Source of the DNA: Caldicellulosiruptor saccharolyticus DSM 8903
GTDB taxonomy: Bacteria > Bacillota > Thermoanaerobacteria > Caldicellulosiruptorales > Caldicellulosiruptoraceae
NCBI RefSeq assembly: GCF_000016545.1
Contig: NC_009437.1
Coordinates: 186,001 to 250,000 of the forward strand
DNA length: 64,000 bases
Direction: 5' to 3'
Under the pieces are notes generated by a model that saw only the letters and a program-made list of their open reading frames with translations, had not been told where the DNA came from and searched no databases. The position numbers were made by a program, and so were the translations under genes. Shown here piece after piece: positions 1-64,000 of this stretch (within the stretch, counting starts at the first letter, position 1; each line of letters opens with the position of its first letter).

Positions 1-313
1 TGATGTACTTTTTACAATCAAGGCTGAAGACTAAATATGCTATCTTTGCAGTAATTTCACCGTTTATTCCACCACAGGTAAGAATTCCAATAGGCCCAAC
101 AATTGCATCTGGCACAAAGTTTGTCAAAAAATAAACAATTTCATCTTCACCACAATATCCGCTGTCTGCACCGTTTTTGAGCATATTTTGCATGGCAACT
201 TTGTTTGTTCCAAGCGCAACAACTTTTATTTTATCTTCAAATTCTTTTTTTAGTCTTTTTATAAATTCCCTTCCAATTCCAGCACCCTGTCCGTCTAAAA
301 CTGCAATGACCAT
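1..313 (-). CDS. DUF3842 family protein (3' end outside window)
   Basis: The reading frame starts at the ATG complementary to 311-313 and runs off the left edge, so the C-terminus is missing. The protein begins MVIAVLDGQGAGIGREF, a glycine-rich nucleotide-binding-like start, and continues with VVALGTNKVAMQNM and a DAIVGPIGI segment. This pattern matches the small DUF3842 family of Firmicutes, whose function is unknown. A second, broken copy of the same gene lies on the same strand at 1683-1967. The family call is by recognition of the pattern. Confidence 0.75.
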   Translation of the reverse strand, partial: MVIAVLDGQGAGIGREFIKRLKKEFEDKIKVVALGTNKVAMQNMLKNGADSGYCGEDEIVYFLTNFVPDAIVGPIGILTCGGINGEITAKIAYLVFSLDCKKYI

Positions 314-473
314 GTGTGTATCTCAATCCTTTGACATTGTGTTCTTTTTTAAGTAATTTTAATTATAAAACCTTTTGAATTTGGTTGTCAAAGGAATTAT
401 CAATTATCTTTTTAATTTTTCAGTTATATAGCTTTTGTATTATTTTGCCTTCAAAAAATCGCAAAAAATTTAA

Positions 474-503
474 TTGAATATTTGCAACAATTTTGTGTAT
501 AAT
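474..503 (+). promoter_or_regulatory. Sigma-A-type promoter of cheB
   Basis: TTGAAT at 474-479 and TATAAT at 498-503 are separated by 18 bases, about 60 bases before the cheB start. No operator-like repeat is visible around it. Confidence 0.5.
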
Positions 504-561
504 TTCTCATGTATGGAGTTCCAAAATACTCAAATAATAATTTTATATGGTGAAGGAGACT

Positions 562-1629
562 ATGAAAAGGATCTTGATTGTTGATGACTCTGAACTGATG
601 TGTGAAGTTATAAAGGGAGCTTTGAGGGGTTTAGGAGAAGATATAGTTGTTTTTATAGCTACAAATCCTCTTATAGCTATTAGAAAGGCTGGTTTATTTA
701 ACATTGATTTAGCATTAATTGACTATGAAATGCCTTATATGAATGGTCTTTTACTTATCGGCTATTTAAAGGAGATAAATCCATTAACAAAAATTGTAAT
801 GGTTTCTGCTTATACTGAACCTGGTGCCCAGATTACTCTTGAAGCACTTGCAAGAGGTGCAATTGATTACATATTAAAACCCTCAAATAAAGAAGAATTT
901 GAAGGATTCAAAAAAGAACTGTTAGAAAAAGTTCGCTGGATATTAACAGGAAGAGAGTTTAGCCGCAAAAAAAGTAAGATAGAGAAAGACAGGTCTAAGG
1001 TTTTAAGTTATCTTGAGGGTCTTAAAGCTGGTACTCCTAATTATTTAGTGGATAAGCTAAGAGAAAGTAAAGTAATAGCAATTGGAATTTCAACAGGAGG
1101 TCCCCCTGTTTTAGAAAAGATTTTTACAAATCTTAAGAAAGATTTTTCAATTCCAATATTGGTTGTTCAGCACATGCCACCAGCATTTACAAAAGCCTTG
1201 GCTGAAAGACTTTGCAAACTTTCTCAAAGACAGGTGAAAGAAGCCGAAGATGGTGAAAAGATTGAAAATGGTGTAATTTATATAGCAAAAGGTGGAGTGC
1301 ATCTTGCTGTTGAAAAGATCTTAGGAAAGTATTACTTAAGACTTCTTGAAAATGTTGAAAAGGTAAATAGCCACAAACCATCTTGTGATATTTTATTCAG
1401 TTCGGTTGCTGAATGGTACGGGAAAAATGCAACAGGCATAATCATGACTGGAATGGGCTGTGATGGAGCAAATGGTCTTTTAGAAATGAAAAATCAGGGT
1501 GCCTTGACAATTGCGCAAAGCAAAGAATCATGCGTAGTTTTTGGCATGCCAAGAGTTGCTATAGAAAAAGGAGCGGCTGAAGCAGTACTAAGTACAGATG
1601 AGATTATAAGGCTTTTAAATGAGGTGTAA
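562..1629 (+). CDS. cheB: Chemotaxis response regulator protein-glutamate methylesterase CheB
   Basis: CheB removes methyl groups from (and deamidates) glutamates on chemoreceptors to reset signalling. An N-terminal receiver domain (about residues 1-125) has the DD pair in ILIVDDSE and the phospho-acceptor Asp54 in LALIDYEMP. The C-terminal methylesterase domain shows the three catalytic positions: Ser in GISTGGP, His in VVQHMPPAFT and Asp in GMGCDGANG. The frame is open from an ATG at 547, but AAGGAGA lies just upstream of the ATG at 562, which starts the receiver domain directly, so 562 is preferred. No other chemotaxis gene is nearby, so it is an orphan here. It sits between two copies of a DUF3842 gene. 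Confidence 0.93.
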   Translation: MKRILIVDDSELMCEVIKGALRGLGEDIVVFIATNPLIAIRKAGLFNIDLALIDYEMPYMNGLLLIGYLKEINPLTKIVMVSAYTEPGAQITLEALARGAIDYILKPSNKEEFEGFKKELLEKVRWILTGREFSRKKSKIEKDRSKVLSYLEGLKAGTPNYLVDKLRESKVIAIGISTGGPPVLEKIFTNLKKDFSIPILVVQHMPPAFTKALAERLCKLSQRQVKEAEDGEKIENGVIYIAKGGVHLAVEKILGKYYLRLLENVEKVNSHKPSCDILFSSVAEWYGKNATGIIMTGMGCDGANGLLEMKNQGALTIAQSKESCVVFGMPRVAIEKGAAEAVLSTDEIIRLLNEV

Positions 1630-1682
1630 ACCTAAAATAATAAATTTAATATATCTCTTTGAGATAAAAAGAGACGTCAATT

Positions 1683-1967
1683 CTATTCACACTGCCTAAG
1701 ATAAATACTCAAATGAAAATTCAAAGAGATTACACACTTTTTACAATTCAGGCTGAAAACCAAATGTGCCAGTTTTATAGCGATTTTTCCATTTATTCCA
1801 CCTGTTCCACTACGAGTCAGAATTCCAATAGGACTAAAGATTGCGTCTGGCACAAAGTTTATTAAAAAATGAACAATTTCATCTTCATCACAACATTCTA
1901 CATCTGCGCCATTTTTGGTCATGTTCTGCATAGCTACTTTGTTTGTTCCAAGCGCAACAACCTCTAT
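1683..1967 (-). pseudogene. Truncated second copy of the DUF3842 gene
   Basis: The minus strand encodes VVALGTNKVAMQNM, KNGAD, DEDEIVHFL, NFVPDAI, PIGILT and VFSLNCKKC, closely matching the DUF3842 protein at 1-313, but the N-terminal nucleotide-binding part is absent. Homology begins at about 1967, right where the upstream hypothetical gene stops (TAG at 1964-1966). The copy has a small insertion in the GILT-GGING region and runs to a stop at 1683. The longest frame with an ATG start is 82 codons. It is a 5'-truncated duplicate, probably not functional. Confidence 0.7.
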
Positions 1968-2515
1968 ACCTTTACATCCAAAACAGAAGTTGAAAAATTA
2001 CTCTGTAAATAAGGTACAACTCCATTTTGAGGACTATAAGAATACATCATAATGTCTTGCAAAATAGGAATGTTATTGCTCATAAGATTCTTTAGTTCAT
2101 CAGCTGACAGTACTTTGGTCAAAAATAAATAACTACTTGAGAGCATAGTAACGTCTTGTTCTTGAAAAGTTTGGTAAGATGTCAAAATTCCTTTATTTAA
2201 AAGGTTTAGCTGGTTTGCTATTTCAACTAAGATACTTGGTGAGGACAAATCCGGCATCTGCTCAAAACTATTTTGTACTACCTCTAAACCTGATTTGAAG
2301 CTTAGTGTTTCTGGACTATACATTTTCGGGTAGCTATCAAAACTTGGGAGCTGTGTTTGCTTTTCAAAGATTGCTACTTTATCAGGTGTTATGTTGTTTT
2401 TTAAATTGTTCAAAACGTTTCCTTGGGAAATTATTGTATAGTCAATTGAATTTTGCAAGCTCTGCAAAAAAGTATTTATGAATGACTCTGAGCTAATATA
2501 TGATACCCCTACCAT
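1964..2515 (-). CDS. Hypothetical protein, 183 aa
   Basis: This is an open frame with a possible ribosome site (GAGG a few bases before the ATG). The protein is hydrophilic, rich in Ser, Gln, Asn and Leu, with no signal peptide, transmembrane segment or motif I recognise. Its final codons run directly into the truncated DUF3842 copy, so the natural C-terminus may have been lost when that duplicate formed. It could be a phage-like or lineage-specific gene; I assign no function. Confidence 0.5.
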   Translation of the reverse strand: MVGVSYISSESFINTFLQSLQNSIDYTIISQGNVLNNLKNNITPDKVAIFEKQTQLPSFDSYPKMYSPETLSFKSGLEVVQNSFEQMPDLSSPSILVEIANQLNLLNKGILTSYQTFQEQDVTMLSSSYLFLTKVLSADELKNLMSNNIPILQDIMMYSYSPQNGVVPYLQSNFSTSVLDVKV

Positions 2516-2672
2516 TTTACCTCAACTCTTTTTATACTTTTTTGGATATCCCCTCACATCTTTATTATACCACAATTCTTACTCAAAAGTTTAAAAAAAT
2601 GTGTATCTTTTTGCTCAAGTATGGTATATATAAAGTTAAAGCAAACTCTTTTTGGGGGCTTATGATTTTAAG

Positions 2673-2978
2673 ATGGACAGCCAAACTCAAATACCCGAAA
2701 AGTTTAAAAAATTCTTTTGGGATATTGAATTTGAAGATTTAGACATTCAGAGGCATAAAGCATTTATCATCACACGCCTTCTTAACTTTGGAGATCAAGA
2801 CTCAATAAAGTGGCTATTTAGCACATATTCAAAAGAAGAGATTAAAGATGTTGTAAAAAATAGCAGAAGTCTTTTGAAAAAACCGGCAAGATTTTGGCAA
2901 CTATATTTTAATTTGAAAGAGGATGAAATGAGGTGTTTTGAGGTTTTCAAAAAGATGGAAGGGATGTTTCCGTTTTAG
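2673..2978 (+). CDS. DUF6922-like protein, partner of AbiEii-type toxin
   Basis: This small protein has the pattern IPEKFKKFFWDIEFEDLDI followed by FIITRLLNFGD and a C-terminal basic helix KKPARFWQ, as in the DUF6922 family often found before AbiEii/AbiGii nucleotidyltransferases. The frame is open from a TTG at 2652, but similar proteins start close to the IPEKF segment, so the ATG at 2673 is preferred. It ends 12 bases before the AbiEii-like gene, consistent with one operon. The likely role is the antitoxin or regulatory partner; this is inferred from family context. Confidence 0.6.
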   Translation: MDSQTQIPEKFKKFFWDIEFEDLDIQRHKAFIITRLLNFGDQDSIKWLFSTYSKEEIKDVVKNSRSLLKKPARFWQLYFNLKEDEMRCFEVFKKMEGMFPF

Positions 2979-2990
2979 GGGTATTTCAAA

Positions 2991-3650
2991 ATGGAGGTTA
3001 GCGTTAAGATGTTTTTTAATGTTTTAGAGTATCAAAGATATGAAGTTCTAAATAAGATTGTAAAAAGTGATGTAATTGGAGAGTTTTACTTAGGTGGGGG
3101 GACAGGACTTGCTTTGCAGCTTGGACATAGAGTTTCAGAGGACTTCGACTTTTTTTCACCAATAGAATTTTCAAGCGACTATATAATATATAAATTGGAA
3201 AAAGCAGGTGATATAAACATATTGTACTCAGCAAAAGATACTCTTCATATGCTTTTAGATGGAGTTAGGGTAACATGGCTATATTATCCTAATCCTTTAT
3301 TAGATAGTCTTGTAATACCAACCGAAATAAAAGGCTTGAAAATTGCTTCAAAAATAGATATAGGTGTGATGAAATTAGTTACTATTTCTTCAAGAGGCTC
3401 AAAAAAAGATTTTATTGATTTGTACTGTATATGCCAATCAGGAATAGAGTTGGAAGAGCTTGTTAAGCTTCTTCCACAAAAATTTCCAAACAAAATGGTA
3501 AATCTTTATCATATCATTATAAGTCTCTGTTACTTTGATGATGCTGAAAATGAAGCAATGCCCAAGATGTTCATTAGACTTGACTGGGATAATGTCAAGA
3601 GGTTTTTCTTAGATAGTTGTCGGAAATTAATCAAATTAATAGAACAATAA
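2991..3650 (+). CDS. AbiEii/AbiGii-family nucleotidyltransferase toxin
   Basis: The motif YLGGGTGLALQLGHR followed by SEDFDFF (about residues 33-55) is the signature of AbiEii/AbiGii nucleotidyltransferase toxins: a GG-x-T/S active-site loop and a DFDFF metal-binding pair. The lysine and aspartate of a later KKDFIDLY segment are also typical. The 219 aa length is in the usual range for short members. The family acts in abortive infection and toxin-antitoxin systems by nucleotide transfer to an RNA or protein target. The preceding DUF6922-like gene is the probable partner. No frameshift is seen. Confidence 0.8.
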   Translation: MEVSVKMFFNVLEYQRYEVLNKIVKSDVIGEFYLGGGTGLALQLGHRVSEDFDFFSPIEFSSDYIIYKLEKAGDINILYSAKDTLHMLLDGVRVTWLYYPNPLLDSLVIPTEIKGLKIASKIDIGVMKLVTISSRGSKKDFIDLYCICQSGIELEELVKLLPQKFPNKMVNLYHIIISLCYFDDAENEAMPKMFIRLDWDNVKRFFLDSCRKLIKLIEQ

Positions 3651-3675
3651 TTTTCAAGAAAGAAGGTGTACCATC

Positions 3676-4404
3676 TTGAAGATAATTACATTTTCGCACT
3701 ACAAAGAGGTAACTGATGATGTTTTAAAAGATTCATATGCCGTTGTTATTGATCTTCTCAGGGCAACATCCACCATGATTTGGGCTATTTCAAATGGTGC
3801 AAAAGGAATAATTCCTGTTGAGGATATTTCTGAAGCGAGGCTTTTAAAGAGGTTAGATGAAAGCGTTCTTCTTGGAGGAGAGAGAGGCGGCTTAAAAATT
3901 GAAGGTTTTGACCTTGACAACTCACCTCTTTCGTACAAAAAGGAAGCCATTTTTGGCAAAACTGTGGTTATGACAACAACAAACGGTACAAGAGCGCTCA
4001 AGAAAGCATCCTGTGCAAAGCGAATCTTTCTTGGTTCATTTATAAATGCTAAAAAAACTGCAGAGTATATTATGAAAGAAACTCTACACTATAACATTGA
4101 CACTATCTCAATTGTGTGTGCAGGAACAGAAGAGAAGTTCACACTTGAAGACATTCTTTGTGCTGGTTATTTTGTAGATTTATTTATTGAGAATTTTCCA
4201 GATGTGTTTTTAGATGATCTTTCTCTTGCATCACATGTGCTTTATAAAAAATTTGAAAATGACCCTCATGAAATATTAAAATATTCATATCACTATAATC
4301 ATTTAAAGAAACTTGGCTTTGAAGCTGACCTTGAATTTTGTCTCAGAAAAGACTTTGTGGATTGTGTATGTGAGTTCAGAAACTTGGTAGTAGAGAAGGT
4401 GTAA
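3676..4404 (+). CDS. comB: 2-phosphosulfolactate phosphatase ComB
   Basis: ComB hydrolyses 2-phospho-3-sulfolactate in sulfolactate/coenzyme M precursor synthesis; in bacteria without coenzyme M its role is unclear. The protein shows the family landmarks VVIDLLRATSTM (about residues 24-35), LGGERGG, and MTTTNGTRAL followed by IVCAGT and LEDILCAG. The start is a TTG at 3676 preceded by GAAGGTG. It is followed after 2 bases by a DUF6512 gene, suggesting a transcriptional unit with the downstream membrane protein and metG. Confidence 0.85.
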   Translation: MKIITFSHYKEVTDDVLKDSYAVVIDLLRATSTMIWAISNGAKGIIPVEDISEARLLKRLDESVLLGGERGGLKIEGFDLDNSPLSYKKEAIFGKTVVMTTTNGTRALKKASCAKRIFLGSFINAKKTAEYIMKETLHYNIDTISIVCAGTEEKFTLEDILCAGYFVDLFIENFPDVFLDDLSLASHVLYKKFENDPHEILKYSYHYNHLKKLGFEADLEFCLRKDFVDCVCEFRNLVVEKV

Positions 4405-4406
4405 AA

Positions 4407-4967
4407 ATGTTTGAAATCTATCTTTCTTCATACTCAAAAAGAATTTATAAAAAAAGAGCCAAAATAACATCTATTGTAGGCATATTTGTAATCATTGCAA
4501 TCTCAAGCTTACTTCACTTTGGGTTTGACTTTTTCGGCAGAATAAAGGCATCTGCTGTGATTTTTGCAGTCAACGATAGTGTATGGGAGCATCTTAAGAT
4601 TGGATTTTTCGGAGGGTTGATTTTTTACATAATTGAATTTATTATTTATGGAAAGAAGTTTGACAATTTTATTGTAGGAAAATCAGTTGCGCTATTTTTA
4701 ATACCATTTTTAACAGCGGTGTTTTTCTACACCTATACAGCATTTTTAGAAAACAACCTAATTCTTGATATACTCACTTTTGTCTTAGCAGTAATAATTG
4801 CCCAGTTTGTTTCACTTGGAATAACACTGTCAAATAGAAAGATAAAAAAAGGGCCGTTTGTACTACTTTTAATTATAATGCTGGTTTTATTTCCATTATT
4901 TACATACTTTCCACCCAAAATTCCAGAACTTTTTTATGATTTTGCTCACAAGCGTTATGGAATGTAG
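4407..4967 (+). CDS. DUF6512 family membrane protein
   Basis: The 186 aa protein has about five or six hydrophobic segments (for instance residues 22-42, 67-80, 91-112 and 115-135) and the conserved-looking stretch FAVNDSVWEHLKIGFF near residue 53, which is the hallmark of the DUF6512 family. The function is unknown. It starts two bases after comB stops, so the two are probably co-transcribed. Confidence 0.65.
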   Translation: MFEIYLSSYSKRIYKKRAKITSIVGIFVIIAISSLLHFGFDFFGRIKASAVIFAVNDSVWEHLKIGFFGGLIFYIIEFIIYGKKFDNFIVGKSVALFLIPFLTAVFFYTYTAFLENNLILDILTFVLAVIIAQFVSLGITLSNRKIKKGPFVLLLIIMLVLFPLFTYFPPKIPELFYDFAHKRYGM

Positions 4968-5018
4968 GTGTAAAAAATATATTCTAAATCTTGAAAGAAT
5001 TCCAAAAAGGGAGGAAAA

Positions 5019-6992
5019 TTGTTCATGGAAAAGCCAAAATTTTATATAACAACGCCTATATACTATCCATCGGACAAACTTCATATTGGTCACACATACT
5101 GCACAGTTGCAGCCGACACTTTAGCACGATACAAAAGGCTGCAAGGGTATGATGTGTTTTTCTTAACAGGAACAGATGAGCATGGACAAAAGATAGAAAG
5201 AAAAGCTCAGGAGGTTGGCAAGACACCTCAAAAATATGTTGATGAAATAGTTGCGTCAATAAAAGACCTTTGGAAGCTTATGAACATCTCATACGATGAC
5301 TTTATAAGAACAACAGAAGAGCGCCACAAGAAGGTTGTCCAGAAAATATTTACCAAGCTTTATGAGCAGGGCGATATCTACAAGAGCGAATATGAGGGTT
5401 GGTACTGTACACCGTGCGAGTCGTTCTGGCTTGACAGGCAACTTGTTGATGGCAAGTGCCCTGACTGTGGCAGACCTGTTGAAAGGGCAAGAGAAGAGAG
5501 CTACTTTTTTAGACTCTCAAAATACCAAGATGCACTTGTAAAGTATATTGAAGAGCATCCGGATTTTATTGTTCCACAGTCGCGCGCAAATGAGATGATA
5601 AACAACTTTATAAAACCAGGACTTGAAGATGTATGCGTTTCAAGAACAACTTTAAAATGGGGAATCCCTGTGCCATTTGACCCAAAACATGTAATCTATG
5701 TTTGGATAGACGCACTTTCAAACTATATAACAGCACTGGGGTATATGAGCGAGGATGACAGCAAGTTCAAAAAATACTGGCCGGCAGATGTTCACCTTGT
5801 TGGAAAAGAAATTGTGAGATTCCACACAATAATTTGGCCAGCAATGCTGATGGCACTGGGTCTTCCTCTTCCTAAGATGGTGTTTGGTCATGGCTGGCTG
5901 CTTTTAGAGGGCGGAAAGATGTCAAAGTCAAAGGGAAATGTAGTGGACCCAGTAGTGCTTGCGCAAAAGTATGGGGTTGATAGCTTAAGATATTTCCTTT
6001 TGCGTGAGATTCCATTTGGTGCAGATGGGTACTTTTCAGAGGATGCATTAAAGACAAGGCACAACAGCGACCTTGCAAACGATCTTGGAAATTTATTGTC
6101 AAGAACAGTTGCAATGATTGAAAAGTATTTTGATGGAATTATCCATCTTCCTGAAGTAAAAGAAGATCTTGACAATGAACTAATAACCTTGGCAAAGGAA
6201 GTATACGAAAAAGTGTGCAAATGCCTTGATGAGCTTCAATTTTCAAATGCCTTGATAGAAATCTGGAAGCTGATTGCAAGGGCGAACAAGTATATAGATG
6301 AGACAATGCCGTGGGTACTTGGCAGGGATAAATCTAAGCATCCGCGCTTGAAAACAGTTTTGTACAACTTAGCAGAGGTTTTGAGGATTGTTGCAATATT
6401 GATAGAACCATTTATGCCACAGACAACACCAAAGATGCTTGCCCAGCTTGGAATTTCAAAAGATGAAAATCCTGATATAACATCTTGGGAGTCAGCGGCA
6501 ACTTTTGGGCTAATTAGAGATGGCACAAAAGTGAAAAGAGACCAGCCGCTTTTCCCCAGGATAGTTGATGAAAAGGAGGAGCAAGAAGTGCAAGAGCAAA
6601 ATAAAACTGATGTTACCAAAATAGAAGGTGCTGTTCCGGCAGATGACAAAAAAGTAGATGAAAAGAAAGAGTATATTTCAATAGAAGATTTTTCGAAAAT
6701 TGAACTCAAAGTTGCCAAGATTTTGGAAGCAGAAAAGATTGAAGGTGCAGACAAGCTGCTTAAGCTCATTGTTGACTTAGGTGATGAGAAACGCCAGATA
6801 GTTGCAGGCATTGCAAAACACTATTCACCCGACCAGCTCATTGGCAAAAAGATTGTGGTTGTTGCAAACTTAAAGCCTGCAAAACTGCGTGGTGTTGAGT
6901 CGCAGGGCATGCTTTTGGCAGCATCAATCGATGATGAGCTTTGCCTAATTACTCCTGAAAAAGACATCAAAGAGGGAGCAAGAGTAAAATGA
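5019..6992 (+). CDS. metG: Methionyl-tRNA synthetase
   Basis: The enzyme charges tRNA-Met. The class I signatures are both present: HIGH as KLHIGHTYC (about residues 21-29) and KMSKS as GGKMSKSKGN (about residue 300). A zinc knuckle CTPC...CPDC lies near residues 128-150. After a linker rich in Glu, Lys and Asp, a C-terminal EMAPII-like tRNA-binding domain (about 555-657; IEDFSKIELKVAKI and GVESQGMLLAA) completes the long bacterial form. GGGAGG ends 5 bases before the TTG at 5019; an ATG at 5025 is the alternative start. The stop overlaps the tatD start by 4 bases. No T-box leader is visible upstream. Confidence 0.97.
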   Translation: MFMEKPKFYITTPIYYPSDKLHIGHTYCTVAADTLARYKRLQGYDVFFLTGTDEHGQKIERKAQEVGKTPQKYVDEIVASIKDLWKLMNISYDDFIRTTEERHKKVVQKIFTKLYEQGDIYKSEYEGWYCTPCESFWLDRQLVDGKCPDCGRPVERAREESYFFRLSKYQDALVKYIEEHPDFIVPQSRANEMINNFIKPGLEDVCVSRTTLKWGIPVPFDPKHVIYVWIDALSNYITALGYMSEDDSKFKKYWPADVHLVGKEIVRFHTIIWPAMLMALGLPLPKMVFGHGWLLLEGGKMSKSKGNVVDPVVLAQKYGVDSLRYFLLREIPFGADGYFSEDALKTRHNSDLANDLGNLLSRTVAMIEKYFDGIIHLPEVKEDLDNELITLAKEVYEKVCKCLDELQFSNALIEIWKLIARANKYIDETMPWVLGRDKSKHPRLKTVLYNLAEVLRIVAILIEPFMPQTTPKMLAQLGISKDENPDITSWESAATFGLIRDGTKVKRDQPLFPRIVDEKEEQEVQEQNKTDVTKIEGAVPADDKKVDEKKEYISIEDFSKIELKVAKILEAEKIEGADKLLKLIVDLGDEKRQIVAGIAKHYSPDQLIGKKIVVVANLKPAKLRGVESQGMLLAASIDDELCLITPEKDIKEGARVK

Positions 6993-7753
6993 TCATAGAT
7001 GTTCATGCTCACTATGATGATGAAGCGTTTTTGAACGATTTAGAGGATGTGATGGCAAGGCTGAAAGAAGAGAATATAATTGCCATCTCATCCTCTTCTT
7101 CTATTGAGTCTTCAAAAGAAAACATTGAGATTGCAAAAAAATATGATAACATTTATATAACTGTTGGAATTCATCCTCACGAGGCAAAGGATGCACCAAA
7201 AGATTTTGAAGATGGTCTTTTTGAGCTTGCCAAGTTTGAAAAAAATGTTGCGATCGGTGAGATAGGCCTTGATTACCATTACGATTTTTCACCAAGAGAT
7301 GTGCAAAAAGAGGTTTTTATTCGCCAGATTGAGGTTGCAAAGAAATTAAATCTTCCCATTGTTGTTCACTCAAGAGAAGCGCATAAAGACACACTTGATA
7401 TTTTACAAGAACATGCAATTGGCAAAATACCAATTTTGGTTCACTGCTATTCAGGAAGTGTTGAGATGAGCAGAATTTTAAGAAAACAAGGGATATATAT
7501 CTCTGTTGGCGGGGTTGTGACATTCCAGAATGCAAAAAAGCTCATAGAGGTTGTAAAAGAATACCCGCTTGAACTTTTGATGCTTGAAACAGACAGCCCT
7601 TATCTCACTCCTCATCCGTACAGAGGTAAGCGCAATGATTCAACATATTTAAAGTATGTGATAACAAAAATTGCAGAGATAAAGGGAGTATCTGAAGATG
7701 AGGTAATTGAAAAAACAACCCAAAATGCCATGGATGTGTTTGGTATTAAATAA
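6989..7753 (+). CDS. tatD: TatD-family metal-dependent hydrolase
   Basis: This TIM-barrel deoxyribonuclease/hydrolase family shows its metal ligands in order: HAH at residues 6-8, Glu in IGEIGLDY, His in VVHSREA, His in LVHCYSG and Asp in LETDSPYL. The length of 254 aa is normal. The ATG overlaps the metG stop, and the metG-tatD order is very common in Firmicutes. A TatD-linked radical SAM gene follows. Confidence 0.93.
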   Translation: MIIDVHAHYDDEAFLNDLEDVMARLKEENIIAISSSSSIESSKENIEIAKKYDNIYITVGIHPHEAKDAPKDFEDGLFELAKFEKNVAIGEIGLDYHYDFSPRDVQKEVFIRQIEVAKKLNLPIVVHSREAHKDTLDILQEHAIGKIPILVHCYSGSVEMSRILRKQGIYISVGGVVTFQNAKKLIEVVKEYPLELLMLETDSPYLTPHPYRGKRNDSTYLKYVITKIAEIKGVSEDEVIEKTTQNAMDVFGIK

Positions 7754-7795
7754 AGCTAAAAAACAAAAAAAGATGGGAGATGAATCAAAGTAAAG

Positions 7796-8392
7796 ATGGG
7801 AATGGTAACATACACAATTGACAACAAGTTATATATCAATGTTACAAACAAATGCACAAACTCATGCATATTCTGTATAAGAAACACTGAAAAAGGGCTC
7901 GGTAGCGAGTATGACCTGTGGCTTGACCATGATCCAACAGCAGATGAGATTTTAAACAGCATAAAAGACCCACAAAAGTATGACGAGATTGTCTTTTGCG
8001 GCTATGGTGAGCCACTTATAAGACTTGATACTGTGATTGAGGTTGCAAAAAGGCTAAAAGAAAAGACATCTGTGCCCTTGAGAGTCAACACAAACGGCCA
8101 TGCCTCTTACATTCACAAGAAAAATGTTCCACAGCTTCTTCATGGGCTTATTGACAGAATTTCGATAAGTCTTAACGCTTCAAACAAACAAAAGTACAAT
8201 GAGATTTGTAGGCCATTTTATGAAGACATATATGACCATGTGATTGAGTTTATAAAAGAAAGCAAAAAATACATAAGAGAAGTATGGGTTTCGTGTGTAG
8301 ATACGGTCATAGATGAAGAGGAGATAGACAGGTGCAAGGAAATTGCCAGAGACCTTGGTGTGAATTTTAAATTGAGAGCGTATGAGGGATAA
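7796..8392 (+). CDS. TatD-associated radical SAM protein
   Basis: The N-terminus carries CTNSCIFCIR, a CxxxCxxC radical SAM iron-sulfur motif (about residues 21-28), followed by FCGYGEPLIRLD, which resembles the GGE-type SAM-binding strand. At 198 aa it is a short single-domain member. Position just after tatD matches the family described as TatD-linked radical SAM proteins, whose substrate is unknown. The start is uncertain between the ATG at 7796 and the ATG at 7802. Confidence 0.8.
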   Translation: MGMVTYTIDNKLYINVTNKCTNSCIFCIRNTEKGLGSEYDLWLDHDPTADEILNSIKDPQKYDEIVFCGYGEPLIRLDTVIEVAKRLKEKTSVPLRVNTNGHASYIHKKNVPQLLHGLIDRISISLNASNKQKYNEICRPFYEDIYDHVIEFIKESKKYIREVWVSCVDTVIDEEEIDRCKEIARDLGVNFKLRAYEG

Positions 8393-8788
8393 AATTTGAT
8401 TTTGCTCAGAGCTGAAAATGAAACTGACGGCGTTCGCAACTTAAAATTATGTTTAGAATATATAAAAAAATCACATTTTTTTATGTAATTCGGTCAATTA
8501 TTCACATAACCACATCTACAAAAACAGAATAAAAACTTTGAAAAAGTTCATTTATTTTTGGTATTGATTGGTGTATACAAAAAACATATAATTAAAACTG
8601 TAAACAGCGGAGCAAGGGACAGACAACAAAGAAATGCGGCGGACAACCCCCTTGAGTTTTTAAAAAATACATACAGTGGAATCCCCCCGATTCATTTCCT
8701 CCTTTTATATAGAAAGCGGGCAGGAGCTCTACAAGCAAAGGAGCTTCTGCCCGCTTGCGATTTTAGGGGGAATTTTTTAACAAAGATT
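8393..8788 (+). other. Non-coding region before the IS200/IS605 element
   Basis: The first 90 bases after the radical SAM gene read as a short coding-like stretch (ILLRAENETDGVRNLKLCLE) that ends at a TAA near 8486; I cannot identify it and it lacks a good start. The rest is AT-rich with no convincing gene. A strong hairpin (8714-8756) lies close to the transposon left end. Confidence 0.4.
8714..8756 (+). repeat. 16-bp stem inverted repeat near the transposon left end
   Basis: AAGCGGGCAGGAGCTC at 8714-8729 pairs with GAGCTTCTGCCCGCTT at 8741-8756 around an 11-base loop, with one G-T wobble. It is far more GC-rich than its surroundings. It is followed by GGGGGAATTTTTT, so it could act as a transcription terminator on the plus strand. 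It lies outside the element's own subterminal hairpin. Confidence 0.65.
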
Positions 8789-8800
8789 CTGCAAGAAGTC

Positions 8801-8820
8801 TCCATCTTCTGTAAGATGGA
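8801..8820 (+). repeat. Left-end subterminal hairpin of the IS200/IS605 element
   Basis: TCCATCTT and AAGATGGA form an 8-bp stem with a 4-base loop. It is the expected TnpA recognition hairpin, located about 50 bases before tnpA. Confidence 0.75.
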
Positions 8821-8877
8821 GATGAATTGCAGTTGATAAATATTTGGTTTCGGTATACAATTAAACTGGTGATGACA

Positions 8878-9284
8878 ATGAAGTTTGATACTAATAAACA
8901 TTCAGTATTTCTACTGTACTATCATTTGATTTTGGTAACAAAATACAGAAAAGATGTGATAGATGAGAGAATTTCAAGAAGGCTAAAAGAAATTTTTGAG
9001 TATATTCAACCTAATTACAACATAACCCTGGTTGAGTGGAATCATGATAAAGACCATGTGCATGTTTTGTTCAAGGCAACTCCTACAACATCACTTTCCA
9101 AGTTTATAAATGCTTATAAAAGTGCTTCTTCAAGGCTTATAAAAAGGAATTTCCTGAAATTAGGCAAAAACTGTGGAAGGAATATTTTTGATCAAGAAGT
9201 TATTGTTTGCTGACAAGTGGTGGTGCACCGGTTGAAGTGATTAGAAAATACATTGAAAGTCAAGGTGAGAAAAGAAAGTGTTGA
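8878..9284 (+). pseudogene. tnpA: IS200/IS605 TnpA (Y1 HUH transposase), frameshifted and with a stop
   Basis: The N-terminal part is normal: NKHSVFLLYYHLILVTKYR and the HUH motif HVHVLF. One A is missing from the A-run at 9141-9145, which sends the frame to a stop after QEVIVC at 9213. In the original frame the sequence continues as LWKEYF, a TGA at 9189-9191 where similar proteins have Trp, then SRSYCLLTSGGAPVEVIRKYIESQGEKRKC. The catalytic tyrosine (codon 9249-9251, in RKYIESQ) lies beyond both lesions, so any product is inactive. The old stop at 9282-9284 overlaps the tnpB start. Confidence 0.85.
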
Positions 9285-10429
9285 AAGCATATAGGTATCG
9301 AATATATCCAACTAAAGCACAGGAAGAATTCTTTGAGAAGGCATTTGGTTGCTGTAGATTTGTATGGAACAAGATGTTAGAGGAAAAACTGGAAGCTTTG
9401 AAACAAGGTAAAAAAGTTCCAAGAATAACTCCAGCAAGGTATAAAAAAGAATATCCTTTCTTGAGAGAAGTGGATAGTCTTGCACTTGCAAATGTTCAAA
9501 TGAAGCAGGAAAAGGCATTCAAAGACTTTTTCAAAAACCCAAAGCATTTTGGAATACCAAAGTTTAAGAGAAAGAAAGACAAGCAGTCATATACAACGAA
9601 TAACCAACAAACAAAGAGCGGAAACGAAACAATTAGGGTAGACTTTGAGAAGGGGCTTTTGTATTTACCGAAGGTGAAAAGTGGAATAAAAGCAGTATTT
9701 CACAGGGAGTTTGAAGGAAAAATAAAATCGGCAACAGTTGTTAAGACAAAAGCAGGCAGGTATTATGTAAGCATACTTGTAGATGTGCAGGACCCAAGAA
9801 ATAAGGAGGTAAATCGAATTTTTGAGAATGAGATAACTAAACGAGAGAATTTCATCTGTGGGATAGATACAGGGCTTATAAGTTTTGTTACGATTGCAAA
9901 TGATACAGGGATTTCGAAAATTGAATACCCAAAGTATCTGATTAAAGCTGAGAAGAGATTAAAAAGGTTACAGAGGCAGTTATCAAGGAAGAAAGAGGGT
10001 TCTAAAAACTGGGAGAAAGCAAGAGAAAGACTTGCAAAGGAATATGAATATGTAAAGAACTCAAGGGAAGACTTTTTGCACAAGATATCTAAGACCATCA
10101 TAGACGAGAACCAAGTCGTGGTGGTCGAAAGTTTGAACGTAAAGGGATTATCAAGAACAAGATTGTCAAAGCACATTCTTGATAGTTCATGGTCAAAGTT
10201 TTTGAGATATCTTAAATACAAGGCAGATTGGTATGGCAGGAAAGTCATAGAGGCAGACAGGTCATTTCCATCTTCGAAAATGTGTAGCAGATGTGGATAC
10301 ATCAACAAAGAGCTAAAGTTGAAAGATAGAGTGTGGAAATGTCCGAAATGTAAAGCAGTCCATGATAGAGATGAAAATGCTGCAAAAAACCTGAAAAACT
10401 ATGGAATTGCTTATATAAGGAATCAGTAG
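9278..10429 (+). CDS. tnpB: TnpB RNA-guided endonuclease of IS200/IS605 element
   Basis: TnpB is the transposon-encoded RNA-guided nuclease related to Cas12. The 383 aa protein starts with the typical LKAYRYRIYPTKAQEEFF helix-turn-helix region. The split RuvC catalytic residues are all present: Asp196 (GIDTGL), Glu284 (VVVESLNVKG) and Asp365 (HDRDENAAKNL). A zinc finger CSRCG...CPKC lies between the last two. The GTG start overlaps the tnpA stop. It appears fully intact although tnpA is dead, so it may persist as a stand-alone nuclease with the omega RNA encoded just downstream. Confidence 0.93.
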   Translation: MLKAYRYRIYPTKAQEEFFEKAFGCCRFVWNKMLEEKLEALKQGKKVPRITPARYKKEYPFLREVDSLALANVQMKQEKAFKDFFKNPKHFGIPKFKRKKDKQSYTTNNQQTKSGNETIRVDFEKGLLYLPKVKSGIKAVFHREFEGKIKSATVVKTKAGRYYVSILVDVQDPRNKEVNRIFENEITKRENFICGIDTGLISFVTIANDTGISKIEYPKYLIKAEKRLKRLQRQLSRKKEGSKNWEKARERLAKEYEYVKNSREDFLHKISKTIIDENQVVVVESLNVKGLSRTRLSKHILDSSWSKFLRYLKYKADWYGRKVIEADRSFPSSKMCSRCGYINKELKLKDRVWKCPKCKAVHDRDENAAKNLKNYGIAYIRNQ

Positions 10430-10435
10430 GGTGGG

Positions 10436-10554
10436 GACCACCCGAATTTACGCCTGCAAAGACCTGGACCTCTACTGCTGGGAATACAATCCCAGTAGCA
10501 AGTCTGGTCGATGATGCAGGAAGCCTCCACCTCTTCAGGTGGATGGTAGTTCAC
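10436..10554 (+). ncRNA. Putative omega RNA (reRNA) scaffold at the right end
   Basis: In TnpB systems the guide RNA scaffold is read from the 3' end of tnpB through the right end, and the guide is the flanking DNA. Here several paired elements are visible: CCTGCA (10453-10458) with TGCAGG (10515-10520), GACC (10461-10464) with GGTC (10506-10509), CTACTG...GGGA with TCCC...TAG inside, and the right-end hairpin CCACCT/AGGTGG (10527-10542). The guide would start at about 10555. The 5' boundary is not known and probably lies inside tnpB. Confidence 0.6.
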
Positions 10555-10614
10555 AAAATATTGTAAAATAGAATAAGGCATATTTTTTTGTCAAAGGGGA
10601 ATTTTAAAAGCAAC

Positions 10615-12081
10615 ATGGCAAAATACAGATTGGGTCAAGAAAAAAGAGGAGTAGTTTTTAGGAAAACTCAAAAAGAGAAGAAAAGAAGGTTTAAAAGAAA
10701 ATATATACTTTACATCTTTGCTGCATGGATTTTGGCAAATGTACTTTTATTTTTGGTAAAAGAGTATCTTTCAAACTACTATTTTTCAACCCAGCTACCC
10801 GAACTTTCCCCGGAAAATTACAAAAAAATACTCATATTTGCACCACACTGTGACGATGAAACACTCTCATCTGCAGGTGTTATTCAAAAAGCACTTGCAG
10901 CAGGTAGCAAAGTTAAGGTTGTTGTGATGACAAACGGTGACGGTTTTACAAGAGCGGCTGGTCAAAACTTTGGCAAGATTAGATTAAAAGCCGAAGACTA
11001 TATTAAATTTGGATACCTTCGTCAAAAAGAGACCATTCATGCGCTTGAGGATTTAGGGGTTGACAGGAAGAATATCATTTTCTTGGGATACCCTGATAGG
11101 GGTTTGAGGTATCTTTGGGAAAAGTACTTTGACTCAAAAGTGAGCTATTTTAATCCCCTTACCCGAACCTTTCATAGTCCATATTCAAATTCCTATGAGA
11201 AAAATGTCCAATACAAAGGCGTAAACGTGGTGAAAAACATAGAGAGTATAATAAAGTCATTTGAGCCAGATTTGATAATATACCCATACTCACGTGACCA
11301 GCATCCTGACCATTGGGCCACATCTGCATTTGTAAAGTTTTCACTTCTACAGCTGGGATATAAAGGTGAAGAATGGCAATATCTTGTCCACAGAGGTGAC
11401 TGGCCAACTCCGTTTGGCAAGCACCCGGACATGTTTTTAGTACCACCATTTAAACTTGCGTTTACAGACACTAAGTGGTATCAGGTGCCACTTGATGGTT
11501 TTATGATAGAGAAAAAAGCAAACTCTATTTCAGATTATCATTCTCAGATAAAGGTTATGCGAGGGTTTTTAGAGGCTTTTATAAGACAAAACGAGCTTTT
11601 TGCAAAGCTTGGCAATAGCGTTGCCAAAAGGTATGAGGGTGACAACCTGTTTTCGCCTAAATATCTGGTAATGGAAGAACCAACGCATGATATATGGTCG
11701 CTTATTTTTGAAAAAGGTGCAGACATAGATAGTATCTATGCTGCACATGATAGCGAAAATATATATATTGGTATCAGAATGGTTGGGTCTGCAAAAAGAC
11801 TTATTAACTATTACCTTCACATTCGTGCATTCAAAGACCAAAAATATCTTGGAAGGATGTATATACAAATTTCAGGAAGTAAAATGAAGAGTGTAAAAAC
11901 TATGACAACTCCTCACTTTTCTTTAGACAATTCAGAATTCCAAAGAAACAAAAATTATATGAAGATAGTTTTGCCAAAGAAAGATTTACAAAACACAAAT
12001 ATGCTATTTTTAAGTCTCAGGACAGAGTTTTTAGGCCGTCAGCTTGACAGAAGCGCATGGAGGGTGATACAGCTAAAATAA
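10615..12081 (+). CDS. Membrane-anchored PIG-L family deacetylase
   Basis: A basic N-terminus and one transmembrane segment (about residues 31-50, YILYIFAAWILANVLLFLV) precede a PIG-L (LmbE) domain with the zinc motif APHCDDETL and the later RDQHPDHWA. This family removes acetyl groups from N-acetylglucosamine-type substrates; the actual substrate is unknown. After about residue 330 comes a second region of beta-rich appearance (YAAHDSENIYIGIRM) that may bind carbohydrate. The frame is open from TTG at 10588, but the AAAGGGG before the ATG at 10615 favours the latter. It lies immediately after the transposon. Confidence 0.82.
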   Translation: MAKYRLGQEKRGVVFRKTQKEKKRRFKRKYILYIFAAWILANVLLFLVKEYLSNYYFSTQLPELSPENYKKILIFAPHCDDETLSSAGVIQKALAAGSKVKVVVMTNGDGFTRAAGQNFGKIRLKAEDYIKFGYLRQKETIHALEDLGVDRKNIIFLGYPDRGLRYLWEKYFDSKVSYFNPLTRTFHSPYSNSYEKNVQYKGVNVVKNIESIIKSFEPDLIIYPYSRDQHPDHWATSAFVKFSLLQLGYKGEEWQYLVHRGDWPTPFGKHPDMFLVPPFKLAFTDTKWYQVPLDGFMIEKKANSISDYHSQIKVMRGFLEAFIRQNELFAKLGNSVAKRYEGDNLFSPKYLVMEEPTHDIWSLIFEKGADIDSIYAAHDSENIYIGIRMVGSAKRLINYYLHIRAFKDQKYLGRMYIQISGSKMKSVKTMTTPHFSLDNSEFQRNKNYMKIVLPKKDLQNTNMLFLSLRTEFLGRQLDRSAWRVIQLK

Positions 12082-12086
12082 CACCT

Positions 12087-12503
12087 TCATTGAGGAATTA
12101 GCTCTTCGTACTTGTAGGTAAATTCAATAAGCTTTGGCGCCATATAGATAGGGCTGTTTGTTCTAAGAGCAAGTGCAATTGCATCGCTTGGTCTTGAGTC
12201 TATGACAGATATGACATTATTGTAGTCCTTAAGATAAAGCTCTGCATAGTAAGTTCCATCTTTGATATCAGTGATTACAACCTTTTGAATTGAAATACCA
12301 AATTTTTGAAAGATGTTAACCATCAAGTCATGTGTGATTGGGCGTGGAAGTTGCTGCTTTTCAAGTGCAAGTGCGATTGACTGTGCCTCTAAAGGTCCAA
12401 TAAAGATAGGGAGTACCATTTTGTTGTTTTTGTCACACAGCAGGACCGCAAATCCCCCACCTTCTTGGAAGAATGCAACGTTTAAAACATACATCTCAAT
12501 CAT
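12087..12503 (-). CDS. Bifunctional nuclease (BFN/DUF151) domain protein
   Basis: The protein matches the DUF151 family: LPIFIGPLEAQSIALAL near residue 32 and VIDSRPSDAIALALR near residue 104. Related proteins have been reported to have nuclease activity; the physiological role in Firmicutes is not settled. The frame has an upstream GTG at 12515, but that GTG lies within the AGAGGTG ribosome site, so the ATG at 12503 is preferred. It converges with the PIG-L gene, with 5 bases between the stops. Confidence 0.85.
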   Translation of the reverse strand: MIEMYVLNVAFFQEGGGFAVLLCDKNNKMVLPIFIGPLEAQSIALALEKQQLPRPITHDLMVNIFQKFGISIQKVVITDIKDGTYYAELYLKDYNNVISVIDSRPSDAIALALRTNSPIYMAPKLIEFTYKYEELIPQ

Positions 12504-12544
12504 AGTGAATAGCACCTCTTTTAGATTGGAATAATTTACAACAA

Positions 12545-12590
12545 AGCAAAAGACCCCTTACTTTAATATTATGACACAAAGCAAGGGGTC
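12545..12590 (-). terminator. Terminator of the cadmium/zinc ATPase gene
   Basis: GACCCCTT (12552-12559) and AAGGGGTC (12583-12590) form an 8-bp stem with a long loop; on the minus strand it is followed by TTTTG. It sits just after the ATPase stop. Confidence 0.6.
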
Positions 12591-12611
12591 AAATAAAGAT
12601 TTTAGAAAAAA

Positions 12612-14708
12612 TTATTTTTGGTTTTTTAAAATTCTAAGTGAGTTCAAAATGGCAATTAAAGCAACGCCGACATCTGCCAAAACTGCCTCCCAAAGATTTG
12701 CAAAACCCAATGCACCCAAAGCCATAACTAAAAACTTTATAGATAGCGAAGTTGAAATATTTTGTATTACAACCCTGCGAACAAACCTTGAGATCTGGAT
12801 CAGATCCAGAATTTTAACAGTTGAATTTTCAAGGAGTATTACATCTGCTGCTGCAGTTGCAATGCTTGAAGCATTCTGCGCAAACGAAATTCCAACATCA
12901 CATACAGCCAAGGCAGGGGAGTCATTTATCCCGTCACCTACAAATACAACCGTTGCATTTTTAGCTTCCTTTTTAATCTGTTCAGCAATCTTTACCTTGT
13001 CTTGAGGAAGAAGATTCGAAAAAATTCCATCAAACTTAAGTTCACTTGCTAATTCTTCAGCAGCTTCCTTTTTGTCACCTGTCAGAAGATAAGTTTTTGT
13101 CTCCAGTTTTTTTAACAAATTCAATGTATCTTTTATATCTTGTCTGAGAAAGTCCTTCAAAACCACATATCCACAGAACTTGTTATCTACACCAACATAT
13201 ACTGCTGTTGAAGCAATAAAATCTTCTTTTATGTCAATCTTAACACCATTTTCTTCTAAAAACTCCTTTGTTCCAGCAATGACTTTTTTGTCATCTACAA
13301 CTCCTTCTATTCCTTTGCCAGGATACTCTTTTACTTCTTTTACTAACTGGGCATCAACTTTGACTTTAAATTCTTTGGTAACAGAAAGAGCAATTGGATG
13401 ATTTGAAAAACTTTCTATGTGGCAGAGAAGTTTTATAAACTCTTCATAGGATATATCTTTTGTCACAACTTTGTCAACTTTTAGGCTGCCTTGAGTGATA
13501 GTTCCAGTTTTATCAAAAAGAATAGCATAAATTTTCCTTGCCATCTTGTCAATGTATGTTGTCCCTTTTACAAGGATTGAAGCTTTAGATAGTCGTGCAA
13601 CCCCTGCAAAATAGGAAAGAGGCACAGATAAAACAAGGCTACACGGGCAAGAAATAATCAGGAATATCAGTGCCCTATAAACCCACTTGTCAAATGGCTG
13701 TGAAAACAAAAGTGGGGGTAAGAGTGCTACCAAAAGAGCAAAGAGCGTAACAATAGGGGTATAAACCTTTGCAAAAGAAGTAATGAACCTCTCTGTCTGT
13801 GATTTTTTAGATGTTGCATTTTCTACAATCTCTATTATCTTTGAAATTGTAGAGTCTTTGTAAAAGCTCTTAGCAAGCACTTCTATCGTTCCATCAATAT
13901 TTATTGACCCTGCAAAGACCTCATCGTTTTTTTTCACAGGAATTAGCCTTGACTCACCTGTGACTGCAGATGTGTCCAAAAAAGATCTACCTGCTGCTAC
14001 AACTCCATCAATAGGTACCCTTTCACCTGCTTTGACAATGACAATGTCACCAGGAACGATGTCTTTTGGATTTACCCTTTTTATTTCATTTTCAATCTTC
14101 AGGTTTGCATATTCAATTTCAAGGTTTTTCAAGGAATTTATAGTCTTCCTTGACCTTCTGATTGCTGTCTCTTCAAGCAGCTCGCCTGTTTTGTAAAGAA
14201 GCATAACAAGGACTGCTTCAGGATATTCTTTGAGCAAAAAGGCAGAGATTGTAGCAACTGTCATCAAGAAATTTTCATCAAAGACTTTTAATAGAAGTAG
14301 ATTTTTCAAAAACTTTTTTATTACATCTTTTCCCGCTAAAATGTATGCCAAAACAAAAAATATCAGCCCCCACCAAGTTCTTTTGTAAATAAAAAGTCCA
14401 ATTACAAAGAAGAGAATTGACAGAATTATCGAAGACAGATCTTTTATATCAACCACAGGCTTTTCGGCTTCTGCCTCTAAAACTCTCACGTTCGGCTCAA
14501 TTTCATTTACAATTCTTGTAACACTATCCAAAAAGAGTTTATAATTGTTAGGTGAGATTTCAGCTGTGAGCTTTTTTGTGACAAAGTTCAAATTTGCACT
14601 TTTGACAAAGTATAGGCTATTTACCCTTTCCTCAATTTTAGCTGCACAGTTTGCACAGGAAAGATTTTCTAATATGAGTTCAACCTTGCCATTTATCAAA
14701 TTTGCCAT
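12612..14708 (-). CDS. cadA: Heavy-metal P1B-type ATPase, Cd/Zn/Pb exporter type
   Basis: An integral-membrane pump for soft divalent metals. An N-terminal HMA domain has LSCANCAAKIEE (about residues 17-28). The transport site is SCPCSLV, the phosphorylation site FDKTGTIT, the HP-dipeptide is in SNHPIALS, and the hinge is GDGINDSPALA. The last membrane helix has the Asp of LADVGVALIAILNSL, typical of the P1B-2 (Cd/Zn/Pb) group rather than copper pumps. It lies 33 bases after a CadC-type repressor in one operon, which supports the metal assignment. The 698 aa length is normal. Confidence 0.9.
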   Translation of the reverse strand: MANLINGKVELILENLSCANCAAKIEERVNSLYFVKSANLNFVTKKLTAEISPNNYKLFLDSVTRIVNEIEPNVRVLEAEAEKPVVDIKDLSSIILSILFFVIGLFIYKRTWWGLIFFVLAYILAGKDVIKKFLKNLLLLKVFDENFLMTVATISAFLLKEYPEAVLVMLLYKTGELLEETAIRRSRKTINSLKNLEIEYANLKIENEIKRVNPKDIVPGDIVIVKAGERVPIDGVVAAGRSFLDTSAVTGESRLIPVKKNDEVFAGSINIDGTIEVLAKSFYKDSTISKIIEIVENATSKKSQTERFITSFAKVYTPIVTLFALLVALLPPLLFSQPFDKWVYRALIFLIISCPCSLVLSVPLSYFAGVARLSKASILVKGTTYIDKMARKIYAILFDKTGTITQGSLKVDKVVTKDISYEEFIKLLCHIESFSNHPIALSVTKEFKVKVDAQLVKEVKEYPGKGIEGVVDDKKVIAGTKEFLEENGVKIDIKEDFIASTAVYVGVDNKFCGYVVLKDFLRQDIKDTLNLLKKLETKTYLLTGDKKEAAEELASELKFDGIFSNLLPQDKVKIAEQIKKEAKNATVVFVGDGINDSPALAVCDVGISFAQNASSIATAAADVILLENSTVKILDLIQISRFVRRVVIQNISTSLSIKFLVMALGALGFANLWEAVLADVGVALIAILNSLRILKNQK

Positions 14709-14741
14709 CCCCTCTTGATGTTATTAATTTTTGTAAACAAA

Positions 14742-15104
14742 TCAAGCTTTTTCTGAAAGGTGCAAAAGCCCAAGCTCTAATATACTTTTTACATGGTCAT
14801 CGTTTAAGCTGTAATAGACCACTTTTCCTTCTTTTCTGCTCTTAACCAGCCTAAATGCCTTTAAAAGCCGCAGCTGGTGAGATATTGCCGACTGGGTTAC
14901 CTGAAGCAGCGCTGCTAAATCGCATACACACATCTCTGATATCAAAAGTGCGCTTAAAATCTTCACTCTTGTGGAATCAGAAAACACTTTAAAAAACTCA
15001 GATAGATCAAATAGCTTCTCATCATCAGGTAAATCTTTTTTAACCTTTTCAAGGATGTTCTGATGAATCACTGTGCATGAGCAAATTTCAAGCTTTTTTG
15101 ACAT
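14742..15104 (-). CDS. cadC: ArsR/SmtB-family metal-sensing repressor, CadC-like
   Basis: A winged-helix repressor of 120 aa. It carries two metal-site signatures of this family: the alpha3N-type cysteines (N-terminal CSC plus EMCVCDLA) and a full alpha5-type site with D-x-H-(10)-H-x-x-E spacing in the last helix (NDDHVKSILELGLLHLSE), the same spacing as in SmtB. It is therefore likely to sense Cd/Pb/Zn and repress its own operon with the downstream ATPase. A palindromic operator lies about 70 bases upstream. Confidence 0.9.
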   Translation of the reverse strand: MSKKLEICSCTVIHQNILEKVKKDLPDDEKLFDLSEFFKVFSDSTRVKILSALLISEMCVCDLAALLQVTQSAISHQLRLLKAFRLVKSRKEGKVVYYSLNDDHVKSILELGLLHLSEKA

Positions 15105-15170
15105 TCATTTCACCTCAAATCACTGGTGGATTGTTAAGCAAAACTAATTAAGATTCTATTTTAAAAAAAC

Positions 15171-15196
15171 ATATGAACAATTATTCATATGTTCAT
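15171..15196 (-). promoter_or_regulatory. Putative CadC operator
   Basis: ATATGAACAATTATTCATAT contains an inverted repeat (TATGAA...TTCATA), continued by GTTCAT. This matches the ATTCA-rich imperfect palindromes bound by SmtB/CadC-type repressors, and it lies upstream of the repressor gene. Binding is inferred. Confidence 0.7.
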
Positions 15197-15346
15197 TATA
15201 TATCTTTTTGTATTGTCTTGTCAACCACCGCAGGATTTTTAGCTTGAAAGATTGCGATATAATTTTGAAATCCTTGACGCAAAATCTTTTCAAATGCTAC
15301 ACTTGAAAAGAAGAGGATTGTAAAAATTTTTTTGGGGGTTTGACAG

Positions 15347-16624
15347 GTGAACCTTATACTCCTTACAATTGGCTATCCCCATCCTAAAAGGGATGTGTTT
15401 GTGGGAAACGAGATAGATTTTCTTTGTAAGGCTTTTGACACGATCTATATTCTGCCAGTTCAAGCGGGTAAGATTTTACCCAAAAAATTAAAAAACGGTG
15501 ACAAATACAAACTCCACGAAAAGGTAAAAGTGTGGGATGTTGAGCACACAATAAAGGATGTTTTATTTATTTCTCCAAGGCTAATAGGACTTGCAATAAA
15601 AGAAGCCTTTAAGGCAGTTTTTCAAAAAAGCACAATTAGGTATAAGATACTCTATCTTTGGATGATTTTTAGATGGATCTTTTTGACAAGCATAACATTG
15701 AAAAATCTTAGCAAACTATTTGAAGAAGAAGGAATTGACCCAAATGATACAGTCCTTTATTCTTACTGGTTTCACTTTCTGGCTTTAAGTATTGCTCTTT
15801 TTAAAAAGCCTGTTTTATTAAAGATCTCAAAAGCGCATGGCTCAGACCTGTACAGTGAACTTTTTCCTCAGCCCTGCAAAGAGTTTATAATAAATCACAT
15901 TGACAAAGTTTTTGCATGCTCAAAGATGGGTGCAGAATATATAAATAAAAGGTATAATACAGACAAAGCAGTCGTTTCATACCTTGGAACTTTCAATGAC
16001 TATGAAATAAACCTTAACAAGAAAAGGTCAAGGCCTTTTAAGATAGTCAGCTGTGCGAGGGTTGTGCCTGTCAAAAGGGTTGAAAAAATAGTGGATAGCC
16101 TTGAGAAAATAGAAGGTTATAAGATTTTATGGACACACATTGGAGATGGAGAGCTTTTTGAAAGTCTAAAAGAATACGCTCAGAGGAAGCTTTCTAAAAA
16201 AGAAAATATTACCTATAATTTCATGGGATTTTTGCCAAATAGTAAAATCTTAGACCTTTACGCAAAAGAAGATTTTAACCTGTTTGTAAATACAAGCTCA
16301 TCTGAAGGTCTTCCTGTTTCAATCATGGAGGCAATGTCGTTTGGAATACCTGTTGTGGCAACAGACGTTGGAGGTGTGCGTGAGATTGTAAAAGATGGAT
16401 CAAATGGATATTTGCTCGAAAAAGATTTCACAGAAGATGAACTTTCATCGCTAATAGAAAAATTTATTCAGATGCCAGAGGGTGAGTATCAGAGATTTTG
16501 CACTGAAGCACGAAAGACATGGGAAGAAAGGTTCAATGCTAAGAAAACATATGAGGAATTTGTATCTGAAATAGTAAGGCTTGCACAGTCAAAAAAGGGA
16601 GCTGAACTAAAGAATGGGGAATAA
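15347..16624 (+). CDS. GT4-family glycosyltransferase
   Basis: A GT-B fold, retaining glycosyltransferase of 425 aa. The C-terminal donor-binding half shows FVNTSSSEGLPVSIMEAMSFG, the E-x7-E motif of the GT4 family, followed by IPVVATDVGGVREIV. The N-terminal half (LTIGYPHPKRDVFVGNEIDFL) is the acceptor side. There is no signal peptide. The GTG start at 15347 follows a short AT-rich leader. Its 3' end overlaps the HAD hydrolase start by 11 bases. The sugar and acceptor cannot be told from sequence. Confidence 0.85.
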   Translation: MNLILLTIGYPHPKRDVFVGNEIDFLCKAFDTIYILPVQAGKILPKKLKNGDKYKLHEKVKVWDVEHTIKDVLFISPRLIGLAIKEAFKAVFQKSTIRYKILYLWMIFRWIFLTSITLKNLSKLFEEEGIDPNDTVLYSYWFHFLALSIALFKKPVLLKISKAHGSDLYSELFPQPCKEFIINHIDKVFACSKMGAEYINKRYNTDKAVVSYLGTFNDYEINLNKKRSRPFKIVSCARVVPVKRVEKIVDSLEKIEGYKILWTHIGDGELFESLKEYAQRKLSKKENITYNFMGFLPNSKILDLYAKEDFNLFVNTSSSEGLPVSIMEAMSFGIPVVATDVGGVREIVKDGSNGYLLEKDFTEDELSSLIEKFIQMPEGEYQRFCTEARKTWEERFNAKKTYEEFVSEIVRLAQSKKGAELKNGE

Positions 16625-17453
16625 TAAACTTGAGGTGTTATCTAAAGTAGATCTTTTTCTGCTTGACATGGACGGCACAATCTACCTTGGTGATAGGCTC
16701 TTTGAAGGCAGCAGGGAGTTTGTGCAGCTTTTAAAAGAAAATAATAAAGAGTTTTTGTTTTTGACAAACAACTCATCAAAAAGCTCTGATGACTACTTAA
16801 AAAAGTTATCAAAAATGGGAATTGAGATTGCAAAAGAAAACCTTCTCACATCGGGCCAAGCAACTGCTATTTATCTTAAAAGTATTGACCAAAGAAGTGC
16901 TGTCAGTGCATATGTTGTGGGGACGCAGTCTTTGAAAGATGAACTCAAAAGTTTTGGGATAAATGTTGTAGGTAGCATTGAAAAAGAAGATGTAGATTAC
17001 CTGATTGTTGGGTTTGACACAGAGCTTACCTACAAAAAGCTTTTGGATGCTTGCAAGCTTATAAGAAAAGGAGTGCCATTTTTGGCAACAAACCCTGATT
17101 TAGTTTGTCCTCTTGACGGTGGTGAGTACATTCCAGATTGTGGCTCAATTTGTATAATGCTTGAAAATGCAACAAAGAAAAAGCCTCTTTTTATAGGAAA
17201 GCCATCTTCGATAATTGTGGATGTCATCTCAAAATTCAAAAATGTTGAAAAGAGCAAAATAGCTATGATTGGAGACAGACTCTACACAGACATAAAGATG
17301 GCAAATGACAATGGAATGATTTCTATTCTTGTCTTGTCTGGCGAGACAACTTATGAGGATGTAGAAAAATTCCAGGTAAAGCCTACTTTGATATATAACT
17401 CAATCAAGGATATCTATGAGGATTTGAAAATTCTTTACAGGGGTGTAAAGTGA
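16614..17453 (+). CDS. HAD-superfamily IIA phosphatase (NagD/AraL-like)
   Basis: The nucleophile motif LLDMDGTIYLG (about residues 16-26), the Thr/Ser motif FLTNNSSK and the C-terminal MIGDRLYTDIKMA define the HAD-IIA group. These phosphatases act on sugar phosphates, p-nitrophenyl phosphate and nucleotides. It overlaps the upstream glycosyltransferase gene and is followed after one base by the HMCES-like gene, so the three probably form an operon. Confidence 0.88.
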   Translation: MGNNKLEVLSKVDLFLLDMDGTIYLGDRLFEGSREFVQLLKENNKEFLFLTNNSSKSSDDYLKKLSKMGIEIAKENLLTSGQATAIYLKSIDQRSAVSAYVVGTQSLKDELKSFGINVVGSIEKEDVDYLIVGFDTELTYKKLLDACKLIRKGVPFLATNPDLVCPLDGGEYIPDCGSICIMLENATKKKPLFIGKPSSIIVDVISKFKNVEKSKIAMIGDRLYTDIKMANDNGMISILVLSGETTYEDVEKFQVKPTLIYNSIKDIYEDLKILYRGVK

Positions 17454-17454
17454 A

Positions 17455-18084
17455 ATGTGTGGAAGATATCTATTTTTGCCAGATGAACAAATCGAAGAGA
17501 TAAAAAACATCTTACAAAGAATTAATCAAAAATTTTATGGTACACCATTTTTGGACAAACTCAAAATAGGAGAGATTTTCCCAACAGAGCTCGTCCCTGT
17601 AGTTGTTGCAAGTGAAGATGGGAAAGATGCTACAATTGCCCGCTGGGGTCTGCCTATTGAGGGCAAAAAGCAGGTGATAATAAATGCGAGGGCAGAGACT
17701 TTGCTTGAAAAGTGGACTTTCAAAAAGATAGCTCATCAAAGGTGTCTTGTTCCAGCAGTCGGATTTTATGAGTGGCAAAAGCAAGATGATAGCAAGCAAA
17801 AGCTTTTAATAAAGCCTCAGGACAGAAGCCTTTTTTACATGGCAGGGCTTTACGAGAAAATCAATTTAGGAGATGACACTGAAATTGATGCATTTGTAAT
17901 TATCACAACGCAACCAAATTTCCAAATTAAGCCAATTCATGACAGAATGCCAGTGGTACTAAAAAAAGAATATGAGGATTTGTGGCTTTTTGAAAAAGGT
18001 GATGAGAAAATCCTGAGGAAACTTTTTGAGACTGTGCTAAAACCATATGAGGGGGAAATGGAAATTGAAAAGATCAATGAATAA
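17455..18084 (+). CDS. SOS response-associated peptidase (HMCES/YedK family)
   Basis: The family crosslinks to abasic sites in single-stranded DNA to protect them. The catalytic Cys2 is directly after the initiator Met (MCGRY), and the other active-site positions are visible: Asn in INARAET, Glu in GFYEW and His in PIHDRMP. The 209 aa length is normal. It is the last gene of the short operon and precedes a stretch with only decayed sequence. Confidence 0.92.
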   Translation: MCGRYLFLPDEQIEEIKNILQRINQKFYGTPFLDKLKIGEIFPTELVPVVVASEDGKDATIARWGLPIEGKKQVIINARAETLLEKWTFKKIAHQRCLVPAVGFYEWQKQDDSKQKLLIKPQDRSLFYMAGLYEKINLGDDTEIDAFVIITTQPNFQIKPIHDRMPVVLKKEYEDLWLFEKGDEKILRKLFETVLKPYEGEMEIEKINE

Positions 18085-18151
18085 GGAGATAGATTTGCAT
18101 TTGTTCTAAAACATTGGGTTTAGGAATCTTTTGAAGTCCAGTATGAGAAAT

Positions 18152-18441
18152 TCTATTTACTCTTAGGATTAAAAATAAGTGCAATTATATACCCAAAAAA
18201 CACAGCTGCAGCAATGCAGCTAGCTGTCCTTGATACTCCCCCTGTAAATGCCCTAACAAATCCAATTTTTTCACCTCTCTGCGGAATTAAAAACGTGACA
18301 CTCTATTCAACTTCAATCGATAGTACATGGGCAATTACAGGAATGCTCCTATAAAAAATGCTAAAAAGCAGTTTTTCAGAGTATTTGTCCTTGGCTCAAT
18401 AGATTTTACCATGCTCTGGTATTATTGAACTTTTTCTTTTA
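18152..18441 (-). pseudogene. Decayed spoVA-type sporulation gene remnant
   Basis: The minus strand reads KEKVQ-stop-YQSMVKSIEPRTNTLKNC then FLAFFIGAFL, which resembles the N-terminus of SpoVAC. After a frame change come VIAHVLSIEVE, a stop, and FVRAFTGGVSRTASCIAAAV followed by FFGYIIALIFNPKSK, which resembles the C-terminal end of SpoVAE/SpoVAC. The frame is broken by at least two stops and one shift and most of the gene(s) is missing. I read it as a fused remnant of a spoVA region. The rest of the 550-base gap shows no intact gene. Confidence 0.5.
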
Positions 18442-18634
18442 GATTCCTCTTTATTCCCCCACAAACCAGAATAACTGCTGCAAGTATCATTAGCCACTAT
18501 TTTATGTCTATGTGGGCAAAGGGAATGTGTACAATAAAAAAAGAATGTGAGCTTGAGAATGTTTTTGGTTTGGAGTAAGATATAATGTAGCAAGAGAAAG
18601 AAAAATTTTTGCAGCAAGAGAGGATTTATATAAG

Positions 18635-20860
18635 ATGCTTCAAGACATAAAAGGCATGGTAAGCGACATTATATATAGAAACTTAGAAAACAACTACACA
18701 GTATTTGAGATACTCTGCGATGATGAGGTTTTCACAGCAGTTGGAATTGTACCTGACATTGTAATTGGTGAGAAAGTAAAAGTATATGGTGAATTTTATG
18801 TCCACCCTGTCTATGGTCAGCAACTAAAAGTGTCGTACCTTGAAAAGCTTTTGCCGGAGACAAAGGATGAGATTTACCTCTACCTCTCTTCAGGTGTCAT
18901 AAAAGGCATTGGGCAGAAGACTGCAAAGAAAATTGTGGAAATGTTTGGCGACGATACAATGAGAATTTTGCAGGAAGAACCTGAAAAGCTTTTGGCTGTA
19001 CGCGGAATGACACCTGAGAAGGTTGAGAGAATAAAGAATATGTTTTCATTCCAGAAGTTTTTAAAAGACATCATGACAATATTTTCCCAGTATGGACTTT
19101 CACAAAACCATGCAATGAGACTTTTTAAATTATATGGTTTTTCAGCTTTGGGTCTACTTTACGACAACCCCTATTTTTTACTTGACGTGTTTCCAGAGCT
19201 TGACTTTAAAAAAGTGGACAGGCTTGCATTTGACTTGGGAGTTTCACCTGATGATATGAGAAGAATCTCAGCAAAGATTGTAAATCTTTTAAACATGGGT
19301 AGCAATAATGAAGGGCATATATGCCTTCCAAAAGAAAAACTCATTTTGTTTGTTTCAAAGGCGCTTGAACAAGATACAGAGAAGGTTGAAGAAGCACTTG
19401 ATAGTCTTATAAAAGCAAAAAGGGTTGTTATTGATACTGTTGACGGTCTTGAGATGGTTTTTTTATATGGATTTTTTGAGTGTGAAAGGTATATCGCGGA
19501 AAAGATTGCCTCAATGCTAAAGGAATATGATGACATTTTAGACATAGATGAAAGAATCTCTGAGTTTGAAAAGAAAAACAGCATAGTATTTTCTCAGAAT
19601 CAGAAAAAAGCTATCAAAATGGCCCTAACTCAAGGTGTGAGTGTGATTACTGGGGGGCCCGGCACAGGAAAGACTACGATTATAAAATGTATAATTGAGA
19701 TATTTGAGCAGGAAGGCAAAAAGGTTTTCTTGTGTGCACCAACTGGAAGGGCAGCAAAGAGGATGCAGCAGCAATGTGAAAAAGAGGCAAAGACTATTCA
19801 CAGGCTTTTGGAAATGACTGTAACAGATTCTCAAGTGTTTTTTCAAAAAGGTCCCAATAATCCCTTGAGATGTGATGTCATTATAGTTGATGAGATGAGC
19901 ATGGTGGACAGTTACATTATGTACTATCTTCTTTCTGCGACAAAAGATACAACAAGACTTGTTTTAGTTGGCGATAAAGACCAGCTCCCTTCTGTTGGTG
20001 CAGGAAATATCTTAAAAGACCTGATACGAAGCGATGTTGTTCCATATGTAAGGCTTACTGAAGTGTATAGACAAAGTGAAGACAGCTTTATAGTTTTAAA
20101 CGCACACAGGATAAACAATGGTGAGTTTCCATACCTTCAGAAAAACAGTGATTTTTATTTCATTCAAAAAAATTCTCCAGAGGAAATACTAAAAACCATT
20201 GTTGAACTTGTAACAAAAAAGCTGCCAAACTATTTATCAGCAGACCCACTGACAGACATTCAGGTTTTGTGTCCATCTAAAAAAGGAGTTGTGGGGATGT
20301 ACAATATAAACAGGGTACTTCAGCAGTATTTAAATCCCAAAGATGGGTCTAAAAAGGAGGTTGTCTACAAAGAAAACACTTTCAGAGTCGGCGACAAGGT
20401 GATGCAAATAAAGAACAACTACTCACTTGAATTTACAATTATAGAAGGTGAAGAGAAGGGCAAGGTCTCAACAGGGATATTTAACGGCGATATTGGGGTT
20501 ATAAAGGACATTGACAGGGCAGGCAGTGCAATGGAGATTGTATTTGACGATGACAAGCTTGTATTTTACGACTTTTCGCTCTTGGATGACTTGGAGCTTT
20601 CTTATGCCATGACTGTTCACAAATCCCAAGGGTCTGAGTTTAGGTGCATTGTAATGCCAGTTGTTGAGACCTACCCGATTTTAATGACCAGAAACCTTCT
20701 GTACACAGCAGTTACGCGCGCAAAAGAGCTTGTTGTGCTGGTGGGTAAAAAAAGTGCCTTGGAGTACATGATAGCAAACCAAAAAGAGGCTATGCGATAT
20801 TCAGCACTTTACGACTTTTTAAAAAGGAAGCTAAAAGATACGCAATTGCAAGCTTTATAA
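18635..20860 (+). CDS. recD2: RecD2-type ATP-dependent DNA helicase
   Basis: RecD2 helicases are SF1B 5'-3' DNA helicases not part of RecBCD. The 741 aa protein has an N-terminal OB-like and helix-hairpin-helix region (IKGIGQKTAKKIVEMFG, RGMTPEKVERIK), then Walker A GGPGTGKTTI (about residue 341), VDEMSMVD as Walker B, and the C-terminal motif MTVHKSQGSEF with TAVTRAK. These are in normal order. AGAGAGG lies about 11 bases before the ATG. Its 3' end overlaps the convergent bioY by about 70 bases. Confidence 0.93.
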   Translation: MLQDIKGMVSDIIYRNLENNYTVFEILCDDEVFTAVGIVPDIVIGEKVKVYGEFYVHPVYGQQLKVSYLEKLLPETKDEIYLYLSSGVIKGIGQKTAKKIVEMFGDDTMRILQEEPEKLLAVRGMTPEKVERIKNMFSFQKFLKDIMTIFSQYGLSQNHAMRLFKLYGFSALGLLYDNPYFLLDVFPELDFKKVDRLAFDLGVSPDDMRRISAKIVNLLNMGSNNEGHICLPKEKLILFVSKALEQDTEKVEEALDSLIKAKRVVIDTVDGLEMVFLYGFFECERYIAEKIASMLKEYDDILDIDERISEFEKKNSIVFSQNQKKAIKMALTQGVSVITGGPGTGKTTIIKCIIEIFEQEGKKVFLCAPTGRAAKRMQQQCEKEAKTIHRLLEMTVTDSQVFFQKGPNNPLRCDVIIVDEMSMVDSYIMYYLLSATKDTTRLVLVGDKDQLPSVGAGNILKDLIRSDVVPYVRLTEVYRQSEDSFIVLNAHRINNGEFPYLQKNSDFYFIQKNSPEEILKTIVELVTKKLPNYLSADPLTDIQVLCPSKKGVVGMYNINRVLQQYLNPKDGSKKEVVYKENTFRVGDKVMQIKNNYSLEFTIIEGEEKGKVSTGIFNGDIGVIKDIDRAGSAMEIVFDDDKLVFYDFSLLDDLELSYAMTVHKSQGSEFRCIVMPVVETYPILMTRNLLYTAVTRAKELVVLVGKKSALEYMIANQKEAMRYSALYDFLKRKLKDTQLQAL

Positions 20861-21344
20861 TATCAGGTATTACAAATGGAACAACACCTGCCATGAAAGC
20901 TTTTTTGATTGTAATGTGTGCCACTGCTGATAAAAACAAAAATCCCAATGTATAAATTAAGAACAAACCAACAATGAGAGCAAAAGCTGCGTTAATAATA
21001 TCATTTTTTATTGGCTTTTTTGTATTTATATAGCTTGTTACAAATGCAGCAATTGGAAAAGCTATTAAATACCCACCTGTTGGGCCAACAAACTTAGAAA
21101 GCCCACCAGTAAACCCAGCGAAAACAGGAATACCAACAGCACCCAAAAGGTCATAGACAAGAAGGCTTAAAAAAGCATACTTTGGTGGCAAAATTAAGCT
21201 TGCCAAGAAAATTGCAAAAACCTGCATAGTAAACGGCACAGGCCCAATTTGAATTGAAATTTGGCTACATGCAGCAACAACTGCTGCAAAAAGAGCAGAG
21301 AGAACAAGCATTTTTGTTGTATATGTGCTCTTTGTATATTTCAT
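20790..21344 (-). CDS. bioY: Biotin ECF transporter S component BioY
   Basis: The integral-membrane substrate-binding subunit for biotin uptake. Six hydrophobic segments and the family landmarks GPVPFTMQVFAIFLASLIL, YDLLGAVGIPVFAGF and GPTGGYLIAFPIAAFV are present in 184 aa. No ECF ATPase or T subunit is adjacent, so it would use shared energising components elsewhere or act alone. A BirA-type palindrome lies upstream, consistent with biotin control. The C-terminal 70 bases overlap recD2 on the other strand. Confidence 0.92.
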   Translation of the reverse strand: MKYTKSTYTTKMLVLSALFAAVVAACSQISIQIGPVPFTMQVFAIFLASLILPPKYAFLSLLVYDLLGAVGIPVFAGFTGGLSKFVGPTGGYLIAFPIAAFVTSYINTKKPIKNDIINAAFALIVGLFLIYTLGFLFLSAVAHITIKKAFMAGVVPFVIPDIIKLAIAYLLASFLKSRKVLNIA

Positions 21345-21361
21345 ATTTTTTGCCCCCTTAA

Positions 21362-21391
21362 AGTAAACTTTCTATTTAAAAATGGTTTACT
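21362..21391 (-). promoter_or_regulatory. BirA-type operator upstream of bioY
   Basis: AGTAAAC (21362-21368) and GTTTACT (21385-21391) are perfect inverted half-sites separated by 16 bases, the spacing and GTTTAC core of Firmicute BirA boxes. It lies 17 bases upstream of the bioY start, so biotinyl-BirA repression is expected. The link to BirA is inferred. Confidence 0.75.
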
Positions 21392-21644
21392 AAAAATATA
21401 GCAAGGAAATAGACCATTGTCAAGAAGGATGATGGGTGGTTTTGAAAAATCAAAAGAATTTAAATAAATGAGATGAAAAGAAAAAGATTTCTGTACTGCT
21501 TTTTTAAATTAATGTAGGTATTTACAACTTTGTATGGTTGTATTATAGATATAAAAGGGCACATCTTTTAATTTTCTTTGGTTCCAAACTCTGGTTTTAA
21601 ATAAAACATAAAAAGTTTAGTAAAAATTTGGAGGGAAATAAATT

Positions 21645-21974
21645 ATGAAAAGACTTTTGTCAGTTATACTTATTATACTTTTAAGCTTGAGTGTTTTGCC
21701 AACAGCTGGTGCAAAGAATGAAGTTAGTGTTACTTATGTGATAAAACCGTCGTTTGATTTTGGTGATGTAAGAGATTTTCACGAAGGGTTTGCTGCAGTG
21801 GAAAAAGGAGGTAAGTGGGGTTTTGTAGACAAAACTGGTAAAGAAGTTGTACCTTTAATATATGAAAGCGTAAGAGAATTTTCAGAAGGTTTTGCGTGGG
21901 TTAAAAAGGACGGCAAGTGGGGGATTATTGCAAATCCTCTTAAGACCAAAAACCTGCCGGTAAAAAGCAAATAA
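21645..21974 (+). CDS. Short secreted WG-repeat protein
   Basis: A signal peptide (MKRLLSVILIILLSLSVLPTAG, cut near residue 23) is followed by two WG/KWG repeats: FDFGDVRDFHEGFAAVEKGG-KWGFVD and YESVREFSEGFAWVKKDGKWGII. Proteins of this family usually carry many repeats; this one has only two in 109 aa and may be a shortened form. The function is unknown. GGAGG lies 8 bases before the ATG. A strong terminator follows. Confidence 0.75.
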   Translation: MKRLLSVILIILLSLSVLPTAGAKNEVSVTYVIKPSFDFGDVRDFHEGFAAVEKGGKWGFVDKTGKEVVPLIYESVREFSEGFAWVKKDGKWGIIANPLKTKNLPVKSK

Positions 21975-21994
21975 TTTGTATCAGAAAAACAAAA

Positions 21995-22036
21995 GGGGAT
22001 TTTAGCGAATTATGCCAAAATCCCCTCAATTTGTTT
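21995..22036 (+). terminator. Terminator after the WG-repeat gene
   Basis: GGGGATTTT (21995-22003) and AAAATCCCC (22017-22025) form a perfect 9-bp stem, followed by TCAATTTGTTTTT. Confidence 0.85.
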
Positions 22037-22078
22037 TTACCACTATTTACATTCTGCAAACTTTAAAAAATATGCTTT

Positions 22079-22382
22079 TGCGGTACCTATTAAAGCATTG
22101 GGGAAACTTAAAATGTATTCATATGCTGGATTGAAACAGCAGGAGAAAAAGGAATGCAAATTCCACCGCCAGATGAATATAAGAGGAAAAGTAGAGTGAA
22201 AACGTGTTTTGCGCACTCCAAAGTTGCTCAATAAACGACTGTCAGAGGAAGCCAAAAATGAAGGAGTTATCTTAAATTCTTTTATTCAACATCTAGTTTC
22301 AAATGCTTTAGGATTTAGTGACAATAAATCACATGGAATGGCTATTGATCTTGATGTTCTATATAAAGGGAAAATCAGATAA
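22079..22382 (+). pseudogene. Decayed copy of hicB
   Basis: The DNA from CTGGATTGAAACAGCAG onward closely follows the intact hicB at 23040-23525, including the IPPPDEYK segment, a degraded ribbon-helix-helix region and LNSFIQHLVSNALG. Several frame changes and stops break it. Its C-terminus reads NALGFSDNKSHGMAIDLDVL, then YKGKIR and a stop, so it lacks about 25 residues present at the end of the intact HicB. No hicA or secB-like sequence accompanies it. The gap to hicA (22383-22776) contains only a small terminator-like hairpin (AAAAAGCA/TGCTTTTT, 22388-22418) and the hicA operator. Confidence 0.75.
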
Positions 22383-22387
22383 ATAAG

Positions 22388-22420
22388 AAAAAGCAGGGTG
22401 CAAGGTTCCATGCTTTTTTA
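22388..22420 (+). terminator. Terminator-like hairpin after the hicB remnant
   Basis: AAAAAGCA (22388-22395) and TGCTTTTT (22411-22418) pair across 15 bases, ending in a T-run. Confidence 0.5.
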
Positions 22421-22699
22421 TCGTAACACAATTCTCCTATCCCTGTTTATAATTATAAAAATCTTTCCATCCAGTATAAAGCCGTTGTGTAAATTTTCTC
22501 ATTGTGATAATATGTTATATAACAAAGAGAATCTATTCCTATAATCTCAATTATAAACAAAATCTTGTCGAAAGATGTCAAAAAGGCAGACTCAAGTTTG
22601 ATATTAATCTTCCATATAATATAATGACTAATTTCCAGTGGCTATAAAAAATATTGGGTTTAATATAGCAATTTAGAATTGAAAATTTTTGCTCAAAAT

Positions 22700-22717
22700 G
22701 ATATCATATATAGTATC
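22700..22717 (+). promoter_or_regulatory. Near-palindromic operator upstream of hicA
   Basis: GATATCATATATAGTATC is an almost perfect 18-base palindrome located 60 bases before hicA. Ribbon-helix-helix antitoxins such as HicB bind palindromes of this kind to repress their operon; that role is inferred. Confidence 0.5.
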
Positions 22718-22776
22718 AAAACATATAAGCAAATATAGAAGAGGAAAAATGCAAATATAAATGGAGTTGCAAATAA

Positions 22777-23028
22777 ATGAGTCAGATTGAAAAGTTACTC
22801 AAGAGTTTAGAAGAAAACCCAAAGCATGTTGTATTTACAGATTTGGATAAGATTTTAAAGCACTTTGGGTTTGAAGGGAGAGAACCTAAAAGTGGCTCAA
22901 GTCATGTTACATATTCTCATCCGTTACTTGCAGAAATATTGACAATTCCTCACTGTGACAAACATGTAAAACCGGTATATGTTAAAAAAGCGTTGAGGCT
23001 TATAAGACAGCTGAAAGATCAGTTTTAG
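22777..23028 (+). CDS. hicA: HicA-family mRNA interferase toxin
   Basis: The 83 aa protein has the double-stranded-RNA-binding-like HicA fold pattern: LDKILKHFGFEGREPKSGSSHVTYSHP, with the conserved His in SSHVTYSHP, then KPVYVKKALRLI. HicA cleaves mRNA and is neutralised by HicB. The N-terminal extension is a little longer than in the shortest HicA proteins. The hicB gene follows after two bases. It appears intact. Confidence 0.85.
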   Translation: MSQIEKLLKSLEENPKHVVFTDLDKILKHFGFEGREPKSGSSHVTYSHPLLAEILTIPHCDKHVKPVYVKKALRLIRQLKDQF

Positions 23029-23039
23029 GAGTGATAGGA

Positions 23040-23525
23040 ATGGATTATAAAGTAGAGATTATAAAACTCTCAGAAGAAGATGGAGGCGGATATTTAGCAA
23101 TTGTTCCAAAGCTTCCCGGGTGTATGTCTGACGGAAGTACCCCACATGAAGCATTAGAAAATGTTCAAGATGCAATCAAATGCTGGATTGAAACAGCAAG
23201 AGAAAAAGGAAGACAAATTCCACCCCCAGATGAGTATAAAGAAGAAGAGTACAGCGGAAGACTTGTTTTGCGCATTCCAAAGTCGCTTCATAAGCACTTG
23301 GCAGAGGAAGCAAAAAAAGAAGGTGTCAGCTTAAATTCCTTTATTCAACATTTGATTTCTTACGCTTTGGGATGTAGAGAAAATAAAACGCAAGAATTGG
23401 CTATTCCATATATTCCTGGTTCTACTCTTAAAGGATCGATCCGGAAATTATTTATAAAAAAAGAGCACTACAATCCTCCCGTTTTACAGCTGGGTAATTT
23501 CCAACAAAAAGATAGGAGTGATTAA
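23040..23525 (+). CDS. hicB: HicB antitoxin with C-terminal extension (putative chaperone-addiction tail)
   Basis: The degraded RNase H-like HicB domain covers about residues 1-65 (LSEEDGGGYLAIVPKLPGCMSDG), followed by a ribbon-helix-helix DNA-binding segment (LVLRIPKSLHKHLAEEAKKE, GVSLNSFIQHLISYALG). After that comes a tail of about 45 residues beginning ELAIPYIPGSTLKGSIRKLF and ending NFQQKDRSD. The decayed hicB copy upstream stops after YKGKIR, so the final 25 residues are specific to this copy. AGGAG lies 5 bases after the hicA stop; ATG at 23040 is preferred over GTG at 23031. The next gene encodes a SecB-like protein. Confidence 0.85.
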   Translation: MDYKVEIIKLSEEDGGGYLAIVPKLPGCMSDGSTPHEALENVQDAIKCWIETAREKGRQIPPPDEYKEEEYSGRLVLRIPKSLHKHLAEEAKKEGVSLNSFIQHLISYALGCRENKTQELAIPYIPGSTLKGSIRKLFIKKEHYNPPVLQLGNFQQKDRSD

Positions 23526-23526
23526 T

Positions 23527-23982
23527 TTGCCAAAAAAGAAAAGACATAGCTTATCATTAAAAGATTTAATAAAAGGAGTTGCAGTATTTTTGCAGGATGT
23601 GGAAGCAAAAAGCATGTTAGATTTATCGAATCCTCCTAAATCATTAGATCATACACTAAACTATGATTATAAAATTGTAAACATTGAAAATAACCAAGTA
23701 AACATTAAATTAGTGATAAATATTGAAAGTATACCTGAAAATCTTTTTAAGATAAAATTAGAGGTAATAGGAAAATACTTATTTAAAGAAGCCATTAGTG
23801 AAGAGATGGTTTTAAATGATGTTCCTTTTTTACTTGATGCACTTGCACCTGAAGTAAGCTATATAGTGAGTTTTTTGACAGACAGAATGTTAAAACAGCC
23901 ATACATTATCCCGCCTATAATTTCACTTGAGTTGGATGTTCCAAAAGAGACAAAAAAGAAAAATACAAAAGCCTCCATCTAA
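23527..23982 (+). CDS. SecB-like chaperone of a toxin-antitoxin-chaperone module
   Basis: The 152-154 aa protein has the size and strand pattern of SecB: alternating beta segments (YDYKIVNIENNQVNIKLVI, LFKIKLEVIGKYLF), then the helix-like ALAPEVSYIVSFLTDRML and the proline-rich turn QPYIIPPIISLELDVP, the positions of the conserved fPyiRe...lppi region in SecB and in the mycobacterial TAC chaperone Rv1957. AGGAG fits the TTG at 23527 (8-base gap); a GTG at 23518 overlaps the hicB stop. Canonical SecB is usually absent from Firmicutes, so a dedicated chaperone for HicB is the most economical reading. The assignment is from pattern only. Confidence 0.62.
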   Translation: MPKKKRHSLSLKDLIKGVAVFLQDVEAKSMLDLSNPPKSLDHTLNYDYKIVNIENNQVNIKLVINIESIPENLFKIKLEVIGKYLFKEAISEEMVLNDVPFLLDALAPEVSYIVSFLTDRMLKQPYIIPPIISLELDVPKETKKKNTKASI

Positions 23983-24067
23983 CATAGAGCTTTTGCGTAA
24001 ATTTTTCTATGTAAGGAAGTAACTTTTTTTAATAAAATTTCTTCTATCCAATTATGTGACAATATGA

Positions 24068-24099
24068 TATAATATTTTCAACAGAATGCAAACGTTTGC
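24068..24099 (+). promoter_or_regulatory. Promoter -10 and LacI/CcpA-type operator of the GH13-like gene
   Basis: TATAAT at 24068-24073 is followed by the perfect palindrome GCAAACGTTTGC at 24088-24099, placed around the expected transcription start. The central CG and flanks fit LacI/GalR or CcpA (cre) sites, so sugar-dependent repression is likely. Confidence 0.65.
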
Positions 24100-24153
24100 T
24101 AACACAACAATTGATTTTGCATGGGCTAAAAAAGCAGAAAGGGGAGAGTTCTT

Positions 24154-26232
24154 TTGCAAAATTCCAGTCTTCTGAACCTACTGCAGATTCTCAAAGAAAA
24201 ATCTGGGAAGTGGAGCAAAACAAATGACTATAGAATACCAAAGATATGGGATAGTTTCAACTATTCAGGTGAGGAAAAAAGAGAAAATTCTGATGGCACA
24301 ATTTCGGTTAATCCTTATAACTTTCTCTATGAATGCATAACAAAAGCTATTTTGCCCTATGCAGATTCAAATACTAATTACCTGCAATCGTTAGCACAAA
24401 TTGAAAGAAAAAAAGGAGTTTCTTTATCTGCTCAAGGCAATTGGATTAAAAAAAGCAGCGTCTATGGGATGCAGATTAGGACAAGCTCTGCCTGGGACCA
24501 TGACAGCGATGGAGAGTTAAAGCTTGAAAATGAATTTGCACTTAAAGACACTGGAACTTTCGTTAAAACAATTGCGCTTTTGCCTCTTATCAAAAAGATG
24601 GGGTTTGATACCATTTATACCCTTCCCATTACCAAAAACAGCACAAGATACAAAAAAGGTGAGATGGGCTCACCTTATGCGGTTAAGAACTTTTTTGAGC
24701 TTGACCCTATTTTAAAAGACCCTATGACAGATGAGCTTTCAATAGAAGAGGAGTTTGCAGCCCTTATTGAGGCTTGCCACATACTTGGAATAAGATTTGT
24801 TATAGACATAATACCGCGAACATCTGCAAGGGATTCAGATTTTATCTTAGAACATCCTGATTGGTTTTACTGGATAAAAGTCTCAGACAGAGAAAAATAC
24901 GGTCCTCCAAAGCTAACACTGATAAAAGAGTTCACAAAGGCAGATGAGTCTAACATTGAACTTATCTACAAAGACCCTGCTGTAAAGGAGCATCTGAAAC
25001 TTTTTATGCCCTCACCTGACAAGTTCGCACCTGAAAAGTGGAAAAAAATAAAAGAAGTTTGCAAGCAAAATCCAGAAAGAGACTTTTTTGAGCTGATAGA
25101 AAAGGAAATAGGGCTTACAACTGCACCTGCGTTTTCTGACTGTCTGAACGACGCACAGCCGCCCTGGACAGATGTTACGTATTTGAGGCTTTATTTAGAC
25201 CATCCTGTGCAGTCTGCAAAATATGTAGATCAAGACCAGCCACCTTATATTCTTTTTGATACTATAAGGGCAAATATTTTTAAAGGTAAAAAGCCAAACA
25301 TTGAGCTTTGGGAAAGGATTTCAAACATCATTGTACATTACCAGCAGAGGTTTGGGATTGATGGTGCGCGAATAGATATGGGCCATGCACTGCCAAAAGA
25401 ATTGGAAGACATGATAATCACCAAGGCAAAAGAAGTGGATCCTGATTTTTGCTTTATTGCAGAAGAGCTAAGTTTGAGCGGCGACAAGAAAGCAAAAGAG
25501 TCAGGCTATGACATGATAATTGGAGATGTTTGGGCAAGAGAGCCAAGGTATTATGAGGGAAATCTCAAAAAGATGATAGACAAGCTTTTGAAATTAAAAC
25601 TTCCTGTTTTTGCAGCATCTGAGATTCCAGACAGTCCGCGGGCGGCATCAAGAGTAGGCGGCAAAAATTTTTCAAGGTTCTCTGTTGTTCTCAACAACTT
25701 TTTGCCAAATGCAGTTTTCTTCTTGACATCAGGGCAAGAGGTTTTTGAGGTCCAGCCGATGAACTTAGGACTTGACCCACAGCCAGATGGAAGGTTTAAA
25801 CTTTCTAAGTCTGACCCGCTTTACGGCAAGCTTGCATTTTTTGACAGGTATGCTCTTCACTGGACAAATGACGGTGCTCAAGAGATGATAGAAATAATTT
25901 CTGCTGTGTCAAAAATAAGAAAAAGGTATGTTGATTTTATTAAACCTGAAAACTATATTAAGTTTCCATACAACAGCAAATTTGTTGTAGCATTTGGCTA
26001 CAAGCTTGAGCTGAAGGATGAGAAGTATTTGATTGTCATTGCAAATGCTGATTTGCTAAGAGCAAAGAGAGTAGAAATTAATTTAGAAAAGGCACAGCTT
26101 GGTTTGGCAAGAGAAATAAAAGAAGTTGGCACGCTATTTGCTCTTAAAAGTACCAGCCCTGAAAAGTTTCAAGATCAAAAACTCAGCATCTTTTTAGAGC
26201 CTTTGGATATAAAAATTGTTTTAGCAAAATAA
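24154..26232 (+). CDS. Cytoplasmic GH13-like alpha-amylase family protein, atypical
   Basis: There is no signal peptide. The alpha-amylase barrel is recognisable from LLPLIKKMGFDTIYTLPIT (strand 2), GIRFVIDIIPRTSARDSDF (region I), FGIDGARIDMGHALP (region II, with the nucleophile Asp), CFIAEELS (region III, Glu) and ASEIPDSPRAAS (probable region IV Asp). Region I has PRTSAR where most amylases have xxNH, so the enzyme belongs to an unusual subgroup whose substrate I cannot name. TTG at 24154 is supported by AAAGGGGAG. The gene stands alone between the HicAB-SecB operon and a bidirectional terminator. Confidence 0.75.
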   Translation: MQNSSLLNLLQILKEKSGKWSKTNDYRIPKIWDSFNYSGEEKRENSDGTISVNPYNFLYECITKAILPYADSNTNYLQSLAQIERKKGVSLSAQGNWIKKSSVYGMQIRTSSAWDHDSDGELKLENEFALKDTGTFVKTIALLPLIKKMGFDTIYTLPITKNSTRYKKGEMGSPYAVKNFFELDPILKDPMTDELSIEEEFAALIEACHILGIRFVIDIIPRTSARDSDFILEHPDWFYWIKVSDREKYGPPKLTLIKEFTKADESNIELIYKDPAVKEHLKLFMPSPDKFAPEKWKKIKEVCKQNPERDFFELIEKEIGLTTAPAFSDCLNDAQPPWTDVTYLRLYLDHPVQSAKYVDQDQPPYILFDTIRANIFKGKKPNIELWERISNIIVHYQQRFGIDGARIDMGHALPKELEDMIITKAKEVDPDFCFIAEELSLSGDKKAKESGYDMIIGDVWAREPRYYEGNLKKMIDKLLKLKLPVFAASEIPDSPRAASRVGGKNFSRFSVVLNNFLPNAVFFLTSGQEVFEVQPMNLGLDPQPDGRFKLSKSDPLYGKLAFFDRYALHWTNDGAQEMIEIISAVSKIRKRYVDFIKPENYIKFPYNSKFVVAFGYKLELKDEKYLIVIANADLLRAKRVEINLEKAQLGLAREIKEVGTLFALKSTSPEKFQDQKLSIFLEPLDIKIVLAK

Positions 26233-26234
26233 GA

Positions 26235-26286
26235 AGAAGGGGCTTTGTTCCAAAAACGGTGGATGAAAAGCCCCTTCTATTTTTAT
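26235..26286. terminator. Bidirectional terminator
   Basis: AGAAGGGGCTTT (26235-26246) and AAAGCCCCTTCT (26267-26278) are perfect 12-bp arms with T-rich sequence on the plus side, between the convergent GH13-like and GH10 genes. Confidence 0.85.
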
Positions 26287-26318
26287 ATATGAAACTGTTT
26301 TACATAGAAAAACTTCTT

Positions 26319-27545
26319 TTAGAGAGTTATTTCTACAACTTTATTTGCCCTGTCAAGGACAAAATTAGCTTTTTTGTCTTTGCAGACAACTTCATATTCG
26401 CCCATGAAACCTGAGACTTTTACAGTGCCATTTTCGTCCGTAATCAACCTTTGTGTATCTGTCCACCATTCTTTCTTTATCAATTGGTAAAGGGTGGAGT
26501 AAATGGGTTTTACTCTGCCATCTTTTGTAATAAATCCGGCTGGTGCGCCAAGCCAAGCGAAAGTGTCAATGAAATTCCACCATGTAATTGCTTCAACAAG
26601 TGGGTGTGCAAACAACATTTTGTAGAAAAGTTTTGCTTCCATTGCCTGCCTTTCTTCGCCCTCAGGAGTTGATGGCCAGCTTTCAGGCTTGTAATCGTTG
26701 AGGTCTTTTATGTGCGGTGGCATAAGCTTTCCAGAGATTAATGTAACTTCTGTAAAGTGAAGAGGAAGGCCAAACCGTGAAAACCTCTCTAAAACTTCCT
26801 GTGTCTTTTCCACTCCCCAGAAACCCTGGTGCATATGTGACTGTATTCCTATTGCATCAATCTTCACACCTGCATCAAGCAATGCTTCAATCAATATTTC
26901 ATAGGCGTCTGATACAACATAGTCATTGATAAGCAGAATGCTTTTCGGGTTTGCCTCTCTTGCGGCGTCAAAGACCATTTTGACAAGACCTATTCTGCCG
27001 TATTGCCTGCAAATTCTGGTGATTCCATTGTCGTATTTGTTGAAATTTGGCATTATAACAACCTCATTTATTACATCCCACATATCGATAAGACCGGCAA
27101 AATCGCTTGCCTCACGCTTTATCCTCATAAGCTGAGCTTCTAAAATTTGGTCATTGGTAAGCTCTAAAAGCCAGTCAGCAGTGACTGTGTGCCAGCAAAG
27201 TGGATGACCTTTGAGAACAAAACCACCATTTTTTAACCACTCAGCTGCTTTTTTAAGCCGCTGCGTATCTGGTTTGCCCCTGACAGGTTCGAACCTGCCC
27301 CAGTAAAAAGGAAGAGTAGCAAAGTTGAAAAGGCCAACAAATTTTTCAAAGGCCATCTCAGTTTTTTCTCTCAGGCCACCTGAAAACTCGCCGTTTACAA
27401 AAGGAACAATTGAAAATTCTGCACATCCAAATAAAAACTTGTGTTTAGTTTGCCGGACTGTGATTTCAACATTTTTCAAAGGTTTGCCATCAGCTGCGGT
27501 GATTTTCAATAGAACTTGGCTTTTTCGGTGTTCGTATCTATCCAT
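26319..27545 (-). CDS. Cytoplasmic GH10 family xylanase/xylosidase-type hydrolase
   Basis: The GH10 barrel begins around residue 40 (FLFGCAEFS). The acid/base Glu161 is in WDVINEV and the nucleophile Glu266 is in LHFTEVTL. Conserved GHPLCWHT (residues 113-120), INDYV and WWNFIDTFAWLGAPAG are present. There is no signal peptide, so it probably attacks short xylo-oligosaccharides imported into the cell. A small N-terminal beta domain (ITAADGKPLKNVEITVRQ) and a C-terminal beta segment flank the barrel. It is the last gene of a three-gene minus-strand operon with two deacetylase/esterase-type genes. Confidence 0.92.
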   Translation of the reverse strand: MDRYEHRKSQVLLKITAADGKPLKNVEITVRQTKHKFLFGCAEFSIVPFVNGEFSGGLREKTEMAFEKFVGLFNFATLPFYWGRFEPVRGKPDTQRLKKAAEWLKNGGFVLKGHPLCWHTVTADWLLELTNDQILEAQLMRIKREASDFAGLIDMWDVINEVVIMPNFNKYDNGITRICRQYGRIGLVKMVFDAAREANPKSILLINDYVVSDAYEILIEALLDAGVKIDAIGIQSHMHQGFWGVEKTQEVLERFSRFGLPLHFTEVTLISGKLMPPHIKDLNDYKPESWPSTPEGEERQAMEAKLFYKMLFAHPLVEAITWWNFIDTFAWLGAPAGFITKDGRVKPIYSTLYQLIKKEWWTDTQRLITDENGTVKVSGFMGEYEVVCKDKKANFVLDRANKVVEITL

Positions 27546-27602
27546 TTTTAAAACCTCCTAAAAACAAATATTCACAAAACTCAAGTTTAATCGTATTACC
27601 AG

Positions 27603-28400
27603 CTACTTAATTTCAACAATTTCACCTCCTTTTACTTCCACAGCACGACCATTTACAGAAAGCCATACAGAAATAGCCGAAGGGTTGTAAACAATATCTC
27701 TTTTTACAGAAAACTCAAGCATTCTCAACGCTTTGATGTATCTTACAATTTCAATATTTGTGGCAAACCAAACAGAAGTTGTTTTTGAAACCATCTTGCA
27801 AAAATCTTCCATAAGCTTCCAGTTGTTTTCTCGTTCAAACTCGAAACTGTGGCCCCATACATACATAAGTTGTAGATGATTTTTATTTTCTGTTTCCAGA
27901 AACCTCTTTGTAATTTCGAGCAAATCTTGTTTATGATGGCAGGTTGGATTCCACACAAGAAAATTTGTTGGTATGTGAAAACTGTAAGTGGAATTTACCG
28001 TCCTTGAATATTCAATGCCAAGCGATGGCAAAATCTTAACAACTTCTTCATTGTAAACTCCATATGGATATGACATTCCTTTGACTGGATATCCAACCAG
28101 GGTCTCTAAGTATTTCCTGTCTTCAATAATCTCTTCAATTATGCTTTCAAGGGGTATTGAGTCTAAAAAAGGATGAGTTTTTGCATGTATTCCAACTTCA
28201 TGCCCTCTATATAGCTGAGGAACTTCATCAGGAAGGACAAAGATATCCTTGCCAAGATTAGCTGAGTTTAAAAAGAAAGTTCCTTTAATTCCGTATTCGT
28301 TAAATATGCTGACAAGTTTTCTGTCATATACCTGTCCGTCATCATAGCTCATTGTAAGCGCCTTCGATCTGCCACCTGGGAATAAATAGCATATATTCAT
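27603..28400 (-). CDS. Polysaccharide deacetylase (CE4/NodB-like) family protein
   Basis: The NodB-type motif TMSYDDGQVYDRKL (TFDDG equivalent, residues about 16-29) and VGIHAKTHPFLDSI (HSxTHP equivalent) identify a metal-dependent deacetylase. There is no signal peptide, so it acts in the cytoplasm. The first motif has Ser-Tyr in place of Thr-Phe, a moderate deviation. In the operon with a GH10 enzyme and an SGNH esterase it may remove acetyl groups from imported xylo-oligosaccharides; the substrate is inferred from context only. Confidence 0.75.
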   Translation of the reverse strand: MNICYLFPGGRSKALTMSYDDGQVYDRKLVSIFNEYGIKGTFFLNSANLGKDIFVLPDEVPQLYRGHEVGIHAKTHPFLDSIPLESIIEEIIEDRKYLETLVGYPVKGMSYPYGVYNEEVVKILPSLGIEYSRTVNSTYSFHIPTNFLVWNPTCHHKQDLLEITKRFLETENKNHLQLMYVWGHSFEFERENNWKLMEDFCKMVSKTTSVWFATNIEIVRYIKALRMLEFSVKRDIVYNPSAISVWLSVNGRAVEVKGGEIVEIK

Positions 28401-28430
28401 TCATATAATCCCTCCATTGAACAGAATATT

Positions 28431-30320
28431 TTAAATCTCATCTTCAGTTGTAAAAGGAGATGCTGGCAAACCCTCTTTGTTGTAAAGATTTGCACCTTCT
28501 GGATTGTCAGCCCAAGCATATCTTACATAAACAGGGTTTTGAATACTCTCGTGCCACACAACCACTTTGTCATCTTCTATGACAGCATTTGCCCATACAA
28601 ATTTTTTGTCTTTTCCAGCTATTGCAAAGTGTTTTAGCATGCCACCTCCTTTTGCAACAAGGCCGCTGCCCACATCTGAAAACTCTAAGATGATTTTGTT
28701 TCCTTCAATTTTCATAGATTTGTAAAGAGGGCCTGATGCAACTAAATCTTTTTCGCCGTAAGCCACTTTTTGAGCCAAAAGAGCAAGCCTTTGAGCTACA
28801 TCTTTTTTGTTCGATGGGTGAAGGTCGTTCCACTCACCAAGGTCAATTGCAACTGCCATTCCCACATTGTCAAGGGAAAGAAGTGCTCTTCTTTGTTCTT
28901 CTCTCAGCTTTGCCCAGTTGCTCTCACAAGGCTGCGGCTTTGCTTCCATAAAGTTTGCAAGCTGCACATATAAAAATGGTAGATTGCTATCACCCCATTT
29001 CTTTCTCCAGTCTTCAACAAGGCTACATAGCTTTTTGCAGTAGCCCTCAGGCCTGTCTGTATTGGACTCACCCTGGTACCATATTATACCTTTTATACTG
29101 TAATTTAAAAGCGGTGCAATCATTCCGTTATAAAGACCTGTAGGTTTGTACTGCCAAAAAGTTTGTGGTGGCAGAGGTTCTTTGGCATGAACTCCAACCT
29201 TGCACAGCCATTTGCCTTTGAGATCAAGCTTGCACTCTTCTGTAAATATCTTGTATTCCTTTCCTTTTACAAACTCTCCATTCCCATCGTTGCTTATTAC
29301 TCTTACAACAATTGTATTTTTTCCTTCTTTTAGAAGACCTGAAGGTATATTATACTTTCTTGGTGGATATCGATATGAAGTTGAACCAATCAATTTTCCG
29401 TTGACATATGTAAAGTCACTGTCAACTATTGTCCCAAGGTATAATTTTGCTGGTTTTCCTGCCATGCACGAAGGTATGTCTATTTCTTTTCTAAACCACA
29501 CAACACCTATTGTTGAGTCAAGCCCCATTTCCTTCCATGAGCCCGGGATGGTTACTGTTTTCCAATCAGATGGGCTATAGTTTTCTTCAAAGAATGGTAG
29601 AGGTTGATTTTTAAGTCCAATGTCAAAAGCATCTAAATAGTCAAACCATGCCTTTATTTTTGTTTCCTCTTCTTTTTTGACAGATTCTATATAGCCGTCG
29701 TCTTTGAGTTTTTCAAGTTCTTCAGGATTTTCAAGAAAGTTGTATACTATGTCTTTGCTCATCCACGCTTCTATTGGAGTTCCACCAACACATGCCTTAA
29801 TCAGTCCAATTGGTACATTGTATTTTTTGTAAAGCGCTTTTGCAAAAAAATACCCCACAGCTGAAAATTTAAGTACTGTTTCTTTATTCAAAGGTTCCCA
29901 GACTCCTCCGTCTAAATCTTCCTTTGGACCTTTGAAATGGTATCTGTCTGGAACTGTAAATTGTCTAATTAAAGGAATATCGCAATCGTCAAGTTCTTCC
30001 TTGTAGATATCTATTACTCTTTCCATTGGCACAACCATATTCGATTGTCCAGAGCAAACCCATACATCACCAATCAGTATGTCTTTAATAGTAATAACTG
30101 AATTTTGGGACTTTATTTCCATAGAGTAAGGGCCACCTGCCTGCATCGGTTGCAAGGTAACTTCCCATTTTCCGTTGTCATCAGCTGCAGCTATATATGA
30201 TTTGCCTAAGAAATTTACTGTTACTGTTTCTCTTGGCTCAGCCCAGCCCCATACCTTTACTTTTTTATCTCTTTGAAGTACCATCCCATCACTCAGTAAA
30301 AATGGCAATCTTAATGGCAT
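28431..30320 (-). CDS. Sialate O-acetylesterase-type SGNH esterase
   Basis: The SGNH/GDSL blocks are present: WVCSGQSNMVVPM (catalytic Ser), IIWYQGESNTDRP and DLHPSNKKDVAQRL (catalytic Asp/His pair). An N-terminal beta-sandwich (residues 1-90) and an inserted galactose-binding-like domain (about 255-365: GVVWFRKEIDIPS, LYLGTIVDSDFTYVNGKLIG) match the long 629 aa form of this family. No signal peptide is seen. It is the first gene of the operon with CE4 and GH10 genes, and its most likely substrate is acetylated xylo-oligosaccharides rather than sialic acid. Confidence 0.87.
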   Translation of the reverse strand: MPLRLPFLLSDGMVLQRDKKVKVWGWAEPRETVTVNFLGKSYIAAADDNGKWEVTLQPMQAGGPYSMEIKSQNSVITIKDILIGDVWVCSGQSNMVVPMERVIDIYKEELDDCDIPLIRQFTVPDRYHFKGPKEDLDGGVWEPLNKETVLKFSAVGYFFAKALYKKYNVPIGLIKACVGGTPIEAWMSKDIVYNFLENPEELEKLKDDGYIESVKKEEETKIKAWFDYLDAFDIGLKNQPLPFFEENYSPSDWKTVTIPGSWKEMGLDSTIGVVWFRKEIDIPSCMAGKPAKLYLGTIVDSDFTYVNGKLIGSTSYRYPPRKYNIPSGLLKEGKNTIVVRVISNDGNGEFVKGKEYKIFTEECKLDLKGKWLCKVGVHAKEPLPPQTFWQYKPTGLYNGMIAPLLNYSIKGIIWYQGESNTDRPEGYCKKLCSLVEDWRKKWGDSNLPFLYVQLANFMEAKPQPCESNWAKLREEQRRALLSLDNVGMAVAIDLGEWNDLHPSNKKDVAQRLALLAQKVAYGEKDLVASGPLYKSMKIEGNKIILEFSDVGSGLVAKGGGMLKHFAIAGKDKKFVWANAVIEDDKVVVWHESIQNPVYVRYAWADNPEGANLYNKEGLPASPFTTEDEI

Positions 30321-30420
30321 AATTAATCACCTCGAAACAATACTAATGTTTTTTAAATTTGGATTGCTTGAATCTGCAAAGTAAAAACTATTTTAATATT
30401 TTTTGGACCTTTTAATATAA

Positions 30421-30434
30421 GAAAACGATTTCAA
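30421..30434 (-). promoter_or_regulatory. cre/LacI-type operator of the GH10 operon
   Basis: GAAAACGATTTCA fits the WGAAANCGNTTNCA-like cre pattern and lies about 100 bases upstream of the SGNH esterase gene. Catabolite or pathway-specific repression is inferred. Confidence 0.5.
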
Positions 30435-30774
30435 AGAAAGATACAAGCCTAAACCCATACCCTCATTAACTCTGGTTGTAAAAACCAAATGAGATAGAAA
30501 ATTAAAATGTGATTAGCTTCTGCAGTTTTGAGTGTTGAAATATAAAATTAGCCTAAATTATGATAACTAATATACAAATATTATATCACTCAAAAAAGGT
30601 AAAGAAAACTGAATAATTAAAAATGTCAGAACAATTTCTCAAGAGGTGAAAAAGGTTAAATTGAAAATATTTTTCTGCTACCTAATTAGTGATATCTTTT
30701 CCATTGTAATTGCCTATTATTTTAATTTTTATTATACATATTGATACAATTCAGCAAAAATTTACTAAGCTGAA

Positions 30775-30852
30775 ATGGAGACGGCAAAGAAAGTAATTCA
30801 AAAAGAGTATGACGATAACGAAATTGCTGAGCTTACAGATTTCTTGAAATAA
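30775..30852 (+). pseudogene. C-terminal remnant resembling Rpn-family proteins
   Basis: METAKKVIQKEYDDNEIAELTDFLK ends at a TAA. Similar ETAKKLI...G.D...IAE.TGLS tails terminate Rpn-family putative transposase/nucleases such as the one beginning at 63090. Only 25 codons remain and there is no upstream body. Confidence 0.4.
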
Positions 30853-31169
30853 AACAAATAAAAAAATTGAGAAAGCCACTATTAAATTAGCTGATTTTTA
30901 AAGCCTCCTTTCTCAAAGCCTCTATAGTCTCCAAGCTTTTTAAAACAAGCAGAGACAAAAAAAGAAAGAAGGCTTTTGTTCAAAGAGAATAATGTCGCCA
31001 AAGAGTATAATCAAATGCGTTTTTAAACCTTATAGTAATTTGTAAATATTCTGGAAACATTTGTAAACAAAGTGGATAGATTTTGTTACACAAGTGTTAA
31101 AAAAATATGTAAATTTTTTTTGTGACTTGTATAAAGAAAAAATTACTAAACAATTTCCAACAAAGATGA

Positions 31170-31175
31170 TATAAT
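31170..31175 (+). promoter_or_regulatory. -10 element of the S-layer gene
   Basis: TATAAT lies 57 bases before the start. A clear -35 is not obvious. GAGGAGAG just before the ATG is a strong ribosome site, as expected for an abundant surface protein. Confidence 0.45.
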
Positions 31176-31231
31176 ATACTCAGGCGTTACTTCTAAAACT
31201 TTCAAATATTTTGTGAGGAGAGAGAAAAGGG

Positions 31232-34200
31232 ATGGGTAAGTTGTTAAAAAGATTAGCTACTTTTGTATTTTTGGTTTACTTTACAGTAAATATCGTTGCT
31301 TTTGTTGGTATAGCAGCAAACACCCAAGCTTATAACCAGGCAGCTCAGGTGCTAAAACAAAAAGGAGTGATGACAGGAGATACTAAAGGAAATCTCAACC
31401 TTGACAAGCCTCTTAAAAGGTCAGAAATAGCAAAGATGATGATAATTCTTCTTGGCAAAAAGCCTTTGGCAGATTTTTATGCAAACCAAAAAAGATCTTC
31501 TTTTAAAGATGTCTCAGTATCACACTGGGCTGTAGGATATATTGAAGCAGCAAAGAATATAGGGCTTATAACAGGATATCCTGATGGGACATTTAGGCCT
31601 GACCAGTACTTAAAAGTGGAAGAACTCACTGCAATGGTTGTAAGAGCGCTGGGCGTTAAGGAAAATGAGCTAAAAGGGAAATATCCATTAAATTACATCA
31701 AAAAAGCCTATGATATGAACGTTTACTTTGGAATTGAGGCTGAGATTGAGGTTGGAAAGCTTATTACACGCGGCCAGACAGCAGTTATTCTATACAATGC
31801 ATTTTTGAATGAGTCGCTAAAAGAAGCAAAACCTGTTGCAATTGAAAGCATTGACAATACAACTGTGAAAGTCACCTTTGACAAGGAACTGAAAACATTT
31901 GACAAGTCTAACTTTGCGTTTGACAATGGACTGAACGTCTTAGATGTCAGATTTGCCGACTCTACTAAGAAGGTTGTTGAAATAAAGACAGCTGCCCAGC
32001 AGGAAGGAAAAGAATACACATTTGTTTACAGAGGACAAGCAACCAGCTTGAAATTTACAGCTAAAGTCATTCCATTTGGGTTAAGCGAGGATATAAAGGT
32101 TGAAAGCCTCAAGAAGATAGACATAAAATTCACGAAAGCAATTTCTCAAAGCCAGATTGACTCGCTGCCAATTAAGGTGTATGTCAACGACAAAGAGGAC
32201 CAAACAGCAAAATTTGCAGTATCACAAGACTTCAAGACAGTAAGCATAATATTTCAAAATAAGCTAAATCAAGGAGACAAAGTAAGAATTGCAATTACAA
32301 ACCTTATGTCAGAAACTGGACAGAGCTTTAGCATCACAAAAGAGGTATCCTGCATTGATGCCACCCAGCCCAAAGTGGTTGATTTTAAAGTTATCAACAG
32401 CAAAAAGTTTAAAGTGATATTCAATGAGCCAATTGATAGCAGTTCAAATGGAAGTTTTAAGATCTGCGATGTATCTTCTGTAGGTGCAACAATAAAAGTT
32501 GATGGAAACTACCTTTATGCAAAGGTTACACCAAAGTATGAAGAGAATGCAATTGAGATTGAAAACTACACACCGCTTGCAGATGGCAGCCACACAATTG
32601 AAATTGCTGATGCCAAAGACTTTGCAGGTTACAGGATTGTATACTATAAAACAACCTTCACAACCACCCTTGACAGAACACCACCAAGGCATGTTGCTTT
32701 GAACTTTGTTGCAAACAATAGGCTCCAGCTTGTATTTGATGAGGAGATAAGAACAATTGATGGTAGCACTCCAACTGGAGAGTATGAAGTGTATCAGGCA
32801 TCAGACAACACAAACCATGCAATTGGTGCAAAAGTGAAACTGCTGCCAGATGGCAAGACAGTTGACATTGAACTTGCCTCCGCTTTGAAACTTGATGTCA
32901 GAGCGCTTGTGTCTTTTGAGATTAGGTACAGAAATGTTGAGGATCTTCTTGGAAATAAAGATACAAACTGGACAGTTGTTTCTTCAAAAGCAAACGATGA
33001 TACAACAAAACCCACAGTGAAGTCTGTTGATGTTTTAGAAGGGAATGTTATAAAAGTTACATTTTCAGAGAGTGTCAATGCGCAAGACAGAGTATCTTCG
33101 TTCAAGCTTCTGTCCTCTGATGGACAAACAATTTTAGATCAGGTTGCAAAAAGTGTTCAGAGGCTGAAAGAAAATGACTATTCAACATATTTGGTTGAAT
33201 TCAGCTCTCTTGAAAAAGTAAACGGTGGGACATATACTTTAAAAATCAGTGGCATTCCAGATGTGTCTGTAAGAGAGAATATAATGGATGACGCTACTTT
33301 ATCTTTTGCTGCAAAGGATACATTGCCACCAACAATTACAGCAGCAATTGCAAAATATGATCCTGCCTCTGACAATGATAAAATAGACATCTTCTTCTCA
33401 GAGGCAATGGATGTTGATAAATTAAAGAACCTTAGCAGTTACTTTATAGGTAGTACATCTGCCACAATACCACTTTCAAGCGTCAAAGGTGCAAAGGTTG
33501 ACTATATATCACCTTCTGCAAACAGGGTGACACTTATTGTTCCTGGTGCTGATGATAAAACACCTGGAAAGTGGTCTGTATCAGGTGGGGCGGTTGACAA
33601 GCTTGCAGCACCTACTTTAACTGATACAGCGGGGAATTTTTTGGCAAATGCTACAATTGCAATGCCGTATTCAATTCTTGCCAACTTCAAAGGTATATCA
33701 CCGCAGGACATTGAGGTTTTAGCAATTGGCAGAAACACAATCCAAATAAAGGCATTAAATGACTACATATTTGCATCGTTTGATCCAGCTTCGATAATGT
33801 TCAGAAATGCATATGCTACCTCAAATTTAAACGGAAACCCTGATAACGACAAAATTGTAAGCCTTGGAATTGTAAGCTATGTAATTAGTCCTGATAAAAA
33901 GGTAGTGACACTAAAAACAGCGGCTCTGTTAACATCTGATGCTAAAGCTGATACAAATGATACAGGTCAGGAACCTGAAGATCTAAAAATCTATACAACA
34001 GGTTCAGGTATAAAAGACCAGTTTGACCAGGTGCTGAATATTCCGCCTACATTGGATGTAAACTTTTATCCGAATATAAAACTGCAGGACAAAATTTCAC
34101 CACAGCAGCTTTCTGTGTCTGTTGGCACAGGGCAAAACTCTGATACCATAGTTGTTACGTTTGATGAGCCTGTTACAACTTTGCCCGGTATAAACAATAC

Positions 34201-34702
34201 AATCTTGGCAGCAGGCATTGAGCTAAAAGATGGAACTGCGACACTTTTGCCCGATATCGACTATACAGCTTACACTCAAAATGGAGTGCTGTATATAAAA
34301 GTCAAAAAGCCAGGAGTTGTTGATAGGTCAATTTCTGTCGAAATAAAACGACCTGATTTGATTATAGACTACAATGGCAATCCAGTTGTTCCTGCAAAAG
34401 CTCAGGTTGTCGATCATGTGACAGAGAGGACATCACCTGATGTGTCAGCTGAGTTTTCCACAACTGATACAAGAAAGGTAAAACTTACATTTACAGAATC
34501 AATGGACCCAGCAACATTGGTTCCTCAGAACTTCTCCTGCGTTGCAGGCGGGAATATAATAAGCTTTATAAAATCTTCTGACAATAAAGCTATTGAAATA
34601 ACATTTACAAACCCACTGCCAGCAGGGAGTATTGTAAACATATCACCAAACGTCAAGGATTTGGCAGGAAACTCTGTTTTAACACAGGCTGTGAAGAAGT
34701 AG
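31232..34702 (+). CDS. S-layer homology (SLH) domain surface protein, 1156 aa
   Basis: A signal peptide (MGKLLKRLATFVFLVYFTVN..., cut near residue 32) is followed by two to three SLH domains (about 35-185: PLKRSEIAKMMIILLG, FKDVSVSHWAVGYIEAAKNI, GYPDGTFRPDQYLKVEELTA) that bind secondary cell wall polymers. The remainder is a series of Ig-like or SbsA-like repeats with recurring KVTFDKEL, KVIFNEPID, VTFSESV, DIFFSEAMD and VTFDEPV strands. No enzymatic domain is visible. This looks like a structural S-layer or cell-envelope protein. It stands alone, downstream of a long intergenic region. Confidence 0.9.
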   Translation: MGKLLKRLATFVFLVYFTVNIVAFVGIAANTQAYNQAAQVLKQKGVMTGDTKGNLNLDKPLKRSEIAKMMIILLGKKPLADFYANQKRSSFKDVSVSHWAVGYIEAAKNIGLITGYPDGTFRPDQYLKVEELTAMVVRALGVKENELKGKYPLNYIKKAYDMNVYFGIEAEIEVGKLITRGQTAVILYNAFLNESLKEAKPVAIESIDNTTVKVTFDKELKTFDKSNFAFDNGLNVLDVRFADSTKKVVEIKTAAQQEGKEYTFVYRGQATSLKFTAKVIPFGLSEDIKVESLKKIDIKFTKAISQSQIDSLPIKVYVNDKEDQTAKFAVSQDFKTVSIIFQNKLNQGDKVRIAITNLMSETGQSFSITKEVSCIDATQPKVVDFKVINSKKFKVIFNEPIDSSSNGSFKICDVSSVGATIKVDGNYLYAKVTPKYEENAIEIENYTPLADGSHTIEIADAKDFAGYRIVYYKTTFTTTLDRTPPRHVALNFVANNRLQLVFDEEIRTIDGSTPTGEYEVYQASDNTNHAIGAKVKLLPDGKTVDIELASALKLDVRALVSFEIRYRNVEDLLGNKDTNWTVVSSKANDDTTKPTVKSVDVLEGNVIKVTFSESVNAQDRVSSFKLLSSDGQTILDQVAKSVQRLKENDYSTYLVEFSSLEKVNGGTYTLKISGIPDVSVRENIMDDATLSFAAKDTLPPTITAAIAKYDPASDNDKIDIFFSEAMDVDKLKNLSSYFIGSTSATIPLSSVKGAKVDYISPSANRVTLIVPGADDKTPGKWSVSGGAVDKLAAPTLTDTAGNFLANATIAMPYSILANFKGISPQDIEVLAIGRNTIQIKALNDYIFASFDPASIMFRNAYATSNLNGNPDNDKIVSLGIVSYVISPDKKVVTLKTAALLTSDAKADTNDTGQEPEDLKIYTTGSGIKDQFDQVLNIPPTLDVNFYPNIKLQDKISPQQLSVSVGTGQNSDTIVVTFDEPVTTLPGINNTILAAGIELKDGTATLLPDIDYTAYTQNGVLYIKVKKPGVVDRSISVEIKRPDLIIDYNGNPVVPAKAQVVDHVTERTSPDVSAEFSTTDTRKVKLTFTESMDPATLVPQNFSCVAGGNIISFIKSSDNKAIEITFTNPLPAGSIVNISPNVKDLAGNSVLTQAVKK

Positions 34703-34758
34703 TTTGGTTTGTGGTATAGTTATATTGAAGATTTTATATAAATGATGAGGTGTTTAAA

Positions 34759-35001
34759 ATGATATTAGATGCCAAAGAGGTAATTTCTGATGTAGACAAA
34801 TATATGGAAATTATAGAGAAAGAAGGAATAATATTACAAAAGGATGGCAAGAAAATTGCCAAAATCGTTCCAATTAGGAAAAGGAGAAGAGATAATACAG
34901 AAGAAGTTTTAAAAGCAATAAAGGAACTGACAGGTATTGCAAAGGAGCTTAACATGGATGCAGATGCGGTAGGAAAGGAGAGAATTTTGGGGAGTGACTA
35001 A
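34759..35001 (+). CDS. Phd/YefM-like antitoxin
   Basis: This short protein begins MILDAKEVISDVDKYMEIIEKEG with IILQKDGKKIAKIVPI, the pattern of Phd/YefM antitoxins, and has a hydrophilic C-terminal helix that would wrap the toxin. GAGGTG lies 7 bases before the ATG at 34759, so this start is preferred over the GTG at 34750. It overlaps the PIN gene by 8 bases. The toxin is frameshifted, so the antitoxin may now be without a functional partner. Confidence 0.75.
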   Translation: MILDAKEVISDVDKYMEIIEKEGIILQKDGKKIAKIVPIRKRRRDNTEEVLKAIKELTGIAKELNMDADAVGKERILGSD

Positions 35002-35409
35002 GGTTGTAATTGATACAAATGTGGTTTTAGATTGGATATTAGGTAGAGAACCTTTTAAAGATGCTGCTGAGAAAATGTTTGAAATTATAACTTTAAGAAA
35101 AGATATAAAGGCATATGTGACTGCAAATAGTGTGACTGACCTCTTCTATGTTGCTAAAAAAACAATGAAAGTTGACAGAATTAGAAATTTACTTCTTATA
35201 ATTTTCAAAAAGGTAGATATTATAAGTGTATTAAAAAGTGATATAATAAAATCATTAAAAAGTGACTATAATGATTTAGAGGATCATTACAAATTATTTG
35301 TGCTCTCAAGATACAGGCAGATTACTTGATTACTCGTGATAAAGAAATGCATAGTAATAAAATTAGAATAATAACCCCAGAAGAATTTATAAAGGTATTT
35401 TCTTCTTAA
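34994..35409 (+). pseudogene. PIN-domain (VapC-like) toxin with a frameshift
   Basis: The N-terminal PIN motif is intact: VVIDTNVVLDWILGREPF, with the second acidic region VTANSVTDLFYVAKK and then YNDLED. One base is missing near 35287, so the frame stops at 35329 after RYRQIT. In the shifted frame the sequence continues as LQIICALKIQADYLITRDKE and ends ITPEEFIKVFSS at 35409, including the conserved Asp of the ITRD motif. As read, the toxin lacks its C-terminal active-site residue. It starts at GTG, overlapping the antitoxin stop. Confidence 0.8.
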
Positions 35410-35434
35410 AACTTGAAAATACCTCAAAATTTAA

Positions 35435-35479
35435 AAAGAGGCTGTATTAGTTTTAAAGGCAGCCTCTTTAAATTTTACA
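35435..35479 (+). terminator. Terminator after the Phd/PIN pair
   Basis: AAAGAGGCTG (35435-35444) and CAGCCTCTTT (35460-35469) are perfect 10-bp arms, followed by AAATTTTA. Confidence 0.75.
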
Positions 35480-35505
35480 TTTTTGCAAAAAGGAGTGATA
35501 TTTCC

Positions 35506-35871
35506 TTGCTTCTCAAAAAAATCTTCAAGTTTGATGCAGCGCACAACCTCACAAAGTACCATGGAAAGTGCGAAAGGTTGCATGGGCACACGTACAAGCT
35601 TGTTGTCACAGTCAAAGGAAAATTAGATGAGCAAGACATGGTAATAGATTTTGCTCTGCTCAAAGACATTGTCCAAAAAGAGGTCATAGATATTTTGGAC
35701 CATGCATATTTGAATGATATAATTGAAAACCCAACAGCAGAAAACATTGCAAAGTGGATTTGGCAAAGGCTCTACGATAAAATTAAAGCACAAAATTCTA
35801 CCCTTTATGAAGTTGAAGTCTGGGAAACAGAAGACAGTGGCGCGGTCTACAGGGGTGAAGATGATGATTGA
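35506..35871 (+). CDS. queD: 6-carboxytetrahydropterin synthase QueD
   Basis: QueD converts dihydroneopterin triphosphate to 6-carboxytetrahydropterin in queuosine synthesis. The zinc-binding histidines are in KFDAAHNL and LHGHTYKL, with the catalytic Cys in YHGKCERLHGH and the Glu/His motif of NPTAENIAKW and EVWETEDSGAVY. The frame is open further upstream, but AAGGAG lies before the TTG at 35506, which begins at the normal family start. It overlaps folE2 by 11 bases, so the two are translationally coupled. No queC or queE is adjacent and no preQ1 riboswitch is visible. Confidence 0.9.
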   Translation: MLLKKIFKFDAAHNLTKYHGKCERLHGHTYKLVVTVKGKLDEQDMVIDFALLKDIVQKEVIDILDHAYLNDIIENPTAENIAKWIWQRLYDKIKAQNSTLYEVEVWETEDSGAVYRGEDDD

Positions 35872-36634
35872 TGTTCAGAGCCAGAAAGACCTTCGCGGAA
35901 TTGCTATTCAAAAAGTAGGAATAAAAGACTTGAATTGGCCTATTGTTGTGATGGACAGAGCGAACAAGACTCAAACAACCATCGCAAAAATCACTGCAGC
36001 TGCAGAGCTAAAAGGTGATATGAGAGGCACCCATATGTCACGATTTATTGAGGCAATAGATGAGCTAAATGTGGTAGGCCCAAAAGAAATAGAAAGGCTT
36101 CTTGACAGAATAAAGGAGAAGCTTGACTCTCAAAAAGCCTACGTTCGTTTTGACTTTCCATATTTTATAAACAAAAGAACACCTGTAACCGAGACCCTTG
36201 CACCTTTAAAAGTTGACTGCTACTTTGAAGCAGAAAAAGGCGAAAAGTTTGATTTAAAAGTAGGTGTAATTGTTCCTGTCCACACACTTTGCCCGTGCTC
36301 AAAAGAGATTTCTGAGTACGGTGCACACAACCAAAGAGCGTATGTGACAATTGAAGTTAAAATGAGGCGATTTATGTGGATTGAAGAGCTTGTTGAAATA
36401 GCAGAATCTTCTGCCTCATGCCCGCTGTATTCTATCTTAAAAAGACCTGATGAAAAATGGGTTACAGAACGTGCTTACCAGAACCCGAGGTTTGTTGAAG
36501 ACCTTTTGCGTGAGGTTGTTGTTAAAATCAGCGGTGACAAGCGAATCAAGTGGTACAAGGTTTTTGTTGAGAGCATAGAGAGTATTCATAACCACAACGC
36601 ATTTGCATATATTGAAGGGGAGAATACAAAATGA
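35861..36634 (+). CDS. folE2: GTP cyclohydrolase FolE2 (type IB)
   Basis: FolE2 makes dihydroneopterin triphosphate from GTP, the substrate of QueD. The protein shows the family features RGTHMSRFIEAID, PVHTLCPCSKEISEYGAHNQR (active-site Cys and His) and ASCPLYSILKRPDEKWVTERAYQNPRFVED. The ATG at 35861 is within the queD 3' end; a second ATG follows at 35864. The frame extends further upstream inside queD but without a ribosome site. The pairing with queD indicates a queuosine or folate precursor role. Confidence 0.93.
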   Translation: MMIDVQSQKDLRGIAIQKVGIKDLNWPIVVMDRANKTQTTIAKITAAAELKGDMRGTHMSRFIEAIDELNVVGPKEIERLLDRIKEKLDSQKAYVRFDFPYFINKRTPVTETLAPLKVDCYFEAEKGEKFDLKVGVIVPVHTLCPCSKEISEYGAHNQRAYVTIEVKMRRFMWIEELVEIAESSASCPLYSILKRPDEKWVTERAYQNPRFVEDLLREVVVKISGDKRIKWYKVFVESIESIHNHNAFAYIEGENTK

Positions 36635-36698
36635 TACAATTAAAGTAATAAATCGGCTTTTGAAAAAGCGAGGGAAGGTTTTTTAAAACCGCCACGTA

Positions 36699-38138
36699 AT
36701 GAAGATAAAGATATATACAAAAAGGCTGGGAATCAGTATTGCTGTGCTGGTGTTTGGGATTGTATTTATCTTTCTCTTGATAAAATGTATAACAGTACGG
36801 AATGTCCTGCCGCAAGAGGACAATATAAGCTATCTTAAAAAACTATTTGGTCTTAAAAATGCCCAGCTTGTTGAAAGTGATATCAAGCTCGAAAAACTTC
36901 CTGATGAAACTTTTATGTACAAATACCTATTTGAAGATGATAAGTCAAAATATGAAATCTATATGAAAGAGAGCCAGTCAGTTGTTTACTTCAAAAAGTA
37001 TCAACCATCAGATGTTGTAAATGACTTCTCATTCAATGATGTAAAATCAAAAGCATTCAAGCTTCTGTACAAGTTTGCACCGTACACAAAAGGAAATGTT
37101 GAGCTTTATGTCACCCAAACCAAAGACAAATACATCTGCAACTTCTACCGTGTTGAAGGGGACAAAAAGGTGCTGTCAAATGAAGCAGTGATTGTTCTAA
37201 ATAAAGACAATGGAGAACTTTTAGAGTTTGAAATAAACTGGTTTTCGAATATAAACTTTAAAACTGGTAGCAAAAAAGGGAATGAGGAGGACAAAATTTT
37301 AAAAAGTATAAAGATTGTGCCAGCAATCAGCAGCGATTCCTTTTTGAAGTACACTACGTTAAACAATATTCTTTCTTTAAAAGACCTCTACTTTGACTAT
37401 GTAGAAGGAAAGGTATTCCCAGAGATCAATTTAAACCCAAATAAATTTGATCTCCAAGAGTACAACAATTACGTAGATTATGTTCAAAAGAAGGCATCAG
37501 TTGAGTATGTTAAGCTAAAATTTGGCAAGATTTTAAACATGTTATCGTCTCAGCAAAGAAGATTGCCATTTTCATCATCAGAATTCAAAATTGAGCCATC
37601 TGGTGGATATTCGTACAAAAAAGATAGTTTATACGGCAAGGTAGAGATATCGGCTGATAAGTTTGGGAACATCCTCAAAATGAGAGCAAACCTCAAAGCA
37701 TCTGGCAATATCAAGAAGGTAGAAACTAAGGTTTTGAACGACAGGGCAGAACAGCTCATGCAAATTCTTTTGGGAAAGTTTGTCACTGCTAAATCCTATA
37801 TTTTTGATAATGAAAATGAACATGCTGTTTCATACAAATTCTATATTGGCGGGGCTTTTGTTATGGTAGGAAAGCTAAATATCAGCTTTGACAAGCTTTC
37901 TGGCGAGGTCACCACAGTTGATTTTGATTTGGGATTAAAGCCAGAATTCATGGAAAAGGCAAAAGAAGTAAAGGATACAGTTGAGTACCTAAAACTTATA
38001 AAGTCGAGTGGGTTTGAAGAGGTGTATGTATTGACAAAAGACTATGGCAAGGTGTATCTTTTTGAAAAGAGTGTAGATGCACACTTAGCGCTAAAGCCAA
38101 AATTTGACCTAACATATCTTATGAATGCAACAAAGTAA
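36699..38138 (+). CDS. Membrane-anchored protein of unknown function, 479 aa
   Basis: One transmembrane segment (about residues 10-33, GISIAVLVFGIVFIFLLIKCI) anchors a large, probably extracytoplasmic region rich in beta strands. The stretch YICNFYRVEGDKKVLSNEAV-IVLNKDNGELLEFEINW resembles PepSY/YcdB-type segments found in envelope and germination proteins, and a second similar block follows near residue 350. I do not assign a function. It lies between folE2 and an amidohydrolase gene, with normal spacing and no sign of damage. Confidence 0.6.
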   Translation: MKIKIYTKRLGISIAVLVFGIVFIFLLIKCITVRNVLPQEDNISYLKKLFGLKNAQLVESDIKLEKLPDETFMYKYLFEDDKSKYEIYMKESQSVVYFKKYQPSDVVNDFSFNDVKSKAFKLLYKFAPYTKGNVELYVTQTKDKYICNFYRVEGDKKVLSNEAVIVLNKDNGELLEFEINWFSNINFKTGSKKGNEEDKILKSIKIVPAISSDSFLKYTTLNNILSLKDLYFDYVEGKVFPEINLNPNKFDLQEYNNYVDYVQKKASVEYVKLKFGKILNMLSSQQRRLPFSSSEFKIEPSGGYSYKKDSLYGKVEISADKFGNILKMRANLKASGNIKKVETKVLNDRAEQLMQILLGKFVTAKSYIFDNENEHAVSYKFYIGGAFVMVGKLNISFDKLSGEVTTVDFDLGLKPEFMEKAKEVKDTVEYLKLIKSSGFEEVYVLTKDYGKVYLFEKSVDAHLALKPKFDLTYLMNATK

Positions 38139-38167
38139 GATAAAATAGAAAGGGATGAGGTACATAG

Positions 38168-39334
38168 ATGGACATACTTATTAAAAATGCAAAGATTTTT
38201 ACAATGGATGAAAAAGGCATAATCGAAAAGGGAGATATATTAATTAAAGATGGTAAGATACATAAAATTGATGAGAAAATCACAGCAAATGGTGCAGAGG
38301 TTATAGATGCAACTGGAAAACTTGTGTTTCCAGGGTTTATTGATGCGCACTCTCACATTGGTATGTGGGAGGACTCTGTTGGCTTTGAAGGAGCAGATGG
38401 CAATGAAGATTCAGACCCTGTCACACCACATCTTCGCGCAATTGATGCTATAAATCCATTTGACAGAAGCTTTGAGGAGGCGATAGCAGGCGGGGTTACA
38501 TGCGTTGCAACAGGTCCTGGGAGTGCGAATGTCATTGGCGGTCAGTTTTGTGTTGTAAAAACATATGGCAAAAGAGTTGACAAGATGGTTATAAAAGAGC
38601 CTGCTGCGATGAAGGTTGCGTTTGGTGAAAATCCAAAAAGTGTTTACCATGAAAAGCATCAAGCACCTCAGACACGCATGGCAACAGCTGCAATCTTAAG
38701 AGAAGCTCTTTTTAAAGCAAAAGAGTACTTAAACAAAAAGCTCGAAGCAGAAAAAGACGAGGAAAAAGACCCTCCAGAGTTTGATATGAAAAGCGAAAGT
38801 TTGATTAAGGTACTAAATAAAGAGATTCCGCTCAAGGCACATGCGCACAGGGCAGATGATATCTTTACAGCTATCAGGATTGCAAAAGAATTTGATGTTA
38901 ATCTGACTTTGGACCATGTGACAGATGGGTATTTGATTGTGGATGAGCTAAAAGAAGAGAACATCCCATGCATTGTTGGACCAAACCTTACAGACAGGTC
39001 AAAGGTTGAGCTTAAAAACCTTGACTTTAAAAACCCCGGAATATTAGCTAAAAACGGCATTCTTGTTGCTATCATGACCGACCATCCTGTAATTCCACAA
39101 AAGTACCTGACACTTTGCGCAGCGCTTGCTTGCAAAAGTGGAATGGACGAATTGGAAGCTTTAAAGGCAATTACAATAAACCCTGCAAAGATTTTAGGGG
39201 TTGACAGCAGGGTAGGAAGCATAAAAGAGGGCAAGGATGCAGATATTGTTATTTATAGTGGCCATCCATTTGAGCTTTTCTCTGAAGTAGAGTATGTACT
39301 TATAAACGGACAAGTTGTTTATAAGAGAAAATAA
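38168..39334 (+). CDS. Amidohydrolase (imidazolonepropionase-like family)
   Basis: The metal-dependent hydrolase signature is clear: LVFPGFIDAHSHIGMWED near residue 55 (HxH pair), KAHAHRADDI (His), TLDHVTDG (His) and MTDHPVI (Asp), ending in the composite beta domain KEGKDADIVIYSGHPFE. This group includes uncharacterised amidohydrolases related to imidazolonepropionase and prolidase-like enzymes; the substrate is unknown. The ATG follows GGGATGAGG. The 388 aa length is typical. Confidence 0.85.
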   Translation: MDILIKNAKIFTMDEKGIIEKGDILIKDGKIHKIDEKITANGAEVIDATGKLVFPGFIDAHSHIGMWEDSVGFEGADGNEDSDPVTPHLRAIDAINPFDRSFEEAIAGGVTCVATGPGSANVIGGQFCVVKTYGKRVDKMVIKEPAAMKVAFGENPKSVYHEKHQAPQTRMATAAILREALFKAKEYLNKKLEAEKDEEKDPPEFDMKSESLIKVLNKEIPLKAHAHRADDIFTAIRIAKEFDVNLTLDHVTDGYLIVDELKEENIPCIVGPNLTDRSKVELKNLDFKNPGILAKNGILVAIMTDHPVIPQKYLTLCAALACKSGMDELEALKAITINPAKILGVDSRVGSIKEGKDADIVIYSGHPFELFSEVEYVLINGQVVYKRK

Positions 39335-39380
39335 TATTTTGAGTATTGGCAACAAAAATTTTCAAGGGATGTAAATAACT

Positions 39381-39848
39381 ATGAAAGAACTAATTTCATA
39401 CTCATATGATGAGACAATTTCAATTGGTTATAAGATAGGAAAAAACCTTTTTAAAGGTGCAATTGTGACGTTGCAAGGTGATCTTGGAAGTGGCAAGACT
39501 GCTCTGGTAAGAGGCATTGCAAGGGCTTTTTCGATAGACGATATTTCCAGCCCAACCTTTACTATATTTCACATTTACGAAGGAAAATTACCGGTGTATC
39601 ATTTTGACATATACAGAATAGAAGAGGATGAACTCGAAGACATAGGCTATGAAGAGTATTTTTATAATGATGGAGTTACTTTGATAGAGTGGGCAGACAA
39701 GCTAAAGAGACTTTATCCAAAAGAGTACCTTAAAATAGTCATTGAAAAGCTTGATAGCACTGTTCGAAAGATTATTTTAGAAGGTATAGGAGACAGATAC
39801 AAAAAGATAGAGGATGTGGTTGAAAAGGATGAAGATTTTGGGGATTGA
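39381..39848 (+). CDS. tsaE: tRNA t6A synthesis ATPase TsaE
   Basis: TsaE is the P-loop ATPase of the t6A37 tRNA modification system. Walker A is LQGDLGSGKTALVRGI (about residue 30), and FHFDIYRIE/EDIGYEEYF with LIEWADKL are the usual conserved segments. The 155 aa length is normal. It overlaps the tsaB gene, and the tsaE-tsaB-rimI order is the standard one. Confidence 0.95.
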   Translation: MKELISYSYDETISIGYKIGKNLFKGAIVTLQGDLGSGKTALVRGIARAFSIDDISSPTFTIFHIYEGKLPVYHFDIYRIEEDELEDIGYEEYFYNDGVTLIEWADKLKRLYPKEYLKIVIEKLDSTVRKIILEGIGDRYKKIEDVVEKDEDFGD

Positions 39849-40485
39849 GACATCGGGCAAGGTAGCGAGTGCCTGTATACTTGACGGTGAGAAGATTGTC
39901 TCAGAGATAACTCTTAACACAAAGCTTGTTCATTCTGTTATGTTAATTGACTTAATTGACATGGTACTAAAAAATGCTTCAATTGACATCTCTAACATAG
40001 ACCTGTTTGCGGCTTCAATAGGCCCTGGTTCTTTTACAGGGCTCAGAATCGGTGTTTCAACCATAAAAGGGTTTTGTTTTGCTCTAAACAAACCTTGCAT
40101 TGGTGTAAACACTTTAGAAGCACTTTGTTACAACTTTTATTCATCATCGAATTTTTTGATGCCAATTTTGGATGCAAAGTCTCAGAAAGTATTTGCAGGG
40201 GTTTTCAGGTTTGAGGATGGAGAGTTTGTGACTTATGAAGAAACCTCAGTTTATGATGTTGATAGAGCAAAACAAATGGCCGAAAAATACAACCCTATTC
40301 TTCTTGGCGAGGGGTTAGATGTATATGACTTTTCATCTTTTAGATTAGCGCCAAAGTATTTGCAGTATCAAAGAGCTTCAAATGTGGCAATTGTAGCAAA
40401 AAAGCTTGCAGAAAAAGGCAAGTTACTTTCTCACTTTGAACTTGTCCCGCTGTATCTCAAAAAATCGTATGCAGAAGGGAAATGA
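39829..40485 (+). CDS. tsaB: tRNA t6A synthesis protein TsaB
   Basis: The ASKHA-fold partner of TsaD. MKILGIETSGKVASACI begins at the ATG at 39829, and GPGSFTGLRIGVSTIKGF near residue 65 is the family signature. A frame-internal ATG at 39814 is also open but begins inside the usual leader. The start overlaps tsaE by 20 bases and the stop overlaps rimI by 4 bases, so translation is coupled. Confidence 0.95.
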   Translation: MKILGIETSGKVASACILDGEKIVSEITLNTKLVHSVMLIDLIDMVLKNASIDISNIDLFAASIGPGSFTGLRIGVSTIKGFCFALNKPCIGVNTLEALCYNFYSSSNFLMPILDAKSQKVFAGVFRFEDGEFVTYEETSVYDVDRAKQMAEKYNPILLGEGLDVYDFSSFRLAPKYLQYQRASNVAIVAKKLAEKGKLLSHFELVPLYLKKSYAEGK

Positions 40486-40949
40486 GAATGACTCAAAAAG
40501 GTATTGTAAGACGTATGACAAAGGAAGATATCGACAGTGTTTATGAGATAGAAAAGCTTTCTTTTTCTGTGCCATGGAGCAAAGAAAGTTTTTTAGCAGA
40601 GATAGAAAATGATTATGCTATCTATTTTGTATACGAAGAGGACTCAAAGGTATGGGGTTTTGCCGGCATGCACCATATAGTTGATGAGGGGCACATTACG
40701 AACATCGCAGTGCATCCACAAAAACGAAGACAGGGCATTGGCAAAGCGCTTCTTTCTGCACTGATCTCGTATGCAAAAGAAAATGGTCTAATTGGCCTTA
40801 CACTTGAGGTAAGAAGCAAAAACATCCCTGCAATCTCACTTTACAAAAGCTTTGGATTCAAAGAGGCAGGCCTTCGCAAAAACTACTATACAAATCCGCC
40901 CGATGATGCCATAATTATGTGGCTTTATTTTAGAAATCTCAAGTCCTAA
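40482..40949 (+). CDS. rimI: Ribosomal protein N-acetyltransferase RimI
   Basis: A GNAT acetyltransferase: VHPQKRRQGIGKALLSALI is the acetyl-CoA pyrophosphate loop (R/QxxGxG/A) and NIPAISLYKSFGFKE the C-terminal motif. The 155 aa size and the position after tsaB are typical. The last gene of the t6A cluster here; tsaD is not in the window. Confidence 0.92.
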   Translation: MRMTQKGIVRRMTKEDIDSVYEIEKLSFSVPWSKESFLAEIENDYAIYFVYEEDSKVWGFAGMHHIVDEGHITNIAVHPQKRRQGIGKALLSALISYAKENGLIGLTLEVRSKNIPAISLYKSFGFKEAGLRKNYYTNPPDDAIIMWLYFRNLKS

Positions 40950-40965
40950 AGAAGCAATAAAACTG

Positions 40966-41361
40966 CTAATTTTGAAATCCCAATGCTTCTTCTATTTTCT
41001 TTAATATTTTTTTGGTGGCTTCTAAACACTCAATTGTATCTTCCTCGCTTACATACATGGGTTCATCAGGTGGGTATCTGACTTCAATGTAGAACATATT
41101 TATAAAAGAAACGTCCTTTATAAATTCTTTTAAAGAAGGTTCAAATTCTATTGCTTTTTTGCAAAGTTTAAGCAGATTGTGGCCCTCATGAATTATTCCT
41201 GTCTTCCTTAGCAAAAATGCTTTCAAATATTTTTCGACTGCCTGTTGACAATGAAAACAAACAAGTCCATTATCTCCTTCATGCTCATAAAGAATCTGAG
41301 CAGCTCTTAAGTCTTTTTTTCCCATCTCAATCCAATCTGTGAATTTCTTAGAATCTACCAA
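40966..41361 (-). CDS. HEPN-domain protein of a HEPN-MNT module
   Basis: A 131 aa all-helical protein with the COG2250-type pattern DWIEMGKKDLRAAQILYE, NGLVCFHCQQAVEKYLKAFLL and HEGHNLLKLCKKA, ending with FYIEVRYPPDEPMYVSEED. HEPN proteins are often ribonucleases paired with a nucleotidyltransferase antitoxin. It overlaps the adjacent MNT gene by 14 bases, so the two form one unit. It is convergent with rimI. Confidence 0.85.
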   Translation of the reverse strand: MVDSKKFTDWIEMGKKDLRAAQILYEHEGDNGLVCFHCQQAVEKYLKAFLLRKTGIIHEGHNLLKLCKKAIEFEPSLKEFIKDVSFINMFYIEVRYPPDEPMYVSEEDTIECLEATKKILKKIEEALGFQN

Positions 41362-41671
41362 GAAGACTCACTCCTGTTCTATAAATTAAATTTGCAAATG
41401 TTGTTGTGTCGTTTTTGAGCCTTTCCCACTCTTCTGGTGTGTATAATATAATGTCAACATCTCTTGAGTAGTCTAAATTAAGTAGCATTTCTTGAACAAG
41501 CTCTCTTTTGTCAGATGTATTTATAATCAAGCAAAGGTCAATATCACTGTCTTTTCTAACAGCTCTTTTTGCAACAGAACCAAATACAATTATATCCTCA
41601 ACAGGATACTTTTTAAGAATCTGTTCTTTTAAGTACTCAACTTCTTCATATATAGTCATGTTTTTTTCCAT
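41348..41671 (-). CDS. MNT nucleotidyltransferase of a HEPN-MNT module
   Basis: The minimal nucleotidyltransferase motif VFGSVAKRAVRKDSDIDLCLI (GSx-10-DxD, about residues 30-50) and a later Asp in DVDIILYT are present in 107 aa. In this class the MNT protein AMPylates and silences the HEPN toxin. GGGAGATAG precedes the ATG at 41671. Both genes look intact. Confidence 0.87.
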   Translation of the reverse strand: MEKNMTIYEEVEYLKEQILKKYPVEDIIVFGSVAKRAVRKDSDIDLCLIINTSDKRELVQEMLLNLDYSRDVDIILYTPEEWERLKNDTTTFANLIYRTGVSLLGRF

Positions 41672-41727
41672 TTGCTATCTCCCTTAATTTTTCTTGTTAT
41701 TTAATTATATCAAATTCTATCTGGCTT

Positions 41728-43308
41728 TTAAAACCTCTTTGCAAGCTCCAAAAGCTCTTCTTTTGGCATAGGCTTTCCAAAAAGATACCCTTGCCCAAAG
41801 TCGCATGAAAAGGTTTTTAAAAGTTCTGCCTGTCTTTCATCTTCTATACCTTCTGCAACAACTTTCAGATCTAAAATATGAGAAAGGTCAATCAGGCTTT
41901 TTGCCATCTTTTGCTCTTTTTGGTCATAGGTCATGTTTTGTATAAAGCTTCTATCAATCTTGACAATGTCAATTGGAAGCTGCTTTAGATAGTTCAAAGA
42001 TGAATAACCTGTTCCAAAATCGTCAAGCAAGATCTTTATACCTCTTTCTTTAAGAAAGTTCAAAATCCCAATCGTCTTTTGTGGGTCAACCATTGCAACA
42101 GATTCTGTGATTTCAATGCCAAATTCTGTTGGTTCGATCTTCAAGCTGTTTATAGAATATAGAACATTGTCTACAAAATTTGAGGTTGAAAACTCCTTCA
42201 ATGAAACATTTACAGAAACATAGAAACTGTCATTTATCGCCATTTTGATTTCTTTCAAGTCGGAAACCGACCTTGAAATGACCCACTCACCAATCTTAGA
42301 AATCAGACCTGTTTGTTCAGCAATTGGAATAAAGGAAAGAGGTGGAATAAATCCTTTTTCTGGATGAATCCAGCGAATTAATGCCTCTGCCCCACAGATT
42401 TTCATTCTTTTAAGGTCAATAATAGGCTGATAAAACAGTTTAAATTGATTTTGTTCAATTGCCTTTCTCAAAGACCATTCTAATTCAAATTGCTCCTGCA
42501 AAGCTTTATCCATTTCTTTATTGTAAAAACAAAAAATGTTTTTCCCTTTCTCTTTTGCGCTATTCAAAGCTTTGTGAGCATTTTCCAAAAGTGTTGTTGC
42601 ATCATTGCCATCATTAGGAAATATGGCAATTCCAATGCTGGCTGTTATATAGAATTCATAATCCATAATTTTCCAAGGTTTGTTAAATATGCTGGTAAAT
42701 TTGCGTATAAAATAGTCAAGCAAATGGATATCAATAAAGTTATACAAAATTATTGCAAACTCATCGCCTGTAAGCCGGGCAACAAAACCTTTATCGGCTA
42801 TTACTGATTTTAGTCTATTAGCAATCTTTTTTAAAACTGAATCTCCTGCTATATGTCCTAAAGTGTTGTTGACTTTGTTAAGGTTATCGATGTCTATGTA
42901 GATAATAGCAAGCTGCTGATTTTTCAGGTAAGCTTCTTTTATAGCCTTTTCGAGCACAAGCTGAAAATGGTTTTTATTCGGAAGTCCTGTCAAACTGTCG
43001 AAAAAAGAAAGCTCTCTTATCTTTGCTTGATTTTTTGCAAGCTTTTTGTACTGAACAGCTAACTTCTCTTGTGTTTGTGAAAGCTCTGCATTTGTCTTTT
43101 GCAGTTCTTCTAAGGTATTTTGCAATTTGCTTTCAGAGAGATGTAAAGTGTATAACTTACCACGTATTAAAAAGTACAAAAGAATTCCAGTGATTACAAC
43201 AAACATCCAGCCCTTCAAGATAGAAATCAATGAAAAAAGCTGTTTGCTTTCAAACATCTTACTTACTATGTAGTCAGATAAAATAATCCACACACTACCT
43301 ACAAGCAC
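41728..43308 (-). CDS. GGDEF-EAL domain protein, c-di-GMP turnover
   Basis: Two N-terminal membrane segments and a coiled coil (about residues 50-95) precede a GGDEF domain whose signature is RLTGDEFAI instead of GGDEF, and an EAL domain with CGAEALIRW, DDFGTGYSSLNYL, KIDRSFI and EGIED motifs intact. It is therefore likely a c-di-GMP phosphodiesterase with a degenerate cyclase. The start is a GTG at 43308 with a poor ribosome site. Removing one A from a run near 43345 would join it to an ATG at 43363 that has GTGGAG before it, so the true N-terminus may be longer by about 18 residues. Confidence 0.85.
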   Translation of the reverse strand: MLVGSVWIILSDYIVSKMFESKQLFSLISILKGWMFVVITGILLYFLIRGKLYTLHLSESKLQNTLEELQKTNAELSQTQEKLAVQYKKLAKNQAKIRELSFFDSLTGLPNKNHFQLVLEKAIKEAYLKNQQLAIIYIDIDNLNKVNNTLGHIAGDSVLKKIANRLKSVIADKGFVARLTGDEFAIILYNFIDIHLLDYFIRKFTSIFNKPWKIMDYEFYITASIGIAIFPNDGNDATTLLENAHKALNSAKEKGKNIFCFYNKEMDKALQEQFELEWSLRKAIEQNQFKLFYQPIIDLKRMKICGAEALIRWIHPEKGFIPPLSFIPIAEQTGLISKIGEWVISRSVSDLKEIKMAINDSFYVSVNVSLKEFSTSNFVDNVLYSINSLKIEPTEFGIEITESVAMVDPQKTIGILNFLKERGIKILLDDFGTGYSSLNYLKQLPIDIVKIDRSFIQNMTYDQKEQKMAKSLIDLSHILDLKVVAEGIEDERQAELLKTFSCDFGQGYLFGKPMPKEELLELAKRF

Positions 43309-43452
43309 ATAAATTCCAGCTATTTTTACAGCATAACTACTCGCTTTTCGACCCGCCTTTCATTTTTCTACTCCACTAATTTACTTTACATAACCTCTAA
43401 AAACATTTATACCCGGTTTGTAAAAATAATTAACATTAAAATTTAAAAGTTA

Positions 43453-43479
43453 TTGACATATGCCAAAAATGAATATAAA
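43453..43479 (+). promoter_or_regulatory. mrp promoter with a copy of the CATATG palindrome
   Basis: TTGACATATGCCAA (43453-43466) has TTGACA as -35 and differs from the shared palindrome TTGGCATATGCCAA at one position. TATAAA at 43474-43479 is the probable -10. The repressor site overlaps the -35. Confidence 0.7.
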
Positions 43480-43523
43480 ATATGAAAGCACAAGAAAATT
43501 TTATGATAAGGAGAGGTTTTAAG

Positions 43524-44312
43524 TTGAGAGAAAATGTAATGCACCCAATTCCTAAAAATGAATTTACTGATGTTAAAAAGATTTACGCAATTGTCAGTGG
43601 CAAAGGTGGAGTTGGAAAAAGCCTTGTTACATCTCTTTTAGCGGTGGGACTGAGAAGAGAAGGATTTGATGTAGGGGTATTTGATGCTGATATCACAGGT
43701 CCTTCCATTCCAAAGATTTTTGGTGTAACTGGCGAAAAGATCGATTCTGACTCTAAAGCAATTTATCCTGTGAGGACTCATAATGATATAAGAATAATGT
43801 CAATGAATCTGCTTTTAAATAAAGAGGATGCTCCTGTTATTTGGAGAGGACCGCTCATTGCAAAAACAATAGAACAGTTTTGGACAGAGGTTGGCTGGGG
43901 TGTACTGGACTATCTTCTTATTGACATGCCACCTGGAACTGGTGATGTTGTTCTCACAGTTTTTCAGTCAATTCCAATTGACGGAATAATAATTGTAACA
44001 TCTCCTCAAGACCTTGTATCTTTAATAGTCAAAAAAGCCTATAACATGGCAAAACAGATGGATATACCAATTGTAGGAATTGTAGAGAATATGAGCTATG
44101 CAATATGTCCTCATTGCGGAAAAGAGATTGAAATCTTTGGCAAAAGCAAATTAGAGAGCATAGCCCAGGAGTTAGATTTAAAAATTTTGGGCAAGGTTCC
44201 AATAGACCCAGAACTTACTAAACTTTGTGATGAAGGTGAAATTGAAAAGGCAAGGAATTTGTATTTGGATTCTTGTATAGAGGTTTTAAAGAAAGAGATT
44301 GCAGAAAAATAA
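43524..44312 (+). CDS. mrp: Mrp/NBP35-type iron-sulfur cluster carrier ATPase
   Basis: A P-loop ATPase with deviant Walker A VSGKGGVGKSLV (near residue 28), DADITGPSIP, LLIDMPPGTGDV and a C-terminal CPHCG pair that would hold an iron-sulfur cluster. AAGGAGAGG lies before the TTG at 43524, which is preferred over the ATG at 43482. It lies in a region with DUF5320, NifX-like and DUF134 genes that commonly accompany Mrp, and its promoter shares their palindrome. Confidence 0.87.
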   Translation: MRENVMHPIPKNEFTDVKKIYAIVSGKGGVGKSLVTSLLAVGLRREGFDVGVFDADITGPSIPKIFGVTGEKIDSDSKAIYPVRTHNDIRIMSMNLLLNKEDAPVIWRGPLIAKTIEQFWTEVGWGVLDYLLIDMPPGTGDVVLTVFQSIPIDGIIIVTSPQDLVSLIVKKAYNMAKQMDIPIVGIVENMSYAICPHCGKEIEIFGKSKLESIAQELDLKILGKVPIDPELTKLCDEGEIEKARNLYLDSCIEVLKKEIAEK

Positions 44313-44394
44313 AAAGGCTTTTAGGTGGCTTTTTGTTTTAAAAAACTTGAGAGCTTTTTAAGCGTCGAAACTATTTATCTTGGCTGCTTCAGTG

Positions 44395-44425
44395 CCCTTG
44401 TGAAAAACAAGGGTAAAATTTTTTC
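44395..44425 (+). terminator. Terminator after mrp
   Basis: CCCTTGT (44395-44401) and ACAAGGG (44407-44413) form a perfect 7-bp stem with a 5-base loop, followed by TAAAATTTTTTC. Confidence 0.7.
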
Positions 44426-44435
44426 AAGAAAGTTA

Positions 44436-44482
44436 TTGACATATGCCAAAAATAGAGTATAATTATAATTGGCATATGCCAA
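44436..44482 (+). promoter_or_regulatory. Promoter of the DUF5320 gene with two palindrome copies
   Basis: TTGACATATGCCAA (44436-44449) overlaps the -35 TTGACA, TATAAT follows at 44458-44463 after 16 bases, and a perfect palindrome TTGGCATATGCCAA (44469-44482) sits at the expected transcription start. Tandem sites covering the -35 and the start suggest repression by a dimeric regulator. Confidence 0.8.
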
Positions 44483-44518
44483 TAATAAAATAAAAACGGC
44501 TTTGGAGGTGGAAAAGCG

Positions 44519-44743
44519 ATGCCTTGGGGTTTTGGACCTGCGTGGGCAGGAAGAGGATTTGGCAGAGGGTTTGGCGGTGGTTTTGGTTTTGGCAGAGGTC
44601 TTGGAATTTGCAAATGGCTGTATTTGAGCTCATCAGGTGACGTTCCTTTTGCAAAAGAAACTTTGGAGTATGAAAAGCAGGTTTTAGAGCAAAGGTTAAA
44701 ACTAATTGACAAGCTTCTTTCAAAGGACCAAAAACAAGAGTAA
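44519..44743 (+). CDS. DUF5320-type small glycine-rich protein
   Basis: The N-terminal half is a repeat of Gly, Phe and Arg (MPWGFGPAWAGRGFGRGFGG...), followed by an amphipathic helix EYEKQVLEQRLKLIDKLLSK. This is the DUF5320 form found next to Mrp and NifX-like genes in anaerobes; the role is unknown but may involve metal-cofactor handling. GGAGGTG precedes the ATG. The gene follows a regulated promoter with two palindrome copies. Confidence 0.8.
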   Translation: MPWGFGPAWAGRGFGRGFGGGFGFGRGLGICKWLYLSSSGDVPFAKETLEYEKQVLEQRLKLIDKLLSKDQKQE

Positions 44744-44765
44744 AAGCTAAAAATTTGCTTTTGAA

Positions 44766-44800
44766 GGGGGGCTTTCAAAAAGGTGAATCTTATGCCCCCC
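44766..44800 (+). terminator. G/C-rich hairpin after the DUF5320 gene
   Basis: GGGGGGC (44766-44772) and GCCCCCC (44794-44800) pair across 21 bases and are followed by TAAAATAGCTTTTT, so it is probably a terminator. Confidence 0.65.
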
Positions 44801-44866
44801 TAAAATAGCTTTTTAGGTGTAGATTGAAAAGGAATGAGCTTCAGGTTCAAAATATGGTGAAATGAT

Positions 44867-45349
44867 ATGGTGGTGTATAAAAAGAGGCTTTTAAGAAATA
44901 ATCAAATATGTGAAATGATACTTGACAATTTAAAAGAAAATGGCAACATTGCGAAAAAAGAAGACTTGGTTAAAAAACTAATAAGCTTTGCAAGTTTGAG
45001 TACTATCTATAGAGGTATAACCAGATTAGAGAAAAAAGGATTAATAGTAGCATTTGATGTAGCCAATGATAAATACATTGCCTATATCGGTGACAGGTCT
45101 AATAAGATCTTGAATTTAACCTTCTTTGTATGTGATATATGTAATCAGAGATTTTGGCTAAAGCTGGGCAACAAAAAGCTTGAGAAGATTAAAAGAGAGA
45201 TAAAAAAACTGTATGATTTTGATTCAAAATTTGTATTGTACGAATTTCACGGGGTTTGCAAAAATTGCTTGCTGTCCAAAAGTTCAAACCCATTGAATTT
45301 AAAAAAGGAGGAGATAAACAATGAAAATAGCAGTTATGCTAATAGGTGA
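44867..45349 (+). CDS. Fur-family-like transcriptional regulator
   Basis: The N-terminal winged helix (RNNQICEMILDNL, NIAKKEDLVKKLISFASLST-IYRGITRLEKKGLI) is Fur-like, and the second half holds two CxxC pairs (FVCDICNQ and GVCKNCLL) as in the structural zinc site of Fur proteins. The dimerisation histidines usual in classic Fur are not evident, so metal specificity is unclear. It is a candidate regulator of the palindrome found in this locus, although no palindrome lies directly before it. Its 3' end overlaps the NifX-like gene by 29 bases. Confidence 0.75.
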   Translation: MVVYKKRLLRNNQICEMILDNLKENGNIAKKEDLVKKLISFASLSTIYRGITRLEKKGLIVAFDVANDKYIAYIGDRSNKILNLTFFVCDICNQRFWLKLGNKKLEKIKREIKKLYDFDSKFVLYEFHGVCKNCLLSKSSNPLNLKKEEINNENSSYANR

Positions 45350-45707
45350 CAAAATAAGCCCTCATTTTGGTGGCAGCGAAAAAGTTTGTATATATACAGT
45401 TGAAAATGGTGCTATTGTAAAAAAGGAATATTTTGACATGCCAGAGCACAAAGCTGGGCTTTTTGCAAAGTTTATAAAACAAAAAGAAGCAGATGTTGTA
45501 ATTGCAGGCTCAATGGGCGAGAGGGCAAGATATATATTCGATAGTCTTGGCATTAGGTATTTCATCGGTGTTTTGGGCTCTCCAGATGAAGCAGTTGAAA
45601 AGCTATTAAAAGGTGAGCTAAAATCAGATGAAATGCTTGCAAGAGAAATTCATGACCATGAAGAGGGGTTGCATCGTCACAGGCATGGTCACAGCACGCC
45701 TTCCTGA
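45321..45707 (+). CDS. NifX/NifB-type dinitrogenase iron-molybdenum cofactor biosynthesis domain protein
   Basis: The domain begins MKIAVMLIGDKISPHFGGSEK and contains IAGSMGERARYIFDSLGI, as in the small NifX-like proteins that bind iron-sulfur or iron-molybdenum clusters. It ends in a His-rich tail (EEGLHRHRHGHSTPS) likely to bind metal. Nitrogenase genes are not in the window, so it probably serves general Fe-S or metal trafficking with Mrp. AAAGGAGGAG precedes the ATG inside the Fur-like gene. Confidence 0.87.
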   Translation: MKIAVMLIGDKISPHFGGSEKVCIYTVENGAIVKKEYFDMPEHKAGLFAKFIKQKEADVVIAGSMGERARYIFDSLGIRYFIGVLGSPDEAVEKLLKGELKSDEMLAREIHDHEEGLHRHRHGHSTPS

Positions 45708-45867
45708 TACCATTTTTCTAAGATGTGTAAACCCACAATGCTTACTTGCCAAACTATTTTGCGTTAAAAAAATGAAATATAGTGGTATAATAAACTATAT
45801 AAAGAGAGAATTTAAGTTGGCGCAAAAATTTCAAGCAAAGGTGAGAACAAAAAAGGGGGCCTGAGTT

Positions 45868-46287
45868 TTGCCAAGACCAATTAGGTGCCGAAGGGTTGAG
45901 TTTTTACCAAAATTTAAGTATTTTTCTCCTGCTCAAGGGACCAGTGATGAAGTAACATTGAAAATAGAAGAATTAGAGGCAATCAGGCTAAAAGATCTGG
46001 AAGGGCTGATGCAGGAAGAGTGTGCCCAGAAGATGCAAGTCTCGCGTCAGACATTTCAACTCATTTTAGAAGAGGCAAGGAAAAAGATTGCAGATGCGCT
46101 TGTCCATGGCAAGGCTATAAGGATAGAAGGCGGGAATTATGTATATGGAAAGTGTTCATATATATGCCTAAACTGTGGTAAAGTCTTTGACTCAGATTAC
46201 CATGAATGTCCAGAATGCCATTCGAAAGACATTGGTTGCACAAGAGGCAGAGGAAGATGCTATTGCTTTGGACATGGAAGAAGATAA
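45868..46287 (+). CDS. DUF134 family protein with HTH and Cys-rich C-terminus
   Basis: The protein starts PRPIRCRRVEFLPKFKYFSP, contains LEAIRLKDLEGLMQEECAQKMQVSRQTFQLILEEARKKIADAL, a sigma-region-4-like helix-turn-helix, and ends with metal-binding cysteines: YICLNCGKVF, CPECHSK and CTRGRGRCYCFGHG. DUF134 proteins are usually found next to NifX-like and Mrp genes. The combined HTH and Cys-rich region makes it a strong candidate for the metal-responsive regulator of the palindromic promoters. TTG start at 45868 follows AAGGGGGCCTG. Confidence 0.85.
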   Translation: MPRPIRCRRVEFLPKFKYFSPAQGTSDEVTLKIEELEAIRLKDLEGLMQEECAQKMQVSRQTFQLILEEARKKIADALVHGKAIRIEGGNYVYGKCSYICLNCGKVFDSDYHECPECHSKDIGCTRGRGRCYCFGHGRR

Positions 46288-46326
46288 TTGATGATGAAAA
46301 TTTTTTTATTTATTTTTAATTCCCAC

Positions 46327-46380
46327 TTGACATATAGGAATAGTGGAATATATAATATAATTGAAAATGGCATATGCCAA
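46327..46380 (+). promoter_or_regulatory. copA promoter with the shared palindrome
   Basis: TTGACA (46327-46332) and TATAAT (46351-46356) are separated by 18 bases. TGGCATATGCCA at 46368-46379 lies at the expected start of transcription, 18 bases before the copA start. Confidence 0.78.
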
Positions 46381-46397
46381 AAGGGGGATGAAATAAA

Positions 46398-48857
46398 GTG
46401 GAAAGAAAAATATTAGATGTTATGGGTATGAGCTGTGCTTCATGTGCAAGAGCTATTGAAAAGAGTGTAAGCAAAGTAGAAGGTGTAAGCTCGGCCTCTG
46501 TAAATTTTGCCACGGAAAAGCTTGTTGTAGAATACGATGAAACCAAAACTAACCTGGAAAAGATAAAAGAAGCTGTAAAGAAGGCAGGTTATGATGTAAA
46601 AGACATTCCAGATGACACGGCAAAAGATGTTATAATACCCATTGGTGGTATGTCATGTGCATCATGCGCAAGGGCTATTGAAAAATCTATCTCGAAGTTG
46701 CCGGGTATTAAAGAAGTGAGTGTTAATTTTGCAACAGAAAAAGCAAGAGTTGTTTATGATCCTTCCAAAGTAAGGCTTTCAGAGATTAAAGAAGCAATCA
46801 AAAAAGCAGGTTATACTCCGCTTGAGGTAGAAGAAACAACTGCTGCAGAAAGCCAATCAGATCATAAAAAACTTGAAGAGCAATACTGGTTCAAGAGATT
46901 TGTAATTTCGGCTATTTTTGCAGTACCAGTACTGTATATTGCGATGGGCAATATTATCGGTTTGCCCCTCCCTCAGATAATTGACCCTGCTAAAAATCCT
47001 TTCAACTTTGTTTTTATTCAATTGATTCTATCAATACCAATTTTTATAGCAGGTATACGATTTTACACAGTGGGGTTTAGTAGGCTTATACAACGCCACC
47101 CTAATATGGATTCGTTGATTGCTATTGGTACTGCTGCAGCATATATATATGGAATCTATGGGATTTTTAAAATCGCTGCTGGTGATACAAGCTTTGTTGA
47201 AGAGTCATATTTTGAGACAGCAGGAGTAATAATTACGCTTATCCTTCTTGGCAGATACTTTGAGGTGGTTTCAAAAGGAAGAGCATCTGATGCAATCAAA
47301 AAACTGATGGGACTTGCTCCAAAAACAGCAACTATTTTACGCGACGGTCAGGAAACGGTTATTCCAATTGAAGAGATAGAAGTTGGAGATATTTTGATAA
47401 TAAAACCTGGTGAGAAAATTCCAACTGATGGTGAAGTAATAGACGGAAGAACTTCTGTTGATGAGTCAATGCTAACCGGCGAAAGCATTCCAGTTGAAAA
47501 AACAGTTGGAAGCCCTGTATATGGTGGCACAATCAACAAAAACGGTACTATAAAAGTCAGAGCAACAAAAGTTGGTAAAGATACTGTGTTGTCGCAGATA
47601 ATAAAGCTAATAGAGGAAGCGCAAGCTTCAAAACCACCAATTGCACGACTTGCAGACATTATTTCTGGCTATTTTGTCCCTGCGGTCATAGCAATTGCAA
47701 TAATCTCGGGAACACTTTGGTATGTATGGGGCAAACCAGGTAGCTTTGCCTTGAAAGTATTTATAACTGTGCTCATCATTGCATGCCCGTGCGCACTGGG
47801 GTTAGCAACACCAACTGCAGTAATGGTTGCAACAGGTAAGGGTGCTGAATTTGGAGTGCTGTTCAAAAGCGGTGAAGCGCTTGAGACATTGCATAAAATT
47901 GATACTATTGTTTTCGACAAGACAGGGACAATTACCGAAGGAAAACCAAAAGTTACAGACATCATAACTGCCGAAGGATTTGATGAATTAGAAGTCCTAA
48001 GACTTGCTGCCTCGGCAGAAAAAACATCAGAACATCCTTTGGCTGAGGCAATAGTAAACTATGCAAAAGAAAAGAACTTAGACCTTGTTGATGCACAAGA
48101 GTTTGAGGCTATTCCAGGGTTTGGAATTGAAGCTACAGTGGATGGTAAAAATATCTTGCTTGGCAATAGGAGGTTGATGGAACAGAGAAACGTAAGCATT
48201 TGGTTGACAGACGAGGTTCAGAGATTGTCACAAGAAGGAAAGACTGCTATGTTCATTGCAATTGATGGTAAGTTTGCTGGAATAATTGCTGTTGCTGATG
48301 TTATCAAACCTACAAGTAAAAAAGCGATAGAGATTTTGCATAAGATGGGCATTAACACTGTTATGTTAACAGGTGACAACAGGCAAACTGCTCTGGCAAT
48401 AGCAAAACAGGTTGGCATAGATAAAGTTATTGCTGAAGTTTTGCCTCAAAATAAGGCTGAAGAAGTGAAAAAGCTCCAGACAGAAGGGAAAAAGGTTGTA
48501 ATGGTTGGCGATGGAATCAATGATGCTCCAGCATTGACTCAGGCTGACGTTGGAATTGCAATTGGGTCTGGTACAGATGTTGCAATTGAGTCTGCTGATG
48601 TTGTGCTAATGAAGAGCGATATAATGGATGTGGTGACAGCTATTGATCTTAGCAAGAAAGCAATAAGGAACATAAAACAGAATCTCTTCTGGGCATTTTT
48701 CTACAACACTGCTGGTATTCCAATTGCTGCTGGAGTTTTGCACATATTTGGCGGCCCGCTTTTGAACCCGGTAATAGCAGCTTTGGCAATGGCGTTCTCG
48801 TCTGTGTCGGTTGTCACAAACGCTCTGCGTTTGCGAAGATATAGACCTGCAAAATAA
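46398..48857 (+). CDS. copA: Copper-exporting P1B-type ATPase CopA
   Basis: The 819 aa copper pump has two N-terminal HMA domains (GMSCASC near residues 10-16 and 84-90), then a membrane transport site [11 protein letters not shown] (about residue 463), DKTGTIT (about residue 507), a HP dipeptide in [10 protein letters not shown] and [10 protein letters not shown]. The conserved YN and MxxSS-type residues near the last membrane segments ([28 protein letters not shown]) are those of P1B-1 Cu(I) pumps. GTG start at 46398 with GGGGG upstream. It is followed by two CopZ-like genes. No CsoR or CopY is present. Confidence 0.95.
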
Positions 48858-48886
48858 AAAATTTATTTGAAGAGGAGGGCTTTACA

Positions 48887-49096
48887 ATGACAAAAAAGAT
48901 TTATATTGAAGGCATGACATGTGACCATTGTGCGAAAGCTGTTGAGAATGCTCTCAAGGAACTTCATGGGGTAATGTCAGCAAGTGTAAACCTGGCAGAA
49001 AAGTATGCAATTGTTGAACTTCACCACCCCATCGAAGATGAGAAGTTTGTTGCTGCTGTGGATGATGCAGGCTATAAAGTAGTAAAGATTGAGTAA
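48887..49096 (+). CDS. copZ: CopZ-like copper chaperone
   Basis: A 69 aa HMA protein with the intact metal motif EGMTCDHCAKAVENAL near residue 8. It would carry Cu(I) to CopA. GAGGAGGG precedes the ATG, 29 bases after copA. Confidence 0.92.
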   Translation: MTKKIYIEGMTCDHCAKAVENALKELHGVMSASVNLAEKYAIVELHHPIEDEKFVAAVDDAGYKVVKIE

Positions 49097-49201
49097 AAAG
49101 TTGGCAACCTAATTAGCATTTTGAGCTAACCACTTTGGTTGCATCTGTGAAGAGTTATCAAAGAAAATAAAAAATTTAATTAAGAAAGGAGTTGTTTTGA
49201 A

Positions 49202-49411
49202 ATGACAAAAAAGATTTATATCAAGGGAATGGGAAGTGAACACTGTGCAAAAATAGTTGAGAACACTTTAAAATCCTTAGATGGCGTTCATTCTGTTAAA
49301 GTGGATTTGAAAGAAAAGATTGCTACTGTTGAACTTCACAAAGATGTGAAGGACGACGAGTTTGTTCGAGCAATTGACGATGCAGGGTATGAGGTTGTAA
49401 GAATAGAATAG
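49202..49411 (+). CDS. Degenerate CopZ-like HMA protein lacking the first cysteine
   Basis: The protein is a close paralogue of the CopZ gene just upstream, with the same start MTKKIYI and end VRAIDDAGYEVVRIE. The metal motif is KGMGSEHCAKIVENTL, so the first Cys of MxCxxC is replaced by Ser and only one Cys remains. The fold looks intact and the ribosome site (GAAAGGAG) is good. It may bind another metal weakly, act as a regulator or partner, or be drifting. Confidence 0.85.
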   Translation: MTKKIYIKGMGSEHCAKIVENTLKSLDGVHSVKVDLKEKIATVELHKDVKDDEFVRAIDDAGYEVVRIE

Positions 49412-49445
49412 GGGCTGGGATATTACCAGCCCCTATGTTTTTTAA
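49411..49445. terminator. Terminator at the end of the copper locus
   Basis: GGGGCTGG and CCAGCCCC (49411-49433) form a perfect 8-bp stem with a 7-base loop, followed by TATGTTTTTT; it also separates the convergent DUF1646 gene. Confidence 0.85.
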
Positions 49446-49462
49446 ACTATTTCTTTTTCCAT

Positions 49463-50542
49463 TTAAACTACAAAAAGAAGTAGGTAGAATGCAAGAAGGG
49501 AAATTAATCCCAGTGGCAGTCCCAGCTTTACCCATTCCTTACTCTTTATTTCAAGTTTATTTGCCGCAATTATGTTTGGAATATTACCTTGAATTAAAAT
49601 ACCGCCACTCGCAAGAAGGCTTAAAAGTATTGCTTTAATTTGGCTAGTTGAAAGGCTTGGTGTGATCTCAGCAGCTGCAACGGTTGCATTGTCGAGGGCT
49701 GCTGAGATGATGTTTATCCAAAATAGGAGTTTGTCTCCTAGTTTTACAACATATTTATCAATGAAAGGCTTAAAACCACTGCCCAACAGTTCCAATGCAA
49801 CTATAAACATAAAAATTTTGCCAGCACGCAGCATTATATCCTTCCTTGCCTCAAGATCTAAAATGGCTCTCTCTTCGGCTTTCACAATAGCCTCTTCTTC
49901 TGTGAGAAGCTCTTCATAGGTTGATAGGATACACCCTCTTTTTCTTTCATAAAGCAGGATAAAATAGCTTAAAAGTGATAAGATAATTATTGTGGGTACT
50001 ATATAAATTCCAAGATTTTTAAGTATATACAAAAATTCGGCATTCAACGAACTTACAACAATTGTTGAAAGTGGCTCTCCAACTGGAATTAAAGCTGCAC
50101 CAAATCCGATAGAAAAGCAGCCTATTATTGCTACTTTAACCTTTGTTTTGTGTTTCAGGGGCAGAAGGTGAATGATCTCCACAAGTATAAGTGTTGCAAC
50201 AATTGCAGTGATGATGCTTGATATAAGCCCAAGAAATAAAATTACAAGAGATACAAAGGCCTCTATTTTAATTCTACTCAAAATAGAATTTATTACAGTT
50301 TTAAGTTTGCTTACTGTAAGGTTAAACACAAAACCCATAACAAGAACAACACCGGTAACAAGATAAAGAAGATAATTGCTAAATACATGTCCCAGAAGGT
50401 GAAATGATAAAGTTTTAGAAACCACAGTTGCTAAGATACCCATTACAAGCAAAAATAGCTCCAAATTGTGCTCAATCTTGCGAAAAATAAACGGTAATAT
50501 GAAGACAAGCAACAGGATTATTATCAGCAATATGTCAACCAT
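49463..50542 (-). CDS. DUF1646 family membrane protein (ion-transporter superfamily)
   Basis: About nine to ten hydrophobic segments make up this 359 aa protein, with ISAALDNATVAAAEITPSLS and GGILIQGNIPNIIAANKLEI near the C-terminus, features shared with the NhaD/ArsB-like IT superfamily and described as DUF1646. Transport of a cation or organic anion is likely; the substrate is unknown. It converges with the copper locus and is followed upstream by an MntA-type gene. Confidence 0.8.
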   Translation of the reverse strand: MVDILLIIILLLVFILPFIFRKIEHNLELFLLVMGILATVVSKTLSFHLLGHVFSNYLLYLVTGVVLVMGFVFNLTVSKLKTVINSILSRIKIEAFVSLVILFLGLISSIITAIVATLILVEIIHLLPLKHKTKVKVAIIGCFSIGFGAALIPVGEPLSTIVVSSLNAEFLYILKNLGIYIVPTIIILSLLSYFILLYERKRGCILSTYEELLTEEEAIVKAEERAILDLEARKDIMLRAGKIFMFIVALELLGSGFKPFIDKYVVKLGDKLLFWINIISAALDNATVAAAEITPSLSTSQIKAILLSLLASGGILIQGNIPNIIAANKLEIKSKEWVKLGLPLGLISLLAFYLLLFVV

Positions 50543-50557
50543 GGTAGGGAATCCTCC

Positions 50558-50977
50558 TTATCTATATTGAGAGTCATGGTTATTTCTCTCCCTTAACTCT
50601 TTATAAAATGTCCTGTAAAAGTACTCATGATCTTGATACAAATCCAGGACCACTTCTTCAAAGTCTGCTACTTTAATAGGGTCTTTTTTAATTATTTCTC
50701 TTCCTTCGCTGATGGTTTTAAACTGTAAGGTCAACGGAGCTTTATTGAGATTTATAATGTCCACCTTGTCTGTTTGAAGAATGTCGGATATCTGTACTTC
50801 TAAATCGAGTTCATCAAAAAAGCTAATTTCTTTAGAAAATAAAATCGCAAGGTCGATATCGCTGTTTTCTGTTTGATATTTTGTACCGTATGAACCTACT
50901 GTCCAAACAGCTACTATATCATCTCGTGCTTTGAAAAAACTAACAAGATCAGGAAGTTTATTATCTACGTTTAGCAT
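50558..50977 (-). CDS. MntA-type nucleotidyltransferase antitoxin, no HepT adjacent
   Basis: The active-site segment VWTVGSYGTKYQTENSDIDLAILF (about residues 24-47) is that of type VII MntA antitoxins, and DKVDIINL supplies the third Asp. In the usual arrangement a HepT HEPN toxin gene is adjacent; here neither neighbour is HEPN (DUF1646 downstream, a toxin-antitoxin pair on the other strand upstream). It is therefore an orphan copy. Confidence 0.8.
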   Translation of the reverse strand: MLNVDNKLPDLVSFFKARDDIVAVWTVGSYGTKYQTENSDIDLAILFSKEISFFDELDLEVQISDILQTDKVDIINLNKAPLTLQFKTISEGREIIKKDPIKVADFEEVVLDLYQDHEYFYRTFYKELRERNNHDSQYR

Positions 50978-51164
50978 ACCAGTTCAACTCCATATGAAAA
51001 ATCTTAGTTTAATCATACCATGAAGAAATTGTGTATAGCAAGATATTTACAGCGTAGTTTTTATTCAAAAACACTTGATAATTTGTGAGAGTTGTTAATA
51101 GAGCTTCAGATGTGGTATAATTAAAATCAAAAGAATTTAATTTAGTTTTTTGAGGTGTATAAAA

Positions 51165-51485
51165 TTGATTTCAAGAAAAAAAATGAAAATTCACATTGTA
51201 GAATCAGACGTACCAAATATGGAAGCGAAAATAGAATTGATTAAAAAATATTTAGAAACTGAAACAAAGGAAAATCTCCTCTCCTTTATTATTTCCTTGT
51301 TAGATGCTTTAAAGGATATACCTTTTGATTTACTCCCTGCAAATTTAAAAGATATATTGATTGAATGGGCAGAAACAGCTGAAATCTGTCTTGATGATGA
51401 ACTTATGGATAGATTGAAAGAAGCAGAGGAAGAGTTTAAATCAGGTGGCGGTATTAAATGGGAACATCCGACAAATTCGACATAA
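51165..51485 (+). CDS. Probable antitoxin preceding a RelE-type toxin
   Basis: A hydrophilic 107 aa protein (KIHIVESDVPNMEAKIELIKKYLE..., ending FKSGGGIKWEHPTNST) that overlaps a RelE-type reading frame by 28 bases, the usual arrangement of antitoxin and toxin genes. I do not recognise the family, and the assignment depends on the toxin. GAGGTG lies 7 bases before the TTG at 51165, so this start is preferred over the TTG at 51150. Confidence 0.55.
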   Translation: MISRKKMKIHIVESDVPNMEAKIELIKKYLETETKENLLSFIISLLDALKDIPFDLLPANLKDILIEWAETAEICLDDELMDRLKEAEEEFKSGGGIKWEHPTNST

Positions 51486-51739
51486 TACTTTCTAAAAATG
51501 CATATAAATATATGTAGAGGTTACCCCAAAATATCAAAAAGAGGATTGCAACTATTTTAGAAGAAGAATTATCACAAAATCCATTTTCCTCCTCTAAAAT
51601 TAAACCATTACATGGCAAATTAGAAGGTTTTTATAGATACAAAGAAGGTGATTTAAGGATAATATATAAGGTGGAAAAAGAGCAGCTTACAGTTTACATC
51701 TATGAGATCGGCCCAAGAGGGGATATTTATAAAAAGTAG
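51458..51739 (+). pseudogene. RelE-type toxin interrupted by a stop
   Basis: The frame starts MGTSDKFDIILSKNAYKYM at 51458, has a TAG at 51515-51517 (codon 20), then continues RLPQNIKKRIATILEEELSQ, FYRYKEGDLRIIYKVEKEQL and YIYEIGPRGDIYKK, with the RelE fold pattern (KPLHGKLEGFYRYKEGDLRIIY) preserved. A single base change would restore it (for example AAG to TAG). Without suppression no full toxin is made. Confidence 0.82.
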
Positions 51740-51783
51740 AGACCAAAAATATAAAAATAAATATAAAATATAGCACTCCTTTT

Positions 51784-51918
51784 GAAAAGCTGAATTCCCA
51801 GGGGTAAAGCCCTGGGATACGGGGGACCCAACCTTTTTGGGGTGAATCAGAAGCAAAAAAGCTTCTGTAGGGCTAACCCTTTCGGCCCGAACCCGTCAGC
51901 TAACCTCGGAAGCTTTGA
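51784..51918 (+). promoter_or_regulatory. c-di-AMP riboswitch (ydaO/yuaA class)
   Basis: The conserved core segments of the ydaO/yuaA motif occur in order: GGGGGACCCAA (near 51821), GGGGTGAATC (51839), TAGGG with CCTTTCGG (near 51868-51885), and CAGCTAACCTCG (51897-51908). AAAGCT (51786-51791) pairs with AGCTTT (51911-51916) as the closing P1 helix. It precedes an aminomutase gene and a terminator whose loop is complementary to the P1 3' strand. The match is by recognition of the consensus; no covariance search was run. Confidence 0.87.
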
Positions 51919-51985
51919 AAGGGAGGCAAAAGGAGTTTTTTTACGCCTTTTTTAAAAGGAAAGGCATTCCTTTGCCTTTGATTTC

Positions 51986-52034
51986 AAAGCAGCCAAATTC
52001 CGAGGTTATGGAGTTTGGCTGCTTTTATTTTTGT
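51986..52034 (+). terminator. Riboswitch-controlled terminator with antiterminator pairing
   Basis: GCAGCCAAA (51989-51997) and TTTGGCTGC (52014-52022) form the stem, followed by TTTTATTTTT. The loop TTCCGAGGTTA (51998-52008) is the exact reverse complement of TAACCTCGGAA (51901-51911) in the riboswitch 3' side. The two structures exclude each other, so ligand binding would favour termination and repress the gene. Confidence 0.87.
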
Positions 52035-52077
52035 AAAATACCTGGGAGTTAAATTTTGAAAGGAGGTTGTTTTGCAA

Positions 52078-53301
52078 ATGGAAAAGTTAGATGTTATTAA
52101 CAACAGAGAAAGATTCGAAAAGTTAAAAGAAGCTATTAAAGACTACTTAGAGGTCAAAGACACAATCAAAACTGGCATAGATGATGAGGAAAAGATTGAA
52201 TATCAAAAAAGAAAGATTCTTTCCTACTTTGGTGCAAGCGAAAAGGACTGGGAAAATTATAAGTGGCAGCTGAAAAATAGAATTACCTCGGCCAAAATAT
52301 TAAAAGAACTTTTAAACCTTGATGAAAAAGAAGCACAGCAAATAGAAGAAGTAGCCAAAATTTACCGTTTTGCAATCTCACCTTACTATCTCTCTTTGAT
52401 TGACCCAAGTGATCCTCACTGTCCAATAAAGAAGCAATCAGTCCCAAGCTCATTTGAGCTTATAGAAAAAGGTGAGCTTGACCCAATGGACGAAGAGCAT
52501 ACATCCCCTACAAAGATTATTACACAGCGCTATCCTGACAGGCTCATAATAAAAGTTACAAACATATGTGGGATGTTTTGCAGATTCTGTCAAAGAAGAA
52601 GACTTATTGGTGAGACTGACACACACGCATCGCTGGATGATATTACGGATGCAATTGAATATGTAGCACAAAATCCAAATATCAGAGATGTTCTCATCAC
52701 AGGTGGCGATGCCCTGATGCTCTCTGATGAGATTTTGGAGTGGATTTTAAGGTCGCTAAGGCAAATACCTCATGTTGAGATAATCAGAATTGGAACAAGA
52801 GCACCTGTGACGTTGCCACAAAGGATTACAAAAGAGCTTGTTGATATGCTAAAAAAGTATCACCCTATTTATGTAAACACCCACTTTAACCACCCACGTG
52901 AGATAACAAAAGAATCAAAAAGAGCTTGTGAGATGCTTGCAGATGGCGGCATTCCGCTTGGCAACCAGATGGTTTTGTTAAATGGGGTCAACAACGACAA
53001 ATACGTTGTGAGAAGGCTCAATCAACAGCTTTTAAAAATCCGAGTAAAGCCATATTATATCTTTCATCCAAAAAGGGTAAAAGGTACATCGCACTTTTGG
53101 GTGACAATTGAAGAGGGTATGGAGATTATTGAAAGCCTCAGAGGAAGAACCTCAGGCATGGCAATTCCCACATACATCATAAATGCTCCAAAAGGCAAAG
53201 GAAAAACACCAATTATGCCAAATTATCTTCTTTACTTTGGTAAAGGCAAGGTAGTTTTTAGAAACTGGGAAGGTGAGGTTTTTGAGGTTGAGAATGGGTA
53301 A
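52078..53301 (+). CDS. eam: Glutamate 2,3-aminomutase (radical SAM, PLP), KamA family
   Basis: This enzyme would convert L-glutamate to beta-glutamate, a compatible solute. The radical SAM motif CGMFCRFCQ and the PLP-lysine segment KGKGKTPIMP are present. At the two positions that bind the lysine side-chain amine in lysine 2,3-aminomutase (two Asp residues), this protein has Lys332 (YIFHPKRVKG) and Asn369 (YIINAPKG), the pair reported for the Clostridioides difficile glutamate enzyme. The spacing between them, 37 residues, is the same. AGGAGG at 52061-52066 allows the ATG at 52078 or the TTG at 52072. It is transcribed from the c-di-AMP riboswitch leader. No acetyltransferase (ablB) follows. 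Confidence 0.85.
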   Translation: MEKLDVINNRERFEKLKEAIKDYLEVKDTIKTGIDDEEKIEYQKRKILSYFGASEKDWENYKWQLKNRITSAKILKELLNLDEKEAQQIEEVAKIYRFAISPYYLSLIDPSDPHCPIKKQSVPSSFELIEKGELDPMDEEHTSPTKIITQRYPDRLIIKVTNICGMFCRFCQRRRLIGETDTHASLDDITDAIEYVAQNPNIRDVLITGGDALMLSDEILEWILRSLRQIPHVEIIRIGTRAPVTLPQRITKELVDMLKKYHPIYVNTHFNHPREITKESKRACEMLADGGIPLGNQMVLLNGVNNDKYVVRRLNQQLLKIRVKPYYIFHPKRVKGTSHFWVTIEEGMEIIESLRGRTSGMAIPTYIINAPKGKGKTPIMPNYLLYFGKGKVVFRNWEGEVFEVENG

Positions 53302-53692
53302 TATTATGCATAATAAATAATTACCTTTTGTCTTGAAACTGGCCAGAAGCAATAATTTTTAATAACCTGAATCAAACATATGGTGGCATGAAATATTATT
53401 AATACTATGCAATAGAAAACAAGAGGGTTGGCAGGCAGTTTTGCCCTAACCCTCTATTATTATCTTTGGTAACCTTATATATCACACACTAAAACCAAAA
53501 CCCTCACCAAAACGATTATAACCATCCATAGTAAAATGCTTATTATCAGCCCATTTTTTAACCCTCTAAAAAAATCAGGCGATGGCATTGTTGAAAATTG
53601 TTCCTTTTACTTTTCTTTAATACATATTATTCATCTTCTTTTATTAGTTTATACTCCTTTTTCAAATATATTACCCTTTCCATCTTTTCATT
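53302..53692. other. Intergenic region with a terminator
   Basis: The only clear structure is the hairpin AGAGGGTT...AACCCTCT (53422-53455), with an inner GGCA/TGCC extension, which is probably a terminator for the aminomutase gene. The rest is AT-rich with no gene. Confidence 0.6.
53422..53462 (+). terminator. Terminator after the aminomutase gene
   Basis: AGAGGGTTGGCA (53422-53433) pairs with TGCCctAACCCTCT (53442-53455); a weak T/A tail follows. Confidence 0.65.
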
Positions 53693-54283
53693 TTACAGTG
53701 CCTCTTTGATTTGTTTAAAATCTATTATAAGGTCTTCAAAGATTTCTGCTTTCACTTTTTCGTTGAATGTATACATCTTTGGTGCTGAGTAGCCTATTTC
53801 GTCTTTATAAATGTAAACCAAGATATTTTCTTCATAAGGGTTGACAATCCAATACTCTCTTACTTTGAATTGATTATACAAGTTTAGTTTTCTTACATAA
53901 TCATGAGCTGGGCTTTTCTCTGATACAACCTCAATTATCATTTCGGGAGCACCTAAACAGCCTCTTTCAGTGAGTTTTTTCTTGTCGCATATAATTGATA
54001 TATCAGGCTGCACGACATTGATGGCCTGATTTTCATTCTGTCCTTCACTAACTAACACAACATCAAAAGGAGCTGTGTAAACTTTGCAAGGTTGCTTTTT
54101 TTCTCTGAGATAATTTTTGATAGTTGTCGCAAGTTCTATTACTATTTCTTGGTGCACTCTTGAAGGTGCAGGACTCATATTGTAAATAACACCGTCTATT
54201 ATCTCTACTCTTATATCCTCGGGCAATCTGAGATACTCTTCATATGTCCAAAGTTTAGGAATTCTCTCTTCCATTGAATTCAC
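53693..54283 (-). CDS. Uma2/DUF820 family restriction-fold endonuclease-like protein
   Basis: The PD-(D/E)XK-like pattern of this family is present: WTYEEYLRLPEDIRVEIIDG, VVQPDISIICDKKKL (catalytic Asp) and GAPEMIIEVVSEKSPAHDYVRKLNLY (E-x-VS, K). The 196 aa length is normal. Function in vivo is unknown. The gene stands alone. Confidence 0.85.
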   Translation of the reverse strand: MNSMEERIPKLWTYEEYLRLPEDIRVEIIDGVIYNMSPAPSRVHQEIVIELATTIKNYLREKKQPCKVYTAPFDVVLVSEGQNENQAINVVQPDISIICDKKKLTERGCLGAPEMIIEVVSEKSPAHDYVRKLNLYNQFKVREYWIVNPYEENILVYIYKDEIGYSAPKMYTFNEKVKAEIFEDLIIDFKQIKEAL

Positions 54284-54637
54284 CTTCTTTATATTGTTCT
54301 TCCTTTACAAAGAGCATAAGGGAAAAGATATCTTTTCTCTTTCCAGATAATTAATCTCTACAACCCAATCCCGTTTAATCAAAAACTCATATATTTTTCA
54401 AATTGTGTGACCATGCCCCTACACAAATACTACCACAGAAAACGAGAAAATGTCAAAAAGTTCTATCGGCTTCTACTTTTAAAGTTTTAGCAAGATATTA
54501 AAAGATCAAAAGAGTCTGTTGTTGCTGATTTGACAACTGTCTATTATTTTCCATTTTCCAAAATTCCTATCACACATTTTTTCCTCTATTTCATATTATG
54601 CTTATGTAAACACAATAAAAACGGAGATGATTGTTTG
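54284..54637. other. Intergenic region before the SPOCS-like genes
   Basis: No gene, hairpin or strong promoter was recognised here. The sequence is AT-rich, and a ribosome site (ACGGAGATGA) appears just before the following start. Confidence 0.45.
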
Positions 54638-55162
54638 ATGCTCAAAAATTTTGTCAGTATCGAAGGGGTTGCAAGCGTATCTGATTTTCCTACACTTACC
54701 ACTCTTGATAGATACAATCAGTTTGAGGTTGAAGAACAAGTTACAATACCTGCAGAAAAGCCTGAGATGGAACAAATTGTCTCTGTTATGGTGGAGGCAA
54801 GTATAAAAAACTACTATGCAATTGCAACACCAACCGGGCTAAAAGTAATTATCGAAGGTGAACTTAAGCAAAAGATAACATATGTTGCAAATGAACCAAC
54901 ACAGTCTATTCACTCAGCAATGTTTATTACAGGCTTTTGCAACTTTATAGATATACCACTCAATCTTCCAACTGGTCAGAATGTGCTAAATATTTTGCAA
55001 ACCCTTGGAATTACATTGGATGACGTAATCAGCGCACCACCTAACATCATTATAGAAGACTTTTCCATCTCGCAGATTGACACAAGAAAAGCAAAAAAAT
55101 GCACGATACTCTTTGCGTGGGTAAGAGTAAATGCACTTTTGGCAACTTACTTGCCAGCTTAA
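54638..55162 (+). CDS. SPOCS (DUF3794)-like domain protein 1
   Basis: The 174 aa protein has the pattern of the SPOCS/DUF3794 fold: VEEQVTIPAEKPEMEQIVSV, KVIIEGELKQKITYVANEPTQSIHS and IPLNLPTG. Such domains occur in spore coat and SpoVID-like morphogenesis proteins and in other envelope proteins. The frame is open further upstream, but the start with GGAGATGA is chosen. It shares about half of its residues with the next gene. Confidence 0.75.
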   Translation: MLKNFVSIEGVASVSDFPTLTTLDRYNQFEVEEQVTIPAEKPEMEQIVSVMVEASIKNYYAIATPTGLKVIIEGELKQKITYVANEPTQSIHSAMFITGFCNFIDIPLNLPTGQNVLNILQTLGITLDDVISAPPNIIIEDFSISQIDTRKAKKCTILFAWVRVNALLATYLPA

Positions 55163-55194
55163 AAAATCAATTTTATTTGAAGGGGTGAGAAAGA

Positions 55195-55716
55195 ATGCTT
55201 AGAAATTTTGTTGACATAATTGGAATTGCAGACCCATCAAGCTTTCCAACTTTACTGCCAACAAGTCCTAACACAGAATATATTGTAGAGGAAAAACTCA
55301 CAATTCCTCAAGAAAAACCTGATGTTGAGCAAATAAACACAGTTTTGATTGAAGCAAAGGTAACAGACTCAAGAGTGATTCCAACACCTGTTGGACTAAA
55401 AATTGTTGTTGATGGTGAGCTCAAACAAAAGATCATATACACAGCCAATGTCCCAGAGCAGTCTGTTCACTCAGTTTTGTATATCGAGCCATTTTGCACA
55501 TTCATCGAAGTGCCACTTAATCTTCCTGCTGGTACGAACACATTACAGCTTTTGCAGACATTGGGTATCACTTTAAACGATGTTTTGGTTGGAAAACCCA
55601 ACGTGCTGATTGAAGATGTGACAGTATCACTTCTTGATGCAAGAACAATTGAAAAATGCACAGTTCTTTTCATCTGGGCAACATTAAATGCTGCACTATC
55701 AACTGTACTTGCCTAA
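55195..55716 (+). CDS. SPOCS (DUF3794)-like domain protein 2
   Basis: Tandem paralogue of the previous protein with the same blocks: VEEKLTIPQEKPDVEQINTV, LKIVVDGELKQKIIYTANVP and QSVHS, ending in LDARTIEKCTVLFIWATLNA. No signal peptide or transmembrane segment. It starts 32 bases after the first gene with GGGGTGAG as ribosome site. Confidence 0.78.
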   Translation: MLRNFVDIIGIADPSSFPTLLPTSPNTEYIVEEKLTIPQEKPDVEQINTVLIEAKVTDSRVIPTPVGLKIVVDGELKQKIIYTANVPEQSVHSVLYIEPFCTFIEVPLNLPAGTNTLQLLQTLGITLNDVLVGKPNVLIEDVTVSLLDARTIEKCTVLFIWATLNAALSTVLA

Positions 55717-55791
55717 ATTTAGTATCATAAAATAGGAGAAGTTGCCATAAAATCAACATTAGAACAATGTTAAAAAGGTCTATAGGAAAAG

Positions 55792-56262
55792 ATGGAAATA
55801 CAAAAAGGTTGTGCATACTTAGGGATAATTGAGCCACATGAGTATGATGAGATAAAAAAGACACATGTTTACAAACAAGTGTTGACAAAAGGTGAGTTTG
55901 AGATTCCAGAAGCAAAGCCTGAGATTGAAGATTTTTCATCTGTAGTAATGCAAATTACAAGAAAAAAATGCAAACTAATTTGCGGACCGCTTGGCGATAA
56001 AGTAATTGTCTCAGGTACAATAAACTTAAATGTGATGTACACAGCTGCAAATCCACAGCAATCTGTCCACAATGTACATTTGTGCCACGATGTTGATGCT
56101 TTTATAAACATCAAATGCTTGGAAGAAGCTCACAAAAGCTTTTGTGGCTGCTGCGACGTTAAGATGTATATTGAGTGGGCTGATCTTGAGGTAGTAGACA
56201 AAAGAAAAATCAAAGGATGCTTTTTAGTGTTGATAACTGCCAAATGCAAGTCTGTAAAGTAA
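55792..56262 (+). CDS. SPOCS (DUF3794)-like domain protein 3, Cys-rich
   Basis: A more divergent third member: KGEFEIPEAKPEIEDFSSVVMQIT, LICGPLGDKVIVSGTINLNVMYTAANPQQSVHN. It has many cysteines (SFCGCCDVKMYIEW), which the other two lack, so it may cross-link or bind metal. It is followed after 4 bases by a short helical protein. Confidence 0.75.
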   Translation: MEIQKGCAYLGIIEPHEYDEIKKTHVYKQVLTKGEFEIPEAKPEIEDFSSVVMQITRKKCKLICGPLGDKVIVSGTINLNVMYTAANPQQSVHNVHLCHDVDAFINIKCLEEAHKSFCGCCDVKMYIEWADLEVVDKRKIKGCFLVLITAKCKSVK

Positions 56263-56266
56263 GGAA

Positions 56267-56617
56267 GTGATGATAGCTTTGAGTGGTCCAGAGTTTGTCA
56301 GAAAGCCAAGAGATGAAATTATAAATGAGATTTTAGAGTCCATTGCAAAGGAAGAGATGGCTATTGCAAATCTTATGAACGCTGAGGCTGAGAAGATAAA
56401 AAGAGTTGTTGCGAGCCATGATCTTCCGAAAGCTGAGGATTTTTCACAGCTACTTAGTCTTCAAAAGCTTGTTGCAGAGATTTTAGAAAAGCTCATTCAA
56501 AAGCAAAATATCATAATCAAAAAGCTTGATATGATAAGAGAGTTTAAGGCAACTATAATAAAGAAAGAAAAACCTCATCCTTATCATCCTATGCCGCAAT
56601 ATGACAATGAAGAGTGA
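56267..56617 (+). CDS. Helical protein linked to the SPOCS-like genes
   Basis: A 116 aa mostly helical, hydrophilic protein (IINEILESIAKEEMAIANLMNAEAEKIKRVV..., ending YHPMPQYDNEE) with heptad-like hydrophobic spacing that suggests a coiled coil. I do not recognise the family. It starts 4 bases after the third SPOCS-like gene, so it is probably part of the same operon. Starts at 56267 (GTG), 56270 (ATG) or 56279 (TTG) are possible. Confidence 0.6.
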   Translation: MMIALSGPEFVRKPRDEIINEILESIAKEEMAIANLMNAEAEKIKRVVASHDLPKAEDFSQLLSLQKLVAEILEKLIQKQNIIIKKLDMIREFKATIIKKEKPHPYHPMPQYDNEE

Positions 56618-56626
56618 AAAGTTTTG

Positions 56627-56660
56627 ATCTTGGTGGTGTATACCATCAAGATTTTTTGTT
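56627..56660 (+). terminator. Terminator of the SPOCS-like operon
   Basis: ATCTTG...CAAGAT with an inner TGGT/ACCA extension (56627-56652) is followed by TTTTTT. Confidence 0.8.
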
Positions 56661-58146
56661 ATTTCTGTTCTAAAATTCCCATCGCACTTTTTAAGATTCT
56701 ATCATAATCCATTTCTTTCTTAGAAAACTCATGCACTTTTTTACCCTCTCTCAAAACCAAAATTCTATCGCACATGCCAATTAGCTCTGAAAATTCAGAT
56801 GATATGAAGATAATCGCACAGCCAATTCGCACAAGTTCGTTTATGATGTTATATACCTCAACCTTCGATGCCAAATCCAAGCCCTTTGTTGGCTCATCCA
56901 GAATAAACACTATCGACTGAGAAAATAGCCACTTTGCAATCAAGACCTTTTGCTGATTGCCTCCAGATAGAGTTGCTATCTTTTGTGAAATTTCCTTTGG
57001 TTTTATCCCAAGCCGCTTTATAAAAAAATTTGCAATCTTTTCTTGACGTGATGAGTCAATGAAAAATCCATTTACAATATTCCAAATATTAGATGAGATG
57101 ATGTTATCTGCAATGTTCAAAGTCTTAAAAAGCCCTGTACCAATTCTATCTTCGCTCATAAATGCAATGCCGTTTTTGATTGCATCAGATGGACTTGAAA
57201 GCTTCAAAAGATTTCCTTTGATATAAATCTCACCTGAGTCTACCTTTTCGGCACCAAAAAGCGCTTTGACCAAAAAGCTTCTTCCAGAACCAACAAGCCC
57301 TGCTATTCCATACACCTCGCCGCTTCTTACATCAAACGATATGTCCTCTATTATTCCAGACTTTGTTAAATTTTTAACGCTAAAAATAACCGGGCCTTTT
57401 TCTACCTTTAGCTTTGGATATGTTTTGTTTATGCTTCCAAAGATGAGAGAAATTACTCTGTTTAAATTAAAGCTTGTTACCTTATCTGATGCTACAATCT
57501 CACCATCGCGCAGGATTGTTATTCTATCAGCAATGGAGAGTGCTTCCTCTACCATGTTTGTGACAAATATTATGATAATTCCTTTTTGCTTTAGCTCCTT
57601 TATGATTCTAAAAAGGTTTTCTATTTCATACGAAGTAAGGCCGGCTGTTGGCTCATCAAATATAATAGCCTTTGCATCTTGCACAAGTGCGCGGCAGATT
57701 TCTATCACCTGAAGCTGAGATGTACCAAGATTTTTGCAACTTGCTTCTGGGTTTATGTTTACCCCCATTTTGCTTAAGATTTCGGAAGAGAGCTTTATCA
57801 TCTTTTTTGTGCTAATAAAACCAAGGCTATTTTTTGGTTTGTTTTCAATAAAGATATTTTCTGCAACAGAAAGGTGCGGGAAGTACAAAAGCTCCTGATG
57901 AACAGTGAAAATCCCAAGCGACTTTGCCAAAAGGGGATTGAGGTGTGAAAAAACCTTGCCGTTTACTATAACTTTTCCTTCAGAGGGCTGGTATGTTCCG
58001 TTGATAACCTTTGTTAGAGTAGTTTTGCCAGAACCGTTTTTACCTAATATTACATGCACTTCGCCCTCGAAAAACTCAAGATTGACTCTCTTTAAGGCAT
58101 AAAAGTCTTCAAACTTCTTTGACACATTTTCTAAAACTATTGACAT
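56659..58146 (-). CDS. CUT2 sugar ABC transporter ATPase (two fused nucleotide-binding domains)
   Basis: This RbsA/XylG-type protein has two ATP-binding halves: Walker A GKNGSGKTTL and Walker B IFDEPTAGL in the first, and the usual degenerate GLVGSGRSFL plus SGGNQQKVL and ILDEPTKGL in the second. The frame is open to 58245, but the ATG at 58146 starts the first domain and has a ribosome site, so it is chosen. A DeoR regulator gene ends 7 bases away. No permease or binding protein is next to it on this strand, so it lacks a clear partner in the window. Confidence 0.88.
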   Translation of the reverse strand: MSIVLENVSKKFEDFYALKRVNLEFFEGEVHVILGKNGSGKTTLTKVINGTYQPSEGKVIVNGKVFSHLNPLLAKSLGIFTVHQELLYFPHLSVAENIFIENKPKNSLGFISTKKMIKLSSEILSKMGVNINPEASCKNLGTSQLQVIEICRALVQDAKAIIFDEPTAGLTSYEIENLFRIIKELKQKGIIIIFVTNMVEEALSIADRITILRDGEIVASDKVTSFNLNRVISLIFGSINKTYPKLKVEKGPVIFSVKNLTKSGIIEDISFDVRSGEVYGIAGLVGSGRSFLVKALFGAEKVDSGEIYIKGNLLKLSSPSDAIKNGIAFMSEDRIGTGLFKTLNIADNIISSNIWNIVNGFFIDSSRQEKIANFFIKRLGIKPKEISQKIATLSGGNQQKVLIAKWLFSQSIVFILDEPTKGLDLASKVEVYNIINELVRIGCAIIFISSEFSELIGMCDRILVLREGKKVHEFSKKEMDYDRILKSAMGILEQK

Positions 58147-58153
58147 AACAGTT

Positions 58154-58933
58154 TCAAACCTCTCTTTCAAGGTCAGAAAAGTCAAAACTGCAAAAAATTT
58201 GTGTTCCATTTTCAAAGAAGAAGGATTTATATTCATCAGGCACATTTGTGTCGCTTATTACCTTTTTGATTTCATCAACCTTTGCAATCTGGAAAAGTGA
58301 AATTTTATCAAACTTGGAGGAGTCAGCAACAATGATTGTTTCTTTTGAAATAGATTTAAAATATTTATAAGCATTTGCAAACTCAACATTGTTGACAGTA
58401 AAACCGCGCTCTAAAGACACTCCATCAACCTCGATGAACGCCTTGTCTACAAATATGTCCATGTTAGGATTTACAAGCATTGGCCCTGCTAACATAAATG
58501 TATTTCCAATAAGGTAACCACCTGTTACAATTGTTTGGATTGAAAGTTTTCCACACTCTAACGCCAGCAGAAGGTCGTTTGTCAAAACTATTATGTTCTT
58601 TTTATCTTTTATATACTTTGGTACAAGGCGACATATGTTACCACCTGTTAAGATTATTGCCTGATTGTCTTCAATCATGTATGAACAGACCTTTGCAATT
58701 GCTTCTTTTTCTGAGTTTTCTTCTATAATTGGTGATAGGAGCTTTGTTGCCTCTTCTTTCAAGATTGCACCGCCATAGGTTTTTATCAGAAAACCTTCAC
58801 TCTCAAGCTTGTCTAAATCCCGCCTTATTGTTACCTCAGAAACATTCAAAAGCTCAGCAAGTGTTGCAACATCAACATGCTTTTTTTGCAGCAGGATCTC
58901 TTTTATTTTCTTTAACCTCTCAGCAACAAGCAT
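58154..58933 (-). CDS. DeoR-family transcriptional regulator
   Basis: The N-terminal helix-turn-helix (RLKKIKEILLQKKHVDVATLAELLNVSEVTIRRDLDKLESEG) and the C-terminal sensor domain (ILTGGNICRLVPKYI, KAFIEVDGVSLERGFTV, VADSSKFDK) are those of DeoR/GlpR sugar-phosphate regulators. It is divergent from a sugar transporter operon and co-directional with a second ABC ATPase, so it likely controls both from the intergenic region. The operator candidate is a palindrome 45 bases upstream. Confidence 0.88.
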   Translation of the reverse strand: MLVAERLKKIKEILLQKKHVDVATLAELLNVSEVTIRRDLDKLESEGFLIKTYGGAILKEEATKLLSPIIEENSEKEAIAKVCSYMIEDNQAIILTGGNICRLVPKYIKDKKNIIVLTNDLLLALECGKLSIQTIVTGGYLIGNTFMLAGPMLVNPNMDIFVDKAFIEVDGVSLERGFTVNNVEFANAYKYFKSISKETIIVADSSKFDKISLFQIAKVDEIKKVISDTNVPDEYKSFFFENGTQIFCSFDFSDLEREV

Positions 58934-58977
58934 TTAATATTCACCACTTTTACGATTGTATCATTTTTGGCTTTGAA

Positions 58978-59001
58978 AAAAGTTGTACACATACAACTTT
59001 T
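58978..59001. promoter_or_regulatory. Palindrome in the divergent deoR/sugar ABC region
   Basis: AAAAGTTGTA and TACAACTTTT (58978-58987 and 58992-59001) are perfect 10-bp inverted arms around CACA, about 45 bases from the deoR start. This is a likely DeoR operator. The rest of the 290-base region is AT-rich, with TATAAT at 59138-59143 as the possible -10 of the ABC operon. Confidence 0.65.
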
Positions 59002-59223
59002 ATATATCCTTCTTTCCATCAGTGTATTATATTCTATCAAGTCTGTCAACATGGTGAACACTTTTGATAACAACGTTCAAAAAAATAAAAAATTTTTGAT
59101 TAAAAAAGAAGGATTTTTGATTTGAATGTAGAATATATATAATTACAAGACACAAAATTAAATCAACCATGCACCTGATTAACCAAAAGTTTGTAATGCT
59201 AAAACAAAGCGGGGTGAAATAGC

Positions 59224-60723
59224 GTGAAGGATTCTGCATCTGTTGAACTACTGAGACTAAATGATATAACAAAGACGTTTCCTGGCACTGTGGCGCTGTC
59301 TGATGTGTCATTCTCAGTAAACAAGGCAGAGATTCATGCGGTAGTTGGCGAAAACGGTGCTGGAAAGTCTACTTTGATGAACATCATTTCAGGAAGCCTT
59401 CTTCCAGACAAAGGTGAGATATACCTTGAGGGCAAAAAGGTCAGTATAAGGTCTCCAAGAGATGCACAAAATCTTGGTATCAGCATTGTTCATCAGGAAC
59501 TTGCACTTTGCCCGCACCTCACTGTTGCTGAGAATATCTACATAGGAAGGCTTCCTCAAAAGTCTGGCAAGGTTGTTGATTACAGAAAACTCAATAAAAT
59601 GTCTGAAGAGATTTTGGCGCTTTTTGATGAGGTAAATATAAATCCCACTGATAAAGTAGCAGATTTGAATGTTGCCCAGCAGCAGATAGTTGAAATTGCA
59701 AAGGCGATTACATTTAACTGTAAACTTTTGATCTTAGATGAACCAACATCGGCTCTGTCTGAGGCTGATGCAGAAGTTTTGTTTAAGATAATAAGAGATT
59801 TAAAATCTAAGGGTATTAGCATTCTTTACATCTCTCACAGGCTGCGTGAGATATTCGAGCTTGCAGACAGAATCACTGTCCTTCGGGATGGAAGATACAT
59901 TACAACGCTAAATACAGCTGAGACAAATCCCGACCAGGTTGTAAGCCTGATGGTTGGGAGAGAAATCAGAGAGATGTACCCACCAAAGAGTAGTAAAATT
60001 GGCAGAGAAGTTTTTAGGGTAGAGAATATTAGTTCTGATAAGGTCCAGAATGTATCATTTGCCCTGCACGAAGGTGAAATTTTGGGTTTTGCAGGGCTTG
60101 TAGGAAGTGGAAGAACTGAGCTTGCTCAGACAATCTGCGGAATTTTACCGCGCCGCAGTGGAGAAATTTATCTTGAGGGGAAAAAGATTGAGATAAACTC
60201 ATTCGAAGATGCTATTCAGCATAAAATCGGATATGTTACAGAAGATAGAAAACAGTATGGTCTTTTTCTAAAGCTTCCTGTGGCCTACAATGTTTCGGCT
60301 ATTTATCTTAAGTATGACTACAACGGACTTTTGATTGACAGACATATGGAGATAGGGCTTGTGCAGGAGTTTGTAAAAAAGCTCAATGTAAAGACTTCTT
60401 CATATCTTCAGCTTGTTATGAGTCTTTCTGGTGGGAATCAGCAAAAGGTGATGATAGCAAAATGGCTTGCTATAAAACCGAGGATTTTGATTTTGGATGA
60501 GCCGACGCGTGGAATAGACGTTGGTGCAAAGGCAGAGATACATAACTTGCTCAGGGAACTTGCCAGCAGTGGCATAGGAATTATTCTAATTTCGTCTGAG
60601 ATGCCAGAAATCATTGGAATGTGTGATAGAGTGCTTGTCATGAGAGAAGGAAGGATTGCTGGCGAGCTTTCTGGTGACAAAATCACTGAAGAGAACATCA
60701 TGCAGCTTGCTGCACACAAATAA
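59224..60723 (+). CDS. CUT2 sugar ABC transporter ATPase
   Basis: A 499 aa protein with two ATP-binding domains: Walker A GENGAGKSTLMNII, VHQELALCPHLTVAENI, Walker B ILDEPTSALS; second half GLVGSGRTEL, SLSGGNQQKVMIAKWL and ILDEPTRGIDVGAK. It belongs to the RbsA/XylG/MglA family that energises import of pentoses or other monosaccharides. GTG start at 59224. It is followed 28 bases later by the permease. Confidence 0.93.
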   Translation: MKDSASVELLRLNDITKTFPGTVALSDVSFSVNKAEIHAVVGENGAGKSTLMNIISGSLLPDKGEIYLEGKKVSIRSPRDAQNLGISIVHQELALCPHLTVAENIYIGRLPQKSGKVVDYRKLNKMSEEILALFDEVNINPTDKVADLNVAQQQIVEIAKAITFNCKLLILDEPTSALSEADAEVLFKIIRDLKSKGISILYISHRLREIFELADRITVLRDGRYITTLNTAETNPDQVVSLMVGREIREMYPPKSSKIGREVFRVENISSDKVQNVSFALHEGEILGFAGLVGSGRTELAQTICGILPRRSGEIYLEGKKIEINSFEDAIQHKIGYVTEDRKQYGLFLKLPVAYNVSAIYLKYDYNGLLIDRHMEIGLVQEFVKKLNVKTSSYLQLVMSLSGGNQQKVMIAKWLAIKPRILILDEPTRGIDVGAKAEIHNLLRELASSGIGIILISSEMPEIIGMCDRVLVMREGRIAGELSGDKITEENIMQLAAHK

Positions 60724-60751
60724 TTCTGGGCAAAAGGAGGCAAGAATTGAG

Positions 60752-61738
60752 ATGTCAGTACAATCTTCAAATCAAGCAGCAAGTAAGAGCTTTTTCAAAA
60801 AGTTAATGGGGTTTAGAGAAATAACTTTGATTTTTATCATAATTGTAATAAGCGCCATTATATCAATATTGAGCCCAAACTTCTTGACTGCAGAAAATCT
60901 TATAACCACAGCTTTGGGTCTTGCAGCAGATGGAATTCTTGCAATAGGTATGACCATTGTGCTTGTCTCAGGTGGCGTAGATCTTTCTGTTGGTTCTGTT
61001 CTGGGGCTTTCGGCTGTCATAGCAGGTGGGCTTTATTTAAGCTTTGGTGTTAATATCTGGATTGGGTCATTAATAGCACTTATTGTTTGTGCTTTGATTG
61101 GACTTTTCAATGGTTATTTCATCGCGAGAGTTGGTATTCCACCTTTGATTGTTACATTGGCTATGATGGGAATAGCTCGCGGTGCTGCTTATGTTTTGAC
61201 CCAAGGCTCGCCACTTGCACTCTATGGCAACCTCAAAGGTTTTGATTTTCTGGGACAAGGAAAGATTTTAGGGATTCCATTTTTCATTGTATTCTTTATA
61301 TTCCTCATAATCCTGTTTGACTTTTTGATGAGAAAGTCAGCTCCATTTAGGCTTGTGTACTATGTAGGTAGCAACGAAAATGCAGCAAAATTATCTGGTA
61401 TAAATGTTCCAAATGTAAAGATCTCTGTATATGTTTTGATGTCAGTCTTGGCAGGAATTGCTGGGATATTTACTCTCTCAAGGTTTTCAGTTGCCGCACC
61501 AACGGCAGGGAATGGCTCAGAACTGAATGCAATCTCTGCATGTGTCATTGGTGGAGCGTCTTTGGCAGGTGGCGAAGGTACTGTCCTTGGTGCAATTCTT
61601 GGCACAATCCTTGTTGGAATTATCAACAATGCGCTTGTTCTTTTGAACGTCTCTGTATACTGGCAGAATTTAGTAAGTGGTCTAATTTTGATTGCGGCTG
61701 TTACAATTGACTATCTCACACATCAGAAAAAGTCTTAA
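60752..61738 (+). CDS. CUT2 sugar ABC transporter permease
   Basis: About eight to ten membrane segments and the RbsC/XylH signature GMTIVLVSGGVDLSVGSVLGLSAVI and ACVIGGASLAGGEGTVLGAILG identify a BPD_transp_2 permease. The frame is open from 60656 inside the ATPase gene; AGGAGG before the ATG at 60752 (MSVQSSNQAASKS) marks the real start. The 328 aa length is normal. Confidence 0.93.
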   Translation: MSVQSSNQAASKSFFKKLMGFREITLIFIIIVISAIISILSPNFLTAENLITTALGLAADGILAIGMTIVLVSGGVDLSVGSVLGLSAVIAGGLYLSFGVNIWIGSLIALIVCALIGLFNGYFIARVGIPPLIVTLAMMGIARGAAYVLTQGSPLALYGNLKGFDFLGQGKILGIPFFIVFFIFLIILFDFLMRKSAPFRLVYYVGSNENAAKLSGINVPNVKISVYVLMSVLAGIAGIFTLSRFSVAAPTAGNGSELNAISACVIGGASLAGGEGTVLGAILGTILVGIINNALVLLNVSVYWQNLVSGLILIAAVTIDYLTHQKKS

Positions 61739-61852
61739 AAGGATTCAAGGTTAAAGTGTGGTTTTAACTCCTGTTGCCTGCGTTGGGAAAAGCTTTGGGG
61801 CATCAGGGGTTAAAATAAATAAAAACAAAATTGGAGGAGGGTTTGATAGGCT

Positions 61853-62890
61853 ATGAAGAAGAACTTTTATAAGTACCTTTCAATTTTTCTTGCGATTGCA
61901 CTCATTGTGTCTTTGGCTTATGCGCTTGTTCCAAATTCAAAGGATGTCACACAGGCAAGTAGTGGCAATCCAAAACTAAAAGGAAGTCCAAAAGAAGAGT
62001 ATTACATGGTGACCTTTGCTTCTGGTATAGAGTACTGGAAGGGTTGCTTTAAAGGAATGAAGGCGGCAGCAGACCTGTACGGTGTAAAAGCAATCTACAC
62101 AGGTGCACCGCAGTTTGATGTAAACCAACAGGTTACTGTTCTTCGCCAGGTTATTGCTAAAAAACCTGCAGGTATTTTAGTTACATGTGCAAACCCTGAT
62201 GCATTAAAAGCTCCAATTGATGAGGCGATCAAAAAAGGAATTCCTGTAATAACATTTGACGCAGACTCTCCAAAGTCCCTTAGATATTCTGTTTTGGAGA
62301 CAGGAAACTATAACGCAGGTGCAATGGCTGCAAGATACTTAGGAAAGCTTTTAGGCGGAAAAGGTGAAGTGGGTATTTCAACAGTTGCTGCACAGCTCAA
62401 CCATGAGCAGAGAAAACAAGGGTTTATTGATACTCTCAAGAAAGAATTTCCTGGTATCAAAGTTGTTTCAATTGTCAACGACGAAAATGACTCAACAAAG
62501 GCAGCAAGAGGGGTAGCAGCCATGCTCCAAGCTCATCCAAACATCAAAGGAATATTCTGCACAGATGCTCCCGGTGGAGTTGGTGTTGCAACAGCTATCA
62601 AAGAGGCTAACAAGGTTGGTAAGATTAAGATAGTAAGCTTTGACACAGATAAAGGGACGCTTGATTTAATTAAACAGGGAGTTATTGATGCATCGATTGC
62701 ACAGGGTACGTGGAACATGGGCTTCTGGGGCATGACATTCCTGTTCTACTTAAAACATGGTATTGTCAACCCAGTTGATAATTGGAAGAAATTTGGTATA
62801 AATCCACTTCCGCCATACGTCGATACAGGTACAATGGTTGTAACAAAACAAAACGTGGATGCATTCTATAAGGTTAATGTGATAAAGTAA
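61853..62890 (+). CDS. Periplasmic-type sugar-binding protein of a CUT2 ABC system
   Basis: A hydrophobic leader (residues 5-25) precedes a type I periplasmic-binding fold: YYMVTFASGIEYWKGCFKGMKAAADLYGVK, VTCANPDALKAPIDEAIKKGIPVITFDAD and GIFCTDAPGGVGVATAIKEA. The leader has no lipobox cysteine, so it may remain as an N-terminal membrane anchor instead of a lipoprotein. It is the last gene of the ABC operon, with AGGAGGG before the ATG. The sugar (xylose, glucose, fructose or another) cannot be decided from sequence. Confidence 0.92.
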   Translation: MKKNFYKYLSIFLAIALIVSLAYALVPNSKDVTQASSGNPKLKGSPKEEYYMVTFASGIEYWKGCFKGMKAAADLYGVKAIYTGAPQFDVNQQVTVLRQVIAKKPAGILVTCANPDALKAPIDEAIKKGIPVITFDADSPKSLRYSVLETGNYNAGAMAARYLGKLLGGKGEVGISTVAAQLNHEQRKQGFIDTLKKEFPGIKVVSIVNDENDSTKAARGVAAMLQAHPNIKGIFCTDAPGGVGVATAIKEANKVGKIKIVSFDTDKGTLDLIKQGVIDASIAQGTWNMGFWGMTFLFYLKHGIVNPVDNWKKFGINPLPPYVDTGTMVVTKQNVDAFYKVNVIK

Positions 62891-62927
62891 GACAAATTTG
62901 TAAGAGTAGTGTCAAGTGCTTGTTCTG

Positions 62928-62968
62928 GGGAGGCTGTCTTTAAGCTAAAAAACAGCCTCCCTTATTTT
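62928..62968 (+). terminator. Terminator of the sugar ABC operon
   Basis: GGGAGGCTGT (62928-62937) and ACAGCCTCCC (62952-62961) are perfect 10-bp arms, followed by TTATTTT. Confidence 0.9.
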
Positions 62969-63089
62969 CATGTGCTATCATATTTGTCTTACCAGAAAAT
63001 ATGGTTATTGCCTTGCTTTTTTTAGTGTATTTAGTTTTAAGATAGTTTATGGTATAATTATTACAAAACACTTCATGTGGGAGAATTTA

Positions 63090-64000
63090 ATGTGTAGTAA
63101 TTTACCTCACAATGTAAATGATCTTGAATACAAATATATATTTTCCAACAAAAGCCTATTTTTAAGACTCTTGAAGAGGATTGACAGAATAAACATATTC
63201 AATAAATTAACAGAAGAAGACCTTGAACTTGTGGACAAGAACTATGTATTGCCAGATTTTTCTGAACAGGAAAGTGATCTTTTGTACAAGGCAAGATTGC
63301 AAGAAGAAGAGCTCTTTTTCTATATTTTGTTTGAACACCAATCCACAGTTGATTATAATATGGCTATGAGGTTGTTATTTTATATAACCGACATTTGGAG
63401 AGATTGGCTCAAGCAGTTTGATAAAAATCAATTTAAAAATAAAAGTTTTAAATTTCCACCAGTTGTGCCAATAGTTTTATACGATGGTGATAATCCTTGG
63501 ACAGCAAGTGTAAATTTGAAAGAGAGAATAATGAATTTTGAGGTATTTGGAAAATATATTGTTGATTTTGAGTATATACTAATTGATTTGAATGATCCTG
63601 ATGAAATGATATTTAAGTATAAAGATATTTTGAGCTTAATATTGAAATTAAACAAGGTAAAAACAGAGAAGGAGTTAGAAAGATTATTTTTAGATTTATA
63701 TGAATATCTACAAGGTGCAAAAGAGAAAGAGATTAATACACTAAAGATATGTTTGCCAGTTGTATTGAAGGAATTAGGTGAAGATAAGGTACAAGAAGCA
63801 AAAGATATGTTGGAATGTATAGATGTAGGAGGTGAAGGCATAATGCCACTTTTTCAAAATTTAAGAAAAATAAGAGAAGAGTGGTATCACGAAGGAATTC
63901 AAAAAGGAATTCAGGATGGACTGCAACAAGGACTGCAACAAGGGCTGCAGAAAAAGGAGCTTGAGATAGCAGAAAGGATGATAGTAAAAGGATATTCAGA
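63090..64000 (+). CDS. Rpn-family recombination-promoting nuclease/putative transposase (3' end outside window)
   Basis: The protein begins MCSNLPHNVNDLEYKYIFSN and contains LPDFSEQESDLLYKARLQ, LFFYILFEHQSTVDYNMAMRLLFY and IWRDWLKQFD, the PD-(D/E)XK pattern of Rpn/COG5464 proteins (catalytic D, ExQ). It ends with a glycine-glutamine repeat GIQKGIQDGLQQGLQQGLQ, typical of the C-terminus of the family, and runs off the window. GGGAGA precedes the ATG. A short remnant of a similar tail lies at 30775-30852. Confidence 0.85.
   Translation, partial: MCSNLPHNVNDLEYKYIFSNKSLFLRLLKRIDRINIFNKLTEEDLELVDKNYVLPDFSEQESDLLYKARLQEEELFFYILFEHQSTVDYNMAMRLLFYITDIWRDWLKQFDKNQFKNKSFKFPPVVPIVLYDGDNPWTASVNLKERIMNFEVFGKYIVDFEYILIDLNDPDEMIFKYKDILSLILKLNKVKTEKELERLFLDLYEYLQGAKEKEINTLKICLPVVLKELGEDKVQEAKDMLECIDVGGEGIMPLFQNLRKIREEWYHEGIQKGIQDGLQQGLQQGLQKKELEIAERMIVKGYS

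Follow-up and report, generated by a model that had tools for sequence, protein, structure and literature searches.

Sequence comparison and structural modeling make it very likely that three genes in the genome of Caldicellulosiruptor saccharolyticus DSM 8903 form a type II toxin-antitoxin-chaperone (TAC) operon with a chaperone-addicted HicB, in which a C-terminal tail would destabilize the antitoxin unless a SecB-fold chaperone binds it. The triad, hicA-hicB-third gene, spans positions 22777 to 23982 on the plus strand of the window (the whole 64,000-nucleotide stretch analyzed here). TACs consist of HigBA, HicAB, or MqsRA paired with a SecB-like chaperone (PMC5105189). In the window, toxin and antitoxin belong to type II TAC families, a SecB-like chaperone is encoded in the same operon, and the antitoxin carries an extension absent from chaperone-independent relatives. 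The parts of this reading that were observed here are the gene order, the protein families, the predicted SecB fold, the association of tail with chaperone, and the conserved operator. A first-pass annotation of this DNA had proposed a HicA-HicB-SecB-like TAC, a proposal now supported by fold, profile comparison, and conservation of the triad.

The predicted HicA toxin (22777 to 23028, plus strand; 83 amino acids) carries a GSSH motif and matches PF07927 (1.3e-8; 35.3 bits against a cutoff of 27). HicB (23040 to 23525, plus strand; best start ATG at 23040, yielding 161 residues) joins a HicB-like N-terminal domain to a ribbon-helix-helix domain and the tail. It exceeds the cutoffs of PF05534 (51.6 bits) and PF15919 (43.9 bits), and its modeled core resembles solved HicB antitoxins in structure comparison. 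The third gene (23527 to 23982, plus strand; TTG start) encodes the SecB-fold chaperone of 151 amino acids, not 152 as first annotated, since the 152 codons count the stop. Gaps of 11 nt between hicA and hicB and 1 nt between hicB and the third gene separate the coding sequences, and AGGAG-type ribosome sites lie 5' of the latter two. The tight linkage and the toxin and antitoxin assignments of the first-pass annotation are thus borne out, the latter by all three Pfam families.

An AlphaFold2 model of the third protein, built from six relatives, is of moderate confidence (pLDDT 76.4, pTM 0.69) and has four long antiparallel strands (residues 15 to 29, 41 to 53, 57 to 69, and 74 to 86) followed by a helix (107 to 122). 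SecB and Rv1957 led its Foldseek matches. A second structural aligner placed Rv1957 bound to a chaperone-addiction (ChAD) peptide on top (Z 13.3, 2.4 Å, 122 residues), followed by the SecB proteins of E. coli (Z 12.8) and H. influenzae; SecB and Rv1957 entries ranged from Z 12.4 to 13.3, streptococcal proteins of unknown function reached Z 10.3 and 9.7, and the best unrelated entry reached Z 5.7. A profile built from 17 relatives of the third protein gave evidence that does not depend on the model: across 127 columns it aligned to one built from 12 other TAC chaperones (hhalign 96.7%, E 3.8e-10), and the latter profile retrieved H. influenzae SecB (2.4e-11) and Rv1957 (1.4e-4) from the PDB. 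The SecB- and Rv1957-like reading proposed at first is supported by the predicted structure and by the profile link.

Searching Pfam, NCBIfam, PADLOC, and PDB sequences with the third protein, alone or as a profile, gave no SecB match, and PF02556 matched neither it nor any of the 17 relatives. For this reason we call it SecB-fold or SecB-like and not a PF02556 member. The first-pass annotation had proposed comparing the product with SecB (PF02556) and with Rv1957; structure and profile comparisons came out positive, while a direct PF02556 match did not. Judged from model and profiles, the third protein is SecB-like in predicted fold and in ancestry, on a branch beyond the reach of PF02556. 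That Pfam, NCBIfam, and PADLOC miss this chaperone branch is a new detail. Chance-level matches in the sequence searches, such as a designed repeat protein, were discarded, and a match to phrog_21664 (E 0.001), a family of unknown function, was uninformative. Viral contigs, plasmids, and phages yielded no relatives in the searches used. Close Thermoanaerobacterium copies of the chaperone gene differ by few, mostly synonymous changes (dN/dS of about 0.07 to 0.11).

The extra C-terminal tail of HicB is real. It covers 49 amino acids (23376 to 23522, plus strand; about residues 113 to 161) and is predicted to be disordered, with AlphaFold2 pLDDT below 50, which fits an unbound ChAD. Measured with one hidden Markov model (HMM) for the HicB core, 37 to 66 residues extend past the core in HicBs encoded beside a chaperone gene, compared with 4 to 24 in intact HicBs without one, where values of 22 to 24 partly reflect the end of the HMM match. 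Exceptions to the short tails of HicBs lacking a chaperone are remnants in two genomes. Chaperone addiction through C-terminal antitoxin tails, including that of one HicB, is experimentally established (PMC5105189), and by analogy the window tail is probably a ChAD sequence. In M. tuberculosis HigA1, the chaperone buries W108 of the ChAD, a residue with a major role in the interaction (PMC6377645). A tail tryptophan is present in 12 of 12 other aligned TAC HicBs but absent from the window HicB, where a narrower alignment puts a phenylalanine at or close to the tryptophan column. This tryptophan characterizes the HicAB-SecB group of this phylum as delimited here; published definitions of TACs do not include it, and TAC antitoxin tails are highly variable (PMC5105189). 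We considered a frameshift that hides the tryptophan, but although the other frames do contain tryptophan codons, they show nothing like the tails of relatives.

The same gene order is found in Thermoanaerobacter and Thermoanaerobacterium, with third-protein identities of 31 to 38%, which argues that the arrangement is not due to chance. Beyond these two genera, it occurs in 9 others among 398 genomes sampled from the phylum. In that sample, the chaperone profile matched 19 genomes; inspection of neighborhoods and a hicA search placed hicA-hicB directly upstream in 12 (the host included), left the gene alone in 5, and assigned weak matches in long frames to the remaining 2. These data bear on a simpler explanation, in which HicAB is a plain, self-sufficient pair and the adjoining gene, for an export or general SecB-like chaperone, lies there by accident. 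The five chaperone relatives remote from any hicAB (L069, L072, L075, L076, and L077) indicate that the family can exist without the pair. However, the recurrence of the order in unrelated genera, the gaps of 11 and 1 nt, and the way tail length tracks the presence of the chaperone gene make an accidental neighbor unlikely.

A palindromic operator precedes the triad. The 20-bp palindrome TGATATCATATATAGTATCA (22699 to 22718, unstranded; 13-nt arms, 85% complementarity) overlaps the -10 element of the best-placed candidate sigma-70 promoter (22679 to 22707, plus strand; TTGAAA, 17 nt, TATCAT; 10 of 12 consensus positions, TG before the -10). The promoter is a consensus match, in a region with 11 such matches against 7.3 expected, and is weak alone. 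The degenerate palindrome consensus TGRTATCATATATRGTRYCA occurs at one place in the window against 0.03 expected, and sequence closely resembling it lies 5' of hicA in the other sampled HicAB-SecB or decayed loci, across genera. By analogy, HicB probably autoregulates at this palindrome.

In the TAC reading, HicA would, as its family suggests, be an mRNA-cleaving toxin. HicB would bind it and, through the ribbon-helix-helix domain, repress the operon from the palindrome that overlaps the -10 box. If known TACs are a guide, the disordered tail would make HicB unstable or prone to aggregation unless bound by the co-encoded SecB-fold chaperone. Stress or phage infection could then titrate the chaperone or stop its synthesis, upon which HicB would be degraded and HicA would halt translation.

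The history of the site raises the question of whether the window copy is itself decaying and no longer works. Decayed copies of the module were found in four genomes (G006, G010, G036, and G035). Remnants lie after bioY in two congeners: in G010 they comprise much of hicB plus the ends of hicA and of the chaperone gene, and in G006 the end of hicB is fused to what looks like the end of the chaperone gene. In G011, the counterpart of window position 21424 leads after 36 bp into the counterpart of position 23961, so that the whole segment is missing. In the window, a degenerate, frameshifted second hicB (22093 to 22382, plus strand) lies outside the working module and shares 79% DNA identity with 23149 to 23405, its frames broken. 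These decayed, absent, and dead copies, along with a tail devoid of tryptophan, would fit a locus in decay. On the other hand, all three window open reading frames are full length with start sites and motifs intact, and the operator is intact, leaving a nonfunctional window copy only a slim chance. We favor a functional TAC operon on what is probably an old site: the remnants beside bioY in G010 and G006, together with the absence from G011, suggest that the module was probably present there in the common ancestor and was then repeatedly lost or broken. Repeated loss or breakage is usual for toxin-antitoxin genes. Also new is that the congeners examined have lost the module or carry it in decayed form, so that its benefit may be transient. 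In G005 and G011 the second hicB shows 94% conservation and adjoins a flotillin-like gene instead.

The HicAB-SecB TAC of Methylomonas methanica MC09 (Mmet-TAC) is similarly composed of HicA, a HicB with a C-terminal extension of about 40 residues, and a SecB-like chaperone, and control by its chaperone was demonstrated in vivo (PMC5105189). It differs in being gammaproteobacterial, and its likeness to the window module is drawn from the published description. The M. tuberculosis TAC Rv1955-Rv1956-Rv1957 (HigB1-HigA1-SecB-TA) shares the three-part logic, and its chaperone is the top structural match; its tail is recognized through an aromatic residue, and most HicAB-SecB members here keep a tryptophan. 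Unlike the window module, it is a HigBA and not a HicAB system, the chaperone alignment has 14% identity, and the window tail has no tryptophan. CmdTAC, or PD-T4-9, an anti-phage system (PMC11618068, PMC9519451), likewise combines a SecB-fold chaperone with an unstable antitoxin, and a homologous operon lies elsewhere in the host genome. Its toxin, however, is an ADP-ribosyltransferase, and the chaperone of the host homolog matches PF02556, which the window protein does not.

SecB-linked modules are not confined to this locus. The host genome has two further PF02556 SecB proteins, both in TAC-like operons. One is the CmdTAC-like operon (L045, 4261 to 5556; G000:C1:683260-684555), with an ADP-ribosyltransferase-like toxin, a 111-amino-acid antitoxin, and a PF02556 chaperone as third gene; the toxin matches PD-T4-9_A and the chaperone PD-T4-9_C. 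The other SecB gene (L046, 3639 to 5093) follows an antitoxin-like gene that is cut off beside transposase genes, and the gene after this secB has an E-x-K nuclease-like motif and, by eye, reads like a PD-(D/E)XK nuclease. A longer version of the cut-off antitoxin-like gene is present in the congener G011 (L049). In two congeners (L048, 2987 to 3831, and L053, 1733 to 3084), a HigA-like antitoxin gene and secB lie near a DinB-type polymerase gene. A HigB-like toxin is present in L053, and the L048 operon lies near CmdTAC-like toxin and antitoxin genes.

PF02556 genes at an E value of at most 1e-4 occur in 21 of 299 sampled genomes and are thus uncommon, though not absent, in the phylum. Essentially all of the loci inspected lie within TAC-like operons, with ADP-ribosyltransferase, MqsR/HigB-like, acetyltransferase-like, or nuclease-like partners; these partners were assigned by eye, at loci of which a few are incomplete. 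At one of the loci (L100, reverse strand; 389 to 1821 after reverse complementation), a GNAT acetyltransferase-like gene, an unknown gene, and secB lie in a row, possibly a TAC with a GNAT toxin. The initial statement that SecB is normally absent from Firmicutes is right about rarity but missed this pattern of TAC-like operons, which suggests that SecB-domain genes in the phylum mostly belong to TAC-like modules rather than to protein export. SecB-like sequences were reported in Firmicutes in 2014, along with the preference of SecB outside the alpha-, beta-, and gammaproteobacteria for toxin-antitoxin operons (PMC4257090).

The initial claim that a SecB-linked HicAB in a Firmicute is a new setting is weakened by the in vivo function of Mmet-TAC, the published Firmicute SecB-like genes, and the two further host PF02556 genes. 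The system is real but not unprecedented, and the same genome and genus carry several other modules built on a SecB-like helper. In the literature searched, we found no paper joining Thermoanaerobacter or Caldicellulosiruptor with TAC-type modules. HicAB-SecB modules, probably chaperone-addicted, recur as a family among Gram-positive anaerobes, several of which are thermophilic, and their chaperones form a SecB-fold branch that existing family libraries do not detect. CmdTAC and MqsRAC protect E. coli from phages (PMC11618068, PMC9519451), which makes the HicAB-SecB modules candidates for phage defense in thermophiles. Heat-stable proteins could also aid in solving a complete toxin-antitoxin-chaperone complex.

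A stretch of the HicB tail resembles CRISPR proteins. Some 20 residues of the segment PYIPGSTLKGSIR, which includes PGSTLKG (23415 to 23435), match RAMP models, among them those for Csm3 and Csm5 (best PADLOC value 1.1e-5). PGSTLKG also lies near the N terminus of a SecB-linked antitoxin-like protein of Thermoanaerobacterium (L050, 2349 to 2957), which passes the Pfam RAMP cutoff (26.9 against 22.1 bits); the motif is thus common to two unrelated SecB-linked antitoxins, and its presence in the HicB tail is a further new detail. In a census by codon pattern, 37 genomes of the class gave 65 places, 30 of which were inspected; among these, open-frame occurrences of PGS[ST]LKG were Cas RAMP-like, save two Thermoanaerobacterium antitoxin copies, and the window HicB adds another non-Cas occurrence. 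One could imagine that the tail mimics the glycine-rich Cas7/RAMP loop PYIPGSTLKGSIR and that antitoxin and Cas RAMP subunits share or compete for the chaperone, tying the toxin to the state of a type III CRISPR effector. However, two of the three motif-bearing Thermoanaerobacterium genomes (G016 and G029) had no Cas-like match to the codon pattern, and the tail of the dead second hicB, though partly alignable, does not contain the motif (MAIDLDVLYKGKIR versus LAIPYIPGSTLKGSIR). On these observations, the similarity is possibly convergent and a CRISPR connection very improbable. We also rejected the idea that the tail was recently derived from a csm gene in the host genome, as the likeness to csm3 and csm5 is a short peptide similarity and the tail of the dead second hicB counters such an origin. 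At another locus (L166, 5808 to 10456), the type III CRISPR genes csm3 and csm5 are followed closely by an ordinary hicAB pair.
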